From Brevibacterium sp. UCMA 11754 (GTDB taxonomy: Bacteria > Actinomycetota > Actinomycetes > Actinomycetales > Brevibacteriaceae), in assembly GCF_021532275.1 (NCBI RefSeq), contig NZ_JACBOT010000031.1:62001-126000 (forward strand): a DNA stretch of 64,000 bases, read 5' to 3'. The notes under the pieces are model-generated. The model ran no database searches. It had not been told where the DNA came from and saw nothing but the letters and a program-made list of their open reading frames with translations. The translations under genes were made by a program, and so were the position numbers. The first letter of the stretch is position 1. Every line of letters starts with the position of its first letter. This document shows, piece after piece, positions 1 to 64,000 of the stretch.

Positions 1-16
1 TCCTATGGTGGGAGGT

Positions 17-463
17 ATGGACAACACCGAATTGACGGAAGAGTTCCTCCTCAACAAGGTCATCGCTCCGGTCGTTCTCGGCATGTTCGCCAACGACGAA
101 TGGGACAGCTACGGGATGAATCACGACCCGACCGACGCACGAAAGTGGATTGTCAGGGTCGTCGCCAACTGGGAGGCCGTCGACATCCCCCTCGAATACT
201 CGGAAGGCATCGAGTCGGTCAACGACCTCCAGCTGAAGCTCATCGCCGAGCTCCAAGCGTTCATCGACCGGTCGGAGATCGGGCAGCGCCGCGACGAGGA
301 GTGGGAGGCCGACGAACACAATGCTCCTCGCCCAAGTCTCAGACATGCGGTTCGCCCGAACTTCAGCGGACCTCCGGAATGCGCGACGCGCCTGCTGAGG
401 ATCCGCTCGCGCAATCTCCGCCTCGACCGGCGCCGCTGCCGATCCGCCCACCGCAGAGACTGA
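17..463 (+). CDS. Hypothetical protein, possibly with a scrambled C-terminus
   Basis: The ATG at 17 follows a good ribosome binding site (GGGAGG), so it is preferred to the ATG at 5. The first ~95 residues are acidic with normal amino-acid composition and include a WDSYGMNHDPTDARKW stretch. After about residue 105 the translation becomes very Arg/Ser/Pro-rich, as in out-of-frame GC-rich DNA, while another frame from about 321 gives a normal-looking segment (MLLAQVSDMRFARTSADL). A frameshift or a rearranged 3' end is therefore likely, and the next feature is a gene remnant. I recognise no family. Confidence 0.5.
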   Translation: MDNTELTEEFLLNKVIAPVVLGMFANDEWDSYGMNHDPTDARKWIVRVVANWEAVDIPLEYSEGIESVNDLQLKLIAELQAFIDRSEIGQRRDEEWEADEHNAPRPSLRHAVRPNFSGPPECATRLLRIRSRNLRLDRRRCRSAHRRD

Positions 464-487
464 CTCCGGTCCACAGCGGCTCACAGC

Positions 488-871
488 TCAGGCGCGCTCG
501 ACGAGGAAGTCGATGTCGACGTCGCTTGGCAGGGCACCGTATTCCCGGCCCCGGTTAGGACCCAACCGTGCCGATACAAACCCTGCGGCCACTTCAGCGG
601 GAGCGGAATCGAAGAGAATCGTGGCCTGCAGGAGCAGCGCCATCTTCTCCACCATTACGCGCCCGCAGCGCTGGATGCCTGCGATTCTGGCAGGGTCCCC
701 GCTGCTCACCGCCTCGAGCGAGCTGTGGAGGGAAGCGGCAAGCTCCTCATAGGCGGCGTCGAATTCCCGGTACCGGCCCAGCCCGGTTTCGAGGAAGCCC
801 AGGAAGGCCTTTGCTGTTCGCGGTTCACGGCCTAGGGCGCGCAGCACGTCGAGGACAATGACATTTCCAGA
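488..871 (-). pseudogene. 3' remnant of an AidB-like acyl-CoA dehydrogenase
   Basis: The reading frame encodes only the C-terminal ~128 residues of an acyl-CoA dehydrogenase. It starts at SGNVIVLDVLRALGREP, the block that in AidB-type enzymes follows the E-G-S-G-N flavin-region motif, and runs to the usual C-terminal LPSDVDIDFLVERA. Homology begins abruptly about 8 bp downstream of the stop codon of the ABC permease gene. The missing ~420 residues, including the FAD and acyl-CoA domains, are nowhere nearby. The fragment lies in the same direction as the ABC operon and may be transcribed by read-through. An upstream in-frame ATG lies inside the permease gene and is not a credible native start. 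Confidence 0.75.
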
Positions 872-878
872 TCGCCCC

Positions 879-2297
879 TCACACCGCTTCGAGGGCTTCG
901 ACAGGATTGACCGATGTCGCCGCGCGTGCCGGTCTGCCGCTGGCCACCGCGACGGCGAGGATCGAGCCGACGACCACGACAATCAGCACCCACCACGGCA
1001 GTGACGGTGCGAAGAAACCGGTGAGTGGCGAGATCACGGCGAGCGCACCGATCCAGCCGTAGAAGATGCCCAGGGGCAAAGCCACCGCGCATCCGGTCAC
1101 GCTCAGCTGCAGGCTCTCGCTGAGGACCATGGTTCTGACTCGCCGCGGAGTCTGTCCCAGTGCCATGAGCAGCCCGATCTCCTGAGTCCTCTGACGCACG
1201 GACAGCATGAGCGCATTCGCGACGCCGATGACGGCGATGACGACCGAGAAGACGACCATGCCGAGAAAGAACATCATGGTCTGGTCCACCACCGTCGTGA
1301 CCGCATCGCCGTCGGCTTCCCTCCCGCGCTGCCCCAGCAATGCTGCATACACCTCGAGTTGAGTCCGGAAGGTCGTCATGGCTGTCGCGAACATGACGAT
1401 GAGGGTCACTCCGATGACGAGTCCGATGACGGTGCGCGCGCTTCGCGCCGGGTGGCGGGCGATGGTCTTCGCCGCCAGGCGCGAGGAGGAAGTGCGAGCG
1501 AGCAGTTGCCCGACCAGCGTCTGCAACGGTGGCAGGATCCACGGATTGCCGATGATGAAGCCGAGGAAGGAGATCGCACCACCGACGGTGGCGACGGGCA
1601 GTCCGAGCGGATTGTTGATCGCCACTCCGACAGCCGCACCGCCGATGAGCATCACGAGACCGACACCGAGGAGAGCGATCACGGTCGTGAGTGATCGCTT
1701 CGATGGACGAAGCTCCTCAGGGCTGCGCTCGACGGTCTGTGATGTGGCTTCGACCGGCGAGATGTCCGAGATCCTTCGAGCTCCGAGATAGGCCGCATAC
1801 CAGGTGACGAGGAGTGTGGCAGCGGCGGGTACAAACACCTCGGCGTGCAGGAGGTCGGCGTCGTATCGGATCTGATCGCCGAGGATGGTGAGCGTCAGTC
1901 CGGCCAGAGCCGTCGAGACGAGGAGTGCTGCGATGACACCGGGGACCGCGATGATCAGCCCTTCCAGTGCTGCGGAGCGTCGCAGCCGCTTGGAGGAGGC
2001 TCCGATGAGTCGCAGCAGTGCGAGCTGTCTGCTGCGACCGGCGATGATGATCGAGAAGGTGTTGGCGATGACGATGCTGGAGACGAAGAGGGCGATGACG
2101 AAGAAGGTGAGGCCGACGAGCGCGATGAGGATCCGCGCGGTCGCGGACTCGTCGATCTCCTCGGTGGAGGTCATCCAGGCACTGAGGATTCCGATGCCCT
2201 GCATGATGGCGGTGCCGAAGAGCCCGGCGATGAAGACGACGAGGAAGCTGGGAGCGAACTGGCGCGGGTTCGCACGGATCTCGCGAAACGGGTTCAC
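879..2297 (-). CDS. FtsX-family ABC transporter permease (MacB/LolCE-like), copy 1
   Basis: This 472-aa membrane protein has two FtsX-type permease domains. The first carries SSIVIANTFSIIIAGRSRQLALLRLIGAS and the second VIGVANALMLSVRQRTQEIGLLMALGQT, both typical of MacB/LolC/FtsX permeases. Membrane segments lie near residues 15-40, 55-80, 105-130 and 155-170, with several more toward the C-terminus (about 290-310, 345-370, 400-425 and 435-455). The start is GTG, overlapping the ATPase stop by 4 bp, so the two genes are translationally coupled. The likely role is export of a lipophilic compound, peptide or lipoprotein with the adjacent ATPase; the substrate is unknown. It is a close paralogue of the permease at 8446-9867. 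Confidence 0.9.
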   Translation of the reverse strand: MNPFREIRANPRQFAPSFLVVFIAGLFGTAIMQGIGILSAWMTSTEEIDESATARILIALVGLTFFVIALFVSSIVIANTFSIIIAGRSRQLALLRLIGASSKRLRRSAALEGLIIAVPGVIAALLVSTALAGLTLTILGDQIRYDADLLHAEVFVPAAATLLVTWYAAYLGARRISDISPVEATSQTVERSPEELRPSKRSLTTVIALLGVGLVMLIGGAAVGVAINNPLGLPVATVGGAISFLGFIIGNPWILPPLQTLVGQLLARTSSSRLAAKTIARHPARSARTVIGLVIGVTLIVMFATAMTTFRTQLEVYAALLGQRGREADGDAVTTVVDQTMMFFLGMVVFSVVIAVIGVANALMLSVRQRTQEIGLLMALGQTPRRVRTMVLSESLQLSVTGCAVALPLGIFYGWIGALAVISPLTGFFAPSLPWWVLIVVVVGSILAVAVASGRPARAATSVNPVEALEAV

Positions 2298-3112
2298 GGT
2301 ACCTCACCCCGGCTGGGCTCCACTGCATCGGCGTCGTAGTCGACGTCGAGTTCCAACATCGAGCGGGCGATGACCTCGGCGCTGATTCCGTGATTGAGTT
2401 CGCTGACGGGTGTCCCGTCTGCGATGAATACCACGCGGTTCGCATGGGCGGCGACGACTGGGTCATGGGTGACGAGGAGGATCGTCTGGCCGAGGTCTCT
2501 GACGGCCTCGGCCATGATCCGCATGACCTCTCGGCCCGCCCGTGCGTCGAGGTTGCCGGTCGGTTCATCGGCGAAGAGAATATCGGGACGGGTCGCCAAT
2601 GCCCGTGCGATCGCCGTTCTCTGTTGCTGACCGCCTGAGATCTCGTTGGGTCTGTGGCTCATTCTGTCGGCGATTCCGAGTCGTTTTACGATGCTGTCGA
2701 TCCATGAGCGTTCGTCCGTCGTCGGCTTCCTGTCATCGAGTTCGAAGGGCAGAAGGATGTTCTCCCTGACTGTCAGCGTCGGCACGAGGTTGAAGGCCTG
2801 GAACACGAAGCCGATCCGTCGCCGCCTCAACGCGGTCAGTGCTTCATCGTTCAGTGCCGTGATCTCGCGTTCGCCGATGAACACCTGGCCCGTGCTCGGT
2901 CGATCGAGGCCGGCGAGCACGTGCATGAGGGTGGACTTGCCGGAGCCGGAGGGCCCCATCACCGCTGTCAGCGCTCCGGCATCGATGTCGAGGGTGACCC
3001 GGCCCAGAGCGGCAATCGTGGCCGTCTTCGAGTCGTAGACCTTCGACACATCGCAGAGTCGGGCGATGGGTTCAAGCGATCTCGGACTCGGATCATCGGA
3101 GGCAGTCGTCAC
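2294..3112 (-). CDS. ABC transporter ATP-binding protein (MacB/LolD-like), copy 1
   Basis: The 272-aa ATPase has Walker A GPSGSGKST near residue 53, the Q-loop FVFQAFNLVPT, the signature SGGQQQR, Walker B DILFADEPTGNLD and the switch histidine in LLVTHDP. These are the hallmarks of the LolD/MacB/FtsE subfamily. It is the first gene of a two-gene unit with the overlapping FtsX-like permease. A perfect 11-bp inverted repeat 35-65 bp upstream is a candidate operator, but no regulator gene is adjacent. The region 3,113-3,438 otherwise holds only this control region. Confidence 0.92.
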   Translation of the reverse strand: MTTASDDPSPRSLEPIARLCDVSKVYDSKTATIAALGRVTLDIDAGALTAVMGPSGSGKSTLMHVLAGLDRPSTGQVFIGEREITALNDEALTALRRRRIGFVFQAFNLVPTLTVRENILLPFELDDRKPTTDERSWIDSIVKRLGIADRMSHRPNEISGGQQQRTAIARALATRPDILFADEPTGNLDARAGREVMRIMAEAVRDLGQTILLVTHDPVVAAHANRVVFIADGTPVSELNHGISAEVIARSMLELDVDYDADAVEPSRGEVP

Positions 3113-3146
3113 ATTCTCACCTGTCTGTCAGTTGGTTCGATGGGCA

Positions 3147-3177
3147 GTCCGTTGCAACGAAGTCCATTGCAACGGAC
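3147..3177. promoter_or_regulatory. Inverted-repeat operator candidate of the first ABC operon
   Basis: Two perfect 11-bp arms, GTCCGTTGCAA and TTGCAACGGAC, are separated by 9 bp. A further half-site-like CCGCTGCAAAG lies about 10 bp away. The element sits just upstream of the ATPase start, where a TetR- or MarR-type regulator would bind. The regulator is unknown. Confidence 0.5.
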
Positions 3178-3438
3178 AAGCCGATCCGCTGCAAAGAATG
3201 GCTGTTCATTTCAGGCTACTGCGATGCCAGCACAGGACGCATTGCAGAAACCCCCACTTCACCCGGGAACCTCTCGTCTCGTCTCCGACACGAAAACCCG
3301 AACGCATGAGGAAAGCGACGGCCACCTACCGGGCGCACATAGGCTCACGCAGTCTCGCGAGGGTTCACGCAGTCGCCCGAAGGGGCCAGCTCAAAGAAGT
3401 CTCTGGTGGGTTCGGCGCACCTGTGGTCCACTTAGAGC

Positions 3439-3834
3439 ATGACTTTCGAAGCACAGCACATCTCACAGACGATCCGTCGGGACCCCTCCGACATCGCGGT
3501 CTTCGCCGGCAATCCCGCGAACCTCCCGCAGTGGGCGGCCGGCCTGAGTACGGGCATCCGCAATGAGGCCGGACGTTGGATCACCGATTCGCCGATGGGC
3601 GAAGTCGAGGTCAGCTTCCGGCCCGGCATCGAGTTCGGGATCCTCGACCACGACGTGATCTTCCCCGATGGCACCACCGTGCACAATCCGCTGCGTGTGC
3701 TCCACAACGATGATGTCAGCGAAGTCGTCTTCACTGTCTACCGCCTCCCGAATGTCACCGACGAGGAATTCGCCCACGACACCGAAGCAGTGCAGAGGGA
3801 CCTTGAACGACTCCGCGATGTCCTCGAAGCCTGA
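3439..3834 (+). CDS. SRPBCC-family protein (START/polyketide cyclase-like fold)
   Basis: This 131-aa protein opens with the beta-strand and helix pattern of SRPBCC proteins (HISQTIRRDPSDIAVFAGNPANLPQWAAGL). It continues through MGEVEVSFRPGIEFGILDHDVIFPDG and ends in a long C-terminal helix (DTEAVQRDLERLRDVLEA), which normally lines the ligand cavity. The fold binds small hydrophobic ligands, but the ligand cannot be read from the sequence. Its 3' end overlaps the proposed start of the acyltransferase gene. Three more SRPBCC-type proteins occur in the window (40266, 41252, 57649). Confidence 0.75.
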   Translation: MTFEAQHISQTIRRDPSDIAVFAGNPANLPQWAAGLSTGIRNEAGRWITDSPMGEVEVSFRPGIEFGILDHDVIFPDGTTVHNPLRVLHNDDVSEVVFTVYRLPNVTDEEFAHDTEAVQRDLERLRDVLEA

Positions 3835-4987
3835 CCGTTCGAATGCATCCCTAACACCTGTTGCCGCCCTAGGGTGGGGGCACCGGTTCATCAATGCCGC
3901 CATGCGCACCGTGTATTTCGGTCGCATCCGCGTCCTGGACCTGAGTGGCGAGTCCACAGACCGCGACGGCGCTTCCACAGACCACCGGCCTCAGACGAAT
4001 CCACGTCCGCGCCTCATCATTTCCAGTCACCGCAATGGCGCCATCGACGGTCACCAGGTGCTCGCCGCATTCCCACGAGCGCAGTTCCTCATCTCGATCC
4101 AGCTCATCCGCAGCTGGTTCCTGCGTCTCTTCATCGCCGGCATCCCCGTCGTCCGGCCCAAGGACGTCGAACGCTACAACCTCGATCCCACATCGGTGGC
4201 CAGTCCGGTCGAAGCCGGCACCGCACAACTTCGCCGAGGCGGTGACCTGGGCATCTTCCCCGAAGCCAGCAGCGAATGGGGCCACCGACCCCAACCCTAC
4301 AAATCTGGTGCTGCCCGCATCGCCTGCACCCTGCTCGAGGAAGGCATCGATCTCGAGGTGATCCCGGTGGGCCTGTTCTATTCGACTCCTGACAGGTTCC
4401 GCTCCCGCGCCGAGGTGGTCCACGGGAAGTCGATCACGATTCCGGCCCGCAATGGCCAGGATCGATCCGTATGGGAGGCCGAGGTCTCCTCGGCGATGGG
4501 ATCGGCCCTCGATGAGATCTCGGTGAACTGTCCCGACGAAGAGACCTTCGAGCGGATCCAGGCGAAGGCGCTCAATGTCGCCCGCAGAACACCGGGCAGA
4601 GCGGCCACGTTCGCGAAGGCGTTTCTGGACCTGCAGCGCCAGGGCGACGCGGAAACGAGCCTCGACGCACAGCACGCCGACGGCGCGGAGGCGGTCAGCG
4701 ATGTGGAGGAGCTCGGTCCCGTCGCCGCCACCCTCCTGCGCTGGGTCGGGCTCGGACTCATGTGGCTCTACACCCCCGTGCTCGCGGCAGCTGCCCTTGC
4801 CGGATCGCGCGCGGACGGTCGCAATACTGTCACATTCTTCCGCCTCCTCGGCGGCTTCGCAGCGGTTATGGTCTGGGTACCAGCACTCATCGTTGCCGCG
4901 TTCTTCTGGCCCCTGGTCATAGGAATCGGCATCGTCAGTGCGGTCTGCGGCTGGCTACTTCTGGGCCTGCGTCGCTTCCGTCTGTGA
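3818..4987 (+). CDS. Lysophospholipid/glycerol-phosphate acyltransferase-like membrane protein
   Basis: The protein carries PlsC-like acyltransferase motifs. The catalytic histidine-aspartate block appears as SHRNGAIDG (H-X5-D spacing, as in glycerol-3-phosphate acyltransferases of the NHPNALID type). The glycine-rich substrate motif appears as FPEASSEWGHRPQPYKSGAARIA. Two C-terminal membrane helices follow (about residues 310-330 and 350-390). The start is uncertain: ATG 3818 overlaps the upstream gene by 17 bp, while ATG 3902 (MRTVYFGRIRV) follows a GGTGGGGG stretch. A role in membrane lipid or lipoglycan acylation is inferred. Confidence 0.75.
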   Translation: MSSKPDRSNASLTPVAALGWGHRFINAAMRTVYFGRIRVLDLSGESTDRDGASTDHRPQTNPRPRLIISSHRNGAIDGHQVLAAFPRAQFLISIQLIRSWFLRLFIAGIPVVRPKDVERYNLDPTSVASPVEAGTAQLRRGGDLGIFPEASSEWGHRPQPYKSGAARIACTLLEEGIDLEVIPVGLFYSTPDRFRSRAEVVHGKSITIPARNGQDRSVWEAEVSSAMGSALDEISVNCPDEETFERIQAKALNVARRTPGRAATFAKAFLDLQRQGDAETSLDAQHADGAEAVSDVEELGPVAATLLRWVGLGLMWLYTPVLAAAALAGSRADGRNTVTFFRLLGGFAAVMVWVPALIVAAFFWPLVIGIGIVSAVCGWLLLGLRRFRL

Positions 4988-5057
4988 CCCGATCGACCAC
5001 CGTCCACTGTCCCCTCGATATCAGCCCGCCCCACCTGAGACATCTCTAGGAGCACTC

Positions 5058-7649
5058 GTGACACTCACCCTCGGCTTCACCGATCCTCTCGCCACCGAAC
5101 TTGCGACCAGCGGCGGCAAGGGCGCCAGCCTCGCGAAGTCCGCGCAGAATCTGCCCGTGCCCGGCGGCTTCATCGTCACCGCCGACGCCTACACACAATT
5201 CGTCGCACCCCTGCAGTCGCGGATCAGCGAGCTCATGGATACAGACCACCCCGCCGAGGCGATCGGCGAGCTCATCCGCAGCACCCCTGTCCCCGATGCG
5301 TGGCTCGCGGACTTCGAGGCGGCGGCCCAGGCTGCAGGCCTGAGTGGTCAGGCGGTGGCGGTCCGCTCTTCGGGGACCATGGAGGATCTGCCCGGGGCGG
5401 CCTTCGCCGGACAGCACGACACCTACCTCGGGGTTCGCGGAACGAAGTCCATCGCCGAGGCGGTGCGCGACTGCTATGCCTCCCTGTGGAATCCGCACGC
5501 CTTCCGCTACCGTCAGCAGCTCGAGGCGAAGATGGCCGTCGTCGTCCAGCTCATGGTCGCAGTCGGTGCTGAGGAAGCTGCCGGGGTCGCGTTCTCCGTC
5601 GATCCGGTGCGCGGCAACACGGACGAAGTCCTCATCAATGCGGCGTTCGGACTGGGCGAGACCGTCGTCGGCGGGGAGGAACCCGTCGACGAATTCCGGA
5701 TCGCCCGCGCCGACGGAACCCAGGTCGCTGCCGAGATCGCGGACAAGCCGAAGGCCCTCGTCATGCGTGAGCCTGCGGAAGCCGAAGACGTTGACGACGA
5801 CGGTCACAACGGACAACACGAACACGGCGATGCGCGGACGAGGGAGGTCCACCTCGGCGGGGATCAGCGGACTCGTCCGGCACTGACTGTGGAGCAGGCC
5901 CGAGCGGTGGCCGAACTCTCCGTCCGTGCGGAGGATCATTTCGGTTTCCCGCAGGACATCGAGTGGGCCTTCAGTGGTGACGACCTCTTCCTCCTGCAGT
6001 CGCGGCCGATCACTCGCGTCGCACCCCGCTGGACCCGCGACGAATCGGCCGAACGATTCCCCACTCCGGTCACGCCTCTGACCTGGGACCTCGTCGAGGC
6101 AGGATTCCACTACTCACTCAACCACAGTTTCGACCTCATGGGTCTTCCGCCGTTCGACGACAAGTGGTTCGTGATGCGTGACTTCTACATCTACGGCAAC
6201 CAGACGGCCGTCGATCTCTACGCCGGGAGACTGCCGACGAAGATGCTTTCCAGCGTGGAGACCATCACCGAATCGCTGCCGGAGATCGCTTCTCAGTTCG
6301 GTTGGGTGCAGGAACTTCCCGTGCGGTGGATGCGGGACCTCGACACGTACCTCATGGGCATCGGCAAGCTCTCCCACGAACCGCTGGAGGACAAGTCGCT
6401 GGCCGAGGTGTGGGATCACGTGATCGCCATCAGCGACCTCGGCACGGAGTACTTCCGCCCCGACATCGCGATCTCTCTGACGCAGCAGACACTTTACGGT
6501 GCGCTCTCGCACATGCTCGAGATGGCATTGGACAAGGAGACCGCGCGCCTCGTGTTCGAGCGACTGCTGGCATCGACGGAGACGAAGACCTCGCAGGTCA
6601 ACGCCGAACTCTGGGAGCTCTCACGCATTGTGCGCAGCAATCCCGAGCTGTCGTCGACGCTGCGCAGCCACACTGGCGAGGAGGGGCTGGCGGTCCTCGG
6701 TGACTTCCCCGAGTTCTTCGACGAGTTCGCGACCTTCCTCGCCAAGCACGGCCACCGGGAACTCGACTTCGATGCCTACCATCCGACCTGGGTCGAGGCC
6801 CCGCACATCGTCCTCGATCAGGTTCGGCTGCTGGCAGATCGAGCTGAGAACGCCTCGGCGGACTCCGATCTGGAGCGCAAGGTCCTGCAGGCCGAGACCG
6901 AGCGGGCCGTGGTCAACGCCGTCCCGGAGAAGCTGCGCTATCTGGTGCAGGAGGTCATCCGCCTGGCACGTTCGTACACGGCGCTCGATGACCTGGAGCA
7001 CTACCAGACCACACGCCTGACGCTGCCGATGCGGCGGGCCCTGCGTGAGCTGGGTCAGAGACTTGTCGACCAAGGTGTCCTCACCAACCCTATGGATGTC
7101 TACTTCATCAATTTCGAGCCTCTCGACGCGGCGATCCGCGCTGCAGATGGGCATCACTCCCCCGCCGGAGATTCTGTTGGTCCCGGCAACGGGCAGCACT
7201 CCCCCGCCGAGGCTCTGGCCGGCCTGGCTGCGATCGCGGAGAAGAACAAGGCCGGGTATCTGGAAGCGGTTGAGCGGACCCCCGAGTGGGAGCACGGTCG
7301 TGCGCCCGAGGTCGGTGATGACACGGACGGTGACTTCATCAAGGGAACTGCCGGCAGTCCCGGCGAGGTCACGGGCGAGGTCTTCGTCGTCCACAGTCCC
7401 GAGGACTTCTCGTCCTTCCCGGACGGGGCGATCCTCGTTGCCCGAACCACGAATCCGGCGTGGACGGCTCTGTTCTACCAGGCCAGCGGCGTCATCACGG
7501 AAAGCGGCGGTGCGCTCTCCCACGGTGCGGTCACGGCTCGTGAGCTGGGCCTGCCCGCAGTCATGGCCGTCCGCGATGCCACCAGCCGCTTCACCTCGGG
7601 TCAGACGGTGAGCGTCAACGGCAGCAACGGCACGGTGACACCGAGCTGA
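5058..7649 (+). CDS. PEP/pyruvate-binding phosphotransferase, rifampicin phosphotransferase-like
   Basis: A GTG start at 5058 follows AGGAG and gives 863 residues, close to the ~865 typical of rifampicin phosphotransferase (Rph). The N-terminal ~320 residues form the ATP-grasp domain (GGKGASLAKSA, VAVRSSGTMEDLPGAAFAG, DIEWAFSGDDLFLLQSRPITR). The middle region contains GHRELDFDAYHPTW, at the place where Rph has its GxRxxGEIDxxxPRW antibiotic-binding element. The C-terminal swivelling domain has GGALSHGAVTAREL with the phospho-accepting His at about residue 822. The large C-terminal PEP-utilising barrel of PpsA/PpdK is absent. Rph transfers the beta-phosphate of ATP to rifampicin; whether this protein does so is inference. 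An acidic Asp/His/Asn-rich insertion lies near residues 240-260. Confidence 0.75.
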   Translation: MTLTLGFTDPLATELATSGGKGASLAKSAQNLPVPGGFIVTADAYTQFVAPLQSRISELMDTDHPAEAIGELIRSTPVPDAWLADFEAAAQAAGLSGQAVAVRSSGTMEDLPGAAFAGQHDTYLGVRGTKSIAEAVRDCYASLWNPHAFRYRQQLEAKMAVVVQLMVAVGAEEAAGVAFSVDPVRGNTDEVLINAAFGLGETVVGGEEPVDEFRIARADGTQVAAEIADKPKALVMREPAEAEDVDDDGHNGQHEHGDARTREVHLGGDQRTRPALTVEQARAVAELSVRAEDHFGFPQDIEWAFSGDDLFLLQSRPITRVAPRWTRDESAERFPTPVTPLTWDLVEAGFHYSLNHSFDLMGLPPFDDKWFVMRDFYIYGNQTAVDLYAGRLPTKMLSSVETITESLPEIASQFGWVQELPVRWMRDLDTYLMGIGKLSHEPLEDKSLAEVWDHVIAISDLGTEYFRPDIAISLTQQTLYGALSHMLEMALDKETARLVFERLLASTETKTSQVNAELWELSRIVRSNPELSSTLRSHTGEEGLAVLGDFPEFFDEFATFLAKHGHRELDFDAYHPTWVEAPHIVLDQVRLLADRAENASADSDLERKVLQAETERAVVNAVPEKLRYLVQEVIRLARSYTALDDLEHYQTTRLTLPMRRALRELGQRLVDQGVLTNPMDVYFINFEPLDAAIRAADGHHSPAGDSVGPGNGQHSPAEALAGLAAIAEKNKAGYLEAVERTPEWEHGRAPEVGDDTDGDFIKGTAGSPGEVTGEVFVVHSPEDFSSFPDGAILVARTTNPAWTALFYQASGVITESGGALSHGAVTARELGLPAVMAVRDATSRFTSGQTVSVNGSNGTVTPS

Positions 7650-7686
7650 GGACCACCTCGGCGGATGAGGGTGACGATCAACTGCT

Positions 7687-8361
7687 CTACATCCTGCGCT
7701 GCCGACGATTGGGCAACAGTGCCTGGAGGACTCCGGAACCGATACTTCCGTTGACGCGGATCGTGGGACACCCTTCTTCCGCAGCCTCGTTGGCCTTGAA
7801 TGTGATGACTGCAATCGCTCTGCGCTGGAGATCCGTGATGTCGACGCCCCAGCTTTCAGGGACGACGAGTTTCAGGGTGCCGGTACGGGCCGCGACCTGG
7901 AGATCGATGACCTTGAGGTCTGTGTTGACCTCGAGGAAGTTGAGCTCGAGGAGAACTCCAGCGGGTTCGCACCGCAGGAACGCAGGCACGGGCCAGCGGC
8001 CGCGCCGAATGAGTCCGGTGGTCCACGGCGCGTGCAGGACCTCTCTGTCCTCGTCGCTCCAGCCAGGGCCGAACCTCGGGGTCGCGACTTCACCGGCACG
8101 GGCAGCTTCGAACTCGGCACGCACGCGTGCCGAAGGCAGATCGGACGTGACGTCCGCCAGCACCTCATCGAGATCGATCGGGAAACGTGAGGACTCGACC
8201 CGTTCCATCCGCTCCTCGAGCTCGTCAAGCCTGATCCGTCCGTCGCCTGCGGCCTTCCGGAGTGTTTCTATCGCGGCATCGCGCTCGGGGTAACCGATGC
8301 GCAGTGTGCGAGCCGGGTCTCCCGACTGCCCTGTCGGCTCATCTGGACCAGGAAGAATCAT
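7687..8361 (-). CDS. DUF1707 / LiaF-like domain protein
   Basis: Starting at ATG 8361 the protein is about 224 aa. The N-terminal RIGYPERDAAIETLRKAAGDGRIRLDELEERMERV is the DUF1707 (SHOCT-like) helical domain of actinobacterial envelope-stress proteins. The C-terminal half (LKVIDLQVAARTGTLKLVVPESWGVDI) resembles the beta-helical LiaF C-terminal domain, and here lacks membrane segments. An upstream in-frame ATG at 8442 would add 27 poorly conserved residues that read through a palindrome and is less likely. The gene is convergent with the Rph-like gene. Confidence 0.75.
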   Translation of the reverse strand: MILPGPDEPTGQSGDPARTLRIGYPERDAAIETLRKAAGDGRIRLDELEERMERVESSRFPIDLDEVLADVTSDLPSARVRAEFEAARAGEVATPRFGPGWSDEDREVLHAPWTTGLIRRGRWPVPAFLRCEPAGVLLELNFLEVNTDLKVIDLQVAARTGTLKLVVPESWGVDITDLQRRAIAVITFKANEAAEEGCPTIRVNGSIGSGVLQALLPNRRQRRM

Positions 8362-8421
8362 CTCACCATCGTGCCCGATTCCTGTGTGAGGGGCAACGGA
8401 GCGGTCAGTCCGGGACTGCAC

Positions 8422-8440
8422 GACCACCTCGGCGAGGGTC
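8422..8440. repeat. Palindromic CACCTCGGCG element between genes
   Basis: The sequence GACCACCTCGGCGAGGGTC is an imperfect palindrome. It carries one exact copy of the window-wide 10-mer CACCTCGGCG and lies between the stop of the second ABC permease and the DUF1707 gene. It could form a weak terminator hairpin, and it belongs to the overrepresented motif family described in the findings. Confidence 0.5.
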
Positions 8441-8445
8441 ATAAC

Positions 8446-9867
8446 CTATACCGCTTGGAGAGCGTCCACGGGGCTGATCGACGTGGCCGCCCGCGCCGGA
8501 GCACGGCTGGCGGCGAGCACTGCCAGAAGCGAGCCGGAGACGACGGAGATGATGACCCACCAGGGCACGGACGGAGCGAAGATTCCGGTCAGCGGGGACA
8601 GCAGAACCAGGGCACCGATCCAACCGAATGCGATGCCGAGGGGCACCGCGACCAGGCAGGCTGTCACGCTCAGCTGCATGCCCTCGGCGACGATCATGCG
8701 TCGGACCCGTCGCGGCGTCTGACCGAGGGCCATGAGCAGACCGATCTCCTGGGTGCGCTGCCGCACGGAGAGTGTGAGCGCGTTCGCGACTCCGATGACG
8801 GCGATGATGACGGAGAAGAGGACCATGCCGAGGAAGAACATCATCGTCTGGTCGATGATGGTCTTCAGCACATCCTCGAAGCCGCCCCACCCGTCGTCGC
8901 CGAGCGATTCAGCGTAGTCGAGAAGCTGGTCTCGAAATGTCGTCATGGCCGTGGCGAACATGACGATGAGGGTGATGCCGATGACCAGACCGATCACCGT
9001 GCGCGCATTGCGAGTGGGGTGACGAGCGATCGTCGACGCAGCCAGACGCGCGGTTGCCGTTCGGCCGAGCAGCCACCCGGTGAGCGCCTGCAGCGGAGGC
9101 AGGATCCAGAGGTTGCCGACGATGACACCGACGAAGGTCAGAGCGGCACCGACGGCGACGAGGAGCACACCAAGGACACTCACCGTGTTCCCGCTAGCAC
9201 CGATGACGCCGCTGATGAGAAGGGTGATCCCCATGGACAGCAGGATGAGTGCACCCGCCAGGGCCCCCATCGATGCACGCGCATCCTCAGGGCGACGTTC
9301 GACAGCCTGCGAGGTGGCCTCAATCGGCGAGATGCCGCTGATGCGTTGGGCACCCAGATACGCTGAGAACCAGGTCACGACGATGGTCGCAGCCCCCGGG
9401 AGGAACATCATGGGACTGAGCAGATCTGGCTCCACGGTGATCTGTCCGCCGAGGTAGGCCGTCGTACCCTTCGCGAGTGCGGTGGAGACGAGGAACGCAG
9501 CGATGGCGCTGGGTATCGAGACGAGCAGTCCCTCCACCGAGGCGGCCCGGCGCAGCCGTCGCGAGGAAGCTCCGATGAGACGCAGCAGTGCCAGTTGCCG
9601 GCTGCGACCGGCGATGATGATGGAGAACGTATTGGCAATGACGATGCTTGAGACGAACAGCGCGATGACGAAGAAAACCAGTCCCACCGTTGTGAGCAGC
9701 CCCTGCGCCGTGTCTGACTCGGAGACGATCTTCGCCGAGGACATCCAGGCTGTGAGGATCTCGATACCCTGCATGATGACGGTGCCGAAGAGCGCAGCGA
9801 TGAAGACGACGAGGAAGCTGGGTGCGAACTGGCGCGGGTTGGTCCGGATCTCCCGCATAGGGTTCAT
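8446..9867 (-). CDS. FtsX-family ABC transporter permease, copy 2
   Basis: This 473-aa protein is a paralogue of the permease at 879-2297 and aligns almost end to end. Both open with an NPxREIRxNPRQFAPSFLVVFIA block and both contain VIGVANALxLSVRQRTQEIGLLMALGQTPRRVR near residue 350. Two FtsX domains and about ten membrane segments are visible. The ATG start overlaps the ATPase stop by 4 bp. The substrate is unknown. The two copies probably arose by duplication of the whole two-gene unit and have since diverged substantially. Confidence 0.9.
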   Translation of the reverse strand: MNPMREIRTNPRQFAPSFLVVFIAALFGTVIMQGIEILTAWMSSAKIVSESDTAQGLLTTVGLVFFVIALFVSSIVIANTFSIIIAGRSRQLALLRLIGASSRRLRRAASVEGLLVSIPSAIAAFLVSTALAKGTTAYLGGQITVEPDLLSPMMFLPGAATIVVTWFSAYLGAQRISGISPIEATSQAVERRPEDARASMGALAGALILLSMGITLLISGVIGASGNTVSVLGVLLVAVGAALTFVGVIVGNLWILPPLQALTGWLLGRTATARLAASTIARHPTRNARTVIGLVIGITLIVMFATAMTTFRDQLLDYAESLGDDGWGGFEDVLKTIIDQTMMFFLGMVLFSVIIAVIGVANALTLSVRQRTQEIGLLMALGQTPRRVRRMIVAEGMQLSVTACLVAVPLGIAFGWIGALVLLSPLTGIFAPSVPWWVIISVVSGSLLAVLAASRAPARAATSISPVDALQAV

Positions 9868-10706
9868 CGGCGCCCTCCGGTCTCCGCGGCGTACTGCGGG
9901 GACCGCACGGGATGCTGTGGGGACCCGGCGGCCGCGTTCTCCGCAGCCTCGGCCTTCGCGTCGAGGTCGAGCATCGTCTGTGCAATCACCTCGGCGCTGA
10001 TCGAGTCGTTGAGCTCTGAGACGGGCGTGCCGTCGGCGATGAACACGACGCGGTCGGCATAGGCGGCCACGATCGGATCATGGGTCACGAGCACGATCGA
10101 CTGTCCGAGCTCGCGCACGGCCTCGGACATGATGGCCATGACCTCGCGCCCCGACCGGCCGTCGAGGTTGCCGGTCGGTTCGTCGGCGAAGAGGATGTCT
10201 GGTCTCGTGGCCAGGGCACGGGCGATGGCGGTGCGCTGCTGCTGTCCGCCCGAGATCTCACTGGGCCGATGTTTGAGCCGCTCGTCGAGGCCGAGCCGCT
10301 TGACGATGCTGGAGATCCAGGCGCGTTCATCGGAATTGGGCCTTCGATCATCGAGTTCGAAGGGCAGCACGATGTTCTCCCTGACAGTGAGGGTCGGCAC
10401 GAGGTTGAATGCCTGGAACACGAAGCCGATCCGCCGCCGACGCAAGGCCGTGAGCTCGTCCTCGTGCAAGGCAGTGATCTCACGTTCACCGATGCGCACA
10501 GTGCCGGAGCTCGGCCGATCGAGTCCGGCGAGAATGTGCATGAGCGTGGATTTGCCCGAACCCGAGGGCCCCATCACGGCCGTCAGTCGGGCGGGGGCGA
10601 TATCGAGGGAGACCTGGTTGAGAGCGACCAGCGCTGCCCCGTCTGGATCAAAGATCTTCGAGACATTACGAAGCTGAGCGATGGGCATCGGTAAGGCGGT
10701 CGTCAT
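9864..10706 (-). CDS. ABC transporter ATP-binding protein, copy 2
   Basis: The ATPase shows Walker A GPSGSGKST, signature SGGQQQR, Walker B DILFADEPTGNLD and a switch histidine (LVTHDP), matching the LolD/MacB subfamily and the ATPase at 2294-3112. I chose the ATG at 10706 because AGGGA sits 5-9 bp upstream; an ATG 24 bp earlier has no clear site. The C-terminus carries an extra Ala-rich tail absent from copy 1. A 10-bp palindrome, ACTGATCAGT at 10781-10790, lies in the promoter region and could be an operator. No regulator gene is adjacent. Confidence 0.9.
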   Translation of the reverse strand: MTTALPMPIAQLRNVSKIFDPDGAALVALNQVSLDIAPARLTAVMGPSGSGKSTLMHILAGLDRPSSGTVRIGEREITALHEDELTALRRRRIGFVFQAFNLVPTLTVRENIVLPFELDDRRPNSDERAWISSIVKRLGLDERLKHRPSEISGGQQQRTAIARALATRPDILFADEPTGNLDGRSGREVMAIMSEAVRELGQSIVLVTHDPIVAAYADRVVFIADGTPVSELNDSISAEVIAQTMLDLDAKAEAAENAAAGSPQHPVRSPQYAAETGGRR

Positions 10707-10873
10707 ATGGTCCCTACATTGCTGCGTCAAACTGTCTCATCCAGACTAACGACCCGCAACGACAAGAAACATAGGATCTGACTGATCAGTAGGTGGGAGC
10801 CGCCTGTGCAACTCGCGTAGTTTGCGAGCTTGGATGTCGACCAACTTGCTGGCCGGCCCACTGCTGATGCTGA

Positions 10874-10916
10874 ATACACGTGTGGCCCGGAACAGTGTTC
10901 CGGGCCACACGTGTAT
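10874..10916. terminator. Long perfect hairpin after groEL
   Basis: Two perfect 21-bp arms (beginning ATACACGTGTGGCC and ending GGCCACACGTGTAT) flank a single central G, so the RNA would form a very long stem with a minimal loop. It lies about 45 bp beyond the groEL stop codon and before the upstream region of the ABC operon. There is no pronounced U-tract, as is common for actinobacterial terminators. Confidence 0.8.
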
Positions 10917-10961
10917 CAGTTCAGCGCAGTCGCTGCGCGGTGATGCGAATCAGATGGGGAC

Positions 10962-12578
<1,617 letters not shown>

Positions 12579-12587
12579 TCAGGGGAT

Positions 12588-12881
12588 TCAGCCGATGACG
12601 GCGAGCACGTCACGAGCCGAGAGCACGAGGAACTCTTCTCCTGCGTACTTGACTTCAGTGCCGCCGAACTTGGAGTAGATGACCTTATCGCCAATGGCCA
12701 CGTCAACTGGGACGCGGTTTCCGTTGTCAGCAACGCGGCCTGGGCCCACTGCGACAACCTCGCCTTCCTGAGGCTTTTCCTTGGCGGTTTCGGGAATGAC
12801 CAGACCACTGGCGGTAGTCTGCTCTGCTTCGACCTGACGGATGACAATCCGATCTTCGAGTGGCTTGATGGAGACCGACAT
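12588..12881 (-). CDS. groES: 10-kDa co-chaperonin GroES
   Basis: The 97-aa co-chaperonin starts [20 protein letters not shown]. It has the mobile loop ([21 protein letters not shown]) and the dome residues [11 protein letters not shown]. The ATG at 12881 follows GGGAGAGGG and is preferred to an in-frame ATG 30 bp upstream. It caps the GroEL ring. The gene leads the groES-groEL operon and is preceded by two CIRCE sites, so HrcA repression and heat induction are expected. Confidence 0.97.
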
Positions 12882-12992
12882 ATCGGGCCCTCTCCCTTCG
12901 CTGGGGTTCAATTCTTCTTTGAGTCAGACGGCGGCGTATGCCGTGATCCACTCGTCGTCGCGGGTGCCGAGCAGATCGACCGTCTCATAAAA

Positions 12993-13019
12993 CTGGCACT
13001 CAGTGAGTGCTAGTGCTAA
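12993..13019. promoter_or_regulatory. CIRCE-like element, proximal and degenerate
   Basis: On the minus strand this reads TTAGCACTA-N9-GAGTGCCAG, matching the CIRCE consensus (TTAGCACTC-N9-GAGTGCTAA) at 8 of 9 and 7 of 9 arm positions with the correct 9-bp spacing. It lies about 110 bp upstream of groES and 18 bp from the stronger site. A second HrcA site is common in actinobacterial groES promoters. Confidence 0.7.
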
Positions 13020-13037
13020 TTCGACTTTAGAACGGTC

Positions 13038-13064
13038 TTAGCACTCGGTCAACTCGAGTGCCAA
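13038..13064. promoter_or_regulatory. CIRCE element (HrcA operator) of groES-groEL
   Basis: On the minus strand the sequence is TTGGCACTC-N9-GAGTGCTAA, the form of CIRCE seen in mycobacteria and other actinomycetes, with perfect spacing. HrcA binds CIRCE and represses groESL until heat stress. Confidence 0.92.
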
Positions 13065-13187
13065 GGATTGTCCACGCTCTGGGCGAAACCCCAGGAAAGG
13101 TGTTCGAAGACGGTCCTGAGACGTCCCTGGAGACCGAACAGTCGGCAAGTCCTGGTCGACGATCGTGGGCGATTTCGACCACAAGTC

Positions 13188-13229
13188 GCCGACAGTTGCC
13201 GTGGAGCGGCCGACAGTTGCCGTGGAGCG
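13188..13229. repeat. 21-bp tandem duplication
   Basis: The unit GCCGACAGTTGCCGTGGAGC plus one G occurs twice head to tail with no mismatch. It lies in the gene-free stretch between the groES promoter and the rpfB terminator hairpin (13,065-13,432). No function is evident. Apart from this duplication, the hairpin at 13298 and the 15-bp repeats at 13376, I see nothing else in that stretch. Confidence 0.8.
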
Positions 13230-13297
13230 GCCGCTTCGCACCAACACATCCCCACGCATCGTCAGCGGAGAGCGCTCATGCGGCATCGGCGGTGAAT

Positions 13298-13342
13298 GCA
13301 CCAAGTGCGGACCCGGGATATTCCCGGATCCGCACTTGGTGC
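13298..13342. terminator. Long-stem hairpin downstream of rpfB
   Basis: Two 21-bp arms (starting GCACCAAGTGCGGA and ending TCCGCACTTGGTGC) pair with one mismatch around a 3-nt centre. The hairpin lies about 90 bp beyond the rpfB stop codon and probably ends its transcript. Confidence 0.75.
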
Positions 13343-13375
13343 CTGCTGCCTGTCGCGTCAGCTCATGTGCCTAGA

Positions 13376-13420
13376 GCTTCAGATCAGCTTGCTTCAGATC
13401 AGCTAGCTTCAGATCAGCGG
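13376..13420. repeat. Three 15-bp tandem repeats after the rpfB stop
   Basis: The unit GCTTCAGATCAGC plus two variable bases is repeated three times. Read on the minus strand in the rpfB frame, each unit gives CTG-ATC-TGA, so the 3' region carries three further in-frame TGA codons and one TAG. Comparable post-stop repeats follow metQ and neuB. Confidence 0.8.
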
Positions 13421-13432
13421 CTGCGCTCTGGA

Positions 13433-14659
13433 TCAGGCGCACTGCCACTGTCCCCAACCGGCTTCAGCCTGCAGCTTCTTGGCGCGGTCGAACTGCTCCT
13501 GTGGGCTGGCATCCGACGGGTTGCCGGTGCCCCCCATGGAGTGCCAGGTCTCGGGGAGGAACTGGAAGAGCCCGAAGTGGGTTCCGTTCGAGGCCTTCGG
13601 GTCGAAGTTCGACTCGCATTCGACGACCGAGTACCACTTGGTTCCTGGTCCGCCGAGCATGTCCTTGATCTCCTGGGTGCTCATGTTGCCGCCACCACCG
13701 CCGGTGCTCTTGTCACCGTCGTCGGAGCCGCCCGAACCATTGTCGGAGCCGCCGTCGCCGGTCCCGGCGTCCGAACCGCTGCCGGAGTCTTCTGGTTCCT
13801 CAGCAGGGGCTTCCTTCTTCTTGGTGCCCTCGATGACGACCTTGGCTTCAGGCTTGGAGAGGACCTTCTCGGCCTTCTTCTCCTTCTTCACCTCATCGCC
13901 GTTGACGGTCTTGACCTTGTAGGAGACCTGCTTCTGGCCCGCCTTGCCTTCGTCTTCGACCTTGGTCTCGCCCTCGAAGAGGGAGTCCGACTTCTTGGTC
14001 TCAGTCTTAGGCTCGATGGCCTCCTTCTCCTTGACCGTGTCGTTCTTCACGCGGTTCAGGGTGAGGACCTGGCCGTCGGAGACCTTGGAGCTGAGAGGCA
14101 CAGACATGAAGTCGTCCTTGTCGAGCTTCAGCTTGGTCTCAGCGAGGGCCTCCTTGGCGGTCTCTGCTGCGGCCGAGACCTTGTGGTCCTTGCCATCGGC
14201 GACGATTGTGAGATCCTTGGCGGTCGTCACATCGATGTCGTTGCCTTCGTCTTTGAGTTTCTGGTTCGGCTTGGTGTTGAGATCCGCGTTCTTCGCGTCC
14301 ACACCGAGGTCGGCCAATGCCTGACCGACGGTGTTCGCGTGCGTCGTCTCATCGCTCTTCTTGCCGTCGACGGACAGTGAGACTTCCTTCGCGGTGTTGA
14401 CGGTGATCGTCATGTCCCGCGAGATCTTCTTGTCTACGCCTGGCTTGATCTGGTCGTTCTTCTGGACGTCGAGGTCACGGCTGTCGAGGACGTCCCCCAC
14501 GGTTCCACCGAAGGTCCGAACTTCCTCTGACTGACCATTGACATCCAATGTCACTGGCTTGTTCATGGTGACCACGGCACCCGTGCCACCCACGAGTCCG
14601 GTAATCACGACCGCCTGTGCAGCAATTTGCACTTTGCGGTTCTTGAGAAAATCAATCAC
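13433..14659 (-). CDS. rpfB: Resuscitation-promoting factor RpfB
   Basis: The 408-aa secreted protein has an N-terminal membrane anchor or signal (about residues 10-32). Three DUF348 repeats follow (around 35-75, 90-130 and 148-190), then a G5 domain (about 205-285). A low-complexity Gly/Ser/Asp linker leads to a C-terminal Rpf lysozyme-like domain (KWYSVVECESNFDPKASNGTHFGLFQFLPETWHSMGG). The E in VVECESNF corresponds to the catalytic glutamate. Rpf domains cleave peptidoglycan glycan strands and promote exit from dormancy. The order metG-tatD-rpfB is conserved in actinobacteria, but ksgA, which normally follows, is absent here. Confidence 0.95.
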   Translation of the reverse strand: MIDFLKNRKVQIAAQAVVITGLVGGTGAVVTMNKPVTLDVNGQSEEVRTFGGTVGDVLDSRDLDVQKNDQIKPGVDKKISRDMTITVNTAKEVSLSVDGKKSDETTHANTVGQALADLGVDAKNADLNTKPNQKLKDEGNDIDVTTAKDLTIVADGKDHKVSAAAETAKEALAETKLKLDKDDFMSVPLSSKVSDGQVLTLNRVKNDTVKEKEAIEPKTETKKSDSLFEGETKVEDEGKAGQKQVSYKVKTVNGDEVKKEKKAEKVLSKPEAKVVIEGTKKKEAPAEEPEDSGSGSDAGTGDGGSDNGSGGSDDGDKSTGGGGGNMSTQEIKDMLGGPGTKWYSVVECESNFDPKASNGTHFGLFQFLPETWHSMGGTGNPSDASPQEQFDRAKKLQAEAGWGQWQCA

Positions 14660-14697
14660 AAAAATATCCCTGGGGCAGAGGTCATCAACTCATCCAC

Positions 14698-14715
14698 TGT
14701 AACCGATTCGTTACA
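14698..14715. promoter_or_regulatory. TGTAAC-N6-GTTACA inverted repeat upstream of rpfB
   Basis: A perfect 6-bp inverted repeat with 6-bp spacing lies about 40 bp before the rpfB start; a further TGTAAC copy sits about 25 bp away. Spacing and position fit a dimeric repressor or a CRP-family activator site, but the sequence is not the TGTGA-N6-TCACA consensus. It is a candidate only. Confidence 0.4.
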
Positions 14716-14800
14716 AGATACGCAAAACATTACGAACATGTAACAGCGAGGGTGCCTGAGCTGGCGCTCTGACCAGGACTTCCCCGTGTTTCCGGGCTTG

Positions 14801-14814
14801 GTCACAATCGTGAC
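14801..14814. promoter_or_regulatory. GTCAC-N4-GTGAC palindrome in the rpfB leader region
   Basis: A perfect palindrome, GTCACAATCGTGAC, lies about 140 bp upstream of rpfB and 60 bp beyond the tatD stop. It may be an operator for rpfB; no specific regulator can be assigned. Confidence 0.35.
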
Positions 14815-14847
14815 ATTTGCCCGCCGAGGTGGCTGATCGAGCGTCAA

Positions 14848-14866
14848 CCCCACCCTCGCCGAGGTG
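14848..14866. repeat. Palindromic CGCCGAGGTG element after tatD
   Basis: CCACCCTCGCCGAGGTGG pairs CCAC(C)CTCG with CGAGGTGG around a central C. It includes an exact copy of the overrepresented 10-mer CGCCGAGGTG; another exact copy lies 25 bp away at 14822-14831. The pair sits immediately beyond the tatD stop codon and may help terminate transcription. Confidence 0.55.
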
Positions 14867-14871
14867 GTCGT

Positions 14872-15792
14872 TCAGTCCCAGTTTCCCAGTGCGGTCTCCG
14901 CGTTCTTCCACACTGCGGCGCAGAGGTCCTCTTCGCTCATCCCGCGCACCTCGGCGAGTTTGCGTGCTGTCACCGCGGCCAGATACGGACCGCCCGGCTT
15001 TCCGCGGTGCGGGTGCGGGGTGAGGAAAGGAGCGTCGGTCTCGGTCAGCAGCCGATCCAGCGGAGCCGCGGCCGCGGCACGTCGGAGCTCATCGGCGTTC
15101 TTGAACGTGAGGTTGCCGGCAAAGGACATGTAGTACCCGGCGTCTGCGCACTCGCGGGCCATCGCCTCGTCGCCGGAATAGCAGTGGAAGATCGTGACCT
15201 CGGGGGCACCTTCCTCGCGGAGGATGCGCAGCACGTCGGCGTGGGCCTCACGGTCGTGGATCTGCAGGGCCTTGCCCGTGCGTTTGGCGATCTCGATGTG
15301 GGTACGGAAGGAGCGCTGCTGCTCGGCGACACCTTCTTCACCGGTGCGGAAGTAGTCGAGGCCCGTCTCCCCCACTACACGCATACGGTCATTGGAGGCC
15401 ACGAGTGACTCAATCTCTGTGAGGGCATCGTCGAGCATGCCTCGTTCGGCCAACCTCGGCGCCTCATTCGGGTGCAAAGCCACACCGCCGAGCATCCACT
15501 TACGGCCCTGCTGTGACTGCTGCGTGACCAGCTCGGTCGTCCACCGTGCGGCCGGCAGGTCACAGCCGATCTGCACGATGCGCTGGACTCCAGCAGATTG
15601 GGCGGTGTCGAAGAAGACGTCGAGGCTCGGGAACTCTTCGTCCTCGTCGGGCCTGACCTCGGGCTCGGGTTCGCCGGCGCCCAAGGGCAGTCGCACACCC
15701 GTGCAGATATCGAGATGCGTATGGGTATCGACGACGGGGTGGTCCAGCGGCTCAGGCACCGGAGGATAGGTTCCGGCGGCGCGAGAGGCCAT
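14872..15792 (-). CDS. tatD: TatD-family metal-dependent DNase
   Basis: The 306-aa hydrolase has the TIM-barrel metal motifs of TatD: VDTHTHLD at the N-terminus, GETGLDYFR in the middle, LQIHDREAHADVL, IFHCYSGD, and LLTETDAPFLTPHPHRGKPGGPYL near the C-terminus. TatD enzymes are 3'-5' exonucleases linked to DNA repair and turnover. The start codon overlaps the metG stop codon by one base (TAATG), so translation is coupled. Confidence 0.95.
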   Translation of the reverse strand: MASRAAGTYPPVPEPLDHPVVDTHTHLDICTGVRLPLGAGEPEPEVRPDEDEEFPSLDVFFDTAQSAGVQRIVQIGCDLPAARWTTELVTQQSQQGRKWMLGGVALHPNEAPRLAERGMLDDALTEIESLVASNDRMRVVGETGLDYFRTGEEGVAEQQRSFRTHIEIAKRTGKALQIHDREAHADVLRILREEGAPEVTIFHCYSGDEAMARECADAGYYMSFAGNLTFKNADELRRAAAAAPLDRLLTETDAPFLTPHPHRGKPGGPYLAAVTARKLAEVRGMSEEDLCAAVWKNAETALGNWD

Positions 15793-17507
15793 TATTCGGT
15801 CTCCTCCACGAACTTCGGGAACACGGGGACCGGCTTCGGCAGTGGGATGCCCGGCTCCAGCGGGATGTCGATCGCAGCAAACGAACGAGGATCCACCTCG
15901 GCGGCACTGACACCGTTTTCGGCCGATTCCGCGGCAACCGGAGCGATGCCCGCACCGGCGACGGCGGCACCTGCGGCGATGCCGACTCCAGCACCTACGG
16001 TCACGGACTCCATCGCCTCGGCGCCGGAACCGCTTTCGATGGCACTCGGCAGCACCTTCGCACCGGCTTCACCAACACCGGCGGGCACGCCGAGGAGGTC
16101 GAGGATCTTGCCGGCAGAGGTGGGCATGACCGGCTGGATGAGGATGGAGATGATGCGCACGACCTCGATCGTCACCCACAGCACGGTGGCCATGCGCTCG
16201 GGATCGGTCTTCTTCAGCTTCCAGGGTTCCTGGGCGGAGAAGTAGCGGTTGGCCTCGGACAGAACCTTCCAGCAGGCCTCGACATAGAGGTGGAGGGCCT
16301 GGGTGTCGACGTGACGGCGAGCGGTGTCGGGCACCGCGCGGGCCAATGCGAGCAGAGCTTCGTCGGCTTCGGTGAGAGCGCCGGGCTGCGGGACCTGGGC
16401 ATCGCAGTTCTTCGCGATCATCGACAGCGAGCGCTGGGCGAGGTTGCCGTATTCGTTGGCGAGATCGGAATTCTTGCGGGTGATGATCGAGTCCTTCGTG
16501 TAGGACCCGTCATTGCCGTAGGAGAACTCACGGAAGAGGAAGAAACGCAGGGTGTCGAGGCCGAATGCGTCGACGAGGTCAATGGGGTCGACAACGTTTC
16601 CAACGGACTTCGACATCTTCTCACCGGCATTGAAGAGGAACCCGTGGGCATGGACGCGCTTGGGCAGCTCGATGCCGGCACTCATGAGGAATGCCGGCCA
16701 GTAGACGCTGTGGAAGCGGATGATGTCCTTGCCGATGAGGTGGACGTCGGCGGGCCACCACTTGTTCAGACGCTCCTGGTCATCGGGGTATCCGGCGGCG
16801 GTGAGGTAGTTCGTGAGTGCGTCGATCCACACGTACATCACGTGCTTCTCGTTGCCGGGCACGGGCACACCCCAGTCGAATGTCGTGCGCGAGACAGAAA
16901 GGTCCTTGAGGCCCGAGGCAACGAAGGAGGCGACCTCGTTGCGGCGCGAATCGGGACCGATGAACTCCGGGTGGCCCTTGTACAGTTCGAGCAGCTTGTC
17001 CTGGTACTTGGACAGACGGAAGAAGTAGGACTCCTCTTCTGTCCAGGTGACCTCGGTGCGGGTCTCCGTCGAGAGGCGAATACCGTCGACGACCTCGGTC
17101 TCATCCTGGGTGTAGTAGGCCTCGTCGCGGACTGAGTACCATCCGGCGTAGGTGTCGAGGTAGATGTCGCCGGCCTCTTCGAGTTTGCGCCAGATCGCTT
17201 TGGACGCCGCGTAGTGGTCCTCATCGGTGGTGCGGATGAACCGGTCGAACGTCGAGCCGAGCGCAAGCTGGGTGTCGCGGAAGTTCTTCGCGTTGTCGTC
17301 GGCGAGCTCCTTGGGTGTGATGCCCAGCTTGTTCGCCGCCTGCAGCATCTTCAGACCGTGCTCATCGGTGCCGGTCGCGAAGAACACCTCGTGATTGTCG
17401 AGGCGCTTGAAGCGCGCGATCGTATCGGCCGCGATGTACTCATATGCGTGCCCGATGTGGATGGCCCCGTTGGGGTAGGCAATAGCTGTCGTCAAGTAAT
17501 AACCCAT
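15792..17507 (-). CDS. metG: Methionyl-tRNA synthetase
   Basis: The class I synthetase has the HIGH-like signature [22 protein letters not shown] at the N-terminus, the Rossmann segment [17 protein letters not shown], and the KMSKS loop [14 protein letters not shown] near residue 295. An anticodon-binding domain follows. It attaches methionine to initiator and elongator tRNA-Met. The C-terminal ~100 residues are an Ala/Gly/Val-rich, low-complexity extension ([28 protein letters not shown]). The ATG at 17507 gives the normal N-terminus ([14 protein letters not shown]); a GTG at 17516 would add three residues. Confidence 0.96.
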
Positions 17508-17593
17508 AGGTCTCACAGTCTAAGGGACGCCAGCCCGCAGGCGCGCAAGGGTCTGCGGGACTGGTGGGTTCGGGCGCAGGTGAGCCCGGAGAG

Positions 17594-17712
17594 GCCGTGG
17601 GTGCGCATGGGCCGTGGGTGCGGAGGGGCCGTGGGTGCGCATGGGCCGTGGGTGCGGAGGAGCCGTGGGTGCGGAGGGGCCGTGGGTGCGGAGGAGCCGT
17701 GGGTGCGGAGAG
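17594..17712. repeat. 17-bp minisatellite, seven units
   Basis: Seven head-to-tail units with the core GCCGTGGGTGCG start exactly every 17 bp at 17594, 17611, 17628, 17645, 17662, 17679 and 17696. The last bases of each unit alternate between CAT-GG, GAG-GG and GAG-GA types. Because 17 is not a multiple of 3, open frames across it are artefacts. It lies 80 bp upstream of metG and next to a nested hairpin. It is a likely site of copy-number variation and could influence metG expression. Confidence 0.92.
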
Positions 17713-17774
17713 CGGGTTGGGGTGCAGCAGGAAGGTTGGGGTGCAGCGAGCCGTCGATGCTGAAACAGCTCAGG

Positions 17775-17818
17775 TTGCGGAACAGTACATAGGTTGCAAC
17801 CCGTGTACTGCTCCGCAA
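17775..17818. repeat. Nested hairpin element, copy 1
   Basis: Arms TTGCGGAACAGTACA and TGTACTGCTCCGCAA (one mismatch) enclose a loop that itself contains the perfect palindrome GGTTGCAACC. It lies 67 bp beyond the stop codon of the AbiEi/DUF559-like gene. It differs from copy 2 at 19117 at one position in 44 and has the same orientation. Confidence 0.88.
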
Positions 17819-17885
17819 CGTGACTACTGCCGCTCACTTACTCCGGTTCCCAGACAGGCGGGCAACCAATTGGTCAGGCAGGTGT

Positions 17886-18947
17886 TCAGACTACGAGCTT
17901 GTTGCTGCAAAATCCACGGAGCTCTGGCGCCTGGCCAAATAGCTTGTTGGCGAAGGTGCCGAGGCTGAGAATCTCATTGAATTTGAACCGAACTACTTTG
18001 TACCCCATCGCCAACAGCCGATTATGTTGGTGACTTTCCTTGTTCATTCGGTCGAATCCGGCGTCTACGTACTTCTGGGTCCCGTCGACGTAGAGCACCA
18101 CCTTCGTCGCTCTGTGGAGGAAATCCAAGCGGGTCAGCAATCGTTGGCCGTCGAAGATGTCGACCTGCTGACTGAAGTCTCGCAGGCCCAGTTGGTGCAG
18201 GTTCAGTGAAGCACGGCTTTCCGCGTAGCTTTCGGAAAAGGGACTGATCGCTGAAGTGAGCGTTCGCGCCTGGATCTTCCCCGTTGCCAACCGCCCTATT
18301 ACTGGCGCGAACAGTTCATCCACAGCACCCGGTACTCGAGTCAGTGCATCTCGCGGATATCCGAAGCTGAAGATTGATTCTTCGTCGGAGCCGAACATAT
18401 GTTCTCGAAGGACCTGCTCGAGTGCGACGAATCCGGAGGCTGGCCCCAGTATCCGGGCCAGGTCCACCGCCGTTCGTGCAATTGTCGTCGCTGTCAAACC
18501 GTCGACGATCTGTCTATCTTCGGCCGCTAGAGTCCGTCGCGATCGAATCAGCTCGCGACTTCTTGAATTAGCTTTCGGGTGGCTCACTGTCACCGGGCCG
18601 TCGGTCACGTCGAACAGTTTGATCTTGTGTAGCCTGGCTGCCGAGACTCCCCAGATCACGTCATCGTTGCGATAGTGCGGATAGTGAAGAGTTCTCAAAC
18701 GAGCAAGGTGGTCGAGATAACGATGACGATGCGATTTCTCCTTGTACAGGCCCCGCTCGTGGTAACGCATCCACTCTCTGTCGGTTCCGAACACTGCTAT
18801 CGCCGAGTGCTTCGGATCCCTACACTGCCTGACAACCGAGTACACTCCTCGACAGATCTTCACCAGGCAGCAATTCTTCGCGCGTCTGATCAGGGTCGTG
18901 TTGACACCAGCGGCCGCGAGATCGTCGTAGCAAACAATGTTATACAT
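17886..18947 (-). CDS. AbiEi-like winged-helix / DUF559-type endonuclease-fold protein
   Basis: The 353-aa protein begins with a winged-helix segment typical of AbiEi-type antitoxin domains (YDDLAAAGVNTTLIRRAKNCCLVKICRGVYSVV). The middle resembles the long linker of actinobacterial AbiEi/DUF559 proteins (GLTATTIARTAVDLARI). The C-terminus aligns with the Vsr-like DUF559 fold (YAESRASLNLHQLGLRDF, TRLDFLHRATKVVLYVDGTQKY, HNRLLAMGYKVVRFKFNEI). The usual active-site tripeptide E-Y-D reads Y-V-D and the downstream H is K, so nuclease activity is doubtful. No AbiEii toxin gene is adjacent. The gene interrupts the conserved rsmI-metG neighbourhood, has lower GC than its neighbours, and is bracketed by two copies of a nested hairpin, which suggests acquisition. 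Confidence 0.7.
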   Translation of the reverse strand: MYNIVCYDDLAAAGVNTTLIRRAKNCCLVKICRGVYSVVRQCRDPKHSAIAVFGTDREWMRYHERGLYKEKSHRHRYLDHLARLRTLHYPHYRNDDVIWGVSAARLHKIKLFDVTDGPVTVSHPKANSRSRELIRSRRTLAAEDRQIVDGLTATTIARTAVDLARILGPASGFVALEQVLREHMFGSDEESIFSFGYPRDALTRVPGAVDELFAPVIGRLATGKIQARTLTSAISPFSESYAESRASLNLHQLGLRDFSQQVDIFDGQRLLTRLDFLHRATKVVLYVDGTQKYVDAGFDRMNKESHQHNRLLAMGYKVVRFKFNEILSLGTFANKLFGQAPELRGFCSNKLVV

Positions 18948-19116
18948 GTCCGCATGATGTGCTCCGCACCATTGCGATGGCGAGCCTCAGGCAACACCCT
19001 GTGCACAGGGGGCCGGCGTCCCCAGGTTGAATACGCCTAAGTCGACGGGTTGTCCCCAGGATTCGAACTCAAGTCAATCGCACCTCGCCGGGAATCTGCA
19101 CGGATGACGCATCAGT

Positions 19117-19160
19117 TTGCGGAACAGTACATAGGTTGCAACCCGTGTACTGTTCCGCAA
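19117..19160. repeat. Nested hairpin element, copy 2
   Basis: Perfect 15-bp arms TTGCGGAACAGTACA and TGTACTGTTCCGCAA enclose a loop with the palindrome GGTTGCAACC. It lies 46 bp beyond the rsmI stop codon, upstream of the AbiEi/DUF559-like gene. It is nearly identical to copy 1 at 17775 and in the same orientation. It could serve as a terminator, a REP-like element or a recombination boundary. Confidence 0.9.
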
Positions 19161-19206
19161 CCTGAGGAGCGGCAGGTGTGCTCCGGCGCGAGAATCCGCG
19201 AGCACC

Positions 19207-20238
19207 TCACTCCCGGTGCAGCCAGGCCTCGTAGATCTCACGTTTGGACAGTCCGAACTGCTTCGCGACCTGCCCCGCGGCATCTTTCGCGCGCACTCCG
19301 GACTCCACGAGTTCTCCGACGGTGTCGAGGTGGTCCTCCGGTGCCGTCTCGACCGCGGTTGCTCCGGCGAGTACGAGGGTCAATTCCCCGCGCAGTCCGT
19401 CTGCCGCGAGGTCACGCAGCGAGGACACGGTACCCCGCAGGGTCTCCTCGTAGGTCTTCGTCAGTTCGCGGCTGATGCTCATGGGCCGGTCTGGACCGAT
19501 GACCGTAAGGAAGTCATCCATCGTGTCGGCGACACGATGGGGGCTTTCGAAGAACACCATGGTCCGCTTCTCACCGCGCAGTTCCTCGAGGAGGTTCTTG
19601 CGTGCCCCAGATTTGCGCGGCAGGAAGCCTTCGAAGCTGAACCGGTCGCTGGGCAGTCCGGAGACGGCGAGCGCCATGAGCACGGCAGAGGGTCCCGGCG
19701 TAGAGGTGATCGGCAGTCCGGCCTCTGCGCATGCCTTGACCACGCGGTACCCGGGATCCGAGACGGCGGGCATTCCTGCGTCGCTGAGCAGGACAACGGT
19801 CTGGCCGGAGCGAATGAGTTCGACCAGCTCGGGCGCCCGAGACTGTTCGTTGTGGTCGAAGACGCTGATGACTCGTTTGGTGTGCGTGAGTTCCAAACGC
19901 TGCGTCAGCGACAGAAAACGGCGAGTGTCCTCTGCTGCGATGACATCGGCGCCGGCGATGGCGCGTTGCATGCGCTCGCTCGCGTCGCCGAGGTTGCCGA
20001 TAGGAGTCCCGACCAGGACGAGTTTGCCGCCGGCTGAGGCTGAGGTTGAGGCAGGGTCAGAACCCATAGGGTCGAAGGCATCCTGCGCCCCGTCCACGTG
20101 GTCCTGCACAACCGGGGATGAGTCCGTATCGTCGGCGGCGTGGTCCTCGGCGACTTGGCCATCGGCGGCGTGGTCATCGGCCGCGTGGTCATCGGCCGCG
20201 TGGTCATAAGTGGCGTCGGCGTCCGGTCTTCCGGACAT
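19207..20238 (-). CDS. rsmI: 16S rRNA 2'-O-ribose C1402 methyltransferase RsmI
   Basis: From GKLVLVGTPIGNLGD onward the protein matches RsmI, with ADVIAAEDTRRFLSL, VVLLSDAGMPAVSDPGYRVVKAC, LPITSTPGPSAVLMALAVSGLPSDRFSFEGFLPRK and FFESPHRV. It methylates C1402 in the decoding centre using SAM. The ATG at 20238 overlaps the upstream gene's stop (TGATG) and would add an acidic N-terminal tail with five DHAAD/DHAADG repeats. A later ATG at 20067 (MGSDPASTS) would give a standard-length enzyme. The first would be translationally coupled; which is used cannot be decided from sequence. Confidence 0.92.
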   Translation of the reverse strand: MSGRPDADATYDHAADDHAADDHAADGQVAEDHAADDTDSSPVVQDHVDGAQDAFDPMGSDPASTSASAGGKLVLVGTPIGNLGDASERMQRAIAGADVIAAEDTRRFLSLTQRLELTHTKRVISVFDHNEQSRAPELVELIRSGQTVVLLSDAGMPAVSDPGYRVVKACAEAGLPITSTPGPSAVLMALAVSGLPSDRFSFEGFLPRKSGARKNLLEELRGEKRTMVFFESPHRVADTMDDFLTVIGPDRPMSISRELTKTYEETLRGTVSSLRDLAADGLRGELTLVLAGATAVETAPEDHLDTVGELVESGVRAKDAAGQVAKQFGLSKREIYEAWLHRE

Positions 20239-20708
20239 CAACCGGCTGACCCCGCACCGACCATGGCGACTCCGAAGACCAGAACCATGACTCCGACGTA
20301 GCCGACCCAGAACAGCAGCCACAGTGCGGTGCCGACGTAGCCGACCCACAGCGCGGCGACGGCCATACCGTCTCCGCGCTCTCCAGACTGCCGAATCTGC
20401 TTACGGGCGATATGGCCCATGATGATTCCGGCGATGCCCGCGAGGAAGATGCTGCTCATCACTCCGAAGATCGAGGCGACGAGAGCAATGATCGCCAGAG
20501 TGTTCGTGGGCGGAAGCGGCTGATAGGCGTAGGCCACCACGGGTGCCCCACCGGTGTACTGGGCGTTGGGGTTATACGCGGCGTTGGGGTTATAGCTTGC
20601 AGCGCCGTAGTTGGCATTCACATTGTTATAGCCGCTGCCCGTTGCGGGGCCTGACTGCGGCTGCTGGTAATACATGTCTGGATTGTTCCAGTTGTTCTGA
20701 CTGCTCAT
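20238..20708 (-). CDS. DUF4190 membrane protein with Asn/Gln/Tyr-rich N-terminus (1)
   Basis: About 156 aa from ATG 20708, which follows AAGGAG. The N-terminal half is low complexity (Asn, Gln, Tyr, Pro, Gly). The C-terminal half carries two membrane helices separated by the conserved loop GHIARKQIRQSGERGDGMAVAALWVGYVG, the DUF4190 signature. Function is unknown; such proteins sit in the inner membrane with a disordered cytoplasmic tail. It is the last of three paralogues in tandem and overlaps the rsmI start. Confidence 0.82.
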   Translation of the reverse strand: MSSQNNWNNPDMYYQQPQSGPATGSGYNNVNANYGAASYNPNAAYNPNAQYTGGAPVVAYAYQPLPPTNTLAIIALVASIFGVMSSIFLAGIAGIIMGHIARKQIRQSGERGDGMAVAALWVGYVGTALWLLFWVGYVGVMVLVFGVAMVGAGSAG

Positions 20709-20796
20709 GGCGCGATCTCCTTGCGTATGTCTACAACGGTACCGAGTCGTTCTCTGGGACAAAAGGTGAGGTTGTTACAGATGCGTCTCAGTTCAG

Positions 20797-21264
20797 TCAG
20801 TATGTCGCCTCTTCGGCAGCAACGCCCATCATGATTGCGAGCACCATGACCCCGATGTAGAGGCCCCAGAAGATCAGCCAGAATCCAGTACCGAGGTAGC
20901 CTGCCCAGAGTGCGGTCAGCGCCATCGCATCTCCGCGTTCGCCGCGCTGAAGTATCTGTCTGCGAGCGATGTGGCCCATGACGATCCCGGCGATGCCGGC
21001 AGGCACAAATGATGTCATGGCCCCTGCAAGTGACAGCACCATGGCGATGATCGCCACGGTGTTAGTCGGCACGATCGGCTGGTAGATGTACGTTACAGGG
21101 CCAGCAAATCCGGGGTTCGGGCCGACCCCCGGGTTGCGGCCGAATCCAGGGTTGGGTCCGTATGCGGCTGACTGTGAGTAGGCGGAATAGCCTGGGTAGC
21201 CACCGTTTGCCGGATGGCCCGAAGCTGCGTTGCTGCCGCTGACGGACAGTTGCCGAGTGTACAT
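20797..21264 (-). CDS. DUF4190 membrane protein (2)
   Basis: The 155-aa protein has a Gly/Asn/Pro/Tyr-rich N-terminus with repeated GPNPGFGRNPGVGPNPGF-type units. A membrane helix, the GHIARRQILQRGERGDAMALTALWAGYLG loop and a second helix follow. The ATG at 21264 follows AGGAG. It is closely similar to its neighbour at 20238 in the membrane half and divergent in the tail, consistent with duplication. Confidence 0.82.
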   Translation of the reverse strand: MYTRQLSVSGSNAASGHPANGGYPGYSAYSQSAAYGPNPGFGRNPGVGPNPGFAGPVTYIYQPIVPTNTVAIIAMVLSLAGAMTSFVPAGIAGIVMGHIARRQILQRGERGDAMALTALWAGYLGTGFWLIFWGLYIGVMVLAIMMGVAAEEATY

Positions 21265-21492
21265 ATCTGGTTCGCTCCTGTTGCTGTGGCTGCTCGCGGG
21301 ATGACCCCTGCTGAAGGGATGCTCCCCTTGCGTCTGACTACAACGCTATCGAGCCGCACAGTTTCGACGGGGGCGAACCTGTTGCAATCCTGCACCACCG
21401 GTGTCAGGGCAGAAAATGGATTCTCATGAGCTGTGCCTCCCAAAGACGGTTTCCCAGCACCTGGCTCTCCCGACGACGGTCCTGACGATCCC

Positions 21493-22149
21493 TCAGTAGC
21501 TCATCCCGGCAGCGAGGAATCCAAGACCCAGAACGCCGATGAAGATGACGATCATCAGCAGAGCGAAGCCGATGCCGATGTAGCCCATGACCAGCCCTGT
21601 GGTGGCCTGGCCTCGGCCGTCTTCGCCGGTTCTCTTGATCTGGCCGCGAGACACGTGACCGAAGATGACGGCGAGGATCGGGGCGATCCACAGGAACATC
21701 GCCACGATTGAGAACAGTATGCCGATGACAGGGACCAGGGAGAGGATGCTGCAGACCAAGCCGCCGCCGAGCCCGATGATGCCCATCCACATCGCCCAGC
21801 CCGACAGGGTGTTCACTGCTGGCCGCACCATCATCGGTGCCCCGTAGGTCATCGGCTGGCTGTATCCCGCCGGCTGGCTGTACTGGCTGTACCCGTACGC
21901 GTCCGGCTGGCTGTAGCCATACGTGCCCGGCTGGATGTAGACCGCTGGGCCGGACTGGGGCTGCTGATACTGGTTCGGGTTCGAATACGGGTTCGGGTTC
22001 GAGTACTGGCCTTGGTCCTGGTACTGGTACTGGCCTGAGCCGTACCCTGGTTGCGGCTGAGACGCGCCGTACCCATTGTTGAACTGTTGGGATCCGACCT
22101 GTGGTGGATCGCTCGGGCGATAGTTCGGGTTGTATGACACGCTCTTCAC
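21493..22149 (-). CDS. DUF4190-like membrane protein with Tyr/Gln/Pro-rich N-terminus (3)
   Basis: The N-terminal ~105 residues are a repetitive, prion-like Tyr/Gln/Asn/Gly/Pro tract (PNPYSNPNQYQQPQSG, TYGYSQPDAYGYSQYSQ). The C-terminus has three to four membrane segments around GHVSRGQIKRTGEDGRGQATTGLVMGYIG. No good ATG precedes the domain; GTG 22149 or GTG 22140 (VSYNPNYRPSD) is the likely start, so the 5' end is uncertain. The gene is divergent from pmt. Confidence 0.75.
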   Translation of the reverse strand: MKSVSYNPNYRPSDPPQVGSQQFNNGYGASQPQPGYGSGQYQYQDQGQYSNPNPYSNPNQYQQPQSGPAVYIQPGTYGYSQPDAYGYSQYSQPAGYSQPMTYGAPMMVRPAVNTLSGWAMWMGIIGLGGGLVCSILSLVPVIGILFSIVAMFLWIAPILAVIFGHVSRGQIKRTGEDGRGQATTGLVMGYIGIGFALLMIVIFIGVLGLGFLAAGMSY

Positions 22150-22324
22150 CGTTTCATTCGTTTGCCGCCTGTTGAGGACTACCTTAGTCGTCCCAAGGGC
22201 CCTAAGGACAATACGCCGACGTCCCCCAACCCGCCGCTCGCGCCGATCTCCCGCCGCACATGAACGACTCACCCTGAGGACCAGATGGGAAGAAGCGTCT
22301 CATCGGACCTTAAACTTGACGATA

Positions 22325-24235
22325 ATGACTCAACCCGAAGATCCCCAGGCGCCGAGGTGGTCCACCGACCCCGCGGATGAGTCCACCGACCCCACACACC
22401 CCCAAACCGATTCCCCCTCATCCGCAACGACTGCAGTAACCGACTCCCCCTCGTCTGCAGCCGCATCGGCTGCCACCAAGCTCATCGCCCGGGAACGTCG
22501 TGCTGACCGGCGCGAATCAATCCGCGCCAATGCTGCTGCCATTCGCAGGCGCACCTTCAGCGCCGGAATGTGGGCGACTCGCGCACCGATCTGGATGTGG
22601 CCGGCCCTGCTGATCATTACAGCTATCGGGGGTGTACTCCGGCTGTTCAATCTCGATTTCCCTCACCGTCTGATCTTCGACGAAACCTATTACGTCAAGG
22701 ACGCCTACTCCGTCTTCAAGTTCGGCTACGAACGCTCCTGGCCGGAGAATGCCGATGACTCCTTCAACGCCGGCGACCCGAGCGTCATCGAGTCCACTCC
22801 CGAATATGTCGTCCACCCGCCGTTGGGCAAATGGATCATCGGTGCCGGCATTCACCTCTTCGGCGTCGACGATTCCTTCGGCTGGCGGTTCTCCGTCGCC
22901 ATCGTCGGCACCCTGACGATCTTCCTCATGGGCTTCATCGCGTGGAAGCTCTTCCGCTCCGCGTTCTTCGCCTGTGTGGCCGCTGGCCTGCTCTCGATCG
23001 ATGGTGAGCACTTCGTGCATTCGCGCACGAGTCTGCTCGACATCATCCTCATGGCCTTCGTCCTCCTTGCCTTCGCCTTCATCGTTCTCGACCGAGAGTT
23101 CGTCACGAAGCGCCTCGCCCGTTTCACTGCGTCGGTCGGTCCCCCGGCAGACTCGTCATCAGACCCGGCATCAGAGCGATCTCGCGACCGTCGCCCATCG
23201 CGAAGCAAGGATCTGATCAATTTCGGGCCCCGCCTCGGCGTGCGTCCCTGGCTCATCGCCGCAGGCATCAGCCTGGGTCTGGCAATGGGAGTGAAATGGT
23301 CGGGGCTCTATGCCGTCGCCGCATTCGGGATCCTCGTCGTCGCCTGGGACGTGCACTCGCGTCACCGCGCCGGGACCGTCCACCCCTGGCTGGGCATGCT
23401 CATCCGCGACAGCATTCCTGCGTTCATCAAACTCGTGCCCGTGGCGCTGCTGACCTATGTCGTCACGTGGTCCGGGTGGATCCGATCCGATGATGCCTGG
23501 GACCGGCAGTGGGCGTTCGAGAACGGCGGCTGGTGGAGCGCAATGCCGGACTGGCTGCTATGGCTGCCGTCTCTGGCCCACTACCACTACACGGCGTATT
23601 CGTTCCATGTCGGCCTCGACTCGGAACACCCGTATATGTCGAACCCGTGGGGGTGGATCGTCCAGTGGCGGCCGACGTCGTTCTACTACGAATCCCCTGA
23701 CCAGGGAAGCATGGGCTGCGCCGTTGAGCACTGCTCTGCGGCGATCACCTCGCTCGGCAATCCGGTCATCTGGGGGTTGGCACCCATCGCCGTCCTCATC
23801 GCGCTGGTCGCTTGGATCATCCGCCGAGATGTTCGCGCCGGAGTCATCCTGGCCGGACTTGCCGCGACCTGGCTGCCCTGGTTCGCCTACCAGGAACGCA
23901 CCATCTTCACCTTCTACACGATCGTCATGGTGCCCTTCGTCGTCCTCGCGTTCACCTACTGCCTCACGCTCCTCTGGGGCCGAGCCCCCACCGCTGATCC
24001 GAGTCCCCCGACCGACCCCGCAGGCTCCACCCACTTCGCTCCCCAACCGCGCGGCCCTCTCTTCGCCGGTCGCGGCACGCGAACCCCCTGGTCCCTGTTC
24101 GGCCGTCGGATGGCCGTGGGGCTCATCCTTGTGGCCGCGATCATGGCCTTCGCCTACTTCTGGCCGGTCTACACCGGCGAAGTCATCCCGTTCGAGGCCT
24201 GGAACAACCGCATGTGGAACGTCACCTGGCGCTGA
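22325..24235 (+). CDS. pmt: Protein O-mannosyltransferase (GT39, Pmt)
   Basis: Starting at ATG 22325 the protein is 636 aa. After a Ser/Thr/Pro/Asp-rich cytoplasmic tail of about 70 residues come multiple membrane helices. The first extracytoplasmic loop holds the catalytic DE pair (LIFDETYYVKDAYSVFKFGYE) and HPPLGKWIIGAGI. The segment DGEHFVHSRTSLLDIILMAF and a C-terminal RMWNVTWR are typical of GT39. It transfers mannose from polyprenyl-phosphate-mannose to Ser/Thr of secreted proteins. It is divergent from the rsmI side, as in other actinobacteria. Confidence 0.95.
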   Translation: MTQPEDPQAPRWSTDPADESTDPTHPQTDSPSSATTAVTDSPSSAAASAATKLIARERRADRRESIRANAAAIRRRTFSAGMWATRAPIWMWPALLIITAIGGVLRLFNLDFPHRLIFDETYYVKDAYSVFKFGYERSWPENADDSFNAGDPSVIESTPEYVVHPPLGKWIIGAGIHLFGVDDSFGWRFSVAIVGTLTIFLMGFIAWKLFRSAFFACVAAGLLSIDGEHFVHSRTSLLDIILMAFVLLAFAFIVLDREFVTKRLARFTASVGPPADSSSDPASERSRDRRPSRSKDLINFGPRLGVRPWLIAAGISLGLAMGVKWSGLYAVAAFGILVVAWDVHSRHRAGTVHPWLGMLIRDSIPAFIKLVPVALLTYVVTWSGWIRSDDAWDRQWAFENGGWWSAMPDWLLWLPSLAHYHYTAYSFHVGLDSEHPYMSNPWGWIVQWRPTSFYYESPDQGSMGCAVEHCSAAITSLGNPVIWGLAPIAVLIALVAWIIRRDVRAGVILAGLAATWLPWFAYQERTIFTFYTIVMVPFVVLAFTYCLTLLWGRAPTADPSPPTDPAGSTHFAPQPRGPLFAGRGTRTPWSLFGRRMAVGLILVAAIMAFAYFWPVYTGEVIPFEAWNNRMWNVTWR

Positions 24236-24276
24236 CCGTTCCCAGCCGTTCCGGTGTCACCTGGCGCTGACCGTTC
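24221..24276. repeat. 21-bp direct repeat at the pmt stop codon
   Basis: GTCACCTGGCGCTGACCGTTC is present at 24221-24241, covering the last codons and stop of pmt, and again without mismatch at 24256-24276, 35 bp downstream. It is a local duplication. Unlike the rpfB and metQ repeats, its period is not a multiple of three. Confidence 0.85.
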
Positions 24277-24401
24277 AGTCCCGCCTCGGGCGACAAACTC
24301 CGCCCCTCGGCAGCTCGACACACACCTGCCACGAAGGCGTCGCCTCGGCGACATTGATCGTTCACCTGGGGGTCACATGCCGTCGTTAGCGTCGAATCAT
24401 T

Positions 24402-25778
24402 GTGAACTACCAATCGACTCTGACTCCCCCAGCGCCCACCGATCGCGTGGCCACAGCGCCCGCTGACAATGAGAGCGCAGCACGGCCGCATCGGGCCGTG
24501 GCGATCATTCCCGCCCGGGGCGGCTCCAAGGGAATTCCGCTGAAGAACCTGCAGAAGGTCGCCGGGGTCTCGCTTCTGGCGCGCGCGATCAACGCAGCCA
24601 ATTCAACACCGAGCATCGACCGCGTGGTCGTCTCGACCGATCATGAGGGCATCGCCGCAGAGGCGATTCGCGCCGGCGCCGAGGTGTGCCACCGTCCCGC
24701 TGACATCGCCGGGGACACCGCGACCAGCGAATCGGCCCTGATCTACACGCTGGCCAACCTCGGCGAGGAATTCGACACCACCGTGTTCATGCAGTGCACC
24801 TCGCCGTTCATCGACTCGGCCTCGATCGACAACGCGGTCGCTGCCGTGCGTGACGGGGACGCCGACGTCGTGTTCTCCGCCGTGGAGGACCACTCGTTCC
24901 TGTGGCGCCTCGATGACGGCGAATCGGCAATCGCCGTCGGTCACGAAGCCAGCTTCCGGCCACGTCGCCAGGACCGTGCCAAGCACTACAACGAGACCGG
25001 CGCGTTCTACGTCATGCGCACCGACGGCCTGATCGAACACGAGCACCGCTTCTTCGGCCGCGTCACGATCGAAGAGGTCCCACCTGAGCACGCACGCGAA
25101 ATCGACGACATGTCCGACCTGTCACTGGTCCGCGCGATCGCCTCCACGCAGGAGACCGCGCAGGTCATCGACGTCGACGCCCTCGTCACCGACTTCGACG
25201 GAGTCCACACCGACGACGGCGCCTACGTCGACGAGGACGGCAACGAACAGGTCCGCGTCCATCGCGGCGACGGCATGGGAGTCTCACGCCTCGTCAGATC
25301 AGGACTGCCTGTCATGATCCTGTCGAAGGAACGCAACCCAGTCGTCACCCGTAGGGCGGAAAAACTTCACGTAGACGTAACCCAGGGCGTCGACAATAAA
25401 TCGAAGGTTCTGCAGTCGTGGATCGACGAACAGGGCCTTGACGCAACCCGAGTGGCCTACGTCGGAAACGACATCAACGACCTCGAAGCCTTCGACGTCG
25501 TCGGCTGGCCCATCGCAGTCGCGGACGCCCACCCCAAGGTGCTCGCAGCGGCTCGAGTGGTCCTCGATCGGCCCGGCGGAAAGGGAGCGGTCCGCGAAGT
25601 CTGCGACCTCATTCCCGTGCCCGACCAGGCAACGCAGCAGCTGCCGACACGGGGCCTGACATCCGTGCTGGACTCCGACTCACACACCAATGCTCACCGA
25701 CCATCCATCCAGCAGCAACAGCCGTTGCTCACGAATCACGCAGAAGGTTTGCGTACCAATCGAAAGCAGGTTTCATGA
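24402..25778 (+). CDS. neuA: CMP-nonulosonate cytidylyltransferase fused to a HAD sugar-phosphate phosphatase
   Basis: This 458-aa bifunctional protein has an N-terminal NeuA-type cytidylyltransferase (about residues 30-255; AIIPARGGSKGIPLKNL, MQCTSPFI, KHYNETGAFYVM). A C-terminal HAD phosphatase of the KDO-8-P/Neu-9-P phosphatase class follows (about 260-420). All four HAD motifs are present: TDFDGVHTDD, MILSKE, the K in VDNKSKVLQSW, and AYVGNDINDLEAF. The last ~40 residues are a Gln/His-rich tail. A GTG start is used. With the overlapping NeuB-type synthase it supplies every step from a hexose- or hexosamine-6-phosphate to a CMP-activated nonulosonic acid, if the synthase makes the 9-phosphate. 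No NeuC epimerase is present nearby. Confidence 0.9.
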   Translation: MNYQSTLTPPAPTDRVATAPADNESAARPHRAVAIIPARGGSKGIPLKNLQKVAGVSLLARAINAANSTPSIDRVVVSTDHEGIAAEAIRAGAEVCHRPADIAGDTATSESALIYTLANLGEEFDTTVFMQCTSPFIDSASIDNAVAAVRDGDADVVFSAVEDHSFLWRLDDGESAIAVGHEASFRPRRQDRAKHYNETGAFYVMRTDGLIEHEHRFFGRVTIEEVPPEHAREIDDMSDLSLVRAIASTQETAQVIDVDALVTDFDGVHTDDGAYVDEDGNEQVRVHRGDGMGVSRLVRSGLPVMILSKERNPVVTRRAEKLHVDVTQGVDNKSKVLQSWIDEQGLDATRVAYVGNDINDLEAFDVVGWPIAVADAHPKVLAAARVVLDRPGGKGAVREVCDLIPVPDQATQQLPTRGLTSVLDSDSHTNAHRPSIQQQQPLLTNHAEGLRTNRKQVS

Positions 25779-26662
25779 CTGATCAACTCACCCCAGTGGC
25801 CATCGGCAATCACCTCGTCGGCCCGAATCAGCCCGTGTACATGATCGGCGAAATCGGCATCAACCACAACGGCGACGTCGAAATCGCGAAGCAGCTCATG
25901 GACGTCGCCGTCACCGCCGGTGCCCAGGCCGTGAAGTTCCAGAAGCGCAACCCCGATGTGGCTGTGCCCGAACACCAGAAGTCGAAGATGCGCTCGACCC
26001 CGTGGGGCGAGATGACCTACCTCGACTACAAGTGGCGCGTCGAGTTCGGCCAGGAAGAATACGCCGAGATCGACCGCTATGCCAAGGAAGTCGGTCTGCA
26101 GTGGTTCGCCTCCCCCTGGGACACTGACTCCGTGGACTTCCTCGAGAACGAGTTCGACGCCCTGACCTACAAGGTCGCTTCGGCCTCGCTGACGGACTTC
26201 GAACTCCTCCGTGCGATCGCCGCAACCGGCAAGCCCGTCCTGTGCTCCTCGGGCATGTCCGACTGGGCCACACTGGATGCAGCCGTCGAGGTCTTCGACC
26301 GCGACAAGCTGGTCCTCATGCACGCCACCTCGACCTACCCGCTGCCTCCCGAAGAGGTCAACCTCAAGGCCATCACCACCATGCGCGAGCGTTACGGCGT
26401 GAATGTGGGCTACTCCGGCCACGAGCTGGGCCTCGAGATCTCCTTCGCCGCCGCCGCACTGGGCGCTGCGACCATCGAACGCCACATCACCCTGGACTCC
26501 TCCATGTGGGGCTCGGACCAGTCCGCATCGATGGAACCACGCGAGTTCACTTCACTGGTCAAGGGCGTGCGCGTCCTCGAAACAGCCTTCGGTGACGGTG
26601 AGAAGCGCGTCATGCCAGGCGAAGAGTCGAAGATCGATTCGCTCCGCAAGGTCAGCGTCTGA
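25775..26662 (+). CDS. neuB: NeuB-type nonulosonic acid synthase without SAF domain
   Basis: The 295-aa TIM-barrel enzyme has YMIGEIGINHNGDVEIAKQL, AQAVKFQKRNPD, QWFASPWDTDSVDFLE, KVASASLTDFELL, VLCSSGMSDWATLD and VGYSGHELGLEISFAAAALGAATIERHITLD. These are the PEP-condensing NeuB/SpsE motifs. Classical sialic acid synthases add a C-terminal ~60-aa SAF domain; here the protein stops at SLRKVSV. SAF-less enzymes include 9-phosphate synthases. The start overlaps the fusion gene by 4 bp. A diverged second copy of the last 34 codons lies at 29158. Confidence 0.92.
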   Translation: MTDQLTPVAIGNHLVGPNQPVYMIGEIGINHNGDVEIAKQLMDVAVTAGAQAVKFQKRNPDVAVPEHQKSKMRSTPWGEMTYLDYKWRVEFGQEEYAEIDRYAKEVGLQWFASPWDTDSVDFLENEFDALTYKVASASLTDFELLRAIAATGKPVLCSSGMSDWATLDAAVEVFDRDKLVLMHATSTYPLPPEEVNLKAITTMRERYGVNVGYSGHELGLEISFAAAALGAATIERHITLDSSMWGSDQSASMEPREFTSLVKGVRVLETAFGDGEKRVMPGEESKIDSLRKVSV

Positions 26663-26722
26663 TCTGATCTGACCCTCGGCTGATCTGATCGCGCTTTGAC
26701 CTGATCAACTGATTACGGCCCC
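26660..26722 (+). repeat. 21-bp imperfect repeats reiterating the neuB stop codon
   Basis: Reading on in the neuB frame past the stop, units starting TGA-TCT-GAT, TGA-TCT-GAT and TGA-TCA-ACT recur every 21 bp, so two extra in-frame TGA codons follow the true stop. This resembles the post-stop repeats of rpfB and metQ. Confidence 0.6.
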
Positions 26723-27162
26723 ATCACCTCGCCGGGCTCACATGATCGTCGCAACACTCTTAACGAGAGGTTGCGGCGATCATGTAGATTCAAGAAGACT
26801 GCGCTCGGTTCGGTGACGAATCGACGCGACTGGAAGATGCCGAGACTCCGGCGAAAGAAGCCGCGGTCGTGGTAGGAGCTCCGCCACAGCGATTCACCTG
26901 CGGCTTCGACTGCCTTGGAGAGGTTCAACGGGAAGAGATTCATCGCCCTGTACGGCTCTAGGTATCCACGGGCCGCCAGAATGATCGCGAGGAACTGTGC
27001 ACCACCAGAGAACCAAACACGGAATGTCGCGAAGATCGTTGATGTGATAGGCGAGCCAGTCGGATTGCTCCGACGAGTGAGCGGGTTGATCAGATCAGGG
27101 AAGGTGCCAGTCTTCTCCAAGATCCCGCACGGGACAGCGGCGACGATCGCTACAGTTCTCAA
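26713..27162 (-). CDS. Uncertain hypothetical ORF in the accessory segment
   Basis: This 149-codon frame has plausible composition in its middle (IFATFRVWFSGGAQFLAIILAARGYLEPYRAMNLFPLNLSKAVEAAGESLWRS). Its last ~25 codons run through the neuB terminator hairpin and flanking DNA, so it is probably either a truncated gene or spurious. A plus-strand frame at 26915-27271 overlaps it and is equally plausible. I recognise no family. No other gene is evident between 27,163 and 27,573. Confidence 0.25.
   Translation of the reverse strand: MRTVAIVAAVPCGILEKTGTFPDLINPLTRRSNPTGSPITSTIFATFRVWFSGGAQFLAIILAARGYLEPYRAMNLFPLNLSKAVEAAGESLWRSSYHDRGFFRRSLGIFQSRRFVTEPSAVFLNLHDRRNLSLRVLRRSCEPGEVMGP
26740..26785. 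terminator. Hairpin downstream of neuB
   Basis: Sixteen-base arms ACATGATCGTCGCAAC and GTTGCGGCGATCATGT pair with one G-U, around a 14-nt loop that itself contains CTCT/AGAG. It lies 78 bp past the neuB stop and probably ends the biosynthetic operon. It also marks the left edge of the accessory segment. Confidence 0.75.
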
Positions 27163-27455
27163 GGTTAAACAAAAGCCGGCGAGATTGGAGTCCTGTCAGT
27201 TCCGGCATCGATGCCAGGCATCAAATAGCCGAGCGCATGCGACATTGGCATCGGACTACATGACCGCTTAATTAGGGGTGGCAGAAGAAGACGGCTCGCT
27301 CGCCGAAGCGTTCGTTGGAGCGAATCTCCTAGTCCACCGATCTCGCATTAAAGACAATACTGACACGAGGCTGCCGCACGCCGAAAGTACGCCCGAACGC
27401 GCTTCTAAGTTATCGACAATTTCACAGCACCCGCTGACGAATCCTGAATGACATA

Positions 27456-27494
27456 AAGGGCATGACTCCAATGAGATATTAGAATCATGCCCTT
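27456..27494. terminator. Hairpin downstream of the small membrane protein gene
   Basis: Perfect 10-bp arms AAGGGCATGA and TCATGCCCTT flank a 19-nt loop. It lies about 80 bp beyond the stop of the minus-strand gene at 27574 and is the likely terminator of the bacteriocin-like unit. Confidence 0.65.
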
Positions 27495-27573
27495 AAACGA
27501 ATTTCAGTCTAGGACTCCACCAGCCCGCTGCCCGGAACCTATTCAACTATTGGCACCATGTAGTCTCGAATCC

Positions 27574-27780
27574 TCACTTTGGAACAAACTGAGACACATC
27601 CGCGCCCCTGTCCTTTCTTCGGTGCTGGACCAGCAACGCGATGAACGTCGACAAAAGGATAAGGGGAAACACAATCACAAACAAAATTGACGTGACCCCG
27701 AAGGTGGGTTCACCAACCCCACTTAAAATGCTCGTGGCCAACGACAAACCGAGAGCAAACGACATAATGATATCTCTCAT
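27574..27780 (-). CDS. Small two-helix membrane protein, candidate immunity or export partner
   Basis: The 68-aa protein has two hydrophobic segments (about residues 5-25 and 29-52; TSILFVIVFPLILLSTFIALLV) followed by a basic tail (QHRRKDRG). The ATG at 27780 follows GGAGG. It lies 27 bp downstream of the cysteine-rich precursor gene, on the same strand and before a hairpin. Size, topology and linkage fit a bacteriocin immunity protein, but no family is recognisable, so the role is inference. Confidence 0.55.
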   Translation of the reverse strand: MRDIIMSFALGLSLATSILSGVGEPTFGVTSILFVIVFPLILLSTFIALLVQHRRKDRGADVSQFVPK

Positions 27781-27807
27781 GACTTACGCCTCCACTTCTA
27801 ACTGCTT

Positions 27808-28998
27808 TCACGGCTTTACTCCACAAGGGAAGCAAGCTCCACCTTCTTGCTTGTTGCAACACTTTATAAGCGCAGCCCCGCACGTCGTAGCAACGCACCC
27901 GATGCAATTTAAGTTGATCTTAGTGCAACCTGCTACGCAACCCGCGCAGCCAACGCCACTCAAAACGCAGTCAACAGGAGCGGTTGTCTTGCATATTGAG
28001 GCAAGCGCCTGATGAGTAGCACTCGTACATCCACCGCAGGGATCTGATGCGTGAGGACTCACCCCATCGGGGACAGGCTCCATACGAATTCCGTTCGAAC
28101 TGGAATCCACGATCTCAAGTCGGTCCGCACCAACATCAACCACATAACGTTCGGCTCTAATCTCGGTCTCAGGCCCATCTTTGTTGAAGTTGATAACATA
28201 CATCACCTTCGCGTCTTCGATGGTGACAGTAAGCGTGTCGACGACCCGCCCGTCCTTCATGTTCTTCATCGCGGCCTGCGCGACTGGCATACTCGAACTG
28301 TACGTCGAAAGCGCACCCGACGTCGACAACTGGAACTGCGATTCGGTGAGCTCATCGACAGCTTGTGGCGAACTCGACTTCACGAGCTCTACATCCTCTG
28401 AGTCAGCGATACTGAGAAAGTCTTCGCTCTTGAGTGCATCAGAAATCAGCTCCGCGACCTTGGGCCGCGAAGCGTAGGATACGGACTTCACAGGTGACTC
28501 TGCAGCAGAGGCAGGGCGCACGCCCGCGAAAGTACCGGTGGCAAAAATCCCGACCGTAGCGGCAACCCCTGCGGCGATCTGCCCAAACCCACGTCGCGAG
28601 AGGGTCCTAGCTTCGCCCTGACTCTTATCGTGAGCGTGTCCGGACCTTTCGATGCCCAAAATCTTCAGAACCCGAACTGAGGCTTCCATGCCGATTTCTC
28701 GCGCAATAAGTGGTGCGATCCTTGGGCCTACCCAGCACCGAGGCTCACCCTGAGTTACTTTAAGTAGGGTGGGCTTGTGAGGCGCATCCTCCCCAAATAC
28801 TTCTCGTCTGGCTTTAAGTGCAAAAGCGGAATCCAACGGGAGCACCGCCAGCTGTCCTTTCGTGGCTTCTTCAAGCTTCTGCGAGATTTGGGCGCACGTC
28901 GAACACTGAGCATCAAAAAGTAGCCAGGTACCCGAACGAGTGACCTCGTCGCTATCGTGTTCATCAGGTCTGCTGGTTGCTGTTTGGGGCTGTGACAT
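27808..28998 (-). CDS. Thioredoxin-like / Tat / cysteine-rich protein, halocin C8-type bacteriocin precursor candidate
   Basis: ATG 28998 follows GAGGAAATTAGG, giving 396 aa. Residues ~24-125 form a thiol-oxidoreductase-like domain (TWLLFDAQCSTCAQISQKL, a C-x-x-C at 32-35, then LAVLPLDS), similar to DCC/thioredoxin folds. At 134-138 there is a twin-arginine motif, SRRGF, followed by a hydrophobic helix and AxA-type cleavage site (RPASAAES). A soluble ~150-residue region follows. The last 76 residues hold 14 cysteines (321, 324, 336, 344, 351, 354, 358, 365, 368, 373, 380, 381, 389, 392) in small-residue-rich blocks such as CVLSGVGCAGCVAGC. Halocin C8 precursors have a comparable Tat leader, immunity-like region and Cys-rich mature peptide. 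The N-terminal redox domain fused ahead of the Tat motif is unusual. Confidence 0.65.
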   Translation of the reverse strand: MSQPQTATSRPDEHDSDEVTRSGTWLLFDAQCSTCAQISQKLEEATKGQLAVLPLDSAFALKARREVFGEDAPHKPTLLKVTQGEPRCWVGPRIAPLIAREIGMEASVRVLKILGIERSGHAHDKSQGEARTLSRRGFGQIAAGVAATVGIFATGTFAGVRPASAAESPVKSVSYASRPKVAELISDALKSEDFLSIADSEDVELVKSSSPQAVDELTESQFQLSTSGALSTYSSSMPVAQAAMKNMKDGRVVDTLTVTIEDAKVMYVINFNKDGPETEIRAERYVVDVGADRLEIVDSSSNGIRMEPVPDGVSPHASDPCGGCTSATHQALASICKTTAPVDCVLSGVGCAGCVAGCTKINLNCIGCVATTCGAALIKCCNKQEGGACFPCGVKP

Positions 28999-29157
28999 CC
29001 TAATTTCCTCACCCTCGGAAGTACTCTCGCACAACCGACGCTATCAGGGTTTATATGCGATTTGAGCACAATTCCCCTGTTCTTTTAAATCTCCTGAAGA
29101 TGGCAAGCGATCTAGTTTAAACATCAAGCCTTGAGTTCACACCCAAAAGAGAACCTC

Positions 29158-29260
29158 GAAGGGTGTGCGCGTCCTCGAAACCGCCTTTGGTGACGGCAAG
29201 AAGCACGTCATGCCAGGCGAAGAGTCGAAGTTCGATTCGCTGCGCAAGGTCAGCGTCTGA
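29158..29260 (+). pseudogene. Second, diverged 3' end of neuB
   Basis: The sequence encodes KGVRVLETAFGDGKKHVMPG followed by EESKFDSLRKVSV and a stop. This corresponds to the last 34 codons of neuB (26561-26662) at roughly 90% nucleotide identity, with four visible residue changes (E-K, R-H, I-F and neighbours). The similarity continues beyond the stop to the ACGGCCCCATCACCTCGCC block. Upstream of 29158 it stops abruptly. It marks the right edge of the accessory segment. The divergence means it is not a recent copy of the neighbouring neuB. Confidence 0.9.
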
Positions 29261-29295
29261 CCTGATCGTGCATCGATCTGGTCAGCTGATCACGG

Positions 29296-29322
29296 CCCCA
29301 TCACCTCGCCGAGGTGGTGGGG
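29296..29322. terminator. CGCCGAGGTG palindrome after the neuB remnant
   Basis: CCCCATCACCTCG-C-CGAGGTGGTGGGG is a 27-nt palindrome with a single central base and one U-G pair in RNA. It contains an exact copy of the overrepresented 10-mer CGCCGAGGTG. It lies 36 bp after the remnant stop and would have been the terminator of that neuB copy. Confidence 0.7.
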
Positions 29323-29520
29323 TCGTTGTCGTGTTCCCTCGCTGAGATGGTGGGACCGTTCCAGAGTCAGGTTTGCACGGCTCCAGACGATATAGTCACA
29401 CAGGTCATTGATGCCGATGAGAAGCACACCGGATGCGGCGACTTGGACTGCACCCTGAAATGGGACCTTCGTGAAGATCCTGGATCACTAAGAATCTTCA
29501 AAGACGAACAGCCAAAATGA
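29314..29520 (+). pseudogene. Possible 3' remnant of an unknown gene
   Basis: The frame gives 68 aa; its first ~20 residues come from palindrome DNA. The end (PDDIVTQVIDADEKHTGCGDLDCTLKWDLREDPGSLRIFKDEQPK) has the composition of a genuine C-terminus. It stops 10 bp before the next gene, suggesting a truncated first gene of a pair. I recognise no family. Confidence 0.25.
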
Positions 29521-29530
29521 AGAGCGAGGC

Positions 29531-29824
29531 ATGGAAACCCCAGCACCAAATCAGTGGAATATCGATCGGATAGACGAGATCGTATTTCCAGCGTTGCAAC
29601 GTCTCCTCAAAGAGGGAGAGCTTGACGGAGTCTCAATCGAGTCCGACGGCCCCAATTTACGCATGCTCTGGGGACGATTCTGCGTTCGCGGTGAGAGAAT
29701 TCGAGTACTCGTTTCGGACTCGGACATCACTGAATCGTTAGAAGAGGCCAAACAGCGGTTCTACGAACAGCTTCAATCCGAAATAGCCGAAACTACTTTC
29801 GCGTGGGGAGAGCTTCGCGAATAG
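29531..29824 (+). CDS. Hypothetical acidic protein, 97 aa
   Basis: The small protein (pI acidic; VFPALQRLLKEGELDGVSIES, FCVRGERIRVLVSDSDI, SLEEAKQRFYEQLQSEIAETTFAW) has the alpha/beta pattern and size of many immunity or antitoxin proteins, but no family is recognisable. GAGCGAGG precedes the ATG. GC content is below that of the glycan genes around it. It may have been paired with the truncated frame just upstream. From 29,825 to 30,067 only the palindrome at 29885 is seen. Confidence 0.5.
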   Translation: METPAPNQWNIDRIDEIVFPALQRLLKEGELDGVSIESDGPNLRMLWGRFCVRGERIRVLVSDSDITESLEEAKQRFYEQLQSEIAETTFAWGELRE

Positions 29825-29884
29825 CTAAATGGAGGTCCCCTACCTTGGGCGCCTCGGCAACTGGCTCCCGAGCTGCATCTACCG

Positions 29885-29917
29885 TGGCCGCATCATCTCG
29901 CCGAGGTGGTGGGGCCA
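29885..29917. terminator. Palindrome with CGCCGAGGTG after the 97-aa gene
   Basis: Sixteen-base arms (TGGCCGCATCATCTCG and CGAGGTGGTGGGGCCA) around a single C pair with two G-U and one mismatch. The centre is the same CTCGCCGAG core as the palindrome at 29296 and contains the exact 10-mer. It lies 60 bp past the stop of the 97-aa gene, fitting a terminator. Confidence 0.6.
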
Positions 29918-30067
29918 TGGTCATTTCCGCACGTCGGTATCGGGGTCTGTGTAAATAGGAGTGTAAGTCAGCGCCGGAATTCCGGGACCTCACGAAATAC
30001 AGAGCCCGGTGTCTACTCGAAGATGGCATCTTGAGATCAGATCTTCACTCACATCGACTTCGAGCCA

Positions 30068-30262
30068 CTAAAGTGAGGGGTTAGCAGCGATCGTCCGCCT
30101 TCGCCGTCTCTCGCGACCAATAGCGATCACAATAGCGATGGCGGCTAACAGCAATCCCACGCACCACAGCCACGCAGCATAGGGTGCAAACCACGGGCTG
30201 GTTCCGACGATAGGCAAGAACGCAGCGACCATAAGCAGTATCAAAACGATATGTTTACGCAT
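30068..30262 (-). CDS. Small two-helix membrane protein, 64 aa
   Basis: From ATG 30262 (MRKHIVLILLMVAAF) the protein has two hydrophobic segments (about residues 3-18 and 28-50) and an Arg-rich C-terminus (IGRERRRRRTIAANPSL). An ATG 12 bp upstream is possible. No family is recognisable. It is the last gene on this strand after the pyruvyl transferase. Confidence 0.5.
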   Translation of the reverse strand: MRKHIVLILLMVAAFLPIVGTSPWFAPYAAWLWCVGLLLAAIAIVIAIGRERRRRRTIAANPSL

Positions 30263-30401
30263 TGGGCTCCTCACAGTTGCGCCAGGTACTTGCCAACATT
30301 CGTACCGTTCGCCACATCAAACACAGCGACTCAGACCAGGCATCTTGCTCCCACCGTAACAGTCCACGCGACTCCGGCTTCTCCACTGCATGCGCTTCTA
30401 T

Positions 30402-32225
30402 TCAGCGTTTGAATGCGCGCCTGATTCGCCGAGCTCTCCACGCCACCCCATGCGCCGTCTTGTCGATGAGGACCTTCGCCTCGGCGGTGGCAGTACGGTC
30501 GTTGACCGCCTTGAGCCGAACCTCGGACTCCTCGAGCTGTTTCCGCAGTCCGGCGGAAGTGGCGGCGTGGCGGTCCCTCTCCGCAGTCTGAGCGGCGAGT
30601 TCCGTGGTTCGGGCGTCAAGCTCCGCAGACTGTCGCTCGAGCTGAGACTCCTTGTGTTTGAGTTCCGCTCGAAGGTTCTCGCGTTCCGTCTCGAGGGTCT
30701 TGCTGTGCGTGGCGGCGCTTTCGAACTTCTTCTTGTGCTCGCGGCGGATTTTAGTGAGGTCTCGCGTCTGCGCGGCACTGAATTCCTCGGCTTCGGCCAC
30801 CGCCGTGAGGTGGAATTCCTCGGCTCGGATGTCGGCAGAGGTGCGCAGTCTCTCGGGACCGGTCGACTGCCCAGCAGCCGTTCCCGTCGCGACGGGGCTC
30901 GACCCAGGTCGCAGTCGATCGTGGATCACTGCATGGTTGTTTCGAGTGATGTCGTGGAAGTCCTGTCGAGTCGACATCAAGTCGTCCTGCAGGTCGTTGC
31001 CCTGTGCGTGAGCCTGCTCGATCGTATCGACGATCCGCTGGGCCAGTGCGTGAGCTCGCTGAGCCACATCTTGGGGACCGCAGTCAGCGGCGTCGGTGCC
31101 GGTGATGCCTGCGCCACCGACTTCCGTAGTCGCGCTCTCCGACGCCATACCCTCGGGCCCCACCGGCACCACGAGTTCAGGATGCCCGATATCTTCAGCG
31201 AAGTAGCCGAGCTTGGCATGCAAGTCCAAGGAGATCGGGATCGAACCGACTCCGAAGGGAATCATCTGTGCGTGGCCGCGACCACCGAGCACATAAGGAA
31301 TGGAGGCGAACAGGTCAAAGCCGGCGAAGAACCCGACGTCGGAGCCATGCAGTCTGACCTCCTTGACCTCGGGCACCTCGGCGACCAACTGTGCCGACAC
31401 CTCGGCGTCATCGGGATGAAAGGGAGCACTGAGAATGGTCCACCCTCTGGCCACGAGCATGCGGGCGGCATTGATTGTGGCACGGTGGATCACCTCGACG
31501 TCAAAGCCTGCGGCCTGCTGGCGTGGGTGGACGAGCATCTGGATCGCCAGGACCTTCTTGCTCGGATCGGGGCGGCGGTCGATCAAGGGCTCGTAGAGCA
31601 GACCTGCGATGGTCGTCGGACACGGATGGAACCGGATCGCATTCGAACGAGAGATTGGCCCCACCTGGGATTCGGACGCAAGGCCCGCGGCCAGTGCCTG
31701 ATTCGGCAGTCGCCGATCGTAACTGCCGTCCGCGCCCAGGAACCGCGACATCGTCTCGATACTGCCGGTGTTGCGCAGACCGAAGAAGACGGACTGGTCG
31801 AGGACCTGACTGACATGGGAGCGCATCAGTTCGTCGAACTCTGGCTGGCCGGGGAACCGATTGTCGCCGAGCGCATAGACGATCAACGGCACTTCGATGG
31901 CGGCGAGCGCCTCGGCGGAGATCTTCCACTGCCAGCCCGAGAGCCGATTCGGGTTCGTGTCCTGGAGGAACAGTCCGCCACCGCCGATGACGACAGCATC
32001 GGCCGATGAATTGATCCGCTCGACCAGGGCCATGTCCACCTCGCGTCGCAGTGCCGCCGCCGAGGTGAAATCGACCTCACCGACCGACTGCCCCGAGGAA
32101 CCTGAGCCAGCCGAACCACCAGTGCCCAGCACTCGGAAAGCGTCCCTGACCACAGGGAACAGGGCTTTGTCGCCGTAGTTTCCCCAGGTCGGGATGTCGA
32201 AGTGGAACAGCTTCAGGTTCGGCAT
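30402..32225 (-). CDS. Polysaccharide pyruvyl transferase-family protein with C-terminal coiled coil
   Basis: The N-terminal ~400 residues match the polysaccharide pyruvyl transferase fold. Key blocks are FDIPTWGNYGDKALFPVV, ADAVVIGGGGLFLQDTNPNRLSGWQW, VFFGLRNTGSIETMSRFL, FHPCPTTIAGLL, SAPFHPDDAEVSAQL and ASIPYVLGGRGHAQMIPFGVGSIPISLD. These enzymes put a pyruvate ketal on glycan hexoses, adding negative charge. The C-terminal ~180 residues are a long charged coiled coil (SKTLETERENLRAELKHKESQLERQ), which is unusual and may tether the enzyme to a complex. It is divergent from the glycosyltransferase genes. ATG 32225 is used, with a GTG just upstream as alternative. Confidence 0.85.
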   Translation of the reverse strand: MPNLKLFHFDIPTWGNYGDKALFPVVRDAFRVLGTGGSAGSGSSGQSVGEVDFTSAAALRREVDMALVERINSSADAVVIGGGGLFLQDTNPNRLSGWQWKISAEALAAIEVPLIVYALGDNRFPGQPEFDELMRSHVSQVLDQSVFFGLRNTGSIETMSRFLGADGSYDRRLPNQALAAGLASESQVGPISRSNAIRFHPCPTTIAGLLYEPLIDRRPDPSKKVLAIQMLVHPRQQAAGFDVEVIHRATINAARMLVARGWTILSAPFHPDDAEVSAQLVAEVPEVKEVRLHGSDVGFFAGFDLFASIPYVLGGRGHAQMIPFGVGSIPISLDLHAKLGYFAEDIGHPELVVPVGPEGMASESATTEVGGAGITGTDAADCGPQDVAQRAHALAQRIVDTIEQAHAQGNDLQDDLMSTRQDFHDITRNNHAVIHDRLRPGSSPVATGTAAGQSTGPERLRTSADIRAEEFHLTAVAEAEEFSAAQTRDLTKIRREHKKKFESAATHSKTLETERENLRAELKHKESQLERQSAELDARTTELAAQTAERDRHAATSAGLRKQLEESEVRLKAVNDRTATAEAKVLIDKTAHGVAWRARRIRRAFKR

Positions 32226-32451
32226 CACATCAGGCTATGAGTGGTCGACAACGTGGCCGTGGGCGGCAAGCGAACACCGGGTGAATTCGAGCTGTCCGAA
32301 TCGTCAACCTCGGCGCAACCCACCGTTCGCTTAGGAATTCTACGATCAATCGAATGCGAACCACACAGCCCGTCCGCACAGGAGAACACGTGCATGCACC
32401 AGCGCACGCGACGAACCCCATGACAGAAGAGCACCACCGCGAAAGGACCCA

Positions 32452-33423
32452 ATGACAGTCCCAGTCGTCAGTGTCATCATCGCTGCGAAGAACGCCGAGG
32501 AAACGATCGGCGGGAGCCTGCAGAGCCTGGTCAACCAGCGCTTCACCCGTGACGAACTGGAAGTCATCGTCGTCAACGACGGGTCCACCGATGACACCGC
32601 GGGAGTCATCGCCGAATTCGGCGACCGGCTCAACCTCGTGACCATCCACAACGCAGAGTCACGCGGGGTCTCCACCGCACGCAACACCGCGTTGGAGGCC
32701 GCCACCGGTGCGACGATCACCTACCTCGACGGTGACGACTGGTTCGCGCCGGGCCATCTGCGGTCCCTGACGGATTCGATCACCGGACTGGGCGTGGACT
32801 TCGTCAAGACCAACTACCTCATCGTCAACGGGTTCAACCGCAAACTCCGCAACGCCCCCTGCTTCACCCACAACACGGCACTCAACCCCCGCGACTTCAT
32901 CCTCCCCCACGACGCCTCGACGATGGTCGACTTCCCCGAGTGCTGGACCGGCATCTACTCCCGGTCCATGGCGCAGCGGGGCCTACTCGAGTTCAACCCC
33001 GCCCTGCGCACCTGCGAGGATCGCCCCTGGACGTGGCGTCACCACCTTGAGACGGACAGCTTCGCCGTCGTCGACACCGCCGGCCTCTGCTATCGCAAGG
33101 GCAGCGCCACCTCGTTGACGGCGATCTTCGACGTACGCCAGCTCGACTTCATCCCCGCCTTCCGGTCCGTGTTCGCGATGCTTGAGGAGAAGCCGGAGTT
33201 CCTGCGCTTCGAACGCAAGGCCGTGCGCAACTTCCTCTCCATCCTCTACTTTCAGATCCACAACCGCGGCTCCTCGATGGACCACGAGGTCAGGTCGCAG
33301 CTCAATCTGGGCGCGGTGAACACGCTCAAGGGCGTCGACAACGACATCATCGACCAGGCACTGCACAACTTCGGCGAGCACCGAATGCCCGTCATCGAGT
33401 CGATCGTCAGGAGGGCACGCTGA
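32452..33423 (+). CDS. Family 2 glycosyltransferase
   Basis: The 323-aa GT-A enzyme opens VVSVIIAAKNAEETIGGSLQSLVNQ. It has the nucleotide-sugar motifs EVIVVNDGSTDDT and the DxD-type YLDGDDWFAPGHL, then an acceptor-domain segment (EDRPWTWRHHLET) with the catalytic ED pair. It lacks membrane helices. It leads four overlapping or closely spaced genes for a surface glycan; the donor sugar is unknown. Confidence 0.88.
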   Translation: MTVPVVSVIIAAKNAEETIGGSLQSLVNQRFTRDELEVIVVNDGSTDDTAGVIAEFGDRLNLVTIHNAESRGVSTARNTALEAATGATITYLDGDDWFAPGHLRSLTDSITGLGVDFVKTNYLIVNGFNRKLRNAPCFTHNTALNPRDFILPHDASTMVDFPECWTGIYSRSMAQRGLLEFNPALRTCEDRPWTWRHHLETDSFAVVDTAGLCYRKGSATSLTAIFDVRQLDFIPAFRSVFAMLEEKPEFLRFERKAVRNFLSILYFQIHNRGSSMDHEVRSQLNLGAVNTLKGVDNDIIDQALHNFGEHRMPVIESIVRRAR

Positions 33424-34853
33424 TGGCCCAGATCATCCAGATCTCCACCCAGTACCAGCTCGCGAACCTCGTGGCCCTGATTCGGGCCGGCCGCCTCGGC
33501 GAGGCCAAGGAACGCCGGATCCTCGTCATCGCCAACAATTCCTTCGCCCCCGAGCTGACACCGGCTGCCGATGACATGCCCGGCTCGGCTGGCCTGCTGA
33601 CCCACTTCGATCTCATCATCGACTGGAACACCACCATCTGGCCCAACCACCCGAAGACCTTCGGCATCTCCGGCGAACGTGCCCCGCTCATGCAGCGGTC
33701 GCTGCGCTCGGGTTGGGCGATCGCCGATGACGAGCCCATCGATCTCATCGTCGAGTCCCTGCCCGGTCATCCGGCCGGTGTGCTCACCCAGATCTTCACC
33801 ACGGCGAGGATCTCAGTGCACTCCGATGGGCTGATGAGCTACGGTCCGATCCGCAATCCGCTGTCCCTGCCGCAGTACCAGCGGCTGTCGACGATCTACT
33901 ACACGGATCTCCTGCCGGGCATCACCCCACGTCAGCTCGCCGAACACTCCCCCGATCGTGTGGTCCTGCCGCCGGCTGACCTGAAGTCGGTCATCGAGGA
34001 CATGGCCGCCGAGGTGGCTCCTGAGTTGGCGGCGGCGGATCTCGCCGATCCGATCCCCGACGCTGCTATGGTCCTCGGCCAGTACCTCGCTCAGATCGAC
34101 CTCATCACTGCCGAGGAGGAGCTGGATCTGCACCTGCAGATGATCGATGAGGTCAAGGCGCGCGGTTTGTCCACGGTGATCTTCAAACCGCACCCCACCT
34201 CGGCGCGGACGACGATCGAACCATTGCGCAAGCGCAGCCATGAGCTGGGATTGGAATTCGTCCTCGCCGACGTGCCGCTGTTGGCCGAGATCGTCATCGC
34301 CACCACCAGGCCACAGCTCGTCGTGTCCTGCTATTCGACGGGGCTTGCGACCGCGCGGGCACTGTTCGGGACCGCCACGGCCGCGATCGGCACCTCGATG
34401 ATGCTGCAGGTCCTGGCCCCGTACCAGAACAGCAACCGGATCCCGCTGACGATCGTCGATGCCCTGCACTCGGGCGGATATTCCCTGAAGGACCTGGGCC
34501 CGCTCATCGACGCCGTCACCTACTGCATGCAGTCAGAGACCGCTTCCTACCTGCGGGACAACGCGATCGAGTTCCTCGAATCGGCCGTCGGCGGTGTGGA
34601 CATGAAGTACTTCAAACGCAAGCGCCTGTCGAAGCTGGACCTGCCCGGACAACTGGAGATTCCACCGCATCGCAAGGGGCTCAGCTCGGCCAAACGACGT
34701 CTGCGCACGCAGGCGAAACGCGCTCAGCACACCCTGAAGACCTACGGGATCTCCATCGACGCCCCGAAGCTCGTCCCGAAGCTCGTCCCGAAGGTGAAGT
34801 CGACACTGAACTCGAAGCTGAGTGTGAAGCTCAGATCGGAGCCGGACCGATGA
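33423..34853 (+). CDS. Polysialyltransferase-family glycosyltransferase
   Basis: The 476-aa protein shows the HP motif FKPHPTS near residue 254 and the S/T motif SCYSTGLATARALFG near residue 301. These are the CMP-nonulosonate-binding hallmarks of bacterial sialyl/polysialyltransferases. The N-terminal half is the acceptor Rossmann domain (ARISVHSDGLMSYGP supplies the D/E-x-G type motif). A basic C-terminal tail carries a PKLVPKLVPKV repeat, probably for membrane association. It starts one base before the GT2 stop. It probably uses the CMP-sugar made by the neuA/neuB products. Confidence 0.8.
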   Translation: MAQIIQISTQYQLANLVALIRAGRLGEAKERRILVIANNSFAPELTPAADDMPGSAGLLTHFDLIIDWNTTIWPNHPKTFGISGERAPLMQRSLRSGWAIADDEPIDLIVESLPGHPAGVLTQIFTTARISVHSDGLMSYGPIRNPLSLPQYQRLSTIYYTDLLPGITPRQLAEHSPDRVVLPPADLKSVIEDMAAEVAPELAAADLADPIPDAAMVLGQYLAQIDLITAEEELDLHLQMIDEVKARGLSTVIFKPHPTSARTTIEPLRKRSHELGLEFVLADVPLLAEIVIATTRPQLVVSCYSTGLATARALFGTATAAIGTSMMLQVLAPYQNSNRIPLTIVDALHSGGYSLKDLGPLIDAVTYCMQSETASYLRDNAIEFLESAVGGVDMKYFKRKRLSKLDLPGQLEIPPHRKGLSSAKRRLRTQAKRAQHTLKTYGISIDAPKLVPKLVPKVKSTLNSKLSVKLRSEPDR

Positions 34854-36007
34854 TGTCCAAGAAGGGTTCGACGAAGAAGGACCCGAAGAAGAAACAGAGC
34901 AAGAAGCAGTCGGATAAGCAGAAGTCAGCTGAGAAGAAGTCAGACCCGAAGGAAGACGAGGTCACCATGACTATCACGCAGGATGCCCAAGCCCCCGCAC
35001 AGAAGACGAAGAAGGCGAAGAAGATTCTGTTCGCTTCGATCGCCTTCGTCGAATCTCCTCTGCAGTTCCTCTCCGCACTCGAGGCCCACGACCCCGCTGA
35101 GGACCTGCTGATCCGCGCCCGCGCCAACGCGAAGGGCATGACCTCGTTCCTCGACGCCTTCGACTCCGCATGGCTGCCGGAGAACATCACCCTCGAACGT
35201 GTCGGAGCCAAGCCCGGAATCCTGCGCAGACAGAACTTCGAACGCATCTACATCGGCGACGCCTGCTCCGGGCAGGTCCACAAGGCCCTCGCGCTGGCCT
35301 ACCTGGAGCGTCGCATGCCCGAAGTCGTCATCCTCGATGACGGTCTGGCCACCTATTCGACCATCGACATCCTCACCGCCAGACGCGGACCCCTTGTGCG
35401 TCCGAGGCAGAAGCTCAAGGCCTCCCGCGCGATCATGTCCGCACATGTCGCGGACCGTCTGCGCGGGCTGGCGCCGGTCGGGAGACTGCGCTGGCACACC
35501 GCACTGCCGGTGTCGAAGACCATGCGCAAGGCCTTCCTCAAAACAGGTGCGGAGATCACCCGCCACAAGTTCGAGCACCTGCAGACCCTGCCCACCGGCG
35601 GCAGCCACCCGCGGGACAACCCTGTCATCGGTTCGGCCCTGGTCGCCGACGGGCTCATCCGCGCAGATGCCTACCGTGCCTGGCTCGAGGGACTGATGGC
35701 CAACGGTCCGATCACCTACTACCCGCACCGCCGCGAGACCGACGAGTTCCTCGCCGAGCTCAGCCGTGACGAGCGGGTGCGCATCAAACACGTCGGTCTG
35801 CCGATCGAGCTGCGCCTGGTCAACCTGCCGCCGAACTCCACCATCCGCAGCCTGCCCAGCACCGCAGCGATCTCCCTCTCAACACTGAACCCGGACGTGA
35901 CGATCTCCGTCACCGAGATTCCGGCAGAATGGTGGACCGGTGCCTCAGCCGATAGTCTGCGTAAGTCCCTCAACGCCCAATCGGTCAAGGCAGATGTCGA
36001 TACCTGA
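34850..36007 (+). CDS. Sialyltransferase-like glycosyltransferase with Lys-rich N-terminus
   Basis: The 385-aa protein begins with a ~45-residue Lys/Ser/Glu/Asp tail (KKGSTKKDPKKKQSKKQSDK). It then shows ASIAFVESPLQFLSALEA, VILDDGLATYSTI (D/E-D/E-G motif, about residue 160), ITYYPHRRE (the HP motif, here HR, about residue 290) and SLPSTAAISLSTL (S/T motif, about residue 334). This pattern is that of the GT38/GT52-like sialyltransferases. It overlaps its neighbour by 4 bp. An ATG after the Lys-rich tail (MTITQDAQ) is a possible alternative start. Confidence 0.75.
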   Translation: MMSKKGSTKKDPKKKQSKKQSDKQKSAEKKSDPKEDEVTMTITQDAQAPAQKTKKAKKILFASIAFVESPLQFLSALEAHDPAEDLLIRARANAKGMTSFLDAFDSAWLPENITLERVGAKPGILRRQNFERIYIGDACSGQVHKALALAYLERRMPEVVILDDGLATYSTIDILTARRGPLVRPRQKLKASRAIMSAHVADRLRGLAPVGRLRWHTALPVSKTMRKAFLKTGAEITRHKFEHLQTLPTGGSHPRDNPVIGSALVADGLIRADAYRAWLEGLMANGPITYYPHRRETDEFLAELSRDERVRIKHVGLPIELRLVNLPPNSTIRSLPSTAAISLSTLNPDVTISVTEIPAEWWTGASADSLRKSLNAQSVKADVDT

Positions 36008-37259
36008 ACCACCATCGCGCTCAGACGCACCAATCCGAATCGTCTCCATCTCCGACAGCGAGTCCTACCTCAAATGGGCAACCCAGCTGCTGAGTTCCCT
36101 GCCCGACGTCGAGGCCCACGTCTACCTCATCGACAGCCCGATACTGCCCACCCCGGAGCAGATCACCCATGCCATCGCCGGCACCGCCTGGGCCGGTCGC
36201 ACCATCCCCGTCGTGACCCGCACCGACCTGGCCCGCATCATCGCCGACCATCACGCCGACATCGTCCTCGGCGCCGCCACCGGCCCGATCGTCGCCCAGC
36301 TCTTCCTCACCGCGCACATGCACGGGCACCGCCCGGCGCTGATCTCGGGCCTGCCCGGCATGGGGCTTCCAGCCAGCACCAAAGGCATGAACTATCGCCG
36401 TCTGATGGACGGGTTCATCACCCATTCCTTCGCCGAGGTGGCCCAATACACCGAGGTCAGCGCGCGCACTCAGGTGCCGTGCGAGATCTACCTGGCCCGC
36501 CTGCCGATGCTGCGCTCGTCGGAGGTGCCCCAGCTTGCCGCCGCGGCTGCTGCCCCCGTCATTGCTGATACTTCCGAGCCGCTCATGCACACCGCAGTCC
36601 CCCAGACTCTGGTGTTCGCTCCGCAGGCCAAGGTGCCCGAGTCGCTGGAAGATCGCGAGGCGATCATTCGCGCCCTCGCCGAGTTCTCCTCCCGTCACAC
36701 AGACTCTAGCGCGGTCATCAAGATGCGCTCGAGGCCCGGTGAACACGAAACTCATCACGAACAGCACTCCTACATCGACATCCTCAACTCCCTGCGTGCA
36801 CAAGGTGTGCCTGGCGCAGAGCGCATCGGACTCGGCTATGGCCCCCTCGATGAGTTCCTCGTGCCAGGTGCCGCTCTGGTCACCGTGTCATCGACGGCCG
36901 CGCTGGAGTCCTTCGACCGGGGCATTCCCACCCTGCTGATCTCCGACTTCGGCTACGACAGAGGTCTGCTCAACGAAGCCTTTGCCGATTCCGGTGCCAC
37001 CGGCACCCTCGCCGAGGTTGCGGCCGGGTCCATCGGATTTCCCACCTCGGCGTGGTTGGCTCAGAACTACTTCCATTCCGATGACGGAAGACTCCGTCAC
37101 CATCTGGAGCTGCTGGCCACGCGTGCCCGGGCATGCCAGCTGCCGAACCGGCGCAGCGCCGTGTGGAAGCAGAAGCGTCTGCTCATCCGCGCCGAGCTGC
37201 GCACCTTGGCCCCGAGTCCAGTCATCCGCGCCTACCGCAAGCTGCGGTACGCGCTGTAG
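35994..37259 (+). CDS. DUF6716-type putative glycosyltransferase
   Basis: Starting at ATG 35994, inside the 3' end of the previous gene, the protein has 421 aa. It begins with a Rossmann-type RIVSISDSESYLKWATQLLSSLP and continues through SGLPGMGLPASTKGMNYRRLMDGF. Near residue 241 it has KMRSRPGE, and near 297 VTVSSTAALESFDRGIPTLLISDFG, which resembles the S/T motif of sialyltransferase-like folds. It closes with a basic C-terminus. The family is found next to sialic-acid genes in actinobacteria. It is the last gene of the four-gene glycosyltransferase series. Confidence 0.72.
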   Translation: MSIPEPPSRSDAPIRIVSISDSESYLKWATQLLSSLPDVEAHVYLIDSPILPTPEQITHAIAGTAWAGRTIPVVTRTDLARIIADHHADIVLGAATGPIVAQLFLTAHMHGHRPALISGLPGMGLPASTKGMNYRRLMDGFITHSFAEVAQYTEVSARTQVPCEIYLARLPMLRSSEVPQLAAAAAAPVIADTSEPLMHTAVPQTLVFAPQAKVPESLEDREAIIRALAEFSSRHTDSSAVIKMRSRPGEHETHHEQHSYIDILNSLRAQGVPGAERIGLGYGPLDEFLVPGAALVTVSSTAALESFDRGIPTLLISDFGYDRGLLNEAFADSGATGTLAEVAAGSIGFPTSAWLAQNYFHSDDGRLRHHLELLATRARACQLPNRRSAVWKQKRLLIRAELRTLAPSPVIRAYRKLRYAL

Positions 37260-37283
37260 CCTCAGCCCTCGGTCCGCAGAGCC

Positions 37284-38063
37284 TCATTCACGAGTCTGCA
37301 ACCGCTCCTGAACACCAAGGATGATGGTCTCGAGGCCGTACTCATAGACTGCTCTCTGACTGGTCACTGCCTGGTATTTCTCCCCCACCGCCGTTCCGAC
37401 TCGGCCCGATACTGGGAATGATTCCTCAGGCATGACCTGTTCAAGGAGCGGAGCGTTGGCATTCCACCAGTCCACGTCACTGACCCCGGAGCTGTGTTCG
37501 AGCCTCTGCGCGTTGATACTGTTCGCGGCGCTGGCCGCTGCATGCGATTCGATGAGCGCGACAGTGTGGTCCATGGCAATGTCGTCGAGCCCGAGACTCT
37601 CGAATGCTTCGAGTTCCCACTCGTAGCGCGCAGACATCTGGGGACCGATCCACGGCCGATGCGACTGGGCATCGACCAGCCACGGATGCCGATGGTACTC
37701 ATCCCACAGGACCCCGGAGATACCGCGCACCCGTTCTGCCACCGATCCCGAATGTGCCGGCATCGGGCTGAGCCCGATGACCTTGTCGACCATCAGACCG
37801 ATTAACCCCGACCTGTGTGGGACGTAGCTGTAGAGCGACATGACCGAAACTCCTACTGCCTCGGCCACCTTGCGCATGGACAGCACGTCGATTCCCTCCG
37901 CATCGGCGAGCTCGATCGCCGCGTCAATGATCTGATCGACGCTGAGCCTACGGCGCGGCCCACGTGTGCCTACTTCGGCGTCCAGATGATCGCGCCACAG
38001 CAGACGCAGAACGACGTCAACGCCCTCCGGATCGAATCGTGAGGGTCCTGCTTCGGAATTCAT
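37284..38063 (-). CDS. TetR-family transcriptional regulator
   Basis: The 259-aa repressor has an N-terminal helix-turn-helix (IIDAAIELADAEGIDVLSMRKVAEAVGVSVMSLYSYVPHRSGLIGLMVDKV) preceded by a ~40-residue arm. A long C-terminal ligand-binding region of the tetracycline-repressor-C type follows. It is divergent from a DrrAB-like exporter, with repeats containing TACACTGTT in the shared promoter. It probably represses the exporter and itself until a drug binds. Confidence 0.9.
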   Translation of the reverse strand: MNSEAGPSRFDPEGVDVVLRLLWRDHLDAEVGTRGPRRRLSVDQIIDAAIELADAEGIDVLSMRKVAEAVGVSVMSLYSYVPHRSGLIGLMVDKVIGLSPMPAHSGSVAERVRGISGVLWDEYHRHPWLVDAQSHRPWIGPQMSARYEWELEAFESLGLDDIAMDHTVALIESHAAASAANSINAQRLEHSSGVSDVDWWNANAPLLEQVMPEESFPVSGRVGTAVGEKYQAVTSQRAVYEYGLETIILGVQERLQTRE

Positions 38064-38082
38064 ACTTGCAGTCTACTCCGTG

Positions 38083-38123
38083 CGGTGTACACTGTTTCAA
38101 TCACACAATTCCGTACACTGTTA
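38083..38123. promoter_or_regulatory. Repeat-containing operator region of the TetR / DrrAB pair
   Basis: CGGTGTACACTGTTT and CCGTACACTGTTA are direct copies 28 bp apart, the first containing the perfect palindrome GTGTACAC. They lie in the 76-bp divergent promoter region and are the likely binding sites of the TetR protein at 37284. Confidence 0.6.
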
Positions 38124-38139
38124 ATAGTTAGGAATTAAA

Positions 38140-39123
38140 ATGCACGATGAGCGGGAACACGACCGCGACCGACCAGCGGTCCGAGCGTCCGGTCTGGTCA
38201 AGCACTACGGCAACGTCAGAGCCCTCGACGAGCTGTCGATTCAGATACCGGCAGGAACCATCCATGGACTCCTGGGGCCCAACGGCGCAGGCAAGTCAAC
38301 GGCGATCAATGTGCTCAGCACGCTCGTCGACATCACACAGGGAACGGCGGAGGTGGCCGGTTTCGATGTCAGCCGCCAGGCAGATCGAGTCCGCCAGCGT
38401 ATCGGGCTCGTCGGCCAGACCGCTGCTCTCGACGAAATCCTCGGCGGACGTCAGAATCTCCTGATATTCGGCCAGCTGCTGGGCCTCTCACGCCGTGATG
38501 CCAAGCGCCGAGCCGATGAGCTCCTCGGCAAGTTCTCCCTCACCGAGGCTGCGGACCGTGCAGTGAGCACCTACTCGGGCGGGATGCGCCGACGCCTCGA
38601 CATTGCGGTGGGGATGATCCTCGACCCCGTCGTCCTCTTCCTTGATGAGCCAACGACGGGCCTCGACCCACGGGGACGCACGGATGTGTGGAACTCGGTG
38701 CGAGAGATCGCCGCTCGAGGCACGACGGTGCTGCTGACCACGCAGTATCTCGAGGAGGCCGACAGCCTGGCGAGCCAAGTCTCGATCATGAAGGCCGGTC
38801 GAATCATTGCCGAGGGTACGCCGAACGATCTCAAACGACAACGAGGCGGTGACCGGGTTGAGATCACTGCGGCCGACCAGGCTGAGGCCATTGCCATGCG
38901 CGATGCGCTGAACACAGCAGATACGTCCGCATCTGAGGAAGCTGCCGTGGAGCTCGACGAGGCGACGGCAGTCGTGACCTGTCCTGCGACCAGGGGCACC
39001 GGTGATCTCGCCACGGTCGTCAGAAAGCTGGATGCCGCAGGCATCACCACCGATGACATCGTCCTGCGCAGGCCGACATTGGACGAAGTATTCCTCACCC
39101 TGACCGAGAAGGAGGACGCATGA
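38140..39123 (+). CDS. DrrA-like ABC transporter ATP-binding protein
   Basis: The 327-aa ATPase has Walker A GPNGAGKST, Q-loop IGLVGQTAALDE, signature YSGGMRRRLDIA, Walker B VVLFLDEPTTGLDP and switch region TTQYLEEADSLASQ. The C-terminal ~90-aa extension (DLATVVRKLDAAGITTDDIVLRRPTLDEVFLTLTE) is typical of daunorubicin-resistance DrrA. It drives drug export with the overlapping permease. AGGA precedes the ATG. Regulation by the divergent TetR is expected. Confidence 0.93.
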   Translation: MHDEREHDRDRPAVRASGLVKHYGNVRALDELSIQIPAGTIHGLLGPNGAGKSTAINVLSTLVDITQGTAEVAGFDVSRQADRVRQRIGLVGQTAALDEILGGRQNLLIFGQLLGLSRRDAKRRADELLGKFSLTEAADRAVSTYSGGMRRRLDIAVGMILDPVVLFLDEPTTGLDPRGRTDVWNSVREIAARGTTVLLTTQYLEEADSLASQVSIMKAGRIIAEGTPNDLKRQRGGDRVEITAADQAEAIAMRDALNTADTSASEEAAVELDEATAVVTCPATRGTGDLATVVRKLDAAGITTDDIVLRRPTLDEVFLTLTEKEDA

Positions 39124-39902
39124 GCATCGTTCGAGAAGGCCTGATACTCACCGGCAGGGATCTCGCCCACTGGCGCCGACAGCCGTGGACGCCGATCTTC
39201 AATCTGCTCTTCACCATCATGCTGCTGCTGATGTTCGCCTTCATCTTCGGCGGCTCCATCCAACTCCCCGGAGGCGGCGACTACATCCATTTCCTGCTGC
39301 CGGGCATGATGACGTTGGCGATGATGTTCGGATTGGAGACCACCATGACGACAATGGCGAATGACTCCAAGAAGGGCATCACCGACCGGTTGAGATCGAT
39401 GCCGATCAGCGATGCCTCAGTCTCGCTCGGCCGCGTCGGGGCCGATATGGTCAGCGCCGTCATCGAGATCGTCATTCTCATCATCGGCGGTCTGCTGCTC
39501 GGCTGGAGGGCGACGAACTCTCCGCTCGCAGGACTCGTCGCGGTGGCGCTACTCCTCTGGCTGCGGTTCGCCGTCCTCTGGGTCGGGATCTTCCTCGGGC
39601 TCACCACAGGCAGACATGACGGCGCCACAGTCCTCGTGCAAGTGCTCGTGTGGCCCGTCGGCTTCCTGTCGAACGTCTTCGCTGCCCCGGAATTCATGCC
39701 GTCCTGGCTGGGAGCGGTTGCAGCGTGGAATCCCATATCGGCAACAGCGACGGCGGTCAGGGAACTGTTCGGCAACCCCACAGGCGTCACAAGTGGTTGG
39801 CTGGATGAAGCAAGTCTGCTTGCTGCAATAGTCTGGCCGTTGGCAATCACAGCCGTGTTCCTGCCCTTGTCGGCTCGCGCCTACCGTCGCTTGAGGAAGT
39901 AG
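39120..39902 (+). CDS. DrrB-like ABC-2 type permease
   Basis: The 260-aa protein has about six membrane helices and the ABC-2 pattern. It includes WTPIFNLLFTIMLLLMFAFIFGGSI, an HFLLPGMMTLAMMFG block, RSMPISDASVSLGRVGADM, and GFLSNVFAAPEFMPSWLGAVAAWNPISATATAVRELFG near the C-terminus. This is characteristic of DrrB-type drug exporters. It overlaps the ATPase gene by 4 bp. Confidence 0.92.
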   Translation: MSIVREGLILTGRDLAHWRRQPWTPIFNLLFTIMLLLMFAFIFGGSIQLPGGGDYIHFLLPGMMTLAMMFGLETTMTTMANDSKKGITDRLRSMPISDASVSLGRVGADMVSAVIEIVILIIGGLLLGWRATNSPLAGLVAVALLLWLRFAVLWVGIFLGLTTGRHDGATVLVQVLVWPVGFLSNVFAAPEFMPSWLGAVAAWNPISATATAVRELFGNPTGVTSGWLDEASLLAAIVWPLAITAVFLPLSARAYRRLRK

Positions 39903-40265
39903 TTATCGACGCGCCTCAGCTCTAGTGGATGAGGTGTTACAAGTCGGGCGCAGACGAGGCAGCAGACCGATAATGCATGCCGGCGCAGAGTCGGAGGACG
40001 TTCATGAAGGCGACAGGCCCGAAGTTGCTGCGGGTGGCGTCATTGCCGTCGTAACCCTCTCAGTCCCTGGGCTGCGAGTGCTGGTCTTCGGGTATGGGGC
40101 CGCCATGGATGAACAGCAGGCTTCCGTTTCCCGTCCGCACGCGGTGAGGAGTGCACGTCAGGAGATCCTGGCGATCCCGTCACGCCAAGCAACAAGCCTA
40201 CGCGCGGCGTCCAAAAGAGGGTCGTCATGCCCCCCGGGCCCAAGAGGCATCCAGCCAGCGGCCGA
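39903..40265. other. Gene-free stretch with a possible hydrolase remnant
   Basis: No intact gene is supported. On the minus strand, short broken frames read LLFIHGGPIPEDQHSQPRD and, after a stop, NFGPVAFMNVLRLCAGMHYRS. This suggests a decayed alpha/beta-hydrolase-like gene, but the evidence is weak. Confidence 0.3.
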
Positions 40266-40754
40266 TCAACCTTTCGTTTCGCGGACGTCCGCTCCATCCT
40301 CAGCGTAGGACTTGAAGTCCTGCATGTGCTGGCGCGTCTGTTTGATGAAGGCACCGCGCATAAAAGGTGCCGCGAATCGCAGCAGACCATTGAACCGGTA
40401 TTCATTCTCGCTCACCCAGAGAGTGCCCTCCGCACCACTCGCAGTCAGCTGCTCGTGCGCGGCGTTCCACATGCCATCCGCGACGACCTCGCGCTCGAAA
40501 TGGATGACCTGGTCTGGCGTGATGCCATCCAGGTCCGTCGGTTCCCGGCGTGTAATGGTCTCGGTACATTCCATGGACCGCTGCCCCGACTGAAACACGA
40601 CCCTCGACTCCGTACCGACCTGCCCGTCTGCACCGCGCACCGGCTCGTGAAGTACCAAGCCGCGTAACCATTTCGGCCGGTGCGCGGGGTCGCCGAGGAG
40701 CTGGATAACCTCCTCCCGCGGCAGTGCGATCTCAATCGAGATTGTGAACTTCAT
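40266..40754 (-). CDS. SRPBCC-family protein
   Basis: The 162-aa protein shows the SRPBCC pattern: FTISIEIALPREEVIQLLGDPAHRPKWLRGL, GTESRVVFQSGQRSMECTETITRREPTDL, then FAAPFMRGAFIKQTRQHMQDFKSYAED as the C-terminal helix. It is similar to uncharacterised polyketide-cyclase/dehydrase-type proteins that bind lipids or aromatic ligands. It lies at the end of a minus-strand run of small stress-type genes controlled from the ArsR promoter or separately. Confidence 0.8.
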   Translation of the reverse strand: MKFTISIEIALPREEVIQLLGDPAHRPKWLRGLVLHEPVRGADGQVGTESRVVFQSGQRSMECTETITRREPTDLDGITPDQVIHFEREVVADGMWNAAHEQLTASGAEGTLWVSENEYRFNGLLRFAAPFMRGAFIKQTRQHMQDFKSYAEDGADVRETKG

Positions 40755-40800
40755 GGTGGAGTTCTCTCAATTCCTTAGTGGACGGCCCTGTAGGGATTCG

Positions 40801-41166
40801 TCATTGTCGGTTTTCGCCAATTTGGAGCGCGTGGAAGCGCACGAGGTCCTCGATCAGGTCGGTGGGCAGTGGCTTCGCCAACGTGAACTGAATCGCGTGC
40901 ACAGTGGTCTTATAGTCCTCCAGCCGGACCTTGAACTCTTCGATCGCCCAAGACGAGGGAAACAGGCTCATGTGTTTCTTCGAAGCAGTGAAGTACACCA
41001 ATGCGCGGTTCTTGTATTTCAATGTCGGCATACGGTAACTCATCGATTCTTCAACGCTCGGGACGAGCTTAGTCACGAGCGCACGAATCCGTTGGAGCTC
41101 CTCTCGGAACGCCGGATCGGCCTCAGCAAGGTACTCATCAATGTTCGCAGCCTTTTCACCCTTCAT
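40801..41166 (-). CDS. DUF1801 / YdhG-like protein
   Basis: The 121-aa protein has the DUF1801 signature: IDEYLAEADPAFREELQRIRALVTKLVPSVEESMSYRMPTLKYKNRALVYFTASKKHMSLFP, with IQFTLAKPLPTDLIEDLVRFH at the C-terminus. The family (YdhG in Bacillus, proposed frataxin-like iron chaperone) is often encoded beside SRPBCC/AHSA1 genes, as here. The biochemical role is not established by sequence. Confidence 0.88.
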   Translation of the reverse strand: MKGEKAANIDEYLAEADPAFREELQRIRALVTKLVPSVEESMSYRMPTLKYKNRALVYFTASKKHMSLFPSSWAIEEFKVRLEDYKTTVHAIQFTLAKPLPTDLIEDLVRFHALQIGENRQ

Positions 41167-41251
41167 TCTGTTCCTCTCTGATCATTTTGCGTTTCACAAG
41201 GAGAAGAGAAGCATGCTGGCCTCCTCTGCTTCGGTGGAATGTCTGAAGGAT

Positions 41252-41869
41252 TCATGTCCTATCCAAGTAGAACGCCGCCGTATTCAGTGCCCGCACCTCC
41301 GCAATATTGGCGGGTGTTCCCACTTCCTGGTCCGCCCATCTCCAAGCATCAGCGACCAGGCGGGTCAACTCCCGACCCTTGGGCGTACTCGCGTACCCCC
41401 TCATCTCACCAAAAACGCATCGCGCACCGCCGATGAAATACAGTGACAGAGCTCGCAAACACTCTTCCCACCCCACACCCGTTGCCGCGGGACCGTACGT
41501 TTCCCAATGGTCGTCGGGAGGAACAAGGTGGGTCACGCGAAGCACAGCGCGTTCTTCTGCAGTCGGGATGAAGTCAACATCAACGTGACTGACGTCCCCT
41601 TGGTACTCCCACGTGATCGCCAGATGTTGAGGTGCTTCGCATCGCAGAATGTCACCCTCGGTGCCGCTCTTTGTGAGCGTATACCGGCCGGAAAGCGTGA
41701 GGTCGCCACGAACCGGCTCGAACCATTGCGAGAGTCGCTGGGGGTTCGTGCACGCGTTCCACAAATCGGTGACGTCGGTGTCGAAAGGACGCTCCAGAAC
41801 AACCTGATGCGACTTGCCACTGGTCGTGATCTTTCGAATCACTTCGTTGATCTCGTCTGCAATATTCAT
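41252..41869 (-). CDS. AHSA1/SRPBCC-domain protein
   Basis: The 205-aa protein has the AHSA1 motif (VVLERPFDTDVTDLWNACTNPQRLSQWFEPV, GTEGDILRCEAPQHLAITWEYQGD, VLRVTHLVPPDDHWETYGPAATGVGWEECLRALSLYF). A further ~60 residues follow. Its ATG overlaps the ArsR stop codon by 4 bp, so the two are co-translated, a very common ArsR-AHSA1 pairing. Ligand unknown. Confidence 0.88.
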   Translation of the reverse strand: MNIADEINEVIRKITTSGKSHQVVLERPFDTDVTDLWNACTNPQRLSQWFEPVRGDLTLSGRYTLTKSGTEGDILRCEAPQHLAITWEYQGDVSHVDVDFIPTAEERAVLRVTHLVPPDDHWETYGPAATGVGWEECLRALSLYFIGGARCVFGEMRGYASTPKGRELTRLVADAWRWADQEVGTPANIAEVRALNTAAFYLDRT

Positions 41870-42204
41870 GGTGGCCCAGTTCTCGTCGCCGACTTCCCTC
41901 GGCGCACCTCGGCGTCAAGCGAGGAGAGGGCATCGCTCCACAACTCTCGGAACTGGTCGAGCCACCTGTCGATGTCACGCAGGGCACCGGGATCGAGCGA
42001 GTAGAGGCGTCTCGCGCCATCGGGGCGGGAGCGCACTAGGCCCGTCTCACGAAGTCGCCGCAGATGACGCGAGGTAGCAGGTTGCACGAGCCCGAATTCC
42101 GCCTTCATCACATCAGTCAGCTCGCCAGCGGACACCTCGTTGTCGGCGAGGCACTCAACAATGCGGCGACGAGCCGGATCAGCAAGGACTGCGAGAGCTT
42201 CCAC
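41866..42204 (-). CDS. ArsR-family transcriptional regulator
   Basis: From GTG 42204 the protein is 112 aa: VEALAVLADPARRRIVECLADNEVSAGELTDVMKAEFGLVQPATSRHLRRLRETGLVRSRPDGARRLYSLD. This is a complete winged-helix ArsR domain, followed by RWLDQFRELWSDAL. There are no metal-binding cysteines of the ELCVCDL type, so it probably senses something other than metals. A frame extending to 42255 would include the operator and is unlikely. A TATACT -10 box lies 6 bp before the GTG, so the mRNA is probably leaderless. Confidence 0.88.
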   Translation of the reverse strand: MEALAVLADPARRRIVECLADNEVSAGELTDVMKAEFGLVQPATSRHLRRLRETGLVRSRPDGARRLYSLDPGALRDIDRWLDQFRELWSDALSSLDAEVRRGKSATRTGPP

Positions 42205-42212
42205 GCGATTAG

Positions 42213-42231
42213 TATAACAGAATCTGTTATA
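42213..42231. promoter_or_regulatory. Palindromic ArsR operator overlapping the -10 box
   Basis: TATAACAGAATCTGTTATA is a perfect palindrome with 9-bp arms around one base. Its edge overlaps the minus-strand -10 box TATACT (42211-42216), so a bound dimer would block RNA polymerase. It lies immediately upstream of the ArsR-type gene and is its probable autoregulatory site. Confidence 0.8.
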
Positions 42232-42255
42232 TACATCTAGCGGAGATTCGCTCAC

Positions 42256-42543
42256 CTATCGCTCTAACTGAGGACATTCTCTCTTTGGTGGAGCCCGCTG
42301 ATCGAAGTCTCACAGGTCTCCGGGGAGCAAAGGCGGAAAAGAGGTTTCGAGAACTTACCTCGGAGCGCGAGACAGGAGAGCTACCCGGCTCCTTTTTGCC
42401 TTTGCTTTGCACAGTGCCAAGCAACTTATGCTGCAAGTGAGATGATTTTGCTATGACCTCTGTTCGATGGTGGGCACGTCTCCTGCAAGGATGTCTGGGC
42501 GAACTTCAATGGACTGCCTGCCGAGCAATGACTCCCTGAGGTG
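42256..42543. other. Gene-free stretch
   Basis: No supported gene. A short GC-rich inverted repeat followed by five T residues (CTCCTTTTTG, around 42390) resembles a plus-strand terminator, but no plus-strand gene precedes it. Confidence 0.35.
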
Positions 42544-43170
42544 TCAGTGGAGAAGAGGCGTGAGGTAAATGACTTCGATAGCTTCGAGGAGGCCGACGAA
42601 AAGGAGCACTGCGATGATGACGACATAAAGGCGTGCGTTGTCTTGGATGCCGGTCCGGTATCCGGCACACGCTGAGAAGTATCCGTGTCGCCGGTGACCG
42701 AGGGTCTTTCGCCAGAGAATGACTGCGCCGAGCGCGGCCAAAATGTAGGCCTGGAATTCGATGATGACTATCGGTGCGTGGGGTATGAGCGCGAGCGCTT
42801 CGCCAGAGGAACCCGGGGCGAGCCACATCCCGATGAGGCCGGCACGCCCCACCGTTGCGACGACTGCGAAGAACGGGATGATGAGAGAAGGCAAGGTAGT
42901 GGTGAGCACGGCCGCGAAGAAAAGGTTCGCGGTAAAGGTGAGGAGGGCTGCCGCGATGACGTTGCCGGAGGCGTAGGCGTCGACAACGGCAGAGAGACCG
43001 GGCAGGTCAGTGAAAGCCGTCAACCCTTCGCCTCCTTCTTCTCGCATTCCCGGCATGAACGAGGTTACGGTCATCATCACGACCAGCGCGCCATAGGTTG
43101 CGACGCTGAGGAGGATGTAGGTGCGCCAGTTCTCTCGCAGCGTCGTTCGTAGGCTCCTCAGAGTTTTCAT
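42544..43170 (-). CDS. SpoIIM-like membrane protein (1)
   Basis: From ATG 43170 the protein has ~208 aa with about five membrane helices. It carries the SpoIIM hallmarks FTANLFFAAVLTTTLPSLIIPFFAVVATVGRAGLIG and LIPHAPIVIIEFQAYILAALGAVILWRK. SpoIIM belongs to the engulfment complex in endospore formers; in actinobacteria such proteins occur without sporulation and their role is unclear. It lies 29 bp downstream of the MFS gene in a probable operon, and a paralogue at 60084 is again linked to a MerR gene. Confidence 0.78.
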   Translation of the reverse strand: MKTLRSLRTTLRENWRTYILLSVATYGALVVMMTVTSFMPGMREEGGEGLTAFTDLPGLSAVVDAYASGNVIAAALLTFTANLFFAAVLTTTLPSLIIPFFAVVATVGRAGLIGMWLAPGSSGEALALIPHAPIVIIEFQAYILAALGAVILWRKTLGHRRHGYFSACAGYRTGIQDNARLYVVIIAVLLFVGLLEAIEVIYLTPLLH

Positions 43171-43199
43171 GGTGTTGTCCCTTATGTCGTCAGTCGGCG

Positions 43200-44411
43200 T
43201 CAGGCTTCGGCCTGGCCGAGTCGGCGGAGGCGGGGGGTCAGAAGAGCGGCGATGGCCGCGAGAATCCACAGGCCCGCGAGAGCGACGGCAGTCAGCTGGA
43301 TGCCGCCGGCCTCAATGAGCACGGCTGAGGCCCCGATGCCCAATGCAGGGACCAGGACCATCAGCGCGTTCTGGGCGCCGAGCACCGTTCCGCGTTGGAC
43401 ATCCGGGACGTTTTCGACGAAGGCCAGTCCAATTACAGCGTTCATGGCGCCGCCGCCGATGCCGGCCGCGACCGCTCCGGCGAAGATGGACCACACCGGG
43501 CCGAGGATGGCGATGATCGAGAAGCCTGCCGCAACGAGGATCAGGCCAGCGATGAACCAGATACGGCGCGGGATGCGATGGCCGAATGCGGCGAAGATTC
43601 CACCGCCCACAAGCAAACCGGCGGCTAGGGCGCTGAGGACGAACCCGACGAACTGCGGTTCGCCCTGGACGGCGAAGTGGACGGGCATGACCATTCCCTG
43701 GGTGGCAGCCAGCACAATCGCCAGGGCCAGGCCGAGTAGCACGAGTCCACGCAGCAGCGGCGAACGGAATATGATCCCCATGCCGCGGAACATCGACATC
43801 GCAGACGTCGAGGAAGGGGCCTCGGCGGTCTCGCCGACGAACACGGCCGCGCGAGGCGGGATGACGAGGGTGAGCAGTGCCGCGGATACAGCCAGACCTG
43901 AGGTGATCCATAGCACTGAGACCGGCTCGAGAGCGGCGACGAGGATGCCAGCGGCTCCTGGTCCGAGCAGCAGCGATGCCCCGGACAGCGATTCCCGGAT
44001 GCCGATCAGCCGAGAAGGGTCGAGCTTCGCTGCCTTCGCGATCGCTGGCAGCATCGCCTCTCGTGCGGTGATGCCGGGGACGTCCCCAAAAGAACTCAGA
44101 ATGGCGACGGCGATGAACCAGCCTAAGTTCAACCCGATCGTCAGATGCACGATCGGCAGGATGAGCAGAGCCACCGCTGAGATGACGTCGGAGAGGATGG
44201 CGACGGTTCGGCGGTTGATCCGGTCAACGAGCGCGCCCATAAGCAACCCGGCAAGGGCCGCGGGCACCGCGGCGGCTATCGCCACGACACCCGCACCCAA
44301 AGGGCTGCCGGTGGTGAACAGCACCACCAGTGGCAATGCGATCGCGGTGATCGAGTTACCCAGGAGCGACGTGGCGAACGAAGCAAGGTAAAAGAAGCGA
44401 ATACGTTCCAT
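43200..44411 (-). CDS. Major facilitator superfamily transporter
   Basis: About 403 aa with twelve membrane helices. The sequence includes FYLASFATSLLGNSITAIALPLVVLFTTGSPLGAGVVAI and the MFS loop GALVDRINRRTVAILSDV (motif A-like), with a central loop near residue 190-205. It resembles the MFS_3/enterobactin-exporter-like group. ATG 44411 gives the usual N-terminus; GTG 44438 is an alternative. It is divergent from the MerR-type gene, which probably controls it. Confidence 0.88.
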   Translation of the reverse strand: MERIRFFYLASFATSLLGNSITAIALPLVVLFTTGSPLGAGVVAIAAAVPAALAGLLMGALVDRINRRTVAILSDVISAVALLILPIVHLTIGLNLGWFIAVAILSSFGDVPGITAREAMLPAIAKAAKLDPSRLIGIRESLSGASLLLGPGAAGILVAALEPVSVLWITSGLAVSAALLTLVIPPRAAVFVGETAEAPSSTSAMSMFRGMGIIFRSPLLRGLVLLGLALAIVLAATQGMVMPVHFAVQGEPQFVGFVLSALAAGLLVGGGIFAAFGHRIPRRIWFIAGLILVAAGFSIIAILGPVWSIFAGAVAAGIGGGAMNAVIGLAFVENVPDVQRGTVLGAQNALMVLVPALGIGASAVLIEAGGIQLTAVALAGLWILAAIAALLTPRLRRLGQAEA

Positions 44412-44474
44412 ATCGTCTATCTGAAACCGTGACGCCACGTCGTGGTCAAGTCGACGGTTGTAAGATGACTACCG

Positions 44475-45149
44475 ATGCGCATCGGAGAACTCGCGGATCT
44501 CGCCGGCGTGACTGTCCGGACTATCCGCTACTACCAACAGAAGAGTGTCCTTGCCGAGCCTGAACGCCGTGCCAACGGATACGGAGATTACACGGTTGAC
44601 CACCTCGTCGCTTTGGTGCGGATCCGTCAGCTCACCCAGTCTGGTCTTTCTCTGGAGCACGCTGGCGCCATTGTCGCTGGCTTTGGCGCGTCGGGGGACG
44701 AGACCCTCGACGAGGTTGATGCAGCACTTGGTCAGCGCATCGCGGCCCTCACCGCCCAGCGGGAGCGCTTGGCCGCAGCACGCGCTGCCGGACGCATCGG
44801 GCTGTCAAAGTTGGCCGCTGCGCTCGTCACGACACCGTCGGATATCTCTGCCTCGACCCTCTTCGCTCACCTGTACGGAGACGACGAGCGCGCCGATCGT
44901 CTGGCCGAGACGCTGCAGTGCCCCGAGGTGCGATCCCGGCTCGTTGCAGCGCAGACGCAGTTCGAGGCCATCGACGAGAACACGACTACCGCCGAACTCG
45001 ACGATCTCGCAGCGGACATTGAGGGCATCGTCTCGGAGTTCCTCAGCCAGGTGCCGACCGTCACGGAAAGGGAATCCCGTCTGCTCCTCACACTCGCAGA
45101 ACGTGACCTGAACGACCGGCAGCGCGCTTTCGTCCGTCGCCTCACGTGA
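44475..45149 (+). CDS. MerR-family transcriptional regulator (1)
   Basis: The 224-aa regulator has an N-terminal MerR helix-turn-helix and wing (MRIGELADLAGVTVRTIRYYQQKSVLAEPERRANGYGDYTVDHLVALVRIRQLTQSGLSL). A long helical effector domain without conserved cysteines follows, so it probably binds an organic ligand. A TAAGAT -10-like box 9 bp before the ATG suggests a leaderless transcript. It is divergent from the MFS/SpoIIM-like operon. Confidence 0.9.
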   Translation: MRIGELADLAGVTVRTIRYYQQKSVLAEPERRANGYGDYTVDHLVALVRIRQLTQSGLSLEHAGAIVAGFGASGDETLDEVDAALGQRIAALTAQRERLAAARAAGRIGLSKLAAALVTTPSDISASTLFAHLYGDDERADRLAETLQCPEVRSRLVAAQTQFEAIDENTTTAELDDLAADIEGIVSEFLSQVPTVTERESRLLLTLAERDLNDRQRAFVRRLT

Positions 45150-45467
45150 GGTCCTGCGCGGACCGCCGCCGGGGCGCGCCTTCCGCTGTTCTCACTGGCA
45201 GAGGGGAAATGCTCCCTACGGGTATGGGTAGCCTTCCCGCCACCTAGGGCGGTCAGCTGCCTCGCGCAATCGCTTCGCGTTTTCCTACTCAGTGGCCAGG
45301 TCGATTTCGTCCCGGGCATAGGTGCACTGCCACTACTCCGTGAGACTCACCCATCCGAAGGAGGCGGGGGATCTCCGCTCGGGGTTGGGTCCTCTGGAGC
45401 TCGTGCTTGGACCAGCGGCTCGTGTCCAAGCGTGGGCACCGACGCAGACCACCAGAATCGGGACCGA
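45150..45467. other. Gene-free stretch
   Basis: No supported gene or RNA. It separates the MerR gene from the convergent CPBP protease gene. I see no strong hairpin or repeat. Confidence 0.4.
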
Positions 45468-46217
45468 CTAGACCAGGCTTGAGATCGCCAACGGAACGAC
45501 CAGCGCTGTGGCGTTGTTGACCCCATGAAGGATGACCCCGGGCCAAATCGAGCCCGACCACTTGAACAGCAGGGCCGCGAGGACTCCGACGACGAAAGCG
45601 ACGGGAAAGACGGGGTTGATGCCGTGGGCAACGGCGAAGATCAGAGCGCTGAGCGGGACCGCCACCCACGCCGTGAGTCGAGCGAACAGCACGTTGGCGA
45701 CCACACCGCGGAACATCAGTTCTTCACCGATCGGCGTGACGATAGAGCCAGCGACGAGCGTCAGGACGAGGAAGCCGACACCGCCCCGTGCAGCGGATTG
45801 ATAGCTGGTCTGAACGTTCTGGGCGTCCCCTGTCGCTGCGATGTACACCACTGCGGCAACCACCCCCAGCAGATAGGCTGCGAGCCCGAAGCCGACACCC
45901 ATCCAGAGGAAGCGCTGTCGAGCTCTACGGATCCCGAAGATACTGAGCCGGCGGCGTCGAACGAGACATGCGCCCAAGAACGCCACGATTCCCATAGCCC
46001 CGGAGACGAACAGTCCGACAACGCCCGCCACGGCATCGTCTGCGATCAGCGGCAGGAGCAGGAACACGAGCCCATACGTAGCCAGGTACGCGAGGACTGC
46101 GACGCTCAGCTCGCGCCAGCCTGGCGCCACACCGGCTGCCGAGACGCGTTCCGGGACGGCTCTGTCTGGGCCGGGGCGCGGAACAGTGTGCCGAGGAGAC
46201 GGCCCGTCCGCGCTCAT
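45468..46217 (-). CDS. CPBP-family intramembrane metalloprotease (1)
   Basis: From ATG 46217 the protein is about 249 aa with roughly eight hydrophobic segments. It has the CPBP motifs PIGEELMFRGVVANVL (EExxxR), FAVAHGINPVFP (H) and GVILHGVNNATALVV (HxxxN). The family includes Rce1-like CAAX proteases and bacteriocin-immunity proteins. A longer reading frame upstream has poor composition. The substrate is unknown. Confidence 0.85.
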   Translation of the reverse strand: MSADGPSPRHTVPRPGPDRAVPERVSAAGVAPGWRELSVAVLAYLATYGLVFLLLPLIADDAVAGVVGLFVSGAMGIVAFLGACLVRRRRLSIFGIRRARQRFLWMGVGFGLAAYLLGVVAAVVYIAATGDAQNVQTSYQSAARGGVGFLVLTLVAGSIVTPIGEELMFRGVVANVLFARLTAWVAVPLSALIFAVAHGINPVFPVAFVVGVLAALLFKWSGSIWPGVILHGVNNATALVVPLAISSLV

Positions 46218-46338
46218 GCCCAGGCCTGCAGTTCGTCGGCGGCGTCTGGACGCTCCCACGGCCTCATCTGACCGGAGGCCATCAAGTCGGCCAGCCCGAT
46301 CACGGCGCAGGGACGATACTTTCCCCCGGTAATGCGCA

Positions 46339-46743
46339 TCAGCGACGCACAATCTGAATCAGAGCAACGGTGTCATAGCGACGGAACCAGGCCACGATAC
46401 AGACCAGTACCAAGGTAAGTGCAGGAATGACGACCAAGTCCGGAGTGACTAGGGCACTCAGGATCGTCGCGCCGATCATGAGCGGGACCTGGCAGATCGA
46501 AGCGAGGCCGCACAACCGGGGGATCAGCAGAGCGATTGCCCCAGCGAGTTCCAGCCAACCGACGACAACCATGCCGGGGATACCGAGCCCAATCAAGTCG
46601 AACGGTGCGACGGCGATCGGGTCGCCCATCGCCTTCGGAAAGGCCATGAACGCGAAGATAAGGGCCAGCAATACTTGCATCGCCCAGAGGGTGATCGTGC
46701 CGGCGACGGGTCGAGTACGGGCGGAGTGCGATGTTGTGGTCAT
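46339..46743 (-). CDS. DoxX-like membrane protein
   Basis: From ATG 46743, which follows GGAG, the protein is 134 aa with four membrane helices. It has the DoxX pattern LWAMQVLLALIFAFMAFPKAMGDP, GIPGMVVVGWLELAGAIALLIPRL and ALVTPDLVVIPALTLVLVCIVAWFRRY. DoxX-like proteins associate with thiol and oxidative-stress homeostasis in mycobacteria. It is divergent from, and probably repressed by, the TetR protein at 46842 through two palindromes. Confidence 0.85.
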   Translation of the reverse strand: MTTTSHSARTRPVAGTITLWAMQVLLALIFAFMAFPKAMGDPIAVAPFDLIGLGIPGMVVVGWLELAGAIALLIPRLCGLASICQVPLMIGATILSALVTPDLVVIPALTLVLVCIVAWFRRYDTVALIQIVRR

Positions 46744-46768
46744 GTCGGCTCCATTCGTCATAGTCAGT

Positions 46769-46809
46769 TAGCACAATGTGCTACCTGAAGGCTAGCACAC
46801 TGTGCTAGC
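46769..46809. promoter_or_regulatory. Twin palindromic operators between doxX-like and tetR genes
   Basis: TAGCACAATGTGCTA (46769-46783) and GCTAGCACACTGTGCTAGC (46791-46809) are perfect palindromes sharing the half-site TAGCACA. They fill the divergent promoter region and are the predicted sites of the TetR protein at 46842. Confidence 0.85.
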
Positions 46810-46841
46810 CTGATGTTGCTTTAATTTCGGGGAGAGAAATC

Positions 46842-47423
46842 ATGAGCACACGGCGCAAGATCCTGGACGCGGCCACATCGATGATTCAAGAGGGAAGACA
46901 GCAACGCCTGACGGTTCGTGCAGTGGCTGCACGGGCTGGGGTCGGGATGGGAACCCTGCGACACTACTTCCCGACGCAACGAGTTTTACTCGATGCCGTA
47001 CTTGCCTCGATGTATGACTCGGCGATGCCCGACGATCGCATTCACGATACGGCGCTACCGGCACGACAACGCCTCGTCGACAATTTGGGCAAGCTCGTCG
47101 CTGCCATCGGTACAGGAGATGAGGCACGGATTCAATGGAGTGACCTGTACCGTAACTACATCAGTCCAGAAGCTCCTGATGACATCCGTGGGACATACAT
47201 TGCCTTCGAAGAACAGGCCGCGCGCCGCGTTGAGACGTGGCTCGCGGTCCTCGTTGAGCAGCGGGCGTTGGAAGAAGGCGACAACACAGCCAGGGCCCAT
47301 TTCCTTCTCAGCGTGGTCAATGGCCTCGTCGTCAGTAGAGCGCTGCCACTTGCAGAATCGGCTCTTACGCGTGAGATCGACACACTGAGGCTTGCCACGC
47401 AGGCGTTGCCCTTCACGAAATAG
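46842..47423 (+). CDS. TetR-family transcriptional regulator
   Basis: The 193-aa regulator has the TetR helix-turn-helix (RRKILDAATSMIQEGRQQRLTVRAVAARAGVGMGTLRHYFPTQRVLLDAVLASM), then a helical ligand domain (ARAHFLLSVVNGLVVSRALPL). GGGGAGAG precedes the ATG. It probably represses itself and the divergent DoxX-like gene. Confidence 0.9.
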   Translation: MSTRRKILDAATSMIQEGRQQRLTVRAVAARAGVGMGTLRHYFPTQRVLLDAVLASMYDSAMPDDRIHDTALPARQRLVDNLGKLVAAIGTGDEARIQWSDLYRNYISPEAPDDIRGTYIAFEEQAARRVETWLAVLVEQRALEEGDNTARAHFLLSVVNGLVVSRALPLAESALTREIDTLRLATQALPFTK

Positions 47424-47564
47424 TCCTCCGAGAATACTTTCGTGGGGTGAACCTTCAGGGTAAACCCGTTGGGGAACATTGATCGGCAGAAACTGGCTGG
47501 AGACGACGGCGTACTCCGGCTGTTCGGCGTGTCCAGTCGCATCGGTACCCTGATGGAGGCGAGT

Positions 47565-48077
47565 TCAGTCCCGGTCGTCGGGAACGGTGCTCGGTTCGTC
47601 CATCTCCACGACCACCTCGGCGGTCGACGTTGTTTCCTTGAATACCCAGGTCCGGTAGGCGTAGAAGCGGAAGATCATGGCCAGGCCGACGCCGATGATG
47701 TTCGTCGAAATGTTGTAGGTCAGCTGGTCACGCATGTCGAGCAGATACCAGGTCACGCCCAGCGGGATGACGGTGATGATCATTCCGGCCATGTTGACGG
47801 CGACGAAGAGTAGGATGCCGCGCAGATTCGAACCGGTCGTCCGGTCCCCGTAGGTCCAGAGTCTGTTGCCCATCCATACGACGGCCATCGAGATGATGGT
47901 GGAGACGATCTTGGCCTTGATCGGACTGCCCTCGAGCAGCGGGGGGATCGATCCCAGGCCGTAGGCGAGGACATTGGAAAGTCCCACGTCGACGATGTAT
48001 CCCAAACCACCGACAGTGAGAAACTTGAACGCTTCCGCTGCGAGGCGTCGCATACGGGCCGACAAAGACTCTTTCAT
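47565..48077 (-). CDS. GtrA-family membrane protein (flippase-like)
   Basis: The protein (~170 aa) has four membrane helices and GtrA motifs: AFKFLTVGGLGYIVDVGLSNVLAY, KAKIVSTIISMAVVWMGNRLWTYGDR and FRFYAYRTWVFK. GtrA proteins are thought to flip polyprenyl-phosphate-linked sugars. It follows the GT-C-type protein and the GtrB-like GT2 on the same strand. The C-terminus is acidic. ATG 48077 is preferred; GTG 48086 is possible. Confidence 0.88.
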   Translation of the reverse strand: MKESLSARMRRLAAEAFKFLTVGGLGYIVDVGLSNVLAYGLGSIPPLLEGSPIKAKIVSTIISMAVVWMGNRLWTYGDRTTGSNLRGILLFVAVNMAGMIITVIPLGVTWYLLDMRDQLTYNISTNIIGVGLAMIFRFYAYRTWVFKETTSTAEVVVEMDEPSTVPDDRD

Positions 48078-48147
48078 TACAGTCACCGAGTCTAATCGGC
48101 CAGGTTTCGGACTCGCTGAATGCCCCCGATCGCGGCGTGCCCGGCGA

Positions 48148-49695
48148 TCACGGGGCGGTCCCCTGATCCGAAGCGTCTGTGGCTGTAGGTGCTTGCTGGG
48201 CTCCAGGTGCTTGCCGAGCTGCCGGACCTCGCCGAGTCCGCCACCTCGCCAGGACGAACAGCAGCGCGGTGGTCACGGCGAGCGCCGGCCAGAACGTGTA
48301 TCGGAAATGGTTCGACGGGACGATCGGAAAGTATCCGAACACATAGAATAGCGCCGAGGTGGACAGCATCGTGATCTCGGGCCAGAAGTTCCGTGCCCCG
48401 GCAGCCTCCAGCGACGTCGCATGCCGGGCTCGCGCGCGGTAAGCGAAGATCAGGAGGAGACTTGCGAGAAGGGTCCAGAACCAGGGCTTGAACAGCATCG
48501 GGAACGTGTCGAGTGCGAAGTCCTCGACATAGGGCTTGACGATGTAGTCGGCCTTGACGCTCCCCTGCTTGAGACCGGCCTTAGCCGCGTCGAAGTGCCA
48601 CTCGGCGGGCCAATACTCGAGGGCCGAAGAGAAGAAGTAGAAGGAGAATACGGCGGATCGGTACTCGACGTAACGGAGCGGGTGGGTGATGACTTCGCTC
48701 AGCCACAGGTCCTTCAGCTCATCCTGGTGGGCGATCGGTTCGAAATCTTTCCCTGTTGCGCCCTTGCCGTAGCAGTTCCAGTAGGCGTCCCAGATCTCGC
48801 CCTTCTCCAGGCACTTGTCTCTGGCCGTGCTGATCTTGTCCTTGAGCTCGGCTGGGGCGTCCGAGGCCTGGAGATCGCCGTTGGGCACGGAGAACATGAC
48901 GTCGTCGAGGAAGATCTGCGAGATCTGACCGGTGGCCGCCACGTCCTCCTGCGATTCGATGGCCGCATCCGTGGCCTTGAGGCCCGCGCCCAGGACGATG
49001 AGGACCAGCAGCGAGGCCACTGCCGTGGCCACCCCTCGCCGTGCGGCGAAGCGGGCACCGGCCCCTCCGGCGAACCTGGCGAAGCGTCGACTGCTGCGCA
49101 GCCGCTTGACCATCAGGTATCCGATGTACACGGCGATCGGGACGATGGCGAAGATGGCGTTCTTCCGCAGCCCGAACGCATACACGAGCAGCACCAGAGC
49201 CGGAATCCAGAGCAGCCACGTCTTCGGGATGAACCGGGTGATGATGAGGAGAACCACGGCCAGCAGTATGGCCACAGCCATCTGCGTGTCCTTCCACATC
49301 GTCGTCATCTGCGACACCACCCACGGGGTGGCCATGATCGTCGGCCCGACCAGCGACACCCACCGAGGCACTCCCCACCGGTGCACGATCACGCCGAGGC
49401 CCCAGCAGGCGAGCGCGAGGATGCCGACCTGCAGGACGAACAGGCTTCCGGCTGCACCGGTGATGCTGATGAGCCCTCGCCACACGGCGCTCATCACCGG
49501 TGGGTGCCAGTCGGAGAACGGGATATCGCCCGTGGCTTGGGCATACTGGTTGCCGATGTCGACATTGGCCCGCCCTGGGAAGAAGAGCTTGATGAAGACC
49601 AGGGAAGGCACGAGTGTCAGCAGCGCGAGGAAGACATCCCAGGCAAGCGCCGAGGCGAGGAAGCCTCGCAGCTTCGTTGGTTTCGGTGCCGTCAT
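48148..49695 (-). CDS. GT-C-like polytopic membrane glycosyltransferase
   Basis: The 515-aa protein has about eleven membrane helices. Its first extracytoplasmic loop contains acidic residues (FFPGRANVDIGNQYAQATGDIPFSDWHPPVMSAVW), as in GT-C enzymes that use polyprenyl-phosphate sugars. A large loop between later helices (ATGQISQIFLDDVMFSVPNGDLQ, YWNCYGKGATGKDFEPIAH) is probably extracytoplasmic. It lies between GtrB-like and GtrA-like genes and overlaps the former by 4 bp. This matches the Gtr three-component decoration system, where this member is the specificity transferase. Acceptor unknown. Confidence 0.75.
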   Translation of the reverse strand: MTAPKPTKLRGFLASALAWDVFLALLTLVPSLVFIKLFFPGRANVDIGNQYAQATGDIPFSDWHPPVMSAVWRGLISITGAAGSLFVLQVGILALACWGLGVIVHRWGVPRWVSLVGPTIMATPWVVSQMTTMWKDTQMAVAILLAVVLLIITRFIPKTWLLWIPALVLLVYAFGLRKNAIFAIVPIAVYIGYLMVKRLRSSRRFARFAGGAGARFAARRGVATAVASLLVLIVLGAGLKATDAAIESQEDVAATGQISQIFLDDVMFSVPNGDLQASDAPAELKDKISTARDKCLEKGEIWDAYWNCYGKGATGKDFEPIAHQDELKDLWLSEVITHPLRYVEYRSAVFSFYFFSSALEYWPAEWHFDAAKAGLKQGSVKADYIVKPYVEDFALDTFPMLFKPWFWTLLASLLLIFAYRARARHATSLEAAGARNFWPEITMLSTSALFYVFGYFPIVPSNHFRYTFWPALAVTTALLFVLARWRTRRGPAARQAPGAQQAPTATDASDQGTAP

Positions 49696-50708
49696 GAGGC
49701 GAGCGAGGTCCTCGTTGCTGGCGACTGTCGAAGTGTTTGACGCGGCAGGTCAAGTTCCGAGGTGCTGGCTTCAGGCACACTGACCGCCGGTAACCCCAGG
49801 TAGGCCAACCGCGAAGTCTCACGCCTGGCGCGGCGCAGACCGTCCAAGGTCAGTCCCACACTGCCGAGCAGGAAGGCCAGTCCCATAAGGGCAGCGGCGA
49901 GGATAGCCGTCGGGAACCGCGGTACCAGTCCGGTCTGCCAGTACTCCCAGACCACGGGCAACCCGAACAGCAGAGACAACGCGGCCAGGATCGTGGTGAT
50001 GACACCGTAGAACAGCCTCGGCCGCTCGTGTCTGACCAGTGCGGAGATGAGGCCGAGGATGCGGAACCCGTCCTTGAACGTCGAGAGTTTGGACTCGCTG
50101 CCGTCGGGACGGTCACGGAAGTCGATGGGCACCTCGGCGCTGGGCAGACGCAGCGACATCATGTGCACGGTCAGCTCCGTCTCGATCTCGAAGCGCTTGC
50201 TGATCGCGGGGAAGGACTTCACGAACCTGCGGGAGAACACCCGGTAGCCGGAGAGCATGTCGGTGACCTGGGATTGGAACAACCACCCGGTGAGCCGATT
50301 GAACATCATGTTCCCAGCTTCGTGGCCGGGCCGGTAGGACGTGGACTCCTGATTGTCCTGGCGCACCCCGAGCACATGGTCATACGGCCCGGAGACCAGA
50401 GTCTCGATCATCTCGGGAAGGTGGGAGGCCTCGTAGGTGTCATCGCCGTCGATCATCACGTAGATGTCGGCCTCGATATCGGCGAAGGCACGCCTGACGA
50501 CGTTGCCCTTGCCCGGGGAGTTCTCCTTGCGAACGATCGCGCCCGCCTCGGCGGCTCTCTGCGAAGTCAGGTCGGTGGAGCAGTTGTCGTAGACGTAGAC
50601 GGTGATCCCGGGGACGGCCTTCTTCAGGTCGTTGACCACCGTCGCCACCGTGATCTCCTCATTATGGCAGGGGACGATCGCAGCGATCCTGGTGGTGTCC
50701 TCGAGCAT
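49692..50708 (-). CDS. GtrB-like polyprenyl-phosphate glycosyltransferase (GT2)
   Basis: The 338-aa protein has an N-terminal GT2 catalytic domain (IAAIVPCHNEEITVATVVNDL, YDNCSTDLTSQRAAEAGAIV, VMIDGDDTYEASHLPEMI, MLSGYRVFSRRFVKSFPA). Two C-terminal membrane helices follow (about residues 235-260 and 270-295). These enzymes make polyprenyl-phosphate-hexose on the inner face of the membrane. It is the first gene of the GtrB / GT-C / GtrA unit. Confidence 0.88.
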   Translation of the reverse strand: MLEDTTRIAAIVPCHNEEITVATVVNDLKKAVPGITVYVYDNCSTDLTSQRAAEAGAIVRKENSPGKGNVVRRAFADIEADIYVMIDGDDTYEASHLPEMIETLVSGPYDHVLGVRQDNQESTSYRPGHEAGNMMFNRLTGWLFQSQVTDMLSGYRVFSRRFVKSFPAISKRFEIETELTVHMMSLRLPSAEVPIDFRDRPDGSESKLSTFKDGFRILGLISALVRHERPRLFYGVITTILAALSLLFGLPVVWEYWQTGLVPRFPTAILAAALMGLAFLLGSVGLTLDGLRRARRETSRLAYLGLPAVSVPEASTSELDLPRQTLRQSPATRTSLAS

Positions 50709-51083
50709 GCGGTAGTCCTATCGTCGTCCTCGCCAGACCGCAGTGCCGAGACAGCAAGCGGCCATGAGCCTTAGCTACTCAGGGATACGGGCGCGAAGTG
50801 ACGGTGAGGTTACGAGAACGCGAACTGCGCCGCTGCTTTCCCTCAGCTTCCGCCAGTGTTCACGCTCCCGTCACTTCTTTCGCCGAGGTTGCCCACCGAT
50901 CCCGCCGAGGTGGGCCACCGCACAGAAACCGCGTGTCTTTGGTCACGAACGACCGGTTGTGAGTCTTTTTATGACGCCGGTGCCCGAGACAGAGCGGCCT
51001 CATTGGCATGCTGAATCATCGGCACTGCTGAACCGTAGGTTCATGTCGCCATTCCCCCATCCCACCCACAAGAGGAGACGCCT
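50709..51083 (+). other. Upstream region of metNIQ with two CCGAGGT copies
   Basis: The 375-bp gap between the divergent gtrB-like and metN genes holds two close copies of the recurrent motif (CGCCGAGGTTG near 50881 and CGCCGAGGTGG near 50908). It has AAGAGGAG just before the metN GTG. I looked for a SAM or T-box riboswitch and found no convincing conserved core. Confidence 0.4.
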
Positions 51084-52079
51084 GTGATCGAGCTGCGCAG
51101 TCTGCGGAAGGTGTTCGGAGACACCGTCGCTCTGGAGGAGATCGATCTGTCGGTCCCCGCCGGAGAGATCCATGGCATCGTCGGCCGCTCCGGTGCCGGC
51201 AAATCCACGCTCATCCGGTGTCTGACCGGACTCGAACGCCCAAGCTCCGGCACTGTCTCCATCGACGAGGTGGACATCACCGACCAGTCCGGGTCGGGAC
51301 TGCGCGAGGCTCGCCGCAGCATCGGCATGGTCTTCCAGCACGTGAACCTCCTCGATTCGCGCACCGCTCTGCACAATGTGGCCCATCCACTCCAGATCGC
51401 CGGCGTCTCCAAGTCCGAACGCCTGGCCAAGGCCCGTGAGCTGCTCGAGATCGTGGGCCTCGGCGACCGCGCCGACAACTACCCCGCCCAGCTCTCCGGC
51501 GGACAGAAGCAGCGCGTGGGCATTGCCCGGGCGCTGGCTGCCGAACCCAAGGTTCTGCTGTGCGATGAGCCCACCTCGGCGCTGGATGCCACCACCACGG
51601 ACCAGATCCTGGGCCTCATCCGCTCCCTTCGCGATCGCCTGGGCATCACCGTCCTCATCATCACCCACGAGATGTCCGTCATCCGCGAGATCTGCGACTC
51701 GGTGACTCTGCTGGCCGATGGTCGCGTGGCCAAGACCGGCAAACTCGCCGAGGTGATCTCCGAGCCCGGCTCGACCCTGGCCAAGGATCTCGTCCCCCTT
51801 CCGCCCATCGGCCTCGATGACAAGGGTGCGGCTGAGGGTTCCGAGTCCGGGGCTGCCCGACTCGTCGAGGTCTCCCTGGCCGGCACCAGCCTGCCGGATG
51901 TCCTCACCCGCGCCCAGTCCGTGGGAGTCGGTGCCGATGCGATCCTCGCCGGTGCCGTCGAGACCATCGAGGGCAGACAGATCGGTCGGATTCGCTTCAC
52001 GGTCGGCTCTGCCGCTGCGTCGAAGGAGCTCATCACGGCCTTGGACGCCGACGGAATCTATGCGGAGGAGGCAGCCTGA
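51084..52079 (+). CDS. metN: Methionine ABC transporter ATP-binding protein MetN
   Basis: The 331-aa ATPase starts at GTG 51084 after GAGGAGA. It has Walker A GRSGAGKST, Q-loop GMVFQHVNLLDSRTALHNV, signature LSGGQKQRVGIARAL, Walker B VLLCDEPTSALD and the switch ITHEM. The C-terminal ~90 residues form the NIL regulatory domain (RLVEVSLAGTSLPDVLTRAQSVGVGADAILAGAVETIEGRQIGRIRF), which binds methionine and gives trans-inhibition in the E. coli protein. It is the first gene of metNIQ. Confidence 0.95.
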   Translation: MIELRSLRKVFGDTVALEEIDLSVPAGEIHGIVGRSGAGKSTLIRCLTGLERPSSGTVSIDEVDITDQSGSGLREARRSIGMVFQHVNLLDSRTALHNVAHPLQIAGVSKSERLAKARELLEIVGLGDRADNYPAQLSGGQKQRVGIARALAAEPKVLLCDEPTSALDATTTDQILGLIRSLRDRLGITVLIITHEMSVIREICDSVTLLADGRVAKTGKLAEVISEPGSTLAKDLVPLPPIGLDDKGAAEGSESGAARLVEVSLAGTSLPDVLTRAQSVGVGADAILAGAVETIEGRQIGRIRFTVGSAAASKELITALDADGIYAEEAA

Positions 52080-52753
52080 TGAATGATCCGATGTGGTTCG
52101 ACAACCCGGCGATCACGCAGCAGATGCTGCCTGCAACCATCGAGACCCTGCTCATGACCCTGTGGTCGACCGGGCTGGCCGTCCTCATCGGACTGCCGCT
52201 GGGGATCTGGCTGTTCACCAGCTCAAAAGGTGGGCTCAAAGCGCGTCCCGTGCTCTACCGAGTACTGTCGATCATCGTCGACATCACGCGCTCGATACCC
52301 TTCATCATCCTCATCATCGCTCTCATCCCCTTCGCCCGCTTCGTCGTGGGCTCGGCCCTGGGTTGGCAGGCGACCGTGGTGTCGCTGACCATCGGTGCGA
52401 TCCCCTTCTATGCCCGCCTCGTCGAGAACTCCCTGCGTGAGGTCTCGGAAGGGAAGGTCGAGGCGGCATTGATGATGGGGGCGTCGAACGGACAGGTGGT
52501 CCGGCAGGTCTACGTCCCCGAGGCGAAGCCCGGCCTGATCGGAGCGGCAACGGTCACCTCGGTGACCCTGGTGTCCTACACGGCCATGGCCGGTGCCGTG
52601 GGCGGTGGCGGACTCGGTGCGTTGGCGATCTCCTACGGCTACCAGCGCTATCAGGCGGACACGATGATCGCCTGCATCATCGTCCTCGTCGTCATCGTCA
52701 CACTCATCCAGTTCATCGGTGACCGCATCGCCCGCGCCGTCGACCACCGCTGA
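52079..52753 (+). CDS. metI: Methionine ABC transporter permease MetI
   Basis: The 224-aa permease has five membrane helices and the EAA loop EVSEGKVEAALMMGASNGQVVRQVYVPEAKPGL, typical of MetI. The first helices (ETLLMTLWSTGLAVLIGLPLGIWLF) and the final VSYTAMAGAVGGGGLGALAISYGYQRY are conserved in the family. Its ATG shares one base with the metN stop codon (TGATG). Confidence 0.95.
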   Translation: MNDPMWFDNPAITQQMLPATIETLLMTLWSTGLAVLIGLPLGIWLFTSSKGGLKARPVLYRVLSIIVDITRSIPFIILIIALIPFARFVVGSALGWQATVVSLTIGAIPFYARLVENSLREVSEGKVEAALMMGASNGQVVRQVYVPEAKPGLIGAATVTSVTLVSYTAMAGAVGGGGLGALAISYGYQRYQADTMIACIIVLVVIVTLIQFIGDRIARAVDHR

Positions 52754-52827
52754 GGCTGCATCACCTGAAATCTCGTCACTGAAACGAAGCACATCACTCT
52801 GACGACTCACTGAAACCAAGGAGAACC

Positions 52828-53664
52828 ATGAAGACCAAGCTCATCGCCATCGCTGCGAGTGCGACCCTGCTGCTCTCGGGCTGCGGCCTCGTCGGCGGCG
52901 GATCCGACTCCGTCGGCGAGGAGGACGGCGACATCACCAAGCTCACCGTCGGTGCCACCCCGGTGCCGCAGGGCGACATCCTGAAGTTCGTCGACGAGAA
53001 TCTCGCCGAGGATGCCGGCCTCGACATCGAGGTCACCGAATACACGGACTACACGCTGCCGAACAAGGCACTGTCCGATGGTGACATCGACGCCAACTAC
53101 TTCCAGCACAAGCCCTACCTCGACTCCGAGGTCGAAGGCCAGGGCTACGAGCTCACCGCATTCGACCCGATCAACCTCGAACCCTTCGCCCTGTTCTCGA
53201 AGAACATCAAGGACGTCAAGGACCTGCCCAAGGGTGCGAAGATCGGCATCAACAATGATCCGGCCAACCAGGGTCGTGCGCTGAAGATGCTCGAAGAGGC
53301 CAAGGTCATCACCCTCAAGGACGGTGTCGACGCGGTCGATGCGAAGCTCTCCGATGTCGAGGGCAACCCGAAGAAGGTCGAGTTCGTCGAGGCCGACGCC
53401 GCTCAGCTGGCGCGCACCCTCGAAGACGTCGATGCCTCGGTCATCAACGGCAACAACGCCCTCGAAGCGGGACTCAGCCCAGCTAAGGACGGCATCCTGT
53501 TGGAGAAGGCCGAAGACAACCCCTACGGCAACTTCCTCGCCGCGCGCACCGCGAACAAGGACGATGAGAACATCAAGAAGCTCGACGAGCTCCTCCACTC
53601 CCCCGAGGTGAAGAAGTTCATCGAGAAGAAGTGGTCCGACGGATCGGTTCTGCCCAGCTTCTGA
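52828..53664 (+). CDS. metQ: Methionine-binding lipoprotein MetQ (NLPA family)
   Basis: The 278-aa protein begins with a lipoprotein signal (MKTKLIAIAASATLLLSGC, lipobox LSGC). It continues with the NLPA/MetQ fold (KLTVGATPVPQGDILKFV, NKALSDGDIDANYFQHKPYLD, GAKIGINNDPANQGRALKMLEEAKVITLKDG, VINGNNALEAGLSPAKDGILLE). It captures methionine outside the membrane for MetNI. AAGGAG precedes the start. Four 15-bp repeats and a long hairpin follow the stop codon. Confidence 0.95.
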   Translation: MKTKLIAIAASATLLLSGCGLVGGGSDSVGEEDGDITKLTVGATPVPQGDILKFVDENLAEDAGLDIEVTEYTDYTLPNKALSDGDIDANYFQHKPYLDSEVEGQGYELTAFDPINLEPFALFSKNIKDVKDLPKGAKIGINNDPANQGRALKMLEEAKVITLKDGVDAVDAKLSDVEGNPKKVEFVEADAAQLARTLEDVDASVINGNNALEAGLSPAKDGILLEKAEDNPYGNFLAARTANKDDENIKKLDELLHSPEVKKFIEKKWSDGSVLPSF

Positions 53665-53717
53665 GTTGGAGGCTTCTGAATTGTGAGATTCTGAATTCCG
53701 AGATTCTGAGTTCCGAG
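53658..53717 (+). repeat. Four 15-bp repeats spanning the metQ stop codon
   Basis: Units CTTCTGAGTTGGAGG, CTTCTGAATTGTGAG, ATTCTGAATTCCGAG and ATTCTGAGTTCCGAG follow one another. The first contains the last sense codon and stop of metQ (TTC-TGA). As the period is 15, every unit repeats TTC-TGA in the metQ frame, giving three extra in-frame TGA codons. Confidence 0.88.
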
Positions 53718-53747
53718 TGAGCGTTTCACGCTCCTGAAGCTCGTCAA

Positions 53748-53795
53748 TGTGGGCCCGCGTGCGATTTCTGAGTCAGAATCGCACGCGGGCCCACA
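53748..53795. terminator. Long-stem hairpin downstream of metQ
   Basis: Perfect 19-bp arms (beginning TGTGGGCCCGCGTGCG) flank a 10-nt centre that itself pairs (CTGA-G-TCAG). It lies 84 bp past the metQ stop, directly before the truncated WYL frame, and probably terminates metNIQ. Confidence 0.8.
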
Positions 53796-53798
53796 ATC

Positions 53799-54587
53799 AT
53801 GGGTGCCTCGACCTCCGGACACGAGGCACGGGCCCTGTTCTGGATGCTCGGCACCGCGGGCCTCTCCGGTCCAGAAACCCGAGTGGCCACCCGCAAGCTC
53901 ATCCGTGCCCTCCCCGAGTCACTGCGAGCCGAAGCCGAGACACTGGCCACGAGAATCCACTATGACCACACCACGTGGGGAAAGGCACCACCAACAGACG
54001 ACGGACACGAACTCCTCGACACCCTGCGTAATGCGCTCGTGCATCACCAGACCCTCAACATCAGGTACACCGGGCGCAAAGGAACCACCGACATGCACGC
54101 TGCGAGTCCGCTCGGCATCGTGGCGAAGGCCGGCACCTGGTACCTCGTCGCCCGCACCGACACGGTGCGGACCTATCGCGTTGGCCGCATCACCGCGGCG
54201 GAGGCTGTGGAACCGAATGCCGATGCCCCCGGCGGTATGACTTCGGGACGCATCACAGCCGCGGCGACTGACCCCGATTTCGACCTCGCCTCGTATTGGG
54301 CTGCGCATGTCGAGGAGGTGGAGGCGCTTCGCTCATCCGTCACGGCGACGATCCGCTGTCCGAACTGGACCGTTCCGATCCTCTCCGCGCATTTCGGCAG
54401 ATATTTCACCGTCGTCACCGAGGACTCAGATTTCACCATCGCCGAGGTGAGGGGCCAACTCATCGTCGCACTGGCCGAACAGTTGGCCGGGTGGGGGCGA
54501 ACGGTCGAAGTGCTGTCACCGCCCGAGCTTCGCCGCGAGTTGGCACGGATCGGCGCCGAGCTGATCGAATACGGCCGAGATTTGTGA
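53799..54587 (+). pseudogene. WYL-domain transcriptional regulator lacking its DNA-binding domain
   Basis: The 262-aa frame begins at the linker of YafY/WYL regulators (HEARALFWMLGTAGLSGPETRVATRKLIRALPESLRAEAETLATRIHYD). It continues through a complete WYL domain (NALVHHQTLNIRYTGRKG, ASPLGIVAKAGTWYLVARTDTVRTYRVGRITAAEAV) and the WCX extension. The ~85-residue N-terminal helix-turn-helix is missing; the metQ terminator hairpin occupies that place, 3 bp before the ATG. No ribosome binding site is evident. It is probably a remnant, although a free-standing WYL sensor cannot be excluded. Confidence 0.7.
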
Positions 54588-54597
54588 TTCGATCAGC

Positions 54598-55497
54598 TCA
54601 TCTGAGCGCGTCGTGCAGTGCCCGAGCTGCTGCCCCCAGAGCCGCCTCCGCGGCTGGCTGCACGGCGGCGGAGTTGCTCGATTCGCTGAGCACCACGACC
54701 GCGATGGTCTGGCCGTCGGAATGCTCGACGACGCCGATCTCGTGTCGGAGGTGCAGCAGAGTGCCTGTCTTCGACGACCATTTGGCCGCATCTGACATGA
54801 GGTCGGGGGCCAGTCGGTGGCGCACGACGTTGCCGGCCATGAGGTCTCGCAGCCGGGAAGCCGTCGTCGGGTGGATCCGTTCGGGACGCCACAGTTCAGC
54901 AAGCAGATCGGTCAGCCCTGCAGATGTGGCGACATTCGCCTGCGAGACGTCGAGCTGCCAGATCCGATGCCCGGCTCCCTGCGTGGGGTTCGCGTGAGCG
55001 AGTTCGTAGGCAAGGTGAGCCTCCGGGGGCGGAAGACTCTCAAGCGGAGTTCTGACGAGCGCATCGAGATGGTGTCGGATCTGGATTCCGCCCAGTCCGA
55101 GGTCGTCAAGGTCACGCTGAACCTCCTCGGTGGGGACGAGATCGAGCAGGGCATCGGTGGCCGTGTTGTCGCTGAAGCACACCGATAGCATGAGCAGGTC
55201 ATCAACAGCGATCCGCGCGGGATGGCGAAAGCGGCTCGTCGCCATCGGGCTTCCGGCCTCAATTCGGCGGGGCTCGACGAGAACCTGGCGATCAGCGTCG
55301 AGTCGACCATCGGCGATGCGGTTGAGGACGGCGAGGGCGATCGGCACTTTCACGACAGAGGCCAGTGGAACCGGCCCGTCGGCAGCGACCGAGATCTCAG
55401 CCTGCGAATCGAGGTCGCGGACCACGATCCGGGCGCGCAGTCCCGCGGCCTCGAGCTCATCGCCGACCTCCCTGGCCAGGCGCGCCTCGCTCCTCAT
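54598..55497 (-). CDS. Serine hydrolase of the class A beta-lactamase fold
   Basis: The 299-aa protein has the beta-lactamase motifs S47-V-V-K50 (PLASVVKVPIALAVLNR), S109-D-N (SVCFSDNTATDALL) and K243-T-G (AAKWSSKTGTLLHLRHEIGVVEH). No Glu166-type omega-loop motif (ExxLN) is recognisable and no signal peptide is present, so it may be a cytoplasmic esterase or peptidase rather than a true beta-lactamase. Its start overlaps the LysR stop by 4 bp, giving an operon with the regulator. Confidence 0.75.
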   Translation of the reverse strand: MRSEARLAREVGDELEAAGLRARIVVRDLDSQAEISVAADGPVPLASVVKVPIALAVLNRIADGRLDADRQVLVEPRRIEAGSPMATSRFRHPARIAVDDLLMLSVCFSDNTATDALLDLVPTEEVQRDLDDLGLGGIQIRHHLDALVRTPLESLPPPEAHLAYELAHANPTQGAGHRIWQLDVSQANVATSAGLTDLLAELWRPERIHPTTASRLRDLMAGNVVRHRLAPDLMSDAAKWSSKTGTLLHLRHEIGVVEHSDGQTIAVVVLSESSNSAAVQPAAEAALGAAARALHDALR

Positions 55498-56501
55498 TGC
55501 ACAGTCTCCTTCGGTGAGTCGAATCCGGTCGACGCAGCTCCTGCAGGTGTTGCGGCTCCGGCCGACGCAGCTCCTGCAGGTGATTCGGCTCCGGTCGACG
55601 TAGTCGAGGCAGGAGAGCCCGAAGTCGCGCCCAGGCAGTCGGCGATCTCCTCGTCGAACTCTCCGAGGAGCGAGACATCTTCCGCCGAGGTGGCTGCCAG
55701 GACGTATCCCCTCGCGACGACCGGCTCAAGCAGCGGAGCCCATGAGAGTTCGAGTTTCGCGGCTTCGTCCGCGCTGCAGACCAACAGGTCCCCCTCCCCC
55801 AGGACTCCGGCGACAGCAGCGGGATCGGACAGGTCCGTCACCACCTGATACGGCAGAAGGCCAGACTCTTCCGCGGTCCGCCGGATACGATCACGCACAT
55901 GCGGGACACTGTCCTCGCTCAATAGTCTGAGCCGCTTACCTGCAAGCTGCGCGCCGACTCCGAGGATCCGTGTCCGTGCCCGTCGCAGATCGGCGATGCG
56001 CACCGGATTCAGTGTCCCGGAACGGTGAGCACACCCCAGCGGAACCGTCCAAGCCCCTTCCTGTGCGGGGACGGATCGCAGTGCCGCTCTGACCCGACGA
56101 GCGGTGAGGTCTTCATCCCTTCGGCCCGGCGGTCCCGGATGGAAGTCAATGCGCAGCCCCCGAGAATTCGCCGAGGCGGCCAGCACAGCGAGATCGCGCG
56201 TCGCACACGATGCCGGGACTGCGAGGGAGACCGGTCGGAGCTTGGCTCTGTCGGCATCGAGCATCATCTCATCGGCCAGTTCGACCAGGTGGGTCGCAGA
56301 GGCGAGCATGTCACGGCCGAACGGTGTGAGGCTCACGCCCCGGCCCGTCCTATCGAGCAGACGTGCACCGAACTGCTTCTCCAGACCGGCGATGCGCCTG
56401 CTGGCGACCGGTTGCGGGATTCCATTGGCTGCGGCACCCAGCGTCATGCTTCCCAATTCGCTGACGGCGGTGAAGGTACGGCAGGCCTCAATCAGGTCCA
56501 T
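55494..56501 (-). CDS. LysR-family regulator (AmpR-like position) with Ala/Gly/Ser-repeat tail
   Basis: The regulator has an N-terminal LysR helix-turn-helix (MDLIEACRTFTAVSELGSMTLGAAANGIPQPVASRRIAGLEKQFGARLLDRTGRGVSLTPFG) and a periplasmic-binding-like effector domain. The last ~45 residues are low complexity (SPASTTSTGAESPAGAASAGAATPAGAASTG), encoded by imperfect 36-bp repeats with GCAGCTCCTGCAGGTG cores. It is divergent from a class A beta-lactamase gene, the AmpR arrangement. A TTTCGGT-N9-ACCGAAA site lies in between. ATG 56501 is used; GTG 56504 is possible. Confidence 0.88.
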   Translation of the reverse strand: MDLIEACRTFTAVSELGSMTLGAAANGIPQPVASRRIAGLEKQFGARLLDRTGRGVSLTPFGRDMLASATHLVELADEMMLDADRAKLRPVSLAVPASCATRDLAVLAASANSRGLRIDFHPGPPGRRDEDLTARRVRAALRSVPAQEGAWTVPLGCAHRSGTLNPVRIADLRRARTRILGVGAQLAGKRLRLLSEDSVPHVRDRIRRTAEESGLLPYQVVTDLSDPAAVAGVLGEGDLLVCSADEAAKLELSWAPLLEPVVARGYVLAATSAEDVSLLGEFDEEIADCLGATSGSPASTTSTGAESPAGAASAGAATPAGAASTGFDSPKETVQ

Positions 56502-56530
56502 CACCCCATCGTATGCGCCCTGTTATGCGT

Positions 56531-56553
56531 TTTCGGTATGCGATGCACCGAAA
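56531..56553. promoter_or_regulatory. LysR-type operator between the regulator and beta-lactamase genes
   Basis: Perfect 7-bp arms TTTCGGT and ACCGAAA with a 9-bp spacer form an interrupted dyad of the LysR type. It lies 30 bp from the LysR start and about 95 bp before the beta-lactamase start, matching an AmpR-like control region. Confidence 0.7.
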
Positions 56554-56648
56554 CCGTGTTCGACCGCATGAGAGAAGTGGTGAACAGTGGTTCTCAGCAG
56601 GGCGAACCCGACGTGAGATGTGAACCGACGAGAGAACGGATCAATCAT

Positions 56649-57560
56649 ATGAACAGACGACCAGTGAAGCTTCTGACCGCAGCAGCCCTGACGCTTGTCA
56701 TGGCCACCGGCTGCTCACCCGCCGACGCGCAGACGGAATCGGCCAGTCAGACACCGAGTCCGGACCGAACGCAACAGGAGGTCACAGCGCAGCTCGAAGC
56801 CGTCGAGAACGAATACGACGCGAGAGTCGGAGTCAGCGCGATCGACACCGGGGACGGTTCAACCGTGGACCATCGCTCCGATGAGCGCTTCGGCTTCGCA
56901 TCGACGCTCAAGGTGTTCGCTGTGGCCGAACTGCTCGCCGGAACAACGCCCGAAGAGCTCGACGAAGTCGTGACATGGACCCAGGCGGATGTCGACGCTG
57001 CCGGCTGGACACCCGTGACGGAGAAGCACGTCAATACGGGACTGCCGTTGGAAGATGTTGCCGAGAGCGCGCTGAGAGTCAGTGACAATGCGGCGATGAA
57101 CATCGTGCTCGACGAGATCGGCGGACCCCAGGGACTCGATGCGGCGCTCGAAGAAGCCGGCGACCCGGACACCGAGGTCATCGACGAAGAACCGGAGCTC
57201 AACGACGTCGAACCCGGCAGCTCCGACAACACCACAACTCCCAAGGCCTACACTGCTGACCTGCAGGGCCTACTCGACCCCGACCGGGTGTCGGTGGACG
57301 ACCGTGCGGTGCTGCTCGAATGGATGTCGGACAATGAGACCGGTGACCCCCTCATCCGTGCGGGCGCGCCGAAGGGCTGGACAGTCAAGGACAAGTCGGG
57401 ACATTCCGATGCGATCCAGAACGACATCGCCGTCGTCTATCCGCCGGGCGAAGACCCGATCCTCATCACCGTGCTCACCGAAACCGAGGACCCGGAGTCC
57501 GAGGACGGGCCGGCCATCGTCGAGGCAGCTGCGGAGGCCGTTCTCGGCAGCTTCGAATGA
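56649..57560 (+). CDS. Class A beta-lactamase, predicted lipoprotein
   Basis: From ATG 56649 the protein is 303 aa, starting with a lipoprotein signal (LLTAAALTLVMATGC). It has the class A set: catalytic S85-T-L-K88, S145-D-N147, an omega-loop EPELN (about residue 181, Glu166 equivalent) and K249-S-G (KSG instead of KTG). It hydrolyses beta-lactam rings outside the membrane; the spectrum cannot be predicted. Longer upstream frames lie over the LysR gene and are not real. Induction through the divergent LysR regulator is likely. Confidence 0.92.
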   Translation: MNRRPVKLLTAAALTLVMATGCSPADAQTESASQTPSPDRTQQEVTAQLEAVENEYDARVGVSAIDTGDGSTVDHRSDERFGFASTLKVFAVAELLAGTTPEELDEVVTWTQADVDAAGWTPVTEKHVNTGLPLEDVAESALRVSDNAAMNIVLDEIGGPQGLDAALEEAGDPDTEVIDEEPELNDVEPGSSDNTTTPKAYTADLQGLLDPDRVSVDDRAVLLEWMSDNETGDPLIRAGAPKGWTVKDKSGHSDAIQNDIAVVYPPGEDPILITVLTETEDPESEDGPAIVEAAAEAVLGSFE

Positions 57561-57648
57561 GGAACAGCCTCAGCCTGGCGCGATCCGCACAGCGATGGCA
57601 CCACGCTGCGACTCGGCGCCGACCTGAGAAATCGGTAAAGTGGCCAGC

Positions 57649-58116
57649 ATGACCGAATCTCTGACCTTTGCCGATTCCATACTAGTTGCAGCCGACCCAG
57701 CAACCGTCTACGCAACCGTTTCGGACGTGACCCGAACTGGCGAATGGTCACCGATATGCGCAGAGTGCTGGTGGGACGAGGGCGACGGTCCACGGATCGG
57801 AGCCTGGTTCACCGGACACAACGTCACCCCCGACCGCGAGTGGCAGACTCGAAGTCAGGTCATAGCCGCCGATGAAGGACGTGCGTTCGGGTGGAGCGTG
57901 GGGCCGGGTCGGGTTCACTGGACATACAGCGTGAAGGAAGCGGAAGGCGGCACACTGCTCACTGAATCGTGGGAGTTCCTGCCGGAGGGGCAAGAATTCT
58001 TCAACGAGAAATACGGGGACCAAGCCGCCGAGCAGATCGCCGAACGAACCTCGGCCGCGCAGTCGGGAATCCCCGAGACTCTCAGGGCGATCAAGAAGGT
58101 CATCGAAGCTCGCTAG
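57649..58116 (+). CDS. SRPBCC-family protein
   Basis: From ATG 57649 the 155-aa protein shows FADSILVAADPATVYATVSDVTRTGEWSPICAECWWDEGDGPRIGAWFTGHN, the SRPBCC N-terminal pattern with W-S-P. It continues through GRAFGWSVGPGRVHWTYSVKEAEGGTLLTESWEF and a C-terminal helix. This subgroup is common in actinobacteria with unknown ligands. It stands alone 88 bp after the beta-lactamase gene. Confidence 0.85.
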   Translation: MTESLTFADSILVAADPATVYATVSDVTRTGEWSPICAECWWDEGDGPRIGAWFTGHNVTPDREWQTRSQVIAADEGRAFGWSVGPGRVHWTYSVKEAEGGTLLTESWEFLPEGQEFFNEKYGDQAAEQIAERTSAAQSGIPETLRAIKKVIEAR

Positions 58117-58217
58117 AGCTTCATCGGTTCTGGACGCGGCCAGACATGAATGCTATTGAATAGACGAGGCGGGAACTCCACGCCGATCTTCTCAACGGCG
58201 TTTCCAGGAGGCAGTTC

Positions 58218-58991
58218 ATGAGCACAAGCATCGGGATCATCGGAGTCGGCGAGATCGCCTCGGCGATTGTCGAAGGCTCGTGTGCGAGTGACGATCACCC
58301 GGATTTCTTCCTCTCCCCCCGGAATGCCCAACGTTCGGCACAACTTGCCAGCGACTTCGACCGGGTCGAGGTGTGCTCGAGTAATCAGGACGTCGTCGAT
58401 CGCAGCGGACACATCATCCTGGCCGTGCTGCCTGAGCAGACTGAGGCGGTACTCTCCGAGCTCAGCATTCCGGCCGACCGCACCGTCGTCAGCGCAATCG
58501 CCGGGATCTCAACCGATACCCTCGCCTCGCTTCTCCCGAATAGTCCGAGCATCGTGCGCGTCATCCCACTGCCGCCCGTGCGCGAACGCCGCGGTGTCAC
58601 CCCGGTCTACCCTGGCCACTCGGAAGTCGAGAGGTTCTTCGATACTCTCGGCGGCACCGTCGTGGCAGCGACCGAAGAACTCTTCAGCACCTTGTCGGCC
58701 ACAACAGCCACGATGTCGTCCTACTATGCCTTTCTTCAGGGCATTGCCGACTGGCTCGTCGAACAAGGATGGGAGAGGGCAGCTGCCGAACGCATCGTAC
58801 GCGGCCAATTCGCCGGTTTGGGCAATACCCTCGCGACTACCGACACACCCTTCTCTGACCTGATCAAGGGCCATGAAACCCCTGGCGGCCTCAACGAGAT
58901 GCTCCACCGGGAGTGGATGGGCGCGAACAACCACGCCGCACTCTCCCGATCACTTGATCGGATCTTCGCACGCGTGAGCGGAAGCGACTGA
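58218..58991 (+). CDS. Pyrroline-5-carboxylate reductase-like oxidoreductase
   Basis: The 257-aa protein has an N-terminal dinucleotide fold (IGIIGVGEIASAIVEG, GxGxxxxA), then HIILAVLPEQTEAVLSEL and SAIAGISTDTLASLLP. The ProC-like C-terminal helical domain includes ETPGGLNEMLHREW, where ProC has TPGGT. The family reduces pyrroline-5-carboxylate or related imines with NAD(P)H. GGAG precedes the ATG. True ProC enzymes are close in length, but substitutions make the substrate uncertain. Confidence 0.82.
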   Translation: MSTSIGIIGVGEIASAIVEGSCASDDHPDFFLSPRNAQRSAQLASDFDRVEVCSSNQDVVDRSGHIILAVLPEQTEAVLSELSIPADRTVVSAIAGISTDTLASLLPNSPSIVRVIPLPPVRERRGVTPVYPGHSEVERFFDTLGGTVVAATEELFSTLSATTATMSSYYAFLQGIADWLVEQGWERAAAERIVRGQFAGLGNTLATTDTPFSDLIKGHETPGGLNEMLHREWMGANNHAALSRSLDRIFARVSGSD

Positions 58992-59031
58992 CCAGAAGCC
59001 TGCCAAGGCAGAATTGGCTAAAATCTCCCCT

Positions 59032-59595
59032 ATGTCCCAACACTCTCCGATCACTGTGTCGATCACGCGCACCGTCCTGCCCGAGCACCATCGTCGGTTC
59101 AACGCCTGGGTGCAGGCGGGACAGGAACTGGCGCGGGAAAGGCCCGGGTATCTTGGATCCGGTTGGGTGAGGACAGCACCCGACTCGGATGAGTGGCACC
59201 TGCTCTATCGCTTCGCCGACGAGAAGACGCTTCGGGCCTGGGACGAATCCGATGATCGCCGCTGGTGGATAGAGAGCGCCTCCGAAATCGTCGAGACCAC
59301 TCGAGTCGAACACCGGACGGGAATCGAGGGATGGTTCGAACCGCAGGGAGAGGAAACCCTGACGATCCCTGAGACCGTCGTTCCGCCGAGGTGGAAGCAG
59401 GCCGTGAGCATCTTCCTCCCGTTCTTCCCGCTCAGCCTGCTCTCGACGTTCCTTCTCATGCCGCACCTCGAGAGCTGGCCGACGGTTCTGGCAGTGCTGC
59501 TCAACATCTGCATCCTCACACCGCTGATGACCTACATATTCCTGCCGATCAGCACCCGACTGCTCCGACCCTGGCTGCAGAAACCTCGTCGCTGA
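59032..59595 (+). CDS. Antibiotic biosynthesis monooxygenase-like membrane protein
   Basis: From ATG 59032 the 187-aa protein has an ABM-type ferredoxin-like domain (ITVSITRTVLPEHHRRFNAWVQAGQELARERPGYLGSGWVRTAPDSDEWHLLYRFADEKTLRAWDES). Two C-terminal membrane helices follow (about residues 122-145 and 150-172). Such ABM-membrane fusions are widespread and uncharacterised; the soluble domain may bind heme or small aromatics. Confidence 0.82.
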   Translation: MSQHSPITVSITRTVLPEHHRRFNAWVQAGQELARERPGYLGSGWVRTAPDSDEWHLLYRFADEKTLRAWDESDDRRWWIESASEIVETTRVEHRTGIEGWFEPQGEETLTIPETVVPPRWKQAVSIFLPFFPLSLLSTFLLMPHLESWPTVLAVLLNICILTPLMTYIFLPISTRLLRPWLQKPRR

Positions 59596-60083
59596 CTGCC
59601 AGAGCGCCCCGAAAACCGCACGCGGAGCCGACTATCGAATGCGTGCCTGCGGTTCTTGGGGCAGAGCCCGGTTCTCGACGCCCCGGGCAGAAATTTCAGA
59701 ACAGTCCGGTGATGACCGACGTTCAGCGTTGCGTTTTGGAGGTGCTGATGATGTCGCCGACAGTCGCTCATTGGCGGGTGCAATGGGCCCAGGCGCTCCA
59801 GATTGCCGAGGCCCCATCTCCATTTCACACTAACCTCGTCGTCTTGGCCGAGCGCAGTCTTCGAGGACTATCTCGTTGCCCACAGCGATGAGCCGAAGCC
59901 TCCGGTTTGGAAGGCACCGGCGCAATCAATACTCCCAAGAGTTGCCCCTAGTCGCGTCGCTCTCCACACCATCGAACAAACACACCAGCAGGACTTGACT
60001 CTGTGCCTAGCACATGGTTTCGACTAGGGCTGTGCGGCCAAGTCGGGTGGCACATCAGTTGTCGAACTTTGGAGTTAAGTCAC
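59596..60083. other. Gene-free stretch
   Basis: No frame in this 488-bp stretch has convincing composition or a start context, and no tRNA or strong hairpin is visible. It probably holds only the promoter of the SpoIIM-like gene (GGAG at 60071, start at 60084). Confidence 0.4.
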
Positions 60084-60701
60084 ATGCGAGTGCTTCGCAC
60101 CCCGTTCCACATCATCCGTACCGAACTGCAACCGTACTTGCTTCTCAATGCCATGGCTTATGGACTTCTGCTCCTGGGATTGGCTCTGGGAATGTTGTTT
60201 CCGGGACTGAATGCGGCACTCTCGAATTCGATGGACGCCGGCGGGACAACGGACCTGGTCGTCTCACTGCTCGCGAGCCCTTGGCTGTTCACTCTGACCA
60301 TCTTCTTCGTCAACATTGCGAAGGTCGCCCTGGCGTCGATCTTGCTGCCGTCCATGATCGTACCCTTCGGTGGACTCGCGGTGTTCGCGTATTTCGCCGT
60401 CGAGACCGGCATCGCGCTCGCTCCGGTCGATCACGCCACGGCGATGACGCTCATCCCTCATTCGCTCACTATGCTCATTGAGTTCCAGGCGTATATTCTG
60501 TTGCTGCTCGGCTCGTTCATTCTCGGCCGTTGCTGGCTCAAACCGGGAACGGTCGATGCCGCAAACAGACGATGGGGTTACCTTCGTGGCCTGCAGCGAT
60601 TCGGCTGGCTCGCACTCCCGGCACTGATGCTGCTGATCATCGGCGCGGTCTATGAGGCCTTCTCGCTGACCTACCTGGTGCCCCTGCTCTTCGCATCGTG
60701 A
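60084..60701 (+). CDS. SpoIIM-like membrane protein (2)
   Basis: The 205-aa protein has about five membrane helices and the same hallmarks as the protein at 42544: FFVNIAKVALASILLPSMIVPFGGLAVFAYFAVETG and LIPHSLTMLIEFQAYILLLLGSFILGRCWLKPG. GGAG lies 10 bp before the ATG. A MerR-family gene follows 55 bp downstream, repeating the MerR / SpoIIM-like association seen at 42.5-45.1 kb. The function in a non-sporulating actinomycete is unknown. Confidence 0.78.
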   Translation: MRVLRTPFHIIRTELQPYLLLNAMAYGLLLLGLALGMLFPGLNAALSNSMDAGGTTDLVVSLLASPWLFTLTIFFVNIAKVALASILLPSMIVPFGGLAVFAYFAVETGIALAPVDHATAMTLIPHSLTMLIEFQAYILLLLGSFILGRCWLKPGTVDAANRRWGYLRGLQRFGWLALPALMLLIIGAVYEAFSLTYLVPLLFAS

Positions 60702-60756
60702 TCAGTCTGTGTGACCGATGAAGGCCAGCACCGCAGGCTCAGAGGAGAGGACCGAA

Positions 60757-61530
60757 ATGACGTGGAGTACCCAACAACTCGCTGAAATTGCAAACACGAC
60801 GGTGAATTCCATCCGGCACTATCACAAGGTCGGGCTGCTCCCTCAGCCTGATCGTGCTGCCAATGGTTACAAGCACTATGAGGTCACGCATCTGATTCGA
60901 CTGATTGAGATCAAGAGGCTCACTGAGCTTGGTATTTCCCTGTCGCAGATCGCAGCCATGGATCGCTCCGATACGGACTCACTTCAGGCGATGCGCAGCC
61001 TCGACGCACATCTCGAAGGGACCATTGACCGTCTGAGCCGAGTGCGCGCTGACCTTGCTCTGATCCTCACGCACCAGGTGCCAGCGGTCACCTCGCCAGG
61101 TTTTGCCGCGATCGCTTCGGACTTTTCCGCAACCCAGAGGTCACTTCTCGCGATCTACGCGAAAGTATTCGACGATGCGGCGCTCACAGCATTCCGACAA
61201 GCGTTGTCCGAGCCCACGGAGGCAGATCAAGAGTTCGACCGATTGCCTGAGCACGCGGACGAAACGCGCATCGTCGACCTCGCCCACCAGCTGGTGCCGG
61301 TGACGCAAACGATTCAGAAGAATCATCCGCAGCTGATCAATCCTCTTCGAAGATCCCCACTAGGACCGAAAACGGCCGCGCACACCCTGGGGCAAGCTCT
61401 AACGAAGCTGTACAACCCCGCACAACTGCGAGTACTTCAACTGCTGGAACACCTCCTGAAAAGCGATGAAGATGGTTCCTACGCGGAGGGCTCACACAAT
61501 GAACCTGATCCAGGTCAGGTGGAGGAATAA
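60757..61530 (+). CDS. MerR-family transcriptional regulator (2)
   Basis: From ATG 60757 (after GAGGAGAGG) the protein is 257 aa. The helix-turn-helix and wing are STQQLAEIANTTVNSIRHYHKVGLLPQPDRAANGYKHYEVTHLIRLIEIKRLTELGISLSQI, closely resembling the MerR protein at 44475. The effector domain is long and helical with no conserved cysteines. It probably regulates the SpoIIM-like gene just upstream and itself. Confidence 0.9.
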   Translation: MTWSTQQLAEIANTTVNSIRHYHKVGLLPQPDRAANGYKHYEVTHLIRLIEIKRLTELGISLSQIAAMDRSDTDSLQAMRSLDAHLEGTIDRLSRVRADLALILTHQVPAVTSPGFAAIASDFSATQRSLLAIYAKVFDDAALTAFRQALSEPTEADQEFDRLPEHADETRIVDLAHQLVPVTQTIQKNHPQLINPLRRSPLGPKTAAHTLGQALTKLYNPAQLRVLQLLEHLLKSDEDGSYAEGSHNEPDPGQVEE

Positions 61531-61532
61531 CT

Positions 61533-61754
61533 GTGTCGAAGAACCAAAGAAGACAGCGGGCCGCAAAGCGCATCAAAGACGGCAACGGCCGAGCCCTGAA
61601 GCCCTTCCGTTGGTGGCAGATGTTGTCCCGGGCGCTGTTCTATCTTCCCCGGGAGGTCGAAGGAGAGCCGGGCCCTGGCCACGTCTATGCAGTCGATGTG
61701 GTGCTCTCAGATTCTCTAGCCGCTCACTGGACGGCTTCTTCGGAAGGCGGGTAG
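61533..61754 (+). pseudogene. Truncated N-terminus of a paralogue of the gene at 62466
   Basis: The first ~55 codons (SKNQRRQRAAKRIKDGNGRALKPFRWWQMLSRALFYLPREVEGEPGPGHVYAVDV) look like the N-terminus of a family of actinobacterial membrane proteins in which YAVDV leads into a beta-rich region. The intact gene at 62466 has the corresponding FAIDLHDASTATVDVDHLSGRASLYRNDKHV. Here the match ends near 61697, and the remaining residues are antisense to the TetR gene 3' end. It was probably truncated by a deletion. GTG start. Confidence 0.6.
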
Positions 61755-62338
61755 GCATCGCGCAGACGGTGCATGGTCGCCGACACTGTGGCTCGCACCT
61801 CTGCCTCCTGCAGTGGGGCAGAGGACAGCGCCGAACCGAACGAGAAGCCCTCGATCAGGGTGAACAGCAGGAGCGCCTCGCAGTGCAGCGCTTCCTCGTC
61901 GATCGTGCGGTCGGCCAGCGCATCACGCAGCAGCGAGCGGATCACTTCTACCCCCGCGAGAGATGTTGCAGCGATGTCGGTCGCGAACTCGGGGTCCGTG
62001 CGCGCCATGACGCGGTATTCGACGAGGGCGATATTCTCCTTGCGTTCCTGCTCGCTGGTCGGTGCGGCGAGGGTGATCACGTCCGCGATCCGTGACACGG
62101 GGTCCTCGGACAACGACCCTCTGCGGCGCACGATGCGCTGCATGAGGGCGTCCAAGGTGAAGCGCATGACCTCGCGGAGGGTGTCGCCAAAATAGTGCCG
62201 AATGCTCCCGATGGCCAAGCTGCTGCGTGCGGCGATCCGGGCGAGGGTCACCGAGCGCAGCCCGTGCTCGGCGATCTCGTCGATCACGGCATCGGCCACC
62301 TGCTCCCGGCGAACATCCGGGTCGACTCGTTTGGACAT
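61724..62338 (-). CDS. TetR-family transcriptional regulator
   Basis: The 204-aa repressor has the helix-turn-helix RREQVADAVIDEIAEHGLRSVTLARIAARSSLAIGSIRHYFGDTLREVMRFTLDALMQRIVRR and a helical ligand domain (EEALHCEALLLFTLIEGFSFGSAL). It is divergent from a two-gene membrane unit (62466, 63260). Two copies of TTAGCAT-N4-ATGCTAA lie between and are its likely operators. Confidence 0.92.
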   Translation of the reverse strand: MSKRVDPDVRREQVADAVIDEIAEHGLRSVTLARIAARSSLAIGSIRHYFGDTLREVMRFTLDALMQRIVRRRGSLSEDPVSRIADVITLAAPTSEQERKENIALVEYRVMARTDPEFATDIAATSLAGVEVIRSLLRDALADRTIDEEALHCEALLLFTLIEGFSFGSALSSAPLQEAEVRATVSATMHRLRDAYPPSEEAVQ

Positions 62339-62357
62339 AGCTCCATCATAGCAACTT

Positions 62358-62398
62358 TTAGCATCGCTATGCTAACGTGTTTAGCATGACTATGCTAA
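62358..62398. promoter_or_regulatory. Twin TTAGCAT-N4-ATGCTAA operators
   Basis: TTAGCATCGCTATGCTAA (62358-62375) and TTAGCATGACTATGCTAA (62381-62398) are perfect 7-bp-arm palindromes with 4-bp centres, starting 23 bp apart. They occupy the divergent promoter region of the TetR gene and the membrane-protein gene. Confidence 0.88.
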
Positions 62399-62465
62399 TA
62401 ATGCGTTTTGGAGGCTTTCATCTTCGCCGCGGCCCCGGTCGAGGCGAGACGTGAAGGGCCGTGAC

Positions 62466-63149
62466 ATGCCCTGGAACGACTCGACGGGCAATGACCCTCT
62501 CAACTTTGACGGCCTCGATGGTCTCAACGGCGATAGAGGAGGGTGGTCGACGCCCGTTCCGGAGCCGGGAGTGTCGCTGCCACCGTTCCGCCCTTCCCTC
62601 TCGCTGCAGCGGACGCGCTTCGCGATCGACCTTCACGACGCGTCGACCGCGACAGTCGATGTCGACCACCTATCGGGCCGGGCCTCTCTCTACAGGAACG
62701 ACAAACACGTGCAGACCTCCGACATGCCGATCCGATTCCCACTCGGATCGGACAGCATCGAGGTCGCTGCGAGCAGGTACGGCATGCAGCGGATCCGTCT
62801 GATTTGCGCGGACGGCAGCCAAAGACGTCTCGATCCCGCGCCAGGGACGCCCGAACACTGGCGCGCCCAACTCTCCCGCCGGCACCCCGGGTTCGGTCGT
62901 GCGCTGGCCGTCGGTGCAGTCATCGTGCTGACGATCAATCTGATCGTGCTCGCCCCTCAACTGCTCGAGCTGGTCACCCACCTGCCGCTCTGGGCCGATC
63001 GCTTCGTCTCGTTCGCCTCTCCCGTCGATTTGCCGGCAGGGGTGAACATTGCGCTGACCCTCACCGCCGGTCTCGCGGGAATCGAACGAGCACTCACCTT
63101 CCGCCATCACCGCCTGTTGGACGTTGAGACCGACGGAATCGAGGCCTGA
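62466..63149 (+). CDS. Two-helix membrane protein with beta-rich N-terminal domain
   Basis: From ATG 62466 the protein is 227 aa. An N-terminal Asp/Gly/Pro-rich tail is followed by a beta-rich domain (FAIDLHDASTATVDVDHLSGRASLYRNDKHVQTSDMPIRFPLGSDSIEVAASRYGMQRIRLICADGSQRRLDPAPGTPEHWRAQL) and two membrane helices (about residues 143-163 and 185-207). The family is common in actinobacteria next to membrane proteases or transporters. It is probably co-transcribed with the CPBP gene and repressed by the divergent TetR. GTG 62451 is an alternative start. Confidence 0.75.
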   Translation: MPWNDSTGNDPLNFDGLDGLNGDRGGWSTPVPEPGVSLPPFRPSLSLQRTRFAIDLHDASTATVDVDHLSGRASLYRNDKHVQTSDMPIRFPLGSDSIEVAASRYGMQRIRLICADGSQRRLDPAPGTPEHWRAQLSRRHPGFGRALAVGAVIVLTINLIVLAPQLLELVTHLPLWADRFVSFASPVDLPAGVNIALTLTAGLAGIERALTFRHHRLLDVETDGIEA

Positions 63150-63259
63150 CCCCCGCCGCAGCCGGTCACGGGTGACCGCTTTCAAACGCTTCCGTGAGCT
63201 CCAGGAGTATTTGCCCACCATCTCGGACGGTGAATGCTGTCCGCGCCGAGGAGAAATGT

Positions 63260-64000
63260 ATGCAACGACACGACCGCCACGCGAACCTATATAGACGTCC
63301 TGCCCTACCATCGGGACCGACCGAGTACCACCAATTTCTGCGCACCCCTGGTTACCGGTGGTGGAAGGCCGTACTTGCGATCGTGCTCATCCCCGTCGCC
63401 TATGTCGTCAGCACCCTCACGCTCACATGGGGACTGACCGTCGTCTCAGAGTCACTCGGCCTAGGCCTGGTGCCACCGGAGACGCCGGGCGACGGAGTGG
63501 TGACCATGAACCCGGCCCGGCTGCTCGCCAGCAACCTCGCTATCGGATTGCTGATCCCGGTCTCCCTCGGCCTGCAACGGCTGCTGTTCGGGCAACCCGG
63601 ACGCTGGATGCACTCGGTGCACGGCCGCTTCCGGTGGAAGCTGGCGCTGACCCTGGCAGGCGTGCTGGTGCCGGTGTGGATCGTGTACGGCATCGTCTGG
63701 ACGATATTGAATCCCGAGGTGGCCGGTGTGAACGGGCCACCGGCCACACTGGTCGGCACGATTGTCCTGTTCGTGATCGCGCTTCTGACCAGCCCGCTGC
63801 AGGCGGCCGGCGAAGAGTACGCCGCGCGCGGCCTATTAGCACGCAGCTTCGGCTCCTTCACCACGCAGCGCACGGTCGCCCTGCTGCTGGCCCTGCTCGC
63901 GCCAAACCTGATGTTCACCGTGGTGCACGGACTGGCAGACCCGTTGTTGGTCGTCTACACCTTCTCGGTCGGGCTGGCCTGTGCGGTGATCACCTGGCGC
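63260..64000 (+). CDS. CPBP-family intramembrane metalloprotease (2), cut by the window end
   Basis: ATG 63260 follows GAGGAGAAATGT and opens an uninterrupted frame of 247 codons to the last base. After a basic N-terminus (MQRHDRHANLYRRPALPSGP) come several membrane helices, then the CPBP motif SPLQAAGEEYAARGLLARSFG (EExxxR) and FTVVHGLADPLLVVYTFSVG with the second metal-binding histidine. It is expected to cleave a membrane substrate or to act as an immunity factor. It lies 110 bp after the membrane-protein gene. The C-terminus is outside the window. Confidence 0.85.
   Translation, partial: MQRHDRHANLYRRPALPSGPTEYHQFLRTPGYRWWKAVLAIVLIPVAYVVSTLTLTWGLTVVSESLGLGLVPPETPGDGVVTMNPARLLASNLAIGLLIPVSLGLQRLLFGQPGRWMHSVHGRFRWKLALTLAGVLVPVWIVYGIVWTILNPEVAGVNGPPATLVGTIVLFVIALLTSPLQAAGEEYAARGLLARSFGSFTTQRTVALLLALLAPNLMFTVVHGLADPLLVVYTFSVGLACAVITWR

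Follow-up and report, generated by a model that had tools for sequence, protein, structure and literature searches.

The gene examined here, on the minus strand of a 64,000-nt stretch of Brevibacterium DNA (the window), raises the question of what is made from a single polypeptide that joins a redox-type domain, an internal export signal and a cysteine-rich end. The initial annotation, made from the sequence alone, had proposed a 396-aa protein with a C-x-x-C domain, an internal SRRGF motif, an AxA site and a 14-cysteine end, followed 27 bp downstream by a 68-aa two-helix protein. The ORFs and residue positions agreed with this layout, the small protein being encoded at 27780-27574 and showing two hydropathy peaks. 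The precursor is referred to below as P0001 and its small partner as P0002, and the features of the locus (with the evidence for each in brackets) are as follows.

27808..28998, minus strand: precursor gene, 396 aa plus stop (ORF and homologues)
28633..28935, minus strand: thioredoxin-like head, residues ~22-122, with CSTC at 32-35 and the cis-proline motif KPT at 75-77 (invariant residues, model and weak matches)
28501..28602, minus strand: internal Tat-like signal, residues 133-166, with SRRGF, a hydrophobic stretch and ASAA (sequence and conservation)
28045..28500, minus strand: middle (pro) domain, residues 167-318, with predicted strands and an SxNG motif (low-confidence model)
27811..28044, minus strand: Cys-rich core with 14 Cys, residues 319-396 (related tails in Nocardiopsis, the Rubrobacter family and Thermomicrobium)
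27574..27780, minus strand: 68-aa two-helix membrane protein, probable immunity or accessory protein (neighbour counts; homologue beside the related gene of genome G020)
27456..27494, no strand assigned: inverted repeat, possible terminator, 3' of the gene pair (repeat search)
26561..26669, plus strand: 3' end of a neuB-like gene, direct repeat copy 1 (repeat search)
29159..29267, plus strand: direct repeat copy 2, at the other edge of the lower-GC segment (repeat search and genus matches)

The cysteines of P0001 lie at positions 32, 35 and 88, followed by fourteen between 321 and 392, all of these fourteen within the last 76 residues. SRRGF occupies residues 134-138 and ASAA residues 163-166, and a core counted from D319 comprises 78 aa with 14 Cys and a computed mass of ~7.53 kDa when fully oxidised. 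Pfam, NCBIfam and PADLOC models gave no convincing match to P0001 or P0002, and none matched in the anti-phage model search. Nevertheless, the locus is no product of chance, because a near-identical copy is found in a second genome of the genus (G022) and homologues occur in many others.

The gene pair sits in a segment of lower G+C content (0.54-0.57 in 2-kb windows over 26001-31000, with 0.62 on both sides), further dips, to 0.58, being present elsewhere in the window. This segment is bracketed by a direct repeat of 109 bp (92% identity) of the 3' end of a gene that we take to be neuB-like. When the DNA from 29150 onwards was used as a query against 57 genomes of the genus, 39 gave one match, 2 gave two and 16 gave none; the two matches occurred solely in the source genome and G022, both of which carry the segment at this place. 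As double matches are confined to segment-bearing genomes, the second neuB-like end appears to travel with the segment, which looks like an insertion, in line with the inserted DNA of the initial annotation, and which may have entered by recombination. In G020, a related gene is located at another place, ~330 kb from the match to the same query. The hairpin said to bound the gene pair was recovered as an inverted repeat (arms 27456-27472 and 27478-27494), but was not among the entries of a terminator scan.

Within the genus the gene is sporadic, being carried by 3 of the 57 genomes examined: the source genome, with one copy only; G022, whose near-identical copy is split over two contigs; and G020, whose copy (L012) is interrupted by a transposase gene, presumably ISL3-like, and is 69% identical in the head and 45% in the tail. 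Across the phylum, a profile of the head matched 30 genomes, strongly in 17 of 396, and the 13 weak matches (E 7e-6 to 9e-4), one of which (L032) resembles an ordinary thioredoxin, were left out of the membership. In the order of genome G108, which belongs to the same family group as the genomes holding the R. radiotolerans and R. taiwanensis contigs, 15 of 39 genomes matched strongly, with 21 copies. Named genomes yielded 30 loci, including ones in Rubrobacter, Streptomyces, Nocardiopsis, Kribbella, Nocardia, Actinomadura and the chloroflexote Ktedonosporobacter, to which tblastn added Streptomyces plasmids, a Rubrobacter radiotolerans plasmid and a Thermomicrobium roseum plasmid. The head thus occurs in Actinomycetota, Thermomicrobiota and Chloroflexota; phage and viral collections yielded no relatives. 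From 54 detected ORFs, 46 full-length members were retained and 8 were dropped as short or cut. On the T. roseum plasmid (NC_011961.1, L137), genes for an S8 peptidase, an MFS transporter, a response regulator, the precursor and a membrane protein are lined up consecutively on the same strand.

Four residues, C32, C35, P76 and R135, were invariant in all 46 members. The first three match the cysteine pair and cis-proline of a thioredoxin-type site, and R135 is the leading arginine of the Tat motif. The CxxC plus cis-proline active site of the thioredoxin-like superfamily is therefore present throughout, and the proposal of a redox-type domain ahead of an internal export signal is supported. 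The constant part comprises the first ~165 residues, behind which the cargo varies independently. A structural model of residues 21-120 (block-mean pLDDT 72-89) placed strands and helices in the order expected of a thioredoxin-type fold. The profile searches and structure prediction that the initial annotation had called for did point to thioredoxin, PDI and GST types, although all such matches were weak and mixed with others: head-profile matches to thioredoxins had E values of 0.019 and weaker, and the structure search returned thioredoxin, PDI and GST-N types amid unrelated chains (Z at most 5.4; none at E ≤ 0.001 with Foldseek). P0001 had no match to the DCC1-like model PF04134 at E ≤ 1 and so is not a member by that model, which matched two of the 46 members at E ≤ 0.01 (L005 and L056, below the Pfam cut-off); the thioredoxin model PF00085 gave a weak match in one member, and P0001 itself failed at E 1.

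The signal following the head has the consensus S/G-R-x-x-F-L-K/R, in which 39 of the 46 members have the F and 37 the L. Where the Tat motif would have its second arginine, R occurs 8 times, K 8, G 15, A 13 and S 2, so that 30 members have neither R nor K there. The twin-arginine motif of the initial annotation is present in P0001, one of eight members with RR, but the second arginine is missing from the other 38. Although P0001 carries both SRRGFG and ASA, Tat models gave no match to it at E ≤ 1; at E ≤ 0.01 they matched 1, 1 and 4 of the 46 members. A tatC gene was present in all six genomes searched. An internal Tat signal is known from the Streptomyces Rieske protein (PMC13186574).

Behind this constant front end the tails fall into several types. 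The NCBIfam fulvocin C-related model matched 23 of the 46 and Pfam M23 peptidase models matched two, while the remaining tails are unnamed and either densely Cys-rich like that of P0001, more loosely Cys-rich, or hydrophobic; the M23 and hydrophobic types have 2-6 Cys behind the head. The two fusions of head and signal to M23 peptidase domains, L029 (L060) and L031 (L063), come from two Rubrobacter-family genomes. At least eight cysteines in the last 180 aa were counted in 39 of 46 members, as against 6 of 253 distinct control ORFs. Pairwise comparison of 24 non-fulvocin members (23 plus the G020 pieces) gave a closer likeness between heads than between tails in 265 of 276 pairs. The heads were at least 50% identical in 173 non-fulvocin pairs, and for 136 of these BLAST returned no match between the tails at 1e-3.

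Neighbouring copies gave the same picture at closer range. G108 has four copies within 20 kb, whose ~70-130 nt of upstream sequence and heads align at 80-92% DNA identity until the match breaks off, somewhere in codons 97-144. Twin copies lie side by side on the Streptomyces NBC_00012 plasmid (L010, 3926-4969 and 5275-6264) as a natural swap of the core peptide: 811 of 813 nt are identical over 271 codons, and the last 53-54 residues are identical at 23 of 53 positions with the cysteines kept. The first few residues of the twins differ as well. The part of the NBC_00046 plasmid that was read contains one of the two twin versions alone. Because the twins diverge mainly there, the last 53-54 residues constitute the varying unit, and they resemble what a mature peptide would look like. 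Such adjacent genes, with near-identical heads and divergent tails, show, as far as gene comparison can, that cargo is exchanged behind a conserved head and signal. The survey of homologues thus found the proposed fusion to be constant as regards head and signal, and revealed a swapping of cargo among relatives that the initial annotation had not foreseen. Adjoining fulvocin-type genes on two Streptomyces plasmids, we also observed a secreted-looking protein of ~122 aa (L009, 4454-4822; L124, 3459-3827), its sequence common to both by eye, which precedes the gene on one plasmid and follows it on the other.

The G020 and Nocardiopsis tails are relatives of the P0001 tail itself, a Rubrobacter-family group is more weakly related to it, and the T. 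roseum tail, with 16 Cys, scored 39 bits against the class profile. In an alignment of ten sequences of the class, eight cysteines were invariant, and CxxC pairs are among the cysteines of the tail. A search of 396 genomes for relatives of the tail without the head gave its own genome as the sole strong match and eight weak ones (E 7e-5 or worse). Against solved structures the best E value was 0.15, and the model of the tail (mean pLDDT 39) was too low in confidence for a fold search. The fulvocin C-related model, NF033852, did not match the P0001 tail at E ≤ 1, which places it outside that family by this model; its 0 matches over 296 genomes of the phylum have no bearing on absence, since control genomes also gave 0.

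With a thioredoxin-like head, many tail cysteines including CxxC pairs, and a membrane partner, the protein might alternatively be an anchored redox or metal protein of the envelope, of which head and tail would pass electrons or metal across the membrane with the small protein as redox partner. We consider this quite improbable, as the same head bears unrelated cargoes that include M23 peptidases and tails with 2 Cys, half of the family (23/46) has fulvocin C-related tails, and the variation of the twins, lying mostly in the last 53-54 residues, is more readily explained by a diversifying peptide than by a carrier.

P0002 begins 27 nt past the stop codon of the precursor, with hydropathy peaks at residues 4-22 and 32-50. 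A small downstream ORF with at least two hydrophobic helices, starting within 200 nt, was found for 14 of 23 non-fulvocin and 0 of 23 fulvocin members, in loci with full flanks save for one fulvocin locus with 101 nt downstream only. In two sets of distinct control ORFs (mechanical ORFs) from the fetched loci, such an ORF followed 2 of 95 and 2 of 142, and the excess persisted (13/22 versus 2/95, p 7e-10) when the source locus, which had suggested the test, was excluded. One of the 14 positives, the partner of the M23-type L031, is a Pro- and Leu-rich frame and a doubtful gene, and the partner was absent in 9 of the 23 non-fulvocin members, including Nocardiopsis despite a tail close to that of P0001. 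A homologue of P0002 (E 8e-8) lies beside the G020 gene, and a 103-aa membrane protein is encoded 9 nt downstream of the T. roseum precursor. Partners tended to resemble each other where the tails did (6 of 38 tail-similar pairs versus 1 of 98 others, p 0.002), in a comparison that used a looser one-helix criterion and comprised few, related pairs, one of them near-identical. As regards linkage, the small membrane gene is thus commoner than expected, as for a bacteriocin with its cognate immunity gene, and the initial suggestion of a possible immunity gene is strengthened (14/23 members versus 2/95 control ORFs); judging from its sequence and position, the 68-aa membrane protein is probably such a gene.

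S8 proteases were also seen near heads, by motif in L053 and L054 and by annotation in R. radiotolerans and T. roseum. A general link to the S8 protease as a processing enzyme was not shown by this motif search, which is insensitive, as it missed the annotated R. radiotolerans protein.

Starting from the conserved head and signal, the exchange of cargo, the conserved core cysteines and the frequent membrane-protein neighbour, all of which the comparisons show in the genes themselves, we lean towards reading the locus as one member of a cassette family whose products are exported bacteriocin-like peptides, for the most part rich in disulfides, with a redox leader and, here, a 68-aa protector. 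For topology, processing, release, redox action on the cargo, antibacterial activity and immunity, we infer the following course. The head would remain on the cytoplasmic side, where its CxxC would act on the cysteines of the attached cargo, either making or rearranging disulfides, so that export is of a folded unit, or keeping the cargo inactive until export. The Tat system transports folded proteins, and because a peptide rich in disulfides would be expected to fold before taking this route, a CxxC domain ahead of the signal would be well placed for such folding. The part behind the signal would then cross the membrane and be cleaved by signal peptidase near ASA|A, and a further cleavage would release the ~76-aa, 14-Cys core, against which the 68-aa membrane protein would shield the producer. 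New cargoes would come by recombination behind the constant 5' part.

Cargoes with few cysteines make a pure disulfide role less obvious and, like the absence of the second arginine from most members, call for caution. As low-Cys cargoes bear the same head, and as the signal motif is so degenerate that the head may have assumed targeting, the head could be only a cytoplasmic anchor or export timer without redox work, the cargo folding outside via the usual enzymes. This seems to us unlikely, given that CxxC and cis-proline are invariant in 46/46 members across two phyla and would be needless in a mere anchor. The preferred reading, of a leader that acts on its own cargo, can be carried further to an export platform in which a leader with its own thioredoxin-type foldase and an often single-arginine, Tat-derived signal would let one polypeptide fold, check and export its cargo, the cargoes being swapped, along with membrane-protein antidotes, behind a 5' cassette. 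We offer this extension tentatively, as a possibility that falls somewhat short of probable.

The constant head offers one handle by which many bacteriocin-like peptides lacking annotation could be found, entire classes without a profile match among them, and ties the fulvocin C-related annotation to a wider set via a common redox-type module. It also raises two testable questions: whether a peptide's own leader can fold a disulfide-rich cargo in the cytoplasm before folded export, and whether an internal Tat-derived signal functions with one arginine. Altogether, the family suggests an undescribed way of making and exporting bacteriocin-like peptides, and among the literature matches listed no paper treated this architecture by title or abstract opening.

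Compared with known systems, the closest in layout is halocin C8, which likewise combines an export signal, a middle domain and a Cys-rich core in one polypeptide, but of which the two haloarchaeal precursors with an intact start have an N-terminal leader and no redox head. In two of three haloarchaeal loci read, a small hydrophobic protein follows: 68-aa genes, annotated as hypothetical, lie 24 and 19 nt past halocin C8-like genes (L127, 1804-2010; L128, 1799-2005), each product showing one strong hydrophobic peak. The identical order of parts, a core near 76 aa as given for halocin C8 (PMC11509114), these downstream genes, and a weak similarity between halocin precursors and another class of tails (probability 12%) could suggest a true halocin C8-type bacteriocin that acquired a redox domain. 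We regard such an origin as very improbable, since the halocin C8 model TIGR04449 did not match the tail at E ≤ 10 (halocin C8 itself, as control, scored 1.1e-16) and profile comparison of the P0001 tail class with halocin C8 gave a probability of 0.2%. Moreover, the partners are dissimilar (P0002 showed no similarity to the one haloarchaeal 68-aa protein compared), and the third haloarchaeal gene is followed by a 230-aa protein instead. Membership of the halocin C8 family was therefore rejected by these tests, and the parallel drawn in the initial annotation is reduced to a likeness of layout; the bacteriocin reading itself draws support from the fulvocin C-related tails and from the variable core of the twins.

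The fulvocin C-related proteins (NF033852) share a Cys-rich core and, in 23 of the 46 members, the same head and signal before their tails, and the twin copies have a variable part of 53-54 aa. Cys counts overlap (14 in P0001, 8-14 behind the head in fulvocin types). The NF033852 model spans the tail only (150 positions) and not the head, and the small membrane partner found with P0001 was absent in all 23 fulvocin types by the test used. With DCC1-like and thioredoxin-like proteins (PF04134, PF00085) the head shares a CxxC near the first strand, the cis-proline and the predicted thioredoxin-type order, but differs from them in being fused to an export signal and cargo. These comparisons suggest that the P0001 system is a kind of ribosomal Cys-rich bacteriocin-like peptide with a leader design that we did not find described. 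Polymorphic toxin systems combine a constant N-terminal trafficking part with an exchangeable C-terminal effector and a linked protective gene; compared with these, the P0001 family is small and has a thioredoxin-like head, an internal Tat-like signal and mostly disulfide-rich cargo.
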